Virus record (IMG/VR): IMGVR_UViG_3300033146_002667
Location: 1 to 28,862 of that record
Reading direction: 5' to 3' (one strand)
Source: a virus
Length of the DNA stretch: 28,862 nucleotides
The notes beneath the pieces were generated by a model that did not search any database, was not told the origin of the DNA, and saw only the letters and a list, made by a program, of their open reading frames with translations. The position numbers and the translations under genes were made by a program. Positions 1 through 28,862 of the stretch are shown here, piece by piece (positions within the stretch are counted from its first letter, which is position 1; each line of letters begins with the position of its first letter).

Positions 1-2
1 GC

Positions 3-941
3 GGAGATTCTAATAGCTTTGAATCTGGATCTGGTGGGTCTGGCGGCGACGGATACAACTCCAATGAATGCGGGAACACTGGGGGAAATGGAGGAGTAGG
101 AGGAAATGGTTCCGGTGGAGGAATATTGTTATATTGCACAGACGACAATGGAATCAATTGTTCTGGTACAATGTACAATCAAGGCGGGACATTGAAGATT
201 TTTTATATAAATAGTTATATAATCACTAGCTCAGATGCCACAAGAACATATGAAGCTGAATTAATTTCTAGAAATCATTTACATGGATTAGTAGATGATT
301 TAAAAATTTCAAATGTTGCTAAATATGTATCATCATTTAGTCCACCTGTCAATCCTCATGTCACAGAAACGGATACTGTACTATTGATCCCTGGTGATAT
401 AGATTGCGATTCACTCGAAGGAAAAACTTCCATCCATGACACTACTGTAGTAGCTGAATCGAGTACAGCATTAGAATATGATATTGGGTATATAATGAAG
501 TTACCAATGGATGATTCATCTAATGGCTGGTTATTGTGCGATGGATCTTTGATATCCAAAGATATATATTCTGATTTATATGAAAAGTTAAAAAATGGCG
601 GAGTCGAATGTATATACGGTGAAACAGTAGATGAATTTCATGTTCCAGATTTTAGAGGAATGTTTACAAGAGGAACAGACAACGGAAAAGGAGTTGATCC
701 AGATGCAGCATCTAGAACGGATAGAGGAGATGGGACCACTGGTGACACAGTAGGAACATTACAAGCAAGTGAGTTTGAACATCATACTCATCAACATTTG
801 TATAATACTAAAACATGGCACTCTAGTTCAGGTACAACTCCAGTACGAGTCCCTTCCAGTAGAAATAGAAATTCTACTGAGGTCGGAGGAAATGAAACTC
901 GCCCAACCAATATATATGTGAATTATTATATCAAATATTAA
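3..941 (+). CDS. Tail fibre / receptor-binding protein with Gly-rich region and C-terminal collar domain (5' end outside window)
   Basis: The reading frame is open from base 3, so the gene is truncated by the window edge; an in-frame TTG at 126 is not a credible start because the open frame upstream of it encodes a Gly-rich stretch (GGSGGDG, GGNGGVGGNGSGGG) that reads as genuine protein. The C-terminal part is a phage tail-collar-like domain: GWLLCDGS, then a VPDFRG motif, RTDRGDGTTGD, and a final NETRPTNIYVNYYIKY. Glycine-rich blocks followed by ILLYC-type strands are common in phage adhesins and fibre tips. The next gene ends in a clearly homologous domain, so the two are paralogous in their C-terminal halves. 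Probable role: distal fibre or baseplate-attached host-recognition protein. The N-terminal attachment part is not visible. Confidence 0.75.
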   Translation, partial: GDSNSFESGSGGSGGDGYNSNECGNTGGNGGVGGNGSGGGILLYCTDDNGINCSGTMYNQGGTLKIFYINSYIITSSDATRTYEAELISRNHLHGLVDDLKISNVAKYVSSFSPPVNPHVTETDTVLLIPGDIDCDSLEGKTSIHDTTVVAESSTALEYDIGYIMKLPMDDSSNGWLLCDGSLISKDIYSDLYEKLKNGGVECIYGETVDEFHVPDFRGMFTRGTDNGKGVDPDAASRTDRGDGTTGDTVGTLQASEFEHHTHQHLYNTKTWHSSSGTTPVRVPSSRNRNSTEVGGNETRPTNIYVNYYIKY

Positions 942-950
942 AAGGCAATT

Positions 951-2003
951 ATGATTAAAATAAGCGAATTCCCAGAAACAATTAGTTTAAATGACGTCGA
1001 TCTAATAGAAATATCTAAGGATTCTTCTGGGTCGTATGGCACATATAATATTAAACTTTCTGATTTAAGAAATACATTAGGGACTGCTGGGCATACTATT
1101 CAATCCCATACAGATACAGATGCAACTGGAGTTCAGTTAAATACTTTGACTGATGGAAGTAATGCTGATTTATTACACTCTCATAATACTGCGCATGATA
1201 TCCAATCCCATTCAGACACTGATGCAACTGGGGCAGAACTAGACACTTTGACTGATGGGAGTAATGCTGATAGTTTACATTCACATGATACTGATCATAA
1301 TATTCAATCTCATTCAGACACTGATGCAACTGGGGCAGAACTAGACACTTTGACTGATGGAAGTAATGCTGATAGTTTACATTCACATGATACTGAGCAT
1401 GAAATCGATGAACATCATATAGATTCTGTTGTACCAGAATCTAATTTAGAATTGTTGACAGACGGGAGTGATGCTAATTCTATGCATATCCATTCATTGG
1501 CTAGTATAAATTATACAGCATCAATTCAACCAGGGACTATCATAGGTATCCCTTATTCTATTATTCCACCGGGGTGGTTAGAATGCGATGGATCATCATT
1601 GGATAAAGTTATATATATAAATTTATACAACGGATTAAAGAATTCTGGATCGAAATGCATATATGGAGAAGATGTAAGTAATTTTTTTATACCAGATTAT
1701 CGCGGGAGATTTCTAAGATGCATAGCAAATGGGTCAGTTAATGACCCAGATAGAGATTCTAGATCAGATAGGGGAGATGGTACAACAGGGGACGCAGTTG
1801 GTACATATCAATTGGATCAATTTAAATCTCATTATCATGAATATTCACTTACTATTGCATGGAAAGATGAAGCTGAAGGCGGCGAAGTGGTACCATTTTT
1901 TGATTTTTCAGATCCTAGAGACTTTTACTACGATACTACTGCATACGGTGGAAATGAGACACGCCCTACAAACATAGCATTAAAATATATAATTAAAATT
2001 TAA
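951..2003 (+). CDS. Tail fibre protein with 34-residue His-rich repeats and C-terminal collar domain
   Basis: 350 residues. AAAGG lies 5 nt before the ATG and overlaps the end of the previous gene. Residues about 1-49 form a short N-terminal domain; residues 50-185 are four 34-residue repeats carrying TDGSNADSLHSH; residues about 200-350 are a tail-collar-like domain (GWLECDGSS, IPDYRGRF, RSDRGDGTTGD, terminal NETRPTNIALKYIIKI). HxH motifs of this kind in T4 gp37-type fibres bind metal ions along the trimer axis, so a trimeric metal-stabilised shaft is a reasonable inference. The collar domain matches that of the preceding gene (RxDRGDGTTGDxVGT in both). Host-recognition structural protein of the virion; exact position in the tail unknown. 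Confidence 0.75.
   Translation: MIKISEFPETISLNDVDLIEISKDSSGSYGTYNIKLSDLRNTLGTAGHTIQSHTDTDATGVQLNTLTDGSNADLLHSHNTAHDIQSHSDTDATGAELDTLTDGSNADSLHSHDTDHNIQSHSDTDATGAELDTLTDGSNADSLHSHDTEHEIDEHHIDSVVPESNLELLTDGSDANSMHIHSLASINYTASIQPGTIIGIPYSIIPPGWLECDGSSLDKVIYINLYNGLKNSGSKCIYGEDVSNFFIPDYRGRFLRCIANGSVNDPDRDSRSDRGDGTTGDAVGTYQLDQFKSHYHEYSLTIAWKDEAEGGEVVPFFDFSDPRDFYYDTTAYGGNETRPTNIALKYIIKI
1098..1505 (+). repeat. Four tandem 102-bp coding repeats (34 residues each)
   Basis: Copies start at 1098, 1200, 1302 and 1404. Copies 2 and 3 are nearly identical in protein (IQSHSDTDATGAELDTL then TDGSNADSLHSHDT), copy 1 is close, and copy 4 is degenerate but keeps the 34-residue spacing and the LTDGSDANSMHIH core. 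The repeat is entirely coding and each unit supplies two H-rich sites (QSHxD and HSH). The near-identity of copies 2 and 3 suggests recent unit duplication. Confidence 0.9.
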
Positions 2004-2016
2004 GGAGAAATTGAAA

Positions 2017-2619
2017 ATGTCATTACAAGATATATTGAATACAGATAATATTGGGTTATCCAGAATAACTATAAATAACAATCTTCATTATTTGTTATCA
2101 TTAATAAATAGCAATTCGACTGGATTAAAATGGATCAAAAATGTATTAGATATTACAACATCAACTCTAGCCGCACCAGGGGATGGAAATAGATACATAT
2201 CATCAGAGACATCAAACGGATGGACTAAGGATTACATATATGAATATGATGCAGATGATGATGAATGGGATGAATTTATTCCGGATCTAGGAACCAGTAC
2301 ATGGGTAGATGATGTAAGTAGATATTATGTATACAATGGAAGTGAGTGGGTACAATTGGGAACAGTGATATCGCATAACGCATTAAGTGGATTGAACGTA
2401 GATGATTTTCAACATCTGACAGCAATTGAAAAATCTGATTTAACTGGTGGCGGAGATGCTAATGCTCAGCATGGACACGATAATGAAACTTCTATCCCTT
2501 CTTCCTTTCCAAATGCGAATGGAATAAAAGGACAGTGGGCAATAGATAATGTCAATCAATTTATGTATTTTTGCATTTCAAATAATTTATGGGTTAGATG
2601 GACAATTGAAACTGCATAA
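2017..2619 (+). CDS. Fibre/baseplate-associated protein, small, HxH motif
   Basis: 200 residues from ATG 2017. A TTG at 2011 would add two residues, but AAGGAG (2002-2007) is ideally spaced (9 nt) for ATG 2017 and too close to the TTG. The middle contains HNALSGLNVDDFQHLT followed by GGGDANAQHGHD; the HNxLxGLN...HLT string occurs in fibre-type proteins and the DANxxHxH string resembles the repeat core of the preceding fibre gene. The acidic section YDADDDEWDEF and the APGDGNRYI segment look like a small beta-rich domain. Likely a short fibre or fibre-attachment protein because of its place directly after two collar-domain genes; no specific family recognised. Confidence 0.55.
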   Translation: MSLQDILNTDNIGLSRITINNNLHYLLSLINSNSTGLKWIKNVLDITTSTLAAPGDGNRYISSETSNGWTKDYIYEYDADDDEWDEFIPDLGTSTWVDDVSRYYVYNGSEWVQLGTVISHNALSGLNVDDFQHLTAIEKSDLTGGGDANAQHGHDNETSIPSSFPNANGIKGQWAIDNVNQFMYFCISNNLWVRWTIETA

Positions 2620-2639
2620 AAATAGATTTAAAAAATCAA

Positions 2640-2655
2640 GAACAAAATTAAAAAA
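2640..2655 (+). promoter_or_regulatory. Recurrent intergenic element GAACAAA-type, copy 1
   Basis: GAACAAAATTAAAAAA, 41 nt upstream of ATG 2681 in the 61-bp gap before the 339-residue structural gene. One of eight similar sites at gene starts on both strands; function (promoter, translation enhancer or RNA processing site) is unknown. Confidence 0.4.
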
Positions 2656-2680
2656 TATTAATATCGGAGGTTGAATAGAA

Positions 2681-3700
2681 ATGGTAAAGCAAACGATTAG
2701 ATTTAGTGATAATTACCATCCATACTTGAAGGATATTGCGACATCAGAATTTTCTGTCCCTCGGGGACGAGTTCAAATTTATGATAAATTGCCGAATGGT
2801 AATTTAAAAATATTGCATAAGTCTAATATGATTGTTTTTCAAGGAAGAGAATGGTTACTTCAAAGAGCGTTTGGTCCAGAGCTTCAAGGCGCTGATGAGA
2901 ATTATGATAAATATATAAAATGGTTTGGTATTGGGACAGGCGGCGGAGAACCCGGAAACCCTCTTCAAGCTGGATCAACTAGAGCGTGGGACACTGATTT
3001 AATTGAGCCATTAGTAATTAATCCATATGTGGATATAAATGATCCTCGATATGCACCACGAGAAGTTGGTGGTGTACAATTAAATGGATATCATAAACAA
3101 TTTTCTAGTGTAGTAAGAAAAGAAGATCCTGCCAATGGATATTTATTAGAGAATAAACAATTTTACCCAGAATTAATTGCTGAGATAAGAATTGAAATAT
3201 CAAGCGAAGATTGCAATGGTCCAAGTGGATCAGGATATGCAGACATCAATGAAGCAGCATTATTTGTAGACAACCCTGATATTTATAGCCCAAGTAGTTC
3301 TTCTGCTTTAGTAGACTCATTAAGTGTAAATTCTATTATTAATTTAGGCGGATTTACAAATCAAGTAAAGTATATATTCGATGACCCGACGGATATAACT
3401 GATGTATTACCTGGAGATAGACTTACTGTGACAAATTCTTTGAACACAGAAAATGATGTAAGAAATGTATTAATTACAGATGTAGGATACCAATCATCGG
3501 GATGTTTGGCATATGTGATTGTTGAAAATACAAGTGGAATTAATGAAGGTTCTTATCCTTCAGGTAGTCATATAACTAATGCTGTGATCACGATGAGATC
3601 ACAACCATCAGACATATCAATGTTTTCTAGAATAACATTTAGTTCAATTAGAAAAACAATCGACAGAGAATTAGTATTTTTATGGAAAATTTACTTCTAA
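2681..3700 (+). CDS. Putative virion structural protein (tail/baseplate), family not recognised
   Basis: 339 residues; CGGAGG lies 10 nt before the ATG. It contains a region FQGREWLLQRAFG, a glycine-rich IKWFGIGTGGGEPGNP segment, a Ser-rich linker SPSSSSALVD at about residue 203-212, and a C-terminus (FSSIRKTIDRELVFLWKIYF) that ends in alternating hydrophobic and aromatic residues, as many beta-structured virion proteins do. It sits between fibre genes and the tail sheath, so a baseplate or tail-attachment role is likely from context only. No catalytic motif or membrane segment was seen. Confidence 0.45.
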   Translation: MVKQTIRFSDNYHPYLKDIATSEFSVPRGRVQIYDKLPNGNLKILHKSNMIVFQGREWLLQRAFGPELQGADENYDKYIKWFGIGTGGGEPGNPLQAGSTRAWDTDLIEPLVINPYVDINDPRYAPREVGGVQLNGYHKQFSSVVRKEDPANGYLLENKQFYPELIAEIRIEISSEDCNGPSGSGYADINEAALFVDNPDIYSPSSSSALVDSLSVNSIINLGGFTNQVKYIFDDPTDITDVLPGDRLTVTNSLNTENDVRNVLITDVGYQSSGCLAYVIVENTSGINEGSYPSGSHITNAVITMRSQPSDISMFSRITFSSIRKTIDRELVFLWKIYF

Positions 3701-3706
3701 AAGTTT

Positions 3707-3720
3707 TGAACAAATTAAAA
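3707..3720 (+). promoter_or_regulatory. Recurrent intergenic element GAACAAA-type, copy 2
   Basis: TGAACAAATTAAAA, with GAAC 48 nt upstream of the sheath ATG at 3756, directly after the stop codon of the preceding gene. Part of the eight-member intergenic motif set. Confidence 0.4.
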
Positions 3721-3755
3721 ATAATAACATTAACATTATATAAGGACATATCATT

Positions 3756-5864
3756 ATGATGAACATATCACCAGGAGTCTATACTAAGATAACTGATCTT
3801 AGTGAATTTTTAACTGACTTACCAGGTACTAATGGATTTGTTCCAATTTTGTCTAAACGTGGTCGAGACAATCAACTAGTATACATTTCAAACGGTACAG
3901 ACTATCTTAAGATTTTTGGAAACCCAAATATTAATACTTTTGGTAAAAATTATGGACAAGGTCCATATATTGCAAAGAATCATTTAACTAATGCTACATC
4001 ATTGTACATTATTAGAGCTTTACCTAACGATGCAACATATTCTAATTTATTTTTTGCATTGCAATCTGTGTCGCCTGAATCCGGTTCTTCTTCCGCTGCA
4101 GTAGCTGAGCCATATAGAACTGAATTAGTAGGGATTAGTTTTTCTAGTATGAATTCAGTTGGCGAATTAGATACTAGATTAAATGAAGATGTAATTACTG
4201 ATTGGGTAAATGAAACCGACACCGGTGGAGCTGGTTATAATAATGGATTTTTATGTTATTTCAGACCTATTGGGAGAGGTGACAGTTATGACGATTTTGC
4301 TGTAAGGATTACTAAACATGTTAACCCATATGCAGATGGGGTGTACAATGTAAACATATATGAAACACAGTCAGATGGAGATGATATTATAGTAGAAACA
4401 TTTGAAGTTTCTTTTAGCACATCTGCAACAGATGATAGCGGCGAATCTATGTTTATAGAAGACGTGATCAATAAATATTCTGCTAATATGAGATGTAAAG
4501 TTAATGAAAGAGCTTTGCAAGTACTAGATGCTGCTCAAGAATTATTTCATAGAAATGAAGGAGAAGATACCTATCCACATAATCCGTATATCACAGAAGA
4601 AGCTGCAGAATATGCAACTATTCGAGATTATATTGAAGATGGTGGAACTGATTTAGGGTATAAAGAATATTTAAAAAATGAAAGATATATTGATTTTGAA
4701 TATGCGAAAGATGCGTTGTCTAATGCGTTGGATGATTTAGCAAATGCGAGAGCTTTGCCACAATCTACAATTAGCGAAATCAATACTAGAAATACTGCCA
4801 TCACTTTGGCTACTCAGAATATTGCAGCAGCTAGATCAAATCTTAATATTGCAAAACAAGAATATGAAGAAGTATTGTTGTTAGATATATTGACTACTAT
4901 GGATCCAGATACATCTACTAATGCGATTGAACCAATTCATCTAAAGAATGGTTCAGATGGATCATTATTTGAGATGGATGAAAGAACAGGTAAACCCATA
5001 TTAAGTACAGTGACTGCTAAACAAATTCTATCTATGGCGTACATGGGATTATTAGAAAATCCTGAAACTGGAAACATTGATGACGAGATACTAAATACTG
5101 ATGATGTATTTTTGGATATAGTATATGATCCAGGATATCCAATTGATGTAAAAACATCAGCAGGATTTCTAGTAGATGAGACTAGACGAGATTGCATGTT
5201 ATTCATGGACAACGGAGACAATGTCTCTTGTGATCAAGCTGAATTGGCTGCAAAAGATCTAATGTTGAATTCGAGATACATAGCAAGATATGAAGGGTAT
5301 AGTACAGTATATGATGTATTTACTGGCAAAGATATCAATGTGTCTCCTATATATCATATGGCTAAATTAGTCCCTTTGAATGATAGAGAGAATGAATTAT
5401 GGTATGCAGTAGCTGGTTTTAATAGAGCAGTAATTGATGATATCAAAGCATTAAGATGGAGTCCAAAGTTAGGGGAACGTGATAAATTATATTTATTACA
5501 ATTAAATCCAATTGTAAGATTTAATGTTGGTTATACTGTATGGAGTCAGTTGACTACTCAAAAACGACCAACAGCATTACAAGATGTAAATGTCATGAGA
5601 TTGGTCCTATATATCAAAAGAATGTTAGAACAATTCTTAAAATATTTTATATTTGAATTTAATGATTCTCAGACATGGACACAGATTCAGGCGGGCGTTA
5701 CTCCGTTCTTGGAAAATATTAAATCTAGAAGAGGATTGAAATATTATAATGTAGAGGTTGGAGCTACTGAATATGAATTTAAAAGAAAAATATGTCATGT
5801 GAATGTAGTATTAAAACCAATGAAAGTAATTGAACGAATTGAATTAAATTTATTTATTAAATAA
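3756..5864 (+). CDS. Tail sheath protein (T4 gp18-like)
   Basis: 702 residues. The sheath polymerises around the tail tube and contracts on infection. The N-terminus ISPGVYTKITD and the C-terminal half are typical of sheath proteins: VFLDIVYDPGYPIDVK then an RRDCMLFMD segment at about 451-485, and the C-terminal WSQLTTQKRPTALQDVNVMRL with a final KICHVNVVLKPMKVIERIELNLFIK-type beta strand. The tube gene follows, as in T4. Two adjacent ATGs (3756, 3759) lie after AAGGA. Unusual: a long, charged, almost purely helical segment at about 250-378 and a Ser-rich linker near 106-115, both apparently insertions into the surface-exposed part. A single transcription terminator follows the gene. Confidence 0.93.
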   Translation: MMNISPGVYTKITDLSEFLTDLPGTNGFVPILSKRGRDNQLVYISNGTDYLKIFGNPNINTFGKNYGQGPYIAKNHLTNATSLYIIRALPNDATYSNLFFALQSVSPESGSSSAAVAEPYRTELVGISFSSMNSVGELDTRLNEDVITDWVNETDTGGAGYNNGFLCYFRPIGRGDSYDDFAVRITKHVNPYADGVYNVNIYETQSDGDDIIVETFEVSFSTSATDDSGESMFIEDVINKYSANMRCKVNERALQVLDAAQELFHRNEGEDTYPHNPYITEEAAEYATIRDYIEDGGTDLGYKEYLKNERYIDFEYAKDALSNALDDLANARALPQSTISEINTRNTAITLATQNIAAARSNLNIAKQEYEEVLLLDILTTMDPDTSTNAIEPIHLKNGSDGSLFEMDERTGKPILSTVTAKQILSMAYMGLLENPETGNIDDEILNTDDVFLDIVYDPGYPIDVKTSAGFLVDETRRDCMLFMDNGDNVSCDQAELAAKDLMLNSRYIARYEGYSTVYDVFTGKDINVSPIYHMAKLVPLNDRENELWYAVAGFNRAVIDDIKALRWSPKLGERDKLYLLQLNPIVRFNVGYTVWSQLTTQKRPTALQDVNVMRLVLYIKRMLEQFLKYFIFEFNDSQTWTQIQAGVTPFLENIKSRRGLKYYNVEVGATEYEFKRKICHVNVVLKPMKVIERIELNLFIK

Positions 5865-5876
5865 TTAAACCAAAAC

Positions 5877-5907
5877 AAAAGGTATTAAAATATTTTAATA
5901 CCTTTTT
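5877..5907 (+). terminator. Rho-independent terminator after tail sheath gene
   Basis: Perfect inverted repeat with arms GGTATTAAAA (5881-5890) and TTTTAATACC (5893-5902), followed by TTTTT. AT-rich stem but with a clean T-run on the + strand and A-run on the other side, so it could work in both directions. Confidence 0.7.
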
Positions 5908-5937
5908 GTACTTTATATAAACAAGGAGACACTAATT

Positions 5938-6675
5938 ATGGGCAACGCATTTTCTAATGTGCTCAATAATCAATTCGATAGGAATTTCGGAGGTACAACT
6001 GTCGGAACAGCTGACCCATATCTTAGCGGATTCCATTTCATTGAATTTTTAGCACTACCAAAAAATTTAAGTAAATATGTAGGCGGAGCAGATGGTAAAA
6101 AAGCAGTATCTAACGGGTTAGATTCTACTCATCTACAAACTATGCTTGCAGGATCATGTGTAGGAGTGACACCTCCAGGTGGCACACTTGAAAAAACAGA
6201 ATTTACAGGACTGGGAGGAATAAAATTTTCTGTACCAACATCTATAAACTATAGTAATTCAATGACTGTTAAATTTTTAGAATTCAGCAGTTTGCCGATT
6301 TTAGCAATATTTAGTGGATGGATCAGAATGATCAGAGATTATAAAACGGGGGTATCTAATTTAAAGGGCGATGATTATACTAAATCCAATTATGCTGGAA
6401 CTATGTTATATTGGACAACTAAACCAGATGGAAAAACAGTAGAATTTTCATCTGCATACACAGGGATGTTTCCTTTGAAAGATCCAATGGATATGTATAC
6501 AGGAGAATTTACATCACAAGATAAAGTTGAAATTGATATCGAGTTTAATGTGGATTACATATTACATGAAGATTGGGTACACGATAAAGCTCAAGGATTG
6601 GCTGATCAACGACATAACACAGGAGTTGATTCTAAAAACAAGAGTCATATGGTGAGCGAAGTACCTACTGCTTAA
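5938..6675 (+). CDS. Tail tube protein (T4 gp19-like)
   Basis: 245 residues; AAGGAG 9 nt before the ATG. It forms the hexameric rings of the inner tail tube through which DNA passes. Supporting features: position straight after the sheath gene, the length, and the C-terminal half YTGMFPLKDPMDMY...KVEIDIEFNVDYILHED, which matches the beta-strand pattern and the conserved P-x-x-D stretch of tube proteins. The N-terminal FHFIEFLALP is also typical (tube proteins start with a strand describing the particle-forming core). Separated from the sheath by a terminator, so it probably has separate expression control, consistent with high copy demand. Confidence 0.85.
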   Translation: MGNAFSNVLNNQFDRNFGGTTVGTADPYLSGFHFIEFLALPKNLSKYVGGADGKKAVSNGLDSTHLQTMLAGSCVGVTPPGGTLEKTEFTGLGGIKFSVPTSINYSNSMTVKFLEFSSLPILAIFSGWIRMIRDYKTGVSNLKGDDYTKSNYAGTMLYWTTKPDGKTVEFSSAYTGMFPLKDPMDMYTGEFTSQDKVEIDIEFNVDYILHEDWVHDKAQGLADQRHNTGVDSKNKSHMVSEVPTA

Positions 6676-6682
6676 GATTATA

Positions 6683-6721
6683 TTTTAGTTGTGATTAAAT
6701 TTAATTTAATCACAACTAAAA
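6683..6721 (+). other. Long perfect stem-loop after tail tube gene
   Basis: Arms TTTTAGTTGTGATTAAA (6683-6699) and its exact complement (6705-6721), 17 bp with loop TTTAA. There is no strong T-run after the + strand arm (AATTTACAG follows), so it is a weaker terminator candidate than the one after the sheath; it may instead protect the 3' end of the abundant tube mRNA or be a processing site. Confidence 0.6.
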
Positions 6722-6728
6722 ATTTACA

Positions 6729-6744
6729 GAACTTATTTAAAATT
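6729..6744 (+). promoter_or_regulatory. Recurrent intergenic element GAACAAA-type, divergent copy 3
   Basis: GAACTTATTTAAAATT, 39 nt upstream of ATG 6768. It is less similar than the other copies but keeps GAAC and the TTTAAAA end at the same distance. Confidence 0.25.
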
Positions 6745-6767
6745 ATAATTATATCATAGGAGTTATC

Positions 6768-7577
6768 ATGAGAAAGGCCGGAATAGAAATTATACCAAAA
6801 TTCGAAATAAAATACCCAGAATATTCTTTAACTACACCACAAACTTTATTAGATTTTACTATTCGAAGTTTGACTGTGTCAGAAGAAGAGACTTTAAAGG
6901 CTAGTTTATTGCAACCTAGTCAATTGGCTCAACACTTGAATAAAGTAATATATGCATCATTGGTTAAAAAACCAGAAAATATAAACGACATGGAAACATT
7001 TTTAAAGAATATTACTTTAAAAGATAGAGATGCATTGATGTTCGCATTATACCATGTGACATATAAAGATATACATAATTATGATGTCACATGTCCAAGT
7101 TGTGACACAATTAACAGTGTGAAGGTCAACTTTAATAAATCTTTAGTATTTAATCCATGGAATAAAGATAAATCTATATTAACAAATGAAGAGAAGGTAC
7201 AACTGGAATTAGCAAGTTCAGTGACGATAGTATTAAGGCAACCTACTATATATAATGAAGAAATGTTACTTCGACAATTGGGGCATTCAACAGAGGAAAT
7301 TAGAGAAAAACAAATGTCTTTATTAGGAATTAAACATATATTGATCAATATAGATGAACAGAAAAAACCAGATATCATTGAGGATCGAGATAATATACAA
7401 ACCATATTTAATAAACTTCCGGCATCTGATAAAAAATTGGTAGATAAAAAGTTTTCAGACACATATGATAAATACAAATCTGAAGTCAAAACTATCGTAA
7501 AATGTCAGAAATGTGGAATAGAAAAAGAAACTACTATTGATTTAGTAAGTCAATTTTTTCGCACTATGTTCGAATGA
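6768..7577 (+). CDS. gp26-like tail/baseplate assembly protein (T4_baseplate family), zinc knuckle; zero-frame product
   Basis: 269 residues; AGGAG close to the ATG. The length, overall pattern and the two cysteine pairs CPSC (109-112) and CQKC (246-249), which bracket the variable middle and could share one zinc ion, fit the T4 gp26/baseplate-hub family (Pfam T4_baseplate) as I remember it. T4 gp26 is needed for hub assembly; in many other phages the gene at this place, next to the tube, encodes the tail assembly chaperone. Here it lies between tube and gp25. The gene ends FFRTMFE-stop, and an open frame continues in +1 immediately past it (see next entry), suggesting two products from one gene. 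Confidence 0.65.
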   Translation: MRKAGIEIIPKFEIKYPEYSLTTPQTLLDFTIRSLTVSEEETLKASLLQPSQLAQHLNKVIYASLVKKPENINDMETFLKNITLKDRDALMFALYHVTYKDIHNYDVTCPSCDTINSVKVNFNKSLVFNPWNKDKSILTNEEKVQLELASSVTIVLRQPTIYNEEMLLRQLGHSTEEIREKQMSLLGIKHILINIDEQKKPDIIEDRDNIQTIFNKLPASDKKLVDKKFSDTYDKYKSEVKTIVKCQKCGIEKETTIDLVSQFFRTMFE

Positions 7578-7758
7578 GGATCTAGTAGGTAAGTATGTAG
7601 AAAGATTAGAAGAAGATATATTTTTAACAATGGAATTAGGGAAACAGTCATATACATCAATTATGAATATGCCAGTAGATAGATTGAATAAATATTTAAA
7701 TTGGAAAATAAAATATGATACTGAAATAAATAAAATAAAATCTAATAATTTGCAGTGA
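7561..7758 (+). CDS. Frameshift extension of the gp26-like protein (no start codon of its own)
   Basis: The +1 frame is open from 7549 to the TGA at 7756-7758 and encodes about 65 residues (ALCSNEDLVGKYVERLEED..., ending KIKSNNLQ) that are helical, acidic-to-basic and protein-like. No ATG, GTG or TTG with a Shine-Dalgarno sequence exists before ATG 7630, which would give only 42 residues and lose the conserved-looking start of the helix. The only overlap between frames is 7549-7577, which contains T6C (7554-7560): a P-site UUU can re-pair with UUC in +1, or slip back two bases on the U run. The fusion would be about 329 residues. Analogous to the lambda G/GT and Mu chaperone frameshifts. Alternatives: a recent frameshift mutation or a reinitiated small gene. 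Confidence 0.55.
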   Translation, partial: ALCSNEDLVGKYVERLEEDIFLTMELGKQSYTSIMNMPVDRLNKYLNWKIKYDTEINKIKSNNLQ

Positions 7759-7762
7759 AATC

Positions 7763-7780
7763 TGAACAAATTTAAAAAGG
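7763..7780 (+). promoter_or_regulatory. Recurrent intergenic element GAACAAA-type, copy 4
   Basis: TGAACAAATTTAAAAAGG, with GAAC 26 nt upstream of ATG 7790. The A-run merges into the AAGG Shine-Dalgarno sequence. It follows the stop codon of the frameshift extension by 4 nt. Confidence 0.45.
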
Positions 7781-7789
7781 ATTTATTAC

Positions 7790-8227
7790 ATGACTGATGA
7801 CATTAGAAGATTCCATGAAATAGTTGCAGGTCAATCAGATAATGTCGTAGATTATGCACCAACTTTGACCCCCACTGGGGATTTTAATAAAATCAGTGGA
7901 ATCAATGTTCTGATTAGTTCAATCAGAACATTGCTTCTCACTAATTTAGGATTTTATCCATTTGATCCGACATATGGTTCTACGTTATATAAAAAGGTAT
8001 TTGATCATTTAGATCAAGATACCATTGATGGAATAGAATATGAAGTTAGAGATCGAATATTGGAATTTGATAATAGAGTACATGTCTCGAAGGTGGAAAT
8101 ATTTATCATTGGTAAATCTGAAAAAGGGGTGCAAGTAAATATTTATATTAGCAAAGACAAGATTAAAGGGGTTGTTACTTTGAATTTACCAAATTCGGAT
8201 CAAGAATTCGGATTGGAGTCTGAATAA
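7790..8227 (+). CDS. Baseplate wedge protein, gp25/GPW-like
   Basis: 145 residues. Belongs to the gp25/W family, whose members nucleate sheath polymerisation at the baseplate. The region SGINVLISSIRTLLLTNLGFYPFDPTYGSTL at about 38-68 is the family signature (series of L, then G-x-x-P-x-x-P-x-x-G), followed by a helix-strand tail (IEYEVRDRILEFDNRVHVSKVEI). Usual length is 120-150. Its stop overlaps the start of the next gene in TAATG (8225-8229), so the two are translationally coupled. Confidence 0.88.
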   Translation: MTDDIRRFHEIVAGQSDNVVDYAPTLTPTGDFNKISGINVLISSIRTLLLTNLGFYPFDPTYGSTLYKKVFDHLDQDTIDGIEYEVRDRILEFDNRVHVSKVEIFIIGKSEKGVQVNIYISKDKIKGVVTLNLPNSDQEFGLESE

Positions 8228-8919
8228 TGTCATTAGAAAATATGCAAAAATGGTTTTCAATTCGGGAATATTCTCATGATTATTTACAATCTGTTTATAG
8301 ATATTATGCGGATTGCGGGATTTCATATATATGCACTTATTATCATTTATACTTACCAACTAGCACATTTGATGCAGATGTTCTTGATGCTGGATCATAT
8401 GAATTGACTGGTGATATGTCCGGAATGAGATGGAATAAAATATTATTATTTCCGGTGTATAACATAGAGCAAATACAAAATCAATTTACCGCAGATGAAA
8501 AAGGGTTTGGCAAATTTGACCAAGTGAGTTCTTTCAATTTTCCAAGTATATATGGAATATCCCCACAAATTCATGACTTTGTTCAATTTGAGGAGACCAT
8601 TTTAAATGATAATAATGATCAGTATAACTTAGGTATCATTGATAATGATCATTCTTCAAATCTTCCTATATACCAAATAATAAACTTTGAGAAGGCTACT
8701 AATACTTCAGTATCATTTTGGAAGTGCAATTTAAAAATATCACATTACAAAGAACAAGAGTTAGATCAACAAATAAATAATAATTACACATTTCTTGATT
8801 TAGAAAAAAGGATATATGAATCATCTGATGCTGCAATGTTATATTCTATACTTGAGAAAAATAAATCATTAGATGGAAATATATATTATAAACCTGATTC
8901 TGGATTTTACTACATCTAA
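8227..8919 (+). CDS. Unknown baseplate-region protein coupled to gp25
   Basis: 230 residues, translationally coupled to the gp25-like gene by a TAATG overlap. Rich in Tyr, Phe and Asn, with YYADCGISYICTYYHLYLPTSTFDADVLD in the first third and HDFVQFEETIL near the middle; no transmembrane segment, no catalytic motif seen. It stands exactly where T4-type clusters put wedge components (gp25 - x - gp6), so a wedge role such as that of gp53 is possible, but I see no sequence match to gp53. Ends just before a GAACAAA element. Confidence 0.45.
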   Translation: MSLENMQKWFSIREYSHDYLQSVYRYYADCGISYICTYYHLYLPTSTFDADVLDAGSYELTGDMSGMRWNKILLFPVYNIEQIQNQFTADEKGFGKFDQVSSFNFPSIYGISPQIHDFVQFEETILNDNNDQYNLGIIDNDHSSNLPIYQIINFEKATNTSVSFWKCNLKISHYKEQELDQQINNNYTFLDLEKRIYESSDAAMLYSILEKNKSLDGNIYYKPDSGFYYI

Positions 8920-8924
8920 ATAAC

Positions 8925-8941
8925 TGAACAAAATTAAAAGG
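8925..8941 (+). promoter_or_regulatory. Recurrent intergenic element GAACAAA-type, copy 5
   Basis: TGAACAAAATTAAAAGG, with GAAC 30 nt upstream of ATG 8956; the A-run ends in the AAGGA Shine-Dalgarno sequence of the gp6-like gene. Confidence 0.45.
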
Positions 8942-8955
8942 ATTTGATATATAAT

Positions 8956-11900
8956 ATGCTAGATGACACATTAGACAATTTTAATAAAATTATTTCAAAG
9001 AAAGTTAAAATATACGGGTCCAGAGAATCTATTCGATCACAGTTGACTGAATTTGCACAAGAATATTTAGAATTAAAAGCTGTAGATTTATATAAAACAA
9101 GTTTCTTATCTTATATAATAGACATTTTATCAATCCTTACAGCGAATCAGATGTTCTACACATCTAGTATATACAAAGAATTTTTCTTTGTTACTGCACA
9201 ATTCAATGAATCAGTTAGTAATCTAGCGAATTGGATAGGATACAAGCCACCACAAGCAATTCCGTCCAGAGTGGATGTAGTATTTGAATTACCTCTCACT
9301 TTTTCATCTGCTGCTGTCACATTCTCAATTCCATCAGAATTTAAAGTGACAGCATCTCATATTCCTTTTATGATCGACAGTAATCCGATTTCAAATGTAG
9401 CAGCCACATTTGAAAGAAAAGCAGACAATGAAGGGAAAGCATTGGAGATTTCTGCAACAGTATTACCGGACACAACTGTACAAATTATTAATAATAACGC
9501 AGTTACTGTTCGAGATAGCAATGGATTTTATAGACCAGTCACAACTACTGAATCTCGAGATAAAATAACTTTCGCTTTACCATTTATTCAACATGAAAAA
9601 ATTAATGAGCAATTTATTATTCCTACTTCATTAGAATTTTATCAATTTTATTCTAAAAAGGTAAAATTTAACGGGATGGTATCCCAAATTAAAGTATTTA
9701 TAAAAGAACCAATTGGGGGCGAAACATTAAATGTTGAAGATTCATCTAGTTATAATTTTAATGAATTTGATGAATGGGTAGAAGCAGAAAATGGATTATA
9801 TACATTAACGTCAGTATCTAAGCAATTTGTATGGACATCTACTATCAATGAAGGCGAGTTGCATTTTGGAAACGGTATATTGGGTAGACAACCCGCACCT
9901 GGTTCTATCATCATGTTATCATTGTATATCACTAAAGGATCGGATGGAAAAGTTATACCAATGAGTATATCTAAAGGTGACCCGTTATATTATAAAGCTA
10001 TTGATGCTTCCACTGGTTCGTTGACTAATGTTAGTACTAAATTACATAGAATTTCATATAAAGTATACAACCCATCAATGTGTACAGGCGGATCTAATAC
10101 CCCAAATAACGAAGAAATAAAACAAAACGCAATAGTAAATCTAAGAAGTAAAAAAAGATTAGTTTCTGGCTCAGATTATTATGATATCAATACTATAATG
10201 GGATCAAATTTTCCAGTATCAGAAGCAACTCCAATTTTAAAAAGAAGTGATATCAAAATTAATGAAATTATGACTTTTATGAAATTGATGTACCATGACA
10301 GTAATAATTTGCCCGAAATTGTCCCAACGAGAAACGCTTATGTATCTTTATTAAATGTGGTATATAACAGAGATGGAAAATTTACTATACCTAGAAAATC
10401 AAAATTAATCATCGATAATAATATATATGAATCTATATTCAACATTACATTAAATCAAAGAACCAATGTAGCTACCTATGATTATGTATTAAGTGACGTA
10501 TATGATTCCCCTGCAGCACTAACAATAGATCAACCTTATAATATATCTGCTTTGTACATAGGACAGAGTTACATACCGATCACTACTGTAGATTTTCACA
10601 TTCCAATGACACCAGTACATGATTATGATTTCATTGAAGGATCTATTTCTTCCTCTGCTGGAGATAACAGCTCCTCTAGTGAATTATCCTCGTCTACTGA
10701 ATACATTGAAGTCCCAAGCGAAGATATAAGATATCCATTGATTATTAAAATTAATGTAGATCATATCCCTTCTGCAGAAATTAGTTTTTTTAGAATTAAA
10801 GCAGTAACTAGATGGGGATCTAATCAAGAGTATATTGGGGACGACATAATAAAGCCAGATATAAATTTTTCAACTGATATCAATGTCACGTATAATAATT
10901 TTACTTTAACTATTCCAGATTATCGAGAAGTTCCAGTGGGATTACAAAGAATAGAATATGAAGTACATGGATTAGTATTTGATGAAGCATCAGGCGAGGA
11001 CACATGGATCCCGTTACATAGATATTTCACTGATGTAGTAATAAGACAGAACTTGGATGATGTGATGATCAGCACTATGACTTCTACCAGACGATGGGAC
11101 GGAATATGCCATGATGACACTAAAACAGTAATTCACAATGTTCCAGTAATTTTATCTAATTATATAGATGATGGTGCAGGAGGAGGAGTAATCAACACTC
11201 CAAATCAAAAAGATTTTGAGTTGACAGTAATACAGAATTTATTAAATAATCTATATATGGATAATAAGCGGATGCTTACTGATTTTATTAATGTTAAAGT
11301 TCCTGATACACATGGAAAATTTTATAATTTAAAATACAACAAACAGGACCATGAAATAGTTAGTAGATATCAGACACCGTTTGGATTCACTGCTCCTGCA
11401 GGGATCAAACAGATGATATATACTATATATGGAAATGACAATGAAACATTAAACCCAGGATGTCAAGGAGATTATTATGACTCAGGAGACACTTATAATG
11501 ATGAACCAATATATCGTCAAAATATTGGCACATTCGCATTGTTTTATACAGGCAGCACATGGGTTATTAGTGATACTATTGATTCAGCAGAGATAGGATA
11601 TAGGTGGGTGACATCAACTCCATCAATTATTACAGGAACATATAATGCAATGACTAGCACAGATGGAAAAGTTACTTCTGGTGTTGCAAACATAAAACAT
11701 TTTGAATTTGATTTATCCGCTGGATCAAAATATATAATAAATTCTATTGATCCTAATCATCATTTAATAAATAGACCAGAATTAATTGGTTATATTGCTG
11801 GTCGAACTGCTTTTGATGATTGGATTATAATTGAACCAATACGAGATATGTACGTATCAATTAAAGACGAATATGATATAAATGATGATAATCAAGTGGT

Positions 11901-12264
11901 GGTATGGACTGGAAAAAATTGGAAAAACACACAAGATTTTGATATACCTATGAAAATTTATGCAAGAATACGGGTATCCAATGTAAGTAATGTAAGTAAT
12001 GATGCATTGATTGCTGACGTCAAGGAAAAACTTTTAGAATATTTTGCACCAAAATTTGGAGTAAATAAAACATTAGATAGATCAGAAATAATTCGTGTTA
12101 TTAGAGGTACAGAGTTTGTAACTTATTGTGATCTAATCTCGCCAGAAGTCGATATTAGATATACTTACAGTTTAAAAGATTTATCTGAAAAACAATTATT
12201 AGATTATACACCGCAATATGTTGGGTTTACTGAAGACACTATTCATATTGATATTTTGAGGTAA
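8956..12264 (+). CDS. Baseplate wedge protein, gp6-like, oversized with inserted domain
   Basis: 1102 residues from ATG 8956 (a TTG at 8944 would add four, but it lies only 1-2 nt from AAAAGGA, while the ATG is 13 nt away). gp6 forms the wedge ring that organises the baseplate. The N-terminus (LKAVDLYKTSFLSYIIDIL, then SVSNLANWIGYKP at about 80-92) and the J-like middle (FHFGNGILGRQPAPGS type motif near 305) are typical of gp6/gpJ proteins. T4 gp6 is about 660 residues; here the surplus includes a Ser-rich linker at about 562-582 (SSSSELSSSTE, DNA 10639-10701) followed by a beta-rich Ig/FN3-like section to about 700. The C-terminal part LLEYFAPKFGVNKTLDRSEIIRVIRG is the normal gpJ-type ending. 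Confidence 0.82.
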   Translation: MLDDTLDNFNKIISKKVKIYGSRESIRSQLTEFAQEYLELKAVDLYKTSFLSYIIDILSILTANQMFYTSSIYKEFFFVTAQFNESVSNLANWIGYKPPQAIPSRVDVVFELPLTFSSAAVTFSIPSEFKVTASHIPFMIDSNPISNVAATFERKADNEGKALEISATVLPDTTVQIINNNAVTVRDSNGFYRPVTTTESRDKITFALPFIQHEKINEQFIIPTSLEFYQFYSKKVKFNGMVSQIKVFIKEPIGGETLNVEDSSSYNFNEFDEWVEAENGLYTLTSVSKQFVWTSTINEGELHFGNGILGRQPAPGSIIMLSLYITKGSDGKVIPMSISKGDPLYYKAIDASTGSLTNVSTKLHRISYKVYNPSMCTGGSNTPNNEEIKQNAIVNLRSKKRLVSGSDYYDINTIMGSNFPVSEATPILKRSDIKINEIMTFMKLMYHDSNNLPEIVPTRNAYVSLLNVVYNRDGKFTIPRKSKLIIDNNIYESIFNITLNQRTNVATYDYVLSDVYDSPAALTIDQPYNISALYIGQSYIPITTVDFHIPMTPVHDYDFIEGSISSSAGDNSSSSELSSSTEYIEVPSEDIRYPLIIKINVDHIPSAEISFFRIKAVTRWGSNQEYIGDDIIKPDINFSTDINVTYNNFTLTIPDYREVPVGLQRIEYEVHGLVFDEASGEDTWIPLHRYFTDVVIRQNLDDVMISTMTSTRRWDGICHDDTKTVIHNVPVILSNYIDDGAGGGVINTPNQKDFELTVIQNLLNNLYMDNKRMLTDFINVKVPDTHGKFYNLKYNKQDHEIVSRYQTPFGFTAPAGIKQMIYTIYGNDNETLNPGCQGDYYDSGDTYNDEPIYRQNIGTFALFYTGSTWVISDTIDSAEIGYRWVTSTPSIITGTYNAMTSTDGKVTSGVANIKHFEFDLSAGSKYIINSIDPNHHLINRPELIGYIAGRTAFDDWIIIEPIRDMYVSIKDEYDINDDNQVVVWTGKNWKNTQDFDIPMKIYARIRVSNVSNVSNDALIADVKEKLLEYFAPKFGVNKTLDRSEIIRVIRGTEFVTYCDLISPEVDIRYTYSLKDLSEKQLLDYTPQYVGFTEDTIHIDILR

Positions 12265-12270
12265 ATAAAA

Positions 12271-13386
12271 ATGTCTAAAAAAGCAGTTCTAATAGATCCA
12301 GCAGAAGAAATTTTAAATATAAAAGATTTAAAACGATTGCATAAATTCATAGTTAAAAATGTAGCTAATGAATTATCAGAATTGGTTGCAGATTGTTATT
12401 ATCCTAAATTGGTTGGCATTATTAATGAATTGTATCATCAATGTGGAGCAACTAGAAAACAATTAACTAAGTATTCTTTGAATAAGTACAAAAACCCTAA
12501 TCATAGATTATTACATGATCCAACAACTACATTGATAATTAAAATAGTTCAAGAATTTATGTTACATAATGATTTATCCGCAGCGATATCTGCATTTAAT
12601 CTATTGGCATTAAGAACATATTCAAATGCAATCCATAAATTTATTCAATTTTGTAATCCGATTTATTTTAAAACTGCTTTAGAAAGTTTATCGCATAACC
12701 ATCTATTTAATTTAAAAAAAACAATTCCATCGGCTATTATGTATTTGTCATCTGATTTGTTTAGACGATATGAAAAAGCGTTAAAGACCGATGATGCAGA
12801 TAAGCTATATAAATTGATATATGAAATAAGATCTAGATTTGTTCAATCAGTTAGAAGTTTTGCTGATAAATATTATAAAATAGCTGATAACCAAACAGGG
12901 ATAGCACATAGTGATCATGCTGATTGGGATGTGAGTAGAGGGCAAGAATTAAAAGGTTTCATTTCCACTATGTCCAAAGATATGACTTTATATAAAAATT
13001 CTTATCCTGATATAGCATTAGATGCAACAAAATTGACTAAATTTAACAAAGTGTCAGCTGCAAAATATGTAGTGAAATTGATGAATCCAAAATATACAGA
13101 ATTAGTTTCTACTGCTATGTATTTAATACTGGAACCAATAAAAGATTATAATGTGATTCATACTGTTAAATATTTGGATTATATTAAAAGTTTAATGTCT
13201 ATTAAAGTAAGTAAAAAGCCGTTATATTTTAAAAAGGAAATTATTGCAATTCATGATATGATTATTAAAGATTTACATCTTTCCAAATGGATGAAATCTA
13301 TCTCGATACAAACGTTATCAGCATCAAGAGGATTTATAGCCTATTATATAGCTCTGTATGTTAGAAAATATATCAACTCTGACTAA
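12271..13386 (+). CDS. Unknown helical protein, last gene of the + strand late block
   Basis: 371 residues; GAGG lies inside the end of the gp6-like gene. Predominantly alpha-helical, Lys/Leu/Tyr-rich, two or three Cys in the first half, no signal peptide, no obvious transmembrane helix, no known motif. Co-transcription with gp6-like suggests a baseplate or tail role; I do not recognise it. Its last 14 bp overlap the 3' end of the opposite-strand gene. Confidence 0.4.
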   Translation: MSKKAVLIDPAEEILNIKDLKRLHKFIVKNVANELSELVADCYYPKLVGIINELYHQCGATRKQLTKYSLNKYKNPNHRLLHDPTTTLIIKIVQEFMLHNDLSAAISAFNLLALRTYSNAIHKFIQFCNPIYFKTALESLSHNHLFNLKKTIPSAIMYLSSDLFRRYEKALKTDDADKLYKLIYEIRSRFVQSVRSFADKYYKIADNQTGIAHSDHADWDVSRGQELKGFISTMSKDMTLYKNSYPDIALDATKLTKFNKVSAAKYVVKLMNPKYTELVSTAMYLILEPIKDYNVIHTVKYLDYIKSLMSIKVSKKPLYFKKEIIAIHDMIIKDLHLSKWMKSISIQTLSASRGFIAYYIALYVRKYINSD

Positions 13387-15211
13387 TAATCGATTCTAAA
13401 TCATTTTTTCTGATATTAATATATTCTGCATTGTCTGCATGAGCTTCATTCAAATCAACTAATGTAGAATGTAATTCGGTAGCATATGATTCTGTGGATT
13501 CCAGGTGGTCGCCTAGAATTTCCATGCTGTCATTAAATTCTGGATTTGTAGCATCTCTTATATTTTTAGCACTTTCTATTGTGTCTGAAGCTGTAGTTTT
13601 TACTTCATCTGCGACGGGAATGGCTTCTCTGATTTGTGTGGTGCTATGAGCAACGGATACCTTTGCATCAGATATAGCATTTAATGCTGATACATATTTT
13701 CCTGCTCCAGTATCTTCTACTTCGGTGGCAACTTGTGTCACCATGTTTCCAGTTTGGGAAATAGATGAGTTTAAATTTGATGCAATTACTCCGACATTAT
13801 TATCCATTCCTCCTAATGCACCGAGTATCCCTTGTATTCCCGCTATATTCCCATTGGTAGTATGTTGCGAGAATTTGGATTTAATAGATGTTGCTATATC
13901 TATACCATGTTTTACTTTGGTAGTAAGATCTCTCGCTTTACTGACACCTTCTTGTGTTTTTTGTGCTAAATTTTTAGTGAAATTAAATAGATTTTGAGAT
14001 GATACTCCCATTTTTTGAATATAACGTTTTATACTAAATCCTTCTTTTTCTAGATCTGTGTTGGATGCTTGATCTGTTTTTGTTTCTCCTGTTGCAATGT
14101 CACTAGTGGAGTGATAATTAGCAGCATCCTTAGTTGCAGTTGATGGCTCTATATCATTATTTAATTTAGTTTCATTCGGCGAATTGGGTATTTTTTTAAT
14201 CTCTGTTTTTTTAGTATCTTTTTTGTCCATCATTATTTCATAATCATTGGTAATTGATGGTAAAAATTTATTATGGAGTTCCCCTTCTGATGCGCATTTT
14301 ACGTTATACACTGTTCCAAATGATATTCTTACATCTACCACATTGGGTCTCATATTCCATGCTACAGAATTAGAATCTCCGCCTTTAGTTATTGATATAG
14401 TTCTGATGTATCCTGTTTTGATATGAAACAATCCTTCAGCTTTTACCTCACACATCAAGGGCCATTTAAATGTTTGCCCATCCACACTTCTAGGATTTAC
14501 AAACGCCAATAACGCCATTAATGGACCAGTAATATATTTTTGATGAGCAATGTCATTTGCAGGATTCAAGTTATACAATTTAACATGTATGTCATAATTG
14601 ACATCATATGATGATGATTTCCAAAATTGAGGAAAATTAAATTTTCCTCCTTCCATCAATTGAGATACTATTTTAGTCATCTGATCTGCATTTTGGACTC
14701 CAGCATATTTACCTAATTGTTCTTTTAACATATTACCCATGTTTGCTGCTGCGGAATTAACATCTTTGCCAGTTGTATTTTGTATAAAATTTCCAGCTTT
14801 CTTAAATTTGTCTCCTACCCATTTCGTAACTCCCATTTGTGATGCTTCCTGGAATCCTGGAGATATAAAATTATTAATAGAAGTTAGTAACCCTTGTCCA
14901 TATTGGTTATTATAAGTCTCAGAAAATTGATTGGTGTGTTGAAAGCATATGTTAAGACAATTTTTAGTCTTATCATACATTTCAACTTCTTTATTTGATG
15001 CAATTTTTAGAATATCTTGAAACTCTTTTGATGCGTCTATTAAATTATATACTTTCATCCCCCCACCCATTGATTGTTTTTTTGGATAGAGTGTCAATAT
15101 TGGAAATATTTTTTTTGCAAATTCTAGAGATGAACCTTCAAGTTCTGGTAATCCTTTTTTAAAATCATCTAATGGTGGCAAACCAATTATTTCTGGTAAT
15201 TTTGTAGCCAT
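13373..15211 (-). CDS. Putative tail-tube cap/initiator (gp48/gp54-position) protein
   Basis: 612 residues; AGGAGG overlaps the tape measure stop codon and lies 8-9 nt before the ATG. The core at about 195-305 (PQFWKSSSYDVNYDIHV, LMALLAFVNPRS, then WPLMCEVKAEGLFHIKTGYI and ISITKGGDS...VVDVRISFGTVY) reads as a tube-like beta domain, and the last 250 residues are coiled-coil-like with many Ser/Thr/Asn. In T4, the genes after the tape measure are gp48 and gp54, the tube cap and initiator; this protein has the same position after the tape measure. Identity is inferred from order and fold pattern, not from a family signature. The start region is unusually Pro-rich. Confidence 0.45.
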   Translation of the reverse strand: MATKLPEIIGLPPLDDFKKGLPELEGSSLEFAKKIFPILTLYPKKQSMGGGMKVYNLIDASKEFQDILKIASNKEVEMYDKTKNCLNICFQHTNQFSETYNNQYGQGLLTSINNFISPGFQEASQMGVTKWVGDKFKKAGNFIQNTTGKDVNSAAANMGNMLKEQLGKYAGVQNADQMTKIVSQLMEGGKFNFPQFWKSSSYDVNYDIHVKLYNLNPANDIAHQKYITGPLMALLAFVNPRSVDGQTFKWPLMCEVKAEGLFHIKTGYIRTISITKGGDSNSVAWNMRPNVVDVRISFGTVYNVKCASEGELHNKFLPSITNDYEIMMDKKDTKKTEIKKIPNSPNETKLNNDIEPSTATKDAANYHSTSDIATGETKTDQASNTDLEKEGFSIKRYIQKMGVSSQNLFNFTKNLAQKTQEGVSKARDLTTKVKHGIDIATSIKSKFSQHTTNGNIAGIQGILGALGGMDNNVGVIASNLNSSISQTGNMVTQVATEVEDTGAGKYVSALNAISDAKVSVAHSTTQIREAIPVADEVKTTASDTIESAKNIRDATNPEFNDSMEILGDHLESTESYATELHSTLVDLNEAHADNAEYINIRKNDLESIISQS

Positions 15212-15215
15212 TCGA

Positions 15216-18200
15216 TTAGCCTCCTATTGTAAATTGTTGAGCAGACAATGAATAGAGAGACGATATGTCATCAGATCCACTATGATTAGTAGTGTGATTG
15301 ACAGATGAATTATTCTCAGTATGCATTGAATTGTTTTGTACTATTGTCTGTGCAGCATTGGCAAGCACTTGTTTCGTTGCATCTGTCATATATTTTATTG
15401 CTTTGACAAGTGGGGAATTAGCATCACTAAATTTATTTTTTTGATTTTCCACCAAAGATTCAGCATTTTTAAAAGTTTTTTGTACAAAATTATTTGATTT
15501 TTTTCCGACTTCTTGTACATATTCTTTTGATGATTGATCAGATACAGCATGATATATATTGGATCCTAATTTATCTTGTATCTTCTTCGCATATTCTTTT
15601 GATGATTGATCAGCTACAGCACTAATGTTATCTGTAATATATTTAGTAGTAATATTCGCTTGTTTATTATTTCCTACTAAATCAAATATGTCTCCCCCTG
15701 TATTTTCTATCATTAAACGCAATGCTTGTAAATTGGTATTATTTCCTAATTTATCAGTAAATATTTTTTCTATTTTATCAAAATTGATAGCATTTGTTAA
15801 TTGATTTTTGAACGGTAACTTTGAACTCAATTTAGATATAAAAGACTTATCTGTAATTTTTGATTTTAGCGTATCTATTATAGCTTTTCCTTTTTCCATT
15901 GACATCTTGGATGCTGTTTGATTGTACAATTTTAATGCCCATTCTTTTCCTTTTCCAATCAGAAATCCGCCTTTGCCGTCAACAGCAGACATCAGAATCA
16001 ATTTACCTTGAATTACTTGATCTTTTAAATACTTTAATCTTTCATGATTATCAATATATTCTTGTGTCCCATTTTTCTTCAATAAATACCACTGACCAGA
16101 AATTTCTATCAATGTGCTTCCTTTAGATACAATGTGATCTTTAGTAGATTGCAAAGTATTCTTTACATAAGAAGAAAATTGGGAAAGTTTACTATTTTTT
16201 CCATGTAACAATTCATTTTTTCTTTTTAAAGCTTTTTGATATGCTTTACTAGTTTTTGCATTGTTTCTATTTTTAAACATATCTGTGGCAGGGGATTCAC
16301 TTCCGTAATAAATTCCACCCGCAAGTGCCCCTAATGTGTCAGGTATACCAGTTACTAAATTTCCCCATTTTTTATGGTATAACCCTTTCATCTTTTCCCA
16401 TGCTACTGATCCTGCTGCACCGATTCCTCTCCCTACTCTTCCTGTCGGATCTGCGAGTGCAGTATATATGTATTCTTTATTTTTATTTTTTTTATCTATG
16501 GCTTGTGCATGCTTAACTAATTCCATATATTTGGGGTCAGATTCAAGGATAGCTTTTTGTCTTGCTTGTTTTTCAGTTATTTGCTTATTTTGTTCTTTCG
16601 TATTTTTTGATTTTGATGACGATTGATTTTTTATAATTTCATCATATGCATTATGCATTTGAATGATGTTAGGACGTTTTCCATATTTTTTAACATGTTC
16701 CTTCCATTCTTTTGGATTATTTCTCGCATACTGTATAATTTTTTGTGTGTCAGAGTTGAATTTTTCTCTCTTTAATTGTTCTGGATCTATATCTTTTTTA
16801 TCCCCGTATAATGTTCTTAGTCCTTTAATTGAATCTTTAATGAATGGAATTTTTTCTAATAGGTCAAGAATTCCGTTTTTCAATTTTCCTGGTAATGATT
16901 TTAACATATCCATTAATGAATCAAATCCAGTCTTCAAAGAAGTTCCTATGGTTGCTGGCAATTTTTTAACAAAATCGACAGCTTTCCACACAAATTCCCC
17001 GACTGAGTCACCGAACCATCGAACTTCTTTGAATTTATTATATAGAAATTTTCCAAATTGATGGCCGGCAACAAAAGATCCAAGTACCAAAGATGCTTTT
17101 CCTAATAATGATGCCATTGGTCCTATTAAATTTTTTCCAATTTTGACAAGAGGAAGCAATTTAGTTGCTAGTTTAGTTCCTAATTTTTTTATTGAATTAT
17201 AAATGAGAGCACCCAATGATCCTTGTACCAGAACTGTACCAATTGCCATTCCTGCATTTTCCGCCTTTTGAAATAAAGAATTGGCTCCTTTCTCAGCCTT
17301 TTCTGTGGCAGATTTAGTTTTTTTCCATATTCTGCTCCCGCCTGATTTTGCTTTTTCCCATAAACTTCTTTTATCTTGTTTTTTATCTAACTCAAGTTGG
17401 GCTTGTTCTATGTTCGCATCGGTTTTATTTGCCTTAGTATTTATCTTAGTGAATAATAATAACTTTGTTAATAAATTATTAGTTTTTGATTGAGAGGTCG
17501 GAAACTGAATGATGTTTGATTCATCTTTTTTGGGTTTATTAAATTTCTGCTTAATGTTATTTATTTTTGATCCAATATATGATTTGCCTTCAGTGAATAA
17601 ATATTTTAAACCTGTAGCAGGAGCCCCATATTTTAACTCATCAGATCTTCGCTTAGATCCAAATCCTTTTTCATTTTTATATGTTACTTCTTTTTCTAAT
17701 TTAAATTTTGTTAGAATTTTATTTAATTGACTTGTGATTTGTTGCCCATATATTCTTGTCCATTCATATATTCCTACAGTTGCGCTAGCTGTAGTCCTAG
17801 CCGGATCACCTTTTACAGTAACATGTCTCCCATATCTTAGTCCTTTTCCTCTTATCATAAATGCGCCAGTATTTTCACTTCCTCCAGATGCCCATCGCAA
17901 CGATGCATTAATGGCTTTTGCACTTCCTCCTATTACTGTTTTAGGGACTGATACAGCCTTACTAAGTGCCCATTTGGTAGCATTTGCAGATGCTTCCATA
18001 AATGGCATAGTGGCTAAAATGTTTTTATATGTAAGATTCAATCGTTCCGATAATGAATATTTTTTATTTCCACCTATGGATCTGCGAAGTTCTTTTAGTT
18101 CTTCGATTATTTGTCCACCTTCCGTACCAGCAAATGATTCTCCTGGTCTAGTCACCATTCCTCTCCACATTTTTCTAATCATAGTAGATTCTGCAAAAGA

Positions 18201-19094
18201 TTTTCTTGCTGCAATATTTGATAATTCTGCTGTTTTTAAAGTTCGATCTAATTTATTATCCTTGGTAAATTTCTTAATAAGTTTCCCAAACATCAATGTT
18301 TGTTTCTCAATTTGTTTACCTTCTAATGAGAATGAACCTTTTCTGTTGAATTTATTGTTTGTGATGGTATCCGTAGATTCTGTTGCTTCTGCAATTCTTT
18401 TTAAATATGCTGTCTGGACATCCACTACTCTAGATGGTGTAATTTTTTCATTATTATGAACTATTGCTAATCCACCTTTTTCTACTATCCCTCCAGTTGC
18501 CAAATGAGGAAATCTTGAAACATCTGGTTTTAGTAAATTATACTCTTGTGCGGTTAATGGGGTTTTTGATAATCTCCTAGCTACCATAGTCATTAATTGA
18601 ATATTAGTTTTTCTTAGCAAATCAATAGCTGCAATAATGCCTTTAGAAGAAGCTGCAGATTTGGATGTTTCTTTTAGTAATTGCTTATTTACTGATCCTT
18701 GTGTTTTAAACGAATCAGTTAGAGTCTTAGATGATAAAGATAATCTTTTATGCAGATTAATATTCTCTTTTTTCTGATGAGAAAAGAAGGTTTTTGTAGA
18801 ATCTAGTAGATGAGATGATCCCAATTTAAGAGATTTATAAGCAGAAGTTGCAGCGGTTTTTATTTCCCCTTTTGATTTTTCTAAGATTTTATCAGTAAAG
18901 GATCCTAATATAGGATTAATTCCTGCTACTATAGATCCGGCGAATTTAGTCATATCCACATTGATGTCATCTGTAATCCCACTCATGACTGAACCAGCCG
19001 CTTTCACTGTTCCGTGCGTAATAGATAAAGTAAGTTTTTTAATTGCTTCTAATAACTGCGAATTAGAATCTGATGGAGGGAGATTGTTAGCCAT
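15216..19094 (-). CDS. Tail tape measure protein
   Basis: 1292 residues. It fills the tube and sets tail length. Evidence: large size, mostly helical Lys/Ser/Ala/Asn composition, the tape-measure motif ATGGIVEKGGLAIVHNNEKI at about 199-218 (GGxVxxxGxAxVxxxE type), and a hydrophobic stretch at about 614-683 (IGTVLVQGSLGALIY, then LVLGSFVAGHQFG) that may insert into the host membrane at DNA delivery. At about 1.5 A per residue the length predicts a tail near 190 nm. It sits in the order hub - x - tape measure - cap, as in T4. Start ATG is 14 nt after AAAGGA. Confidence 0.85.
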   Translation of the reverse strand: MANNLPPSDSNSQLLEAIKKLTLSITHGTVKAAGSVMSGITDDINVDMTKFAGSIVAGINPILGSFTDKILEKSKGEIKTAATSAYKSLKLGSSHLLDSTKTFFSHQKKENINLHKRLSLSSKTLTDSFKTQGSVNKQLLKETSKSAASSKGIIAAIDLLRKTNIQLMTMVARRLSKTPLTAQEYNLLKPDVSRFPHLATGGIVEKGGLAIVHNNEKITPSRVVDVQTAYLKRIAEATESTDTITNNKFNRKGSFSLEGKQIEKQTLMFGKLIKKFTKDNKLDRTLKTAELSNIAARKSFAESTMIRKMWRGMVTRPGESFAGTEGGQIIEELKELRRSIGGNKKYSLSERLNLTYKNILATMPFMEASANATKWALSKAVSVPKTVIGGSAKAINASLRWASGGSENTGAFMIRGKGLRYGRHVTVKGDPARTTASATVGIYEWTRIYGQQITSQLNKILTKFKLEKEVTYKNEKGFGSKRRSDELKYGAPATGLKYLFTEGKSYIGSKINNIKQKFNKPKKDESNIIQFPTSQSKTNNLLTKLLLFTKINTKANKTDANIEQAQLELDKKQDKRSLWEKAKSGGSRIWKKTKSATEKAEKGANSLFQKAENAGMAIGTVLVQGSLGALIYNSIKKLGTKLATKLLPLVKIGKNLIGPMASLLGKASLVLGSFVAGHQFGKFLYNKFKEVRWFGDSVGEFVWKAVDFVKKLPATIGTSLKTGFDSLMDMLKSLPGKLKNGILDLLEKIPFIKDSIKGLRTLYGDKKDIDPEQLKREKFNSDTQKIIQYARNNPKEWKEHVKKYGKRPNIIQMHNAYDEIIKNQSSSKSKNTKEQNKQITEKQARQKAILESDPKYMELVKHAQAIDKKNKNKEYIYTALADPTGRVGRGIGAAGSVAWEKMKGLYHKKWGNLVTGIPDTLGALAGGIYYGSESPATDMFKNRNNAKTSKAYQKALKRKNELLHGKNSKLSQFSSYVKNTLQSTKDHIVSKGSTLIEISGQWYLLKKNGTQEYIDNHERLKYLKDQVIQGKLILMSAVDGKGGFLIGKGKEWALKLYNQTASKMSMEKGKAIIDTLKSKITDKSFISKLSSKLPFKNQLTNAINFDKIEKIFTDKLGNNTNLQALRLMIENTGGDIFDLVGNNKQANITTKYITDNISAVADQSSKEYAKKIQDKLGSNIYHAVSDQSSKEYVQEVGKKSNNFVQKTFKNAESLVENQKNKFSDANSPLVKAIKYMTDATKQVLANAAQTIVQNNSMHTENNSSVNHTTNHSGSDDISSLYSLSAQQFTIGG
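15519..15621. repeat. Two 31-bp near-identical direct repeats inside the tape measure gene
   Basis: 15519-15549 and 15591-15621 differ at one base; 72-bp period, in frame, encoding AV(A/S)DQSSKEY twice. A small in-frame duplication in the C-terminal part of the tape measure. Confidence 0.7.
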
Positions 19095-19102
19095 AAGTTA
19101 TT

Positions 19103-19996
19103 TTAAATTCCTTTTATTATTTTCCATGCAATTGTATTTTGTTTTTCCTGGCAATATATAGCCATAATTTCGGACGGATATAGCAATTCTTGTATTGGAA
19201 ATGTTTGAGGATTAGACACATTAATAGCACTATATCCTTTGTATAAATTAACAACTATATATCTTTCTTTTGAATCATGATGTGCATAATTTTCGAATGC
19301 ATTAAAGTTTGTCAGATATGAAAAAATTGCATGCACAATATTATTTGTTTCTTGTGAAGAATCAGGCATATGTTTATTTAATAATTGCTCGTATTCAATA
19401 AGTAATGATTTCCGATATACAGTTTTTAATTCAATATTGACTACTAACCATTTAATATAATCATTTAAAAAATTATTGGATATTGTAGAAAAATTTAATG
19501 AATTATAAAATGTTTGATAATATTTTAATATAATTGATTTTGATATAGATAAAAACATTGATATCTTATTATAAGCTGCATAATGTATTAATTCATGGAT
19601 CAGTACTGTGTTTAGATCATCGATAGATACCCTGTTTAAAAAGGTAGAAACATTATTGTCTAAAAATAAATATACTTTATTCTCGTTTGTATCAAACATA
19701 CCATAGATTCCATTAATAGTTTGATTGGTCATGATTTTTGATATCATAAACCTTAAAAATGATTTAGATGCAAAACAAGGAATTATTATATCCTTCTTAA
19801 ATAATTCAACGAGTGTGGTTTGTATGGGACTAAATACCTTACTCTTTGTTAAAAGTATTGTAGCTACTCGTTTTTTTAATTCATCTGATGAATATAATGT
19901 TGTTCCTCCTATTCTTCCGACAGGAGAAAGATCATTAGGAGAAACACCCCATCCTTCAGATAACTGAATTTTTTTACTTTCCATGAGTGTGTACAT
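19103..19996 (-). CDS. Putative zinc metallopeptidase (HELIH), in the tail/packaging operon
   Basis: 297 residues. HELIHYAAY at 134-142 is a HExxH zinc site; the preceding stretch (VSIDDLNTVLIHELIH) has the helix pattern of gluzincin-type peptidases, and IYGMFDTNENKVYLFLDNN at about 97-115 looks like a beta hairpin. I cannot identify the third zinc ligand. No signal peptide, so it acts in the cytoplasm or inside the particle. It follows terminase and precedes the tape measure with 8-bp spacing. It may process virion proteins or be a virion enzyme; T4 uses a serine protease (gp21) for head maturation, so a head-maturation role would be non-standard. ATG 19996 is 12 nt from AGGAG. Confidence 0.55.
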   Translation of the reverse strand: MYTLMESKKIQLSEGWGVSPNDLSPVGRIGGTTLYSSDELKKRVATILLTKSKVFSPIQTTLVELFKKDIIIPCFASKSFLRFMISKIMTNQTINGIYGMFDTNENKVYLFLDNNVSTFLNRVSIDDLNTVLIHELIHYAAYNKISMFLSISKSIILKYYQTFYNSLNFSTISNNFLNDYIKWLVVNIELKTVYRKSLLIEYEQLLNKHMPDSSQETNNIVHAIFSYLTNFNAFENYAHHDSKERYIVVNLYKGYSAINVSNPQTFPIQELLYPSEIMAIYCQEKQNTIAWKIIKGI

Positions 19997-20016
19997 TATA
20001 TATTAAAGCTCCTAGT

Positions 20017-20033
20017 AATTTTAAATTTGTTCA
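20017..20033 (-). promoter_or_regulatory. Recurrent intergenic element GAACAAA-type, copy 6 (- strand)
   Basis: On the - strand: TGAACAAATTTAAAATT, GAAC 36 nt upstream of ATG 19996. Its TGA is the stop codon of the terminase gene, so the element starts inside the last codon of one gene and leads the next. Confidence 0.45.
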
Positions 20034-21794
20034 TTTATAGTGACCTAAAATTTTTGAGATATCGATGACTGTATTTCCTGATGAGTTCAGTTGTCCCATA
20101 GTTGCTAAATTGTTTGATACATGGTTCATAATTGATTTATTTAATTTTGCATTTATACTAACTCGATCCATTGGGGTCCCATTCAATCTTGTTGAGGAAT
20201 ATCGAGTAGGGACATATAATGAACTATCTAAATTTAATGCTATTGTTTCCACTATTGTTTCTATTTCATTATCATTAGAGATCACATTGCTGCCCATTCC
20301 GATAGGGGGATCATACATTTTGACATATGCACACATTGCTAATGCTAATGCTAAGTCATCATTTGCTCCTGCATCAGCCTCTACCTTTCCACTTTTAGAT
20401 TTTATTAATCCAATTAGTTCTAATATGGTTCTTCTTGATTTAACAAGTGATGGATTTTCAACTATATATGTATATAGTGCATCTATTATCAAAGGTCTAG
20501 TTTGTGAACCGGTATACAGCCCATATCTGAATCTGGTCTTAGCATTTTTCTTTTGAGTGTTTACAACTTTTTGCTGATACAATCTATATGATGCACCACT
20601 TTTTGTTAGATATTCCATCACTTGGTTCCCGTATGTATTATTTTCAGGAATCATAAGATTGTTTGGATATATTTTTGCAACTGTTGCTACTACCTTACAA
20701 AACTCATCCACCCTCAATTTATCACGAAATTCCATGACTTGATCAAATGTTTCATAGTCTATAACTTGAATTGTACTATTATCATCTCCAGATGCAGATG
20801 CTGTATCTATACCTATTAAGTAAAATTTATCCATTATTCTAGGAGCAAATTGTAATATCTCATATTTATTTTCTACTAAGTATTTGGCTATTGGTTCTTT
20901 TTCACATTCATTTAATTCAGAAATTGTATCAGGTGGAAAGAAAGATCCTTCAGATGCAACAAATTTCATTTCCAATTCTTGATCTATTTTCCATTGGACA
21001 TTTTCTAGTATTTCGCATTGTGTTTTGTACCACATTGGATCATCTCTAAACTCTTTTACATCTTTCCAATGTACTTTTTCAGCTGTAAATAATGTTCCTG
21101 GTTCTTGTGCAGTGACCCATTTGTCATAATACCATTTTCCAAGACCGACAGTTTTGTTAGGTGTACTGATTATTATAGTTCCAAATGGAACTCCATTTTC
21201 TCTAGCTACCTTTTGTGATTTAAATAATGCTGGTGCCATTCCTGTGTAAGCTTCATCTATTCTGCCGATATGTGCAGCTTCATCTATTATAGCTAGAGTA
21301 ATAGCTTTACTTCTAAATAGTCCACCTGGTTTACTTTCATTTACCTGTGATGCAAAAAATTGACATCCATTATCTAAAATAAAAGTTTGTTCTGTTTCTT
21401 TTATAAATCTTGGTCGCAAAAAATCAGGCAAATTATTTATTAATGACATAGTTTTTCTGCAGAAGTCAGTAGACTCATTACCATCTCTTGACACCATTCC
21501 AATTACGACATTTTTATAAAAAGTCACAATATACGCAATGTACACCTGAGTCAAAGTTGATATCCCAATTTGTCGAGATTTTAAAGATATGACATGATGA
21601 TTAGTCATGAATGAATTAATTACTCTTTTTTGTGGCTGATACAATTTCATTAATTGATTTCCACCTGGTAATGATAATTGAATATAATTTTCTATGTAGT
21701 ATATTATGTCATTTTTGCATTTGAAGTATTCTTCAACTTGATCAGTTATGTATTTATCTCGACGATCTTGAATAGTTTGTTGAGCAATAGCCAT
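20031..21794 (-). CDS. Large terminase subunit (DNA packaging ATPase/nuclease)
   Basis: 587 residues, cytoplasmic packaging motor docked to the portal. ATPase: SLKSRQIGIST at about 70-80 (Walker A; compare SRQLGKT in T4 gp17, where the lysine of the usual position is replaced by Ile here and K72 stands just before), Walker B TLAIIDEAAHI at 166-176, coupling motif IIISTPN at 207-213. Nuclease: GIDTASASGDD with D330, ENNTYG with E384, GANDDLALALA with D479/D480, the RNase H-like catalytic triad. Start ATG 21794, AGGA 8 nt before. Terminase lies between hub and tape measure, whereas in T4 packaging and hub genes are apart. Confidence 0.92.
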   Translation of the reverse strand: MAIAQQTIQDRRDKYITDQVEEYFKCKNDIIYYIENYIQLSLPGGNQLMKLYQPQKRVINSFMTNHHVISLKSRQIGISTLTQVYIAYIVTFYKNVVIGMVSRDGNESTDFCRKTMSLINNLPDFLRPRFIKETEQTFILDNGCQFFASQVNESKPGGLFRSKAITLAIIDEAAHIGRIDEAYTGMAPALFKSQKVARENGVPFGTIIISTPNKTVGLGKWYYDKWVTAQEPGTLFTAEKVHWKDVKEFRDDPMWYKTQCEILENVQWKIDQELEMKFVASEGSFFPPDTISELNECEKEPIAKYLVENKYEILQFAPRIMDKFYLIGIDTASASGDDNSTIQVIDYETFDQVMEFRDKLRVDEFCKVVATVAKIYPNNLMIPENNTYGNQVMEYLTKSGASYRLYQQKVVNTQKKNAKTRFRYGLYTGSQTRPLIIDALYTYIVENPSLVKSRRTILELIGLIKSKSGKVEADAGANDDLALALAMCAYVKMYDPPIGMGSNVISNDNEIETIVETIALNLDSSLYVPTRYSSTRLNGTPMDRVSINAKLNKSIMNHVSNNLATMGQLNSSGNTVIDISKILGHYK

Positions 21795-21796
21795 TA

Positions 21797-23161
21797 TTAT
21801 TTCCTTGTTAGCACTGATCTAGATGCAGTAACTGTACAATGTGAAGTATAATTATCCCCGCCTTCTCCGTCACTTTTATTAAATACTATATCTGTTTGGT
21901 CGAGAATGTACGCACCCCCGTAATCAGAATCAATATTTTGTTCATAATCAGTCAAAATGGTAATTCCTATTATTTGCCCAATATGAAATAAATGTTGAAT
22001 CCATAAATGCACATCTATATTAAATCTTATGGTGAAATTGTTTCTGTACATATGGGATATTTTATTTAGCATTGCGGTTTGGTCATATTCCCCACTATAC
22101 CCATCTGATTCAAACCCAATTTGATCAATTCTATATGTCTTAGAAGTGTTCATACTGTCGTGATATAGTAATTCATCTTTTTGGTTGATTATACCTTGGT
22201 CTTTTATTGAGTCTTTTGAATTGATCACAGATGTCTGATATAAACTTTCATGTGGATGAGTAATAAAAATATTGTCATTTCCGGTGACAGAAATTTTACT
22301 ATTTGGGTAATTTAAAGTTTTAATTTTGCCAAATATAATAAATGTTTTTCCAAGATCATTATATACCTCATCTTGTACACTTTCGGATTTTGTACTATCT
22401 ACAAAATGAGAAGGAAATTTATAGAAATTCATAGATGGAGATTCTTTGAACATTTTCATTTTTTCATATAAATCCCACATCAAAAATTGTCCAGTATAAT
22501 CAAAATATCTAAACATCGGACCTTTATATATTCCAAATTTATCATTTATATAATTAATAACTTGGTGAAATTTCATAGGGGGAATAATTAATTGATTTAT
22601 TTTGCTTTTATTTTTTCCAAAAATTTCAACATACGTATTATCTATTTTTCGATCTCGCAATAATTCATCAATTATCTCAAAAGGAGTTTTGCTGCATGGT
22701 TCTTCGTATATCTTATTAAAAAATTTATTTGCTGTTGCATAGCTGGGAAGCGGTATAGTTGTTATTGTCATTTTATCTCTTACTATATCTTCTGGAGTAG
22801 TTGCATTATTTTCTGACTTAGGAGATAAATCTAAATTACCTTCTGCATAAATCAATTGCATTACTATTTCATCGATGCTACTTGCTCCTGACCCGCCTAC
22901 TGCAGTCTTTCTTTCATTGTTAGCAACTAATTGAATCCGCATTGTGATCAATCCTTGTCCATAAAATTGATTATTCATAATATATTCATTGTCAGATATA
23001 AATGATAATTCAATTAATGGATACAAATTATGTGAAGAATTTAATATTTTGACTTTGACTAGATCTGTTGTTAGGGCATCATTGAATTCTTTATTTTTTC
23101 CTTCTACTTCTAATAATATGATGTGCTGGTTGGAATTAGCGGATACAGTGCTATCTGCCAT
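21797..23161 (-). CDS. Baseplate hub protein, gp27-like
   Basis: 454 residues. The N-terminal part (VKVKILNSSHNLYPLIELSF) and the central IIPPMKFHQVINYINDKFGIY with WDLYEKMKM at about 240 fit gp27/gpD-type hub proteins, which form a trimer under the tube and bind the spike. The gene order relative to the tape measure supports this. The start ATG at 23161 overlaps the stop of the upstream gene in TAATG, so it is translationally coupled; it has only a weak Shine-Dalgarno of its own. The stop lies 2 bp before the terminase ATG. A high proportion of Ile/Asn/Tyr, no catalytic motif seen. Confidence 0.65.
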   Translation of the reverse strand: MADSTVSANSNQHIILLEVEGKNKEFNDALTTDLVKVKILNSSHNLYPLIELSFISDNEYIMNNQFYGQGLITMRIQLVANNERKTAVGGSGASSIDEIVMQLIYAEGNLDLSPKSENNATTPEDIVRDKMTITTIPLPSYATANKFFNKIYEEPCSKTPFEIIDELLRDRKIDNTYVEIFGKNKSKINQLIIPPMKFHQVINYINDKFGIYKGPMFRYFDYTGQFLMWDLYEKMKMFKESPSMNFYKFPSHFVDSTKSESVQDEVYNDLGKTFIIFGKIKTLNYPNSKISVTGNDNIFITHPHESLYQTSVINSKDSIKDQGIINQKDELLYHDSMNTSKTYRIDQIGFESDGYSGEYDQTAMLNKISHMYRNNFTIRFNIDVHLWIQHLFHIGQIIGITILTDYEQNIDSDYGGAYILDQTDIVFNKSDGEGGDNYTSHCTVTASRSVLTRK

Positions 23162-23409
23162 TATTTCAACTTCACTTGATTTATAAATTTTAAAAGCACG
23201 TTACACAATTTTTCTTTTTTGCCCTCATCTTCAGTTTCTTTAAATTTTAATAATAATTTTTGTTGTATTTCATTGCTCATATTAATGATTTTTGTACTCT
23301 TTTCTGATTCCTTTATTTGTTCTGTTTTCATTGATTTAGCCATAGGGCATTGACCTGGAGGAGTAGGAGGATGCATATAGCCACATTCGCCGCAAGTGTT
23401 ATTTACCAT
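23161..23409 (-). CDS. Small zinc-knuckle protein (CCHC-like), leader gene of hub operon
   Basis: 82 residues. The first 21 residues contain CGECGYMHPPTPPGQC (C6, C9, H13, C21), a likely single zinc site with a Pro-rich turn; the remaining part is a charged helix (QQKLLLKFKETEDEGKKEKL). Translationally coupled to the hub gene by a TAATG overlap, so it is made in a fixed ratio with the hub and is a candidate assembly factor or minor tail component. A good AAGGA site and a GAACAAA element precede it, making it the first gene of the - strand late operon. Confidence 0.55.
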   Translation of the reverse strand: MVNNTCGECGYMHPPTPPGQCPMAKSMKTEQIKESEKSTKIINMSNEIQQKLLLKFKETEDEGKKEKLCNVLLKFINQVKLK

Positions 23410-23420
23410 TTTAATTACTT

Positions 23421-23437
23421 CCTTTTTTATTTGTTCA
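23421..23437 (-). promoter_or_regulatory. Recurrent intergenic element GAACAAA-type, copy 7 (- strand)
   Basis: On the - strand: TGAACAAATAAAAAAGG, GAAC 27 nt upstream of ATG 23409; the A-run runs into the AAGGA Shine-Dalgarno site of the zinc-knuckle gene. It heads the longest - strand late operon. Confidence 0.45.
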
Positions 23438-23511
23438 AAAAACTGCGCAAAAAAAAGAATATTGGATGGAATTGTATTACTATATATATTTATATTTGGA
23501 ATAATAAAATC

Positions 23512-23556
23512 TTGTACTGATAGATCAGATAGTATAAGATTATAATTTAATTATAA
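23512..23556 (+). promoter_or_regulatory. Candidate promoter and operator of the secreted-protein gene
   Basis: In the 166-bp gap between divergent genes. TTGTAC (23512-23517) and TATAAG (23533-23538) are a sigma70-like pair with a short 15-bp spacer; a better -10, TATAAT, lies at 23541-23546 but without a matching -35 at 17 bp. Between them is the inverted repeat CTGAT-AG-ATCAG (23517-23528), a candidate operator. A second inverted repeat TTATAAT-TTA-ATTATAA spans 23540-23556, just upstream of the AAGGAG site. Confidence 0.4.
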
Positions 23557-23575
23557 TTAAAAAAGGAGAAATGAG

Positions 23576-23983
23576 ATGAAAAAGATAATAACAATGATGG
23601 TGCTGATGGTGGTTTTAGCTTCTACTACGGAGGCGGTGGATAATGTTTATAAAGATAGTTATATATCTATCTCTAACGGAATCCTGAATAATGAAATGGC
23701 CCAGTATGGATATCCTGGTACCATGGGTGGCATAGCATTTGAGCAAATGATGCTCAAATTTGCGAAGACATATCATCCTGAAATAGGAGATGATATGGAC
23801 AAATTTTGGTCCGTATTAAGTGACCAAGAATTCAAAAATTCATTTATATCAACAATGGCAACAGTGCACCAGTTACCAGAAAGCCAGAACTTCTTCTATG
23901 TCAGAATGTTCATGGCATTGGCATATGATAAAAACATGTGTGATATGGAATCATGGAAAAATTGTGAAATAATAGAATTATGA
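23576..23983 (+). CDS. Small secreted protein, unknown function, lone + strand gene
   Basis: 135 residues with a clear Sec signal peptide: MKKIITMMVLMVVLASTTEA, predicted cleavage after Ala20 (A-x-A-like TEA). No lipobox Cys. The mature part is about 115 residues, helical and Met/Phe-rich, with two Cys near the C-terminus (C122, C130) that could form a disulfide in an oxidising compartment. It is exported, so it would act in the periplasm or outside. AAGGAG 7 nt before the ATG. It is the only + strand gene between two - strand blocks, with its own promoter candidate and terminator, and uses more G/C-ending codons (CTG, GTG, GCG, ACC, GGC) than its neighbours: a cargo-like gene. Superinfection exclusion or envelope interference are possible but unsupported. 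Confidence 0.7.
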   Translation: MKKIITMMVLMVVLASTTEAVDNVYKDSYISISNGILNNEMAQYGYPGTMGGIAFEQMMLKFAKTYHPEIGDDMDKFWSVLSDQEFKNSFISTMATVHQLPESQNFFYVRMFMALAYDKNMCDMESWKNCEIIEL

Positions 23984-23985
23984 TC

Positions 23986-24020
23986 AAAACACCTCTTCTT
24001 TTATAGGAGAGGTGTTTTTT
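23986..24020 (+). terminator. Strong rho-independent terminator after the secreted-protein gene
   Basis: Stem AAACACCTCTTCT (23987-23999) / AGGAGAGGTGTTT (24005-24017), 13 bp with one G-T wobble, 5-nt loop TTTAT, followed by a T-run to 24020. It starts 3 nt after the stop codon. Confidence 0.85.
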
Positions 24021-24024
24021 GTAC

Positions 24025-24067
24025 AAAAAAATGATCTTACTTAAAAAATTAATTTAAGTAAGATCAT
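24025..24067 (-). terminator. Rho-independent terminator for the DNA ligase operon
   Basis: On the - strand: ATGATCTTACTTAAA stem, perfect 15 bp (24053-24067 / 24031-24045), then a T-run (complement of the A-run 24025-24031). It lies directly after the ligase stop and faces the terminator of the opposite gene. Confidence 0.8.
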
Positions 24068-24073
24068 TTATAG

Positions 24074-25948
24074 TTATAAGCACATGATATATAACTGTTC
24101 TTCCGTGATAATAGGAATTCCCATTTTTTCAGCTTTCTTATATTTACTAGAAGAACTTTTCTCATTACAAACTAAAGTCATCCCATTAACAGATTTTATA
24201 GAACTAATTTCTCCTCCATAGTCTTCTATTATTTTTTCTATATGTTTTCTTGGTTCACTTAATTTTCCTGTAATACAAAATACTTTTCCAGTCAATGCAC
24301 CAGAGGAATCATCATTAACAGATACTCCAATTTCAAACAATTCTGTTAATATGTGACTATTTCTTTTTAATCCTCTAATAGCGGAAATAGCTTTAACTTC
24401 CCCTATACCATCTAATCGAGTCAACTCATCTACTGTGAATGATGCATTTATTATTTGGTCCCATGAAAAATTCTGAACCAATAATTTGGATAGAGTTTTT
24501 CCCAGTAACGGAATACCTAATGCTTGTAATAATTTAGCAGGTTTAGTGTTTTTAGTTTCCTGTATTCTTCTAACAAGATCATTAGCACTTTTATCACCAA
24601 AACCATCAATTTTTAATATATCAGAAACTGTCAGTTCATATATATCAAATATGCTATCTACATTCAATTTAGAAATTTGTGTTTCTCCAAATTCTTCTAA
24701 TCCTAATGTAATGAAATAATGAGTGATATTTTTTAATACTTGTGCAGGACAATTTAAATTAATACATACTTTATGCACATTGGTGACATCCCATACTAAT
24801 TCATTCCCGCATGACTGACAAGATATTAATTCTCTGTACCCATTAGATTCTATTACTGCTTCAATCTTTGGAACCACTTCTTGTGCTCGACTTACTAATA
24901 TTTTTGATCCAATTCCTAGTTGGTTTTTTGTTACGAACCCACAATTAAATGCTGTGGCACTTGACAGTGTTGCGCCATTATACTCGACAGGATCATATTC
25001 AACCCTAGGAACAGCATATCCATTTCTGGATGTGTTGTACTCAATTTTTCTAACAACTGTTTCCATCAATAATGATTCTGGTTTTATAGCAACTTTTCCA
25101 TTTGGCAACTTCACATCTTCTCGGAAATAATCATTAGAACATATCACTCTTCCATCTATATCATAATGCGGTCCATGAAAGCCATACTTATCCATATTAG
25201 ATTTAATAAACGATGATATATTCGCAAAGGTATCATTATTTAAATAAGTATTAGATACTGCATTTAATCCTAGATTTTGAATAAGGGACAATGATTCTGA
25301 TACAGTCAGTGCAATAGCTAACAAATCAGTATCCACATCTACTATCTCATAAAAATATATAGATAAGTGTTCAACATGTTTTAAATTTTCTCTTTTTAAA
25401 ATACCAACAGCACCATTCCTCCGATTCTTATATCCAATGATTGTGGGATCATCTATTCCTAGCACAATTTCTCCTCTTAGAACTAATTTTTCATATTCAG
25501 GAGCTATTTTTATATTTTTTAAAATGATTCTAACTTTGTCAGTCACATCACATCCTATGACTCCATCTTCTCCTCTTAGTTCTGCTTTTAATATTGATCC
25601 ATTTTCCCATGTCACCATCACAGATAATCCATCTATTTTATCCATGACTACCCATCCACTTCCGTCGTTATATTTGTGCAAAAATGTTTCTATGTCATCT
25701 GCCTTTTTGTAGCCTTCTATTGTTTTATCAGGATAACAATGATAGTTTCTCAATGATCCCATCACATAATCTAGCTTGGTTTTTTGATTAAAACTATCTG
25801 TCAATCCTTGAACAGTATCAAAGAAAGGATCTTCTGGGTAATATTTCTTTAATTCTCTGTACATGTGATCATACGCTTCATCTGAAATTTCTGGTATCCC
25901 ATTCCTATATAACTCATTATATTCTTTTAATTTTTTAATACTAAACAT
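24074..25948 (-). CDS. ligA: NAD+-dependent DNA ligase
   Basis: 624 residues; seals nicks in phage replication and repair using NAD+. Domain Ia: IPEISDEAYD at 18-27 (DxxYD binds NMN). Adenylation domain: catalytic Lys104 in KIDG (104-107), LRGE at 157-160 and NRRNGAVG at 175-182. OB-fold region about 310-370. Zinc finger: C377, C380, C395, C400. Helix-hairpin-helix region about 430-530. C-terminal BRCT domain about 551-624. It is close to full bacterial length (about 670), so all domains are present. Start ATG 25948 is 6 nt after AAGGAG. T4 uses an ATP ligase; NAD+ ligases are found in some jumbo and other phages. Confidence 0.95.
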   Translation of the reverse strand: MFSIKKLKEYNELYRNGIPEISDEAYDHMYRELKKYYPEDPFFDTVQGLTDSFNQKTKLDYVMGSLRNYHCYPDKTIEGYKKADDIETFLHKYNDGSGWVVMDKIDGLSVMVTWENGSILKAELRGEDGVIGCDVTDKVRIILKNIKIAPEYEKLVLRGEIVLGIDDPTIIGYKNRRNGAVGILKRENLKHVEHLSIYFYEIVDVDTDLLAIALTVSESLSLIQNLGLNAVSNTYLNNDTFANISSFIKSNMDKYGFHGPHYDIDGRVICSNDYFREDVKLPNGKVAIKPESLLMETVVRKIEYNTSRNGYAVPRVEYDPVEYNGATLSSATAFNCGFVTKNQLGIGSKILVSRAQEVVPKIEAVIESNGYRELISCQSCGNELVWDVTNVHKVCINLNCPAQVLKNITHYFITLGLEEFGETQISKLNVDSIFDIYELTVSDILKIDGFGDKSANDLVRRIQETKNTKPAKLLQALGIPLLGKTLSKLLVQNFSWDQIINASFTVDELTRLDGIGEVKAISAIRGLKRNSHILTELFEIGVSVNDDSSGALTGKVFCITGKLSEPRKHIEKIIEDYGGEISSIKSVNGMTLVCNEKSSSSKYKKAEKMGIPIITEEQLYIMCL

Positions 25949-25954
25949 AAAAAC

Positions 25955-25969
25955 TCCTTTTTATTTTTC
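25955..25969 (-). promoter_or_regulatory. Weak variant of the GAACAAA-type element before DNA ligase
   Basis: On the - strand: GAAAAATAAAAAGGA, 21 nt upstream of ATG 25948. Lacks the conserved C and may simply be an A-rich Shine-Dalgarno leader. Confidence 0.2.
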
Positions 25970-25981
25970 AATACTGATATC

Positions 25982-26923
25982 TTATTTTATTAATTTCCTA
26001 TCAACAAGTTTATTTATATAATCCCCTAACATCGAAGATGCATCTAAATACAAGTCTGGATATTTATATTCTAATAACCAGCTCCATATCCATGTCATAT
26101 AATACATGTTTTTAAATTGAGGACTAAGTCGGTTTACAATCGATTCTGCATTCATGGCAAAATAATGCATATTTGTTTTTTTAAATAATTCACGCCATGT
26201 GGGTAATAGCGGAATTGTTTTTAAATATTTTATTGTATTATTGCATTTTTTGCCTATGTCATTAAGTATTGTTCCTTCCATGAAAAATTCTGGTTTAATT
26301 AATTCTTTTCCTTTTAAATAATATCTTCCTATAATGAATGGATTATGCAGATCAATTTCTATTGATTTGCGTTTTACCACTATTCTTATATTGGCTTTTA
26401 ATCCATAATACAACTTTGGAACAATGACATTTATCGGCGAAAAATCTAAAACAAAAACTGAATCTACAATAGATTCAGCTATGGTGTGTGTTTTATTTCT
26501 TTCTTCTATTTCTATAGTTGATACTCCTTTTTTAGTTAGCCAAGGACTGATTTCAGAAATAAATTTTATATCAAGAGCATTATCATCTATGACTGGTTTC
26601 CCATATGCAAAATTGAAATATAATCTATAACAAGTACCATTATCTATATAGTGGACATAATCCAATACATTTTTATTAAACAATTCAAATGATCTTAAAA
26701 ATGTACCATGACAAATTAAATACTCATCTTCATCTATTATTTTATTAATTGCTTTCCATGGAATTAACTTTTTACTAATTGGTCTAAGAAATGGTGTAAA
26801 ATATCTTGTTGGCTTTTTAGCCGGATCAAATATTCTTACAATATTATATACCTTATCATTTACTTCTGTCCTTCTAAAAAACTTTAGATTTTTTAAAGTA
26901 CGCAAATATGGCGTTATTCTCAT
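25982..26923 (-). CDS. Unknown 313-residue protein between helicase and ligase
   Basis: Basic, aromatic-rich protein without a recognised motif. AAGGGG 8 nt before the ATG; the Shine-Dalgarno sequence overlaps the end of the helicase gene. Contains short hydrophobic segments (IDSVFVLDFSPINVIVPKLYYG and MTWIWSWLLEYKYPDLYLD) but no clear membrane helix. Its place in a DNA-metabolism operon suggests a replication/repair accessory role; the sequence itself does not show one. Confidence 0.4.
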   Translation of the reverse strand: MRITPYLRTLKNLKFFRRTEVNDKVYNIVRIFDPAKKPTRYFTPFLRPISKKLIPWKAINKIIDEDEYLICHGTFLRSFELFNKNVLDYVHYIDNGTCYRLYFNFAYGKPVIDDNALDIKFISEISPWLTKKGVSTIEIEERNKTHTIAESIVDSVFVLDFSPINVIVPKLYYGLKANIRIVVKRKSIEIDLHNPFIIGRYYLKGKELIKPEFFMEGTILNDIGKKCNNTIKYLKTIPLLPTWRELFKKTNMHYFAMNAESIVNRLSPQFKNMYYMTWIWSWLLEYKYPDLYLDASSMLGDYINKLVDRKLIK

Positions 26924-26939
26924 ACATAAAACCCCTTGT

Positions 26940-28115
26940 TTATCCCACGATAAGTAATTGCTCAGATGCTCTTGTTACAGCTGTGTACAACCATCTGTTC
27001 CAGTTTTCACCTTCCCAATAGCTACATCGTTGTTCTATTAATAAAATTCTATTCCATTCACTTCCTTGACTTTTATGAACTGACAGACAATATCCATAAT
27101 CAAATACATCAGGATATTGATAGGATGGACCTGATCCATCCCCTGGATAAAAATGTATCCTGTCCCGATCATTTAAATCAGGTTTTACTGCATTAAATGC
27201 ATCGCTCATAATTGGTCCAATATAATGCTTATTATATCCATCCATCTTAATTTCTGCTCTATAATATGAACTCATTTTTTTAATATCTATTAATGTTCCA
27301 GTTAACCCATTATAAATATTTGCATCTTTATTATTTTGTAGACATATAACTCTGTCTCCTATTATGGGATCATTTCTAGGAAATTTAAATTTTATCCTAA
27401 TTCTTTTATTTAAATCTACTCTAGTTTTATTGAATCCACATAATATTGCAGTCTCATTAAAATTTTTAGTATTATTAATAAAAGTATTAATCATTGGATC
27501 TTTTGGTGGAACTTTAGCAGCTGAATTACCAAATGTGCCATAAGGTATATATCCATCTAATCTTGCCATTAATGACAATTGAATTATGGGATTCTCTTCT
27601 GCTTGTCTATGAATCTTTTCTAATTTAATGTGGGGATTATCCATTAGATTTAAACTCCCACCTATTGGAGGCAATTGCCCATGATCACCGACTGCTAAAA
27701 CTTTTAATCCAAATGATCTTATATCTTTAAACAATTCTTCATTTACCATGGATGCTTCATCTATTATAATTAACTGAGCAGTTAAACTTGTTTTCAATAT
27801 CCAATCCACTATAATATCATCATCATCCAACACTGGTTCATATATCAATGAATGAATAGTTCCACATGTATCAGAAGAAAATAAAGAATCTGCTCCTTTT
27901 AATTTTTTATATATTACTGTAGAAGCCTTTCCAGTAAATGTGCAAAATGCAACTGAATAACTTGATGGCAATAATGTTCTAAACTCAGCTAAAAGTGTAC
28001 TTTTTCCTGTCCCAGCAAATCCGCCCAATGTAAGCAATTTGGCTTCTGGATTGCCCCACCATTCCATCATTTGATCTAATGCATTTTTCTGATCAGATGA
28101 TAATGTTATTTCCAT
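26940..28115 (-). CDS. SF1B DNA helicase, Dda/RecD2-like
   Basis: 391 residues; 5'-3' DNA helicase. Walker A GGFAGTGKST (31-40), Walker B LIIIDEAS (115-122), motif III AVGDHGQLPP (141-150), motif V region CLSVHKSQGSEW (343-354) and motif VI YTAVTRASEQL (377-387). T4 Dda is about 440 residues and helps replication-fork start and recombination; this protein is slightly shorter, with the same SF1B order. The Shine-Dalgarno sequence is weak and the start is 3 bp from the preceding stop, which suggests coupling. Co-transcribed with an unknown gene and the ligase. Confidence 0.9.
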   Translation of the reverse strand: MEITLSSDQKNALDQMMEWWGNPEAKLLTLGGFAGTGKSTLLAEFRTLLPSSYSVAFCTFTGKASTVIYKKLKGADSLFSSDTCGTIHSLIYEPVLDDDDIIVDWILKTSLTAQLIIIDEASMVNEELFKDIRSFGLKVLAVGDHGQLPPIGGSLNLMDNPHIKLEKIHRQAEENPIIQLSLMARLDGYIPYGTFGNSAAKVPPKDPMINTFINNTKNFNETAILCGFNKTRVDLNKRIRIKFKFPRNDPIIGDRVICLQNNKDANIYNGLTGTLIDIKKMSSYYRAEIKMDGYNKHYIGPIMSDAFNAVKPDLNDRDRIHFYPGDGSGPSYQYPDVFDYGYCLSVHKSQGSEWNRILLIEQRCSYWEGENWNRWLYTAVTRASEQLLIVG

Positions 28116-28118
28116 GAC

Positions 28119-28340
28119 TTATAATTTCCATATGTAATGAGATACAAATTGTATCAATTCTCTATTTAATTTAAATGAGAAAATAGTTTGTATCGGTTTT
28201 TTATATTCTATTAAAAATTTTTTAGAATCCTTTGATAAAAAATGATAACTGTCATCAAAGTTATCTTGAGTATCATTATGAAGTTTTCTAATTTCGCTGA
28301 TGACTTTTTCTAACTTGGTTACGAATTTAGTTGTACCCAT
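28119..28340 (-). CDS. Small unknown protein (start corrected to 28340)
   Basis: 73 residues from ATG 28340 (MGTTKFVTKLEKV...), preceded by AAAAAAGGAGAAACAGAA, with AGGAG 8 nt away and a GAACAAA element upstream. A longer frame from 28424 (101 residues) is open, but its ATG lies inside a terminator-like hairpin and its first 28 codons include the hairpin sequence, so that start is unlikely. Helical, charged; ends YIWKL. No family recognised. Three bases before the helicase ATG, probably the first gene of the helicase-313-ligase operon. Confidence 0.5.
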   Translation of the reverse strand: MGTTKFVTKLEKVISEIRKLHNDTQDNFDDSYHFLSKDSKKFLIEYKKPIQTIFSFKLNRELIQFVSHYIWKL

Positions 28341-28350
28341 TTCTGTTTCT

Positions 28351-28366
28351 CCTTTTTTATTTGTTC
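28351..28366 (-). promoter_or_regulatory. Recurrent intergenic element GAACAAA-type, copy 8 (- strand)
   Basis: On the - strand: GAACAAATAAAAAAGG, GAAC 26 nt upstream of ATG 28340; almost the same sequence as copy 7 and at the same distance from the start. Confidence 0.45.
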
Positions 28367-28381
28367 TCCTATAAAAATGTA

Positions 28382-28433
28382 GACGGGTAAATGAACTAAA
28401 GCACAATGCTTTTTTTATGTCCATTTACCCATC
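28382..28433 (-). terminator. Branched hairpin, likely terminator of the small gene at 28440-28745
   Basis: Outer stem of 12 bp with one wobble (+ strand arms GACGGGTAAATG at 28382-28393 and CATTTACCCATC at 28422-28433) enclosing an inner stem AAAGCA-CAA-TGCTTT (28398-28412). On the - strand a TACATTTTTATAGG stretch follows. It begins 7 nt after the stop codon of the upstream gene, fitting a terminator or an RNA element separating two small genes. Confidence 0.55.
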
Positions 28434-28439
28434 TTACGG

Positions 28440-28745
28440 TTATTTTTTATCAATATATTTTAAATTTTTCAAATATGAATAAATTTTATTATCATCAGAA
28501 GTGCACAACTTCATTCCTATGATATTTTCTTGCTCTTCTTTTGACAAAATGTTATCAACCAAAGTAATAGTTTCCCAATTTAACCCATTCTTTTTAAGTT
28601 GCCACCATTCTGAAATGACACATTGATCTCCATATTCAGTGATTCTTTTTATTGTATAAAAACTAGGATCATCTTTGTCTTTTTTAATTTTCAATTCTAA
28701 TATCATATAATCTCCGTTATAGCTAGTAGTTTTATATATGTTCAT
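28440..28745 (-). CDS. Small unknown protein (101 residues)
   Basis: Acidic/basic mixed small protein, two Cys, no motif recognised; may be beta-rich in the first half. Two starts are possible: ATG 28745 (poor Shine-Dalgarno, AAAAAGA) and internal ATG 28706 (88 residues), preceded by CGGAG 5 nt away. I kept the longer one because the extra residues (MNIYKTTSYNGDY) look protein-like, but the inner start has the better ribosome site. Confidence 0.45.
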   Translation of the reverse strand: MNIYKTTSYNGDYMILELKIKKDKDDPSFYTIKRITEYGDQCVISEWWQLKKNGLNWETITLVDNILSKEEQENIIGMKLCTSDDNKIYSYLKNLKYIDKK

Positions 28746-28862
28746 TCTTTTTGATTTTATTTCTGAATAAATATAAAAGGATTAATAATAAACATAAATT
28801 AATTTATGTAGCTTATTTTCTTATTCGTCGAAAATATAATTTAAAATACAAATTTGATTTGT
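28746..28862. other. AT-rich gap at window end with an 18-nt palindrome
   Basis: 117 bp without a gene. ACATAAATTAATTTATGT (28792-28809) is a perfect palindrome, and AAAAGGATTAATAATAAAC precedes it. This is the upstream region of the small - strand gene and may hold its promoter; no sigma70 or T4-late (TATAAATA) match was seen. Confidence 0.3.

Follow-up and report, generated by a model that had tools for sequence, protein, structure and literature searches.

A conserved UUU-CGN site and a probable +1 frameshift in the gp26-like tail assembly chaperone gene of uncultivated contractile-tailed phages

The question raised by this locus is how a gp26-like gene whose reading frame stops at 7577 relates to a second, protein-like frame that is open across and beyond that stop. 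The locus lies in a 28.9 kb contig of an uncultivated virus (an IMG/VR record), the whole of which is referred to here as the window, and its carrier is a contractile-tailed phage. Profile matches identify a sheath-like gene (3756-5864) and a baseplate wedge gene (8944-12264). The gp26-like gene itself (6768-7577, plus strand; 269 aa, with two CxxC zinc motifs) has a tail tube-like gene directly 5' of it (5938-6675, plus strand; phrog_45 tail tube, E 4e-8), while a gp25-like baseplate wedge gene (7790-8227, plus strand; PF04965, E 2.5e-9) lies directly 3' of the second frame. Elsewhere in the window, two adjoining tail-collar fibre genes (126-941 and 951-2003) share their PHROG family matches and appear to be tandem paralogues.

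The coordinates and frame logic of the first-pass annotation were confirmed. The 0 frame ends TTT TTT CGC ACT ATG TTC GAA TGA, with its stop TGA at 7575-7577, and in the +1 frame 7549-7758 forms an open stretch of 69 codons, counted from stop to stop. In the shift window, which reads CAA TTT TTT CGC, the T6 run occupies 7554-7559 and the C following it 7560. The candidate shift site is UUU UUU CGC (7554-7562, plus strand), at which the P-site UUU (7557-7559) can re-pair one base on as UUC (7558-7560) with the rare Arg codon CGC in the A-site. The stretch 7557-7577 (plus strand) is read in both frames, as RTMFE-stop in frame 0 and as ALCSNE in frame +1, and the +1 extension (TAC-C; 7561-7758, plus strand) comprises 65 codons and the stop TGA. 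CGC accounts for only 5 of about 8300 codons in the window (0.60 per 1000), the +1 codon GCA is used at 27.7 per 1000, and a TTT codon is followed by CGN in only 2 of 287 cases. As expected of a +1 frameshift site, a P-site codon that can re-pair one base on, within an invariant UUU-C, is thus combined with a rare next codon, whose decoding, judging from this rarity, is presumably slow.

A first scan of viral contigs returned 16 relatives and the main profile scan 80 loci, which together with the window form the counts of 81 used below; a second profile scan also gave 80 loci, partly from the same contigs as the main scan. No relatives were found in the genome-contig collection, and a viral-contig search with the extension alone gave no matches, the extension being too short for exact patterns. 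All 81 loci combine a 0-frame stop, UUU-CGN and an extension in the same +1 frame, i.e. the layout of a frameshifted chaperone gene, in which a short ORF is continued in another frame at a conserved site. The second scan gave UUU-CGN with a +1 extension in 80 of 80 loci, bringing the number of distinct extensions over both scans to 109. The distance from UUU-CGN to the 0-frame stop is 18-72 nt, mostly 21-27 nt (81 loci), the long overlap of 72 nt being found in a single relative (L046:830-906). The Arg codon at the site is CGT in 31 loci, CGC in 29, CGA in 15 and CGG in 6, hence always CGN, while AGA and AGG make up 575 of 750 elsewhere in the same genes; likewise, Phe at the site is always UUU, while UUC makes up 204 of 804 elsewhere, all these codon counts being drawn from related, non-independent sequences. 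Past the 0-frame stop, the median open length is 61 codons in the +1 frame, compared to 3 and 4 in the other two frames, and the conservation of the extension is far beyond chance. Full-length extensions measure 58-84 aa, and three further ones are cut off by contig ends. In L064 (3778 onward) a frame break, from a local mutation or a read error, leaves an extension of only 43 aa.

Purifying selection acts on the extension in its +1 reading alone, with a median dN/dS of 0.13 compared to 1.2 and 2.2 in the other frames (pairs of moderate divergence), which is the protein-level selection expected of the C-terminal part of a frameshifted chaperone. It is predicted to form a small helical domain (AlphaFold2 pLDDT 88; helices 8-29, 33-37 and 41-66).

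Several other explanations for the second frame have to be weighed against a +1 shift. Since the window is a single uncultivated contig, the frame break could have been a sequencing error or local mutation; however, the main scan showed the identical break in 80 further contigs, by which this explanation is already refuted and its probability is practically nil. The extension could also be a separate small protein, translated from its own or a coupled start, and small ORFs are indeed annotated at the same place in cultured relatives (e.g. the 'gp51' of phiM9 and S-RIM8). The start codons argue against this: ATG, GTG and TTG are absent from the first 15 extension codons in 58 of the 81 homologues, a Shine-Dalgarno-like 4-mer is found upstream in 0 of the 50 homologues that have an ATG at extension position 23, and the stretch preceding the commonest ATG is constrained (pN/pS 0.29), i.e. 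the codons before it are themselves under purifying selection. Judging from these sequences, the extension appears to have no usable or conserved start, as had been supposed from the window alone, and a separate protein seems most improbable. No relative was seen with the protein in one continuous frame.

It had been left undecided whether the T6C run would serve a +1 re-pairing or a slip of two bases back. A -2 shift on T6C, which would lead to the same extension, is used by phage Mu (PMC5009743), and the UUUUUUC run present in most loci would permit re-pairing of tRNA-Phe two bases back. The alignment of relatives, which had been suggested as a check, bore out the frame break and the protein-level conservation of the extension, but not the T6 run: in 11 of the 81 loci the codon before UUU is TTC, TTA or TTG, leaving only T3 at the site. 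In these loci the slipped P-site tRNA would be mismatched, yet the C after UUU is invariant there as well. The same 11 loci bear on polymerase slippage, whereby a mixture of mRNAs would be produced on the T-run; T6 is present in most loci, but a run of six bases is short for such slippage, and T3 is all that these relatives offer. Because T6 is absent from these loci, both the -2 slip and polymerase slippage would be excluded as general mechanisms; for the window group the former is very unlikely (if slightly less so than a separate protein) and the latter exceedingly so. UUU-C is retained in relatives without T6, and it therefore seems that the direction is +1 rather than -2. The mechanism that remains, re-pairing of tRNA-Phe from UUU to UUC in front of an Arg CGN codon, is supported by the pattern of codons at the site.

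Of the elements that may stimulate +1 shifting, neither kind was found: the RNA downstream of the site folds worse than its shuffles (z +1.76), the alignment of relatives yields 0 pairs, and no Shine-Dalgarno-like element was seen by eye upstream of the site. Stimulators of either type are not universal at +1 sites, but with neither of them found the efficiency of the shift could be low. The rarest Arg codons are CGC and CGG, and since many relatives carry CGT or CGA at the site, a rare next codon may not be what drives the shift throughout the group. A UUU-CGN +1 site that has been kept in more than 100 distinct sequences, without visible RNA structure, would be a clean natural example of codon-pair-driven +1 shifting.

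The short form belongs to the T4 gp26/gp51 family. It matches PF12322 (T4_baseplate) at E 4.5e-13 and 49.8 bits (curated cut-off 24.5), residues 17-265 aligning with positions 2-219 of the 219-position profile, i.e. over the full domain. Short form and extension were folded separately in AlphaFold2, each as plain translation. The TAC-N model (pLDDT 87) matches many gp26-type baseplate hub proteins in a viral structure library (E down to 3e-15), as well as viral proteins of 389 and 475 aa, sizes that correspond to the BpSp and phiR1-37 homologues. Fold searches of the PDB gave no significant match; the one in which the known chaperone fold (HK97, 2ob9) came 16th, with E 1.7 and a target-length TM-score of 0.41, had no match at E 0.001 or better. 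A PDB sequence search with the relatives' alignment gave no matches. Eight contigs of the window's group (55-244 kb, incomplete) showed no further PF12322 gene; because only one such gene appears in contigs of up to 244 kb, a separate long-form gene as in T4 is unlikely in this group.

Taken together, the gene is in all likelihood a tail assembly chaperone gene of the T4 gp26/gp51 family, in which a +1 shift gives TAC-N and TAC-NC that would act together in assembly; that it yields a short and a long chaperone form, through a +1 slip by some of the ribosomes, is very probable on the comparative evidence. Most ribosomes would terminate at 7577, producing the 269-aa TAC-N. Others would pause at CAA-UUU-UUU-CGC owing to the rarity of CGC as the next codon; the peptidyl-tRNA-Phe, then on the second UUU, could move one base on to UUC, its better-matched codon. 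Translation would continue in the +1 frame to 7758, giving TAC-NC, a long form of 329 residues with the additional helical domain. The two forms may then cooperate in tail assembly, in the loading of the tube and of the tape measure or hub, a role that is taken from the family. The programmed shift with products of 269 and about 329 residues, as first proposed from the sequence of the window, is therefore strongly supported by its conservation in more than 80 relatives.

The proposed position of the gene, between tail tube and tape measure as is typical of chaperones, holds on one side only. The tube-like gene lies directly upstream, but on the other side comes gp25, which follows the extension in 74 of the 77 loci where gp25 was matched. 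The probable tape measure gene (15216-19094, minus strand; 1292 aa), so assigned from a Lys-rich, helix-forming composition and a weak match to phrog_15478 tape measure (E 0.0027), is on the opposite strand to the tube and chaperone genes and is not adjacent to the gp26-like gene. As T4 gp26/gp51 and the PBS1-type genes also deviate, this location does not seem to be a strict requirement for the family.

The first-pass annotation regarded frameshifting in a T4-type gp26 gene as an extension of the chaperone idea, but this is not new. In an earlier review T4 was still given as the exception (PMC5009743), whereas Vladimirov, Gautam and Davidson (2022), as summarised in papers that cite them (PMC10885494, PMC12846349), are reported to have described the two chaperone forms in T4-like phages as arising from separate genes or by frameshifting, with gp26/gp51 of T4 as TAC-N/TAC-NC. 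Both T4 proteins are PF12322 members, as is the window gene, and gp51 consists of a gp26-like domain with a C-terminal extension. The match to phrog_150 (baseplate hub) spans positions 13-280 in T4 gp51, 14-235 in T4 gp26, 8-235 in the window's short form and 8-269 in its fused product (with the score rising from 48.8 to 53.7 bits upon fusion); in its layout gp51 therefore corresponds to a long form, and gp26 to a short one. The extension profile alone gives no significant match to the C-terminus of T4 gp51 (E 0.18) or to the -1 extensions of T4-like phages, and the link between extension and gp51 therefore rests on full-length alignments, in which the long-form profile matches the fused -1 long forms of T4-like phages at E 2.3e-12 and those of PBS1-type phages at E 6.9e-21. 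An alignment of distant T4-like gp26 proteins contained no stretch conserved enough to serve as query. In T4, gp26 precedes gp25, likewise in the window, but where T4 relies on two separate genes without a shift, the window has a single gene and a shift.

The new element is the direction of the shift, U6C being used in another phase and with the opposite sign to the cultured relatives. A -1 extension is carried by the cultured phages phiM9, S-RIM8, OLIVR6, 65.2 and Cygsa01, as well as by the jumbo phages BpSp, PBS1, AR9, S6, phiR1-37 and Machias. Cyanophage-type loci have a -1 extension in 80 of 80 cases, at a site xxU UUU UUC. A U6 run is present in all 80 of these loci and in S-RIM8, 65.2, OLIVR6 and phiM9 (U6C in all except phiM9, which has U6G), and in the cyanophage-type loci, phiM9, OLIVR6 and 65.2 the short form stops just past the run and the extension overlaps it in another frame, as in the window. 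The phase differs: with xxU UUU UUC as the 0 frame the extension is -1, whereas in the window group the 0 frame is UUU UUU CGN and the extension +1. The closest cultured relatives, by sequence and by predicted fold, are PBS1, AR9, S6, phiR1-37, Machias and BpSp, whose extension is homologous (E 2.7e-4) but in the -1 frame, compared to +1 in the window, and in PBS1/AR9-type phages it is annotated as a separate small hypothetical gene. We infer that the U6C run is homologous between the -1 and +1 groups, as opposed to a convergent choice of slippery run. On balance, we lean slightly towards a reversal of direction within one chaperone family (between -1 and +1), in which U6C was kept, only the phase changed and both forms are still made, the +1 group being a large uncultivated myovirus lineage.

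Small annotated -1 ORFs follow gp26-like 'hypothetical proteins' in BpSp, PBS1, S6, phiR1-37, Machias and AR9 (L019, L090, L091, L092, L093 and L095, respectively), and in these PBS1/AR9-type jumbo phages they are probably frameshift extensions, not genes of their own. ORFs annotated as 'gp51' 'baseplate hub assembly catalyst', which lie -1 to gp26 (L085:4654-4833, L086:4732-4869, L087:4309-4482 and L089:4720-4860), also seem to belong to a long form made by frameshifting. This implies that small 'gp51' or hypothetical ORFs beside gp26 in many deposited genomes would be parts of frameshifted genes.

The finding would enlarge the set of phages with frameshifted tail chaperones by a large uncultivated group, and the contrast between -1 and +1 suggests that selection keeps the ratio of short to long form, not the route to it. 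The chaperone genes of Lambda (gpG/gpGT), Mu, P2 and HSTV-2 likewise lie near the tail genes and each yield two products, a short and a long one, with a -2 shift in Mu and a proposed +1 shift in HSTV-2 (PMC5009743). Unlike in these systems, the window gene is followed by gp25 and not by the tape measure, and the likeness to them is drawn from layout.
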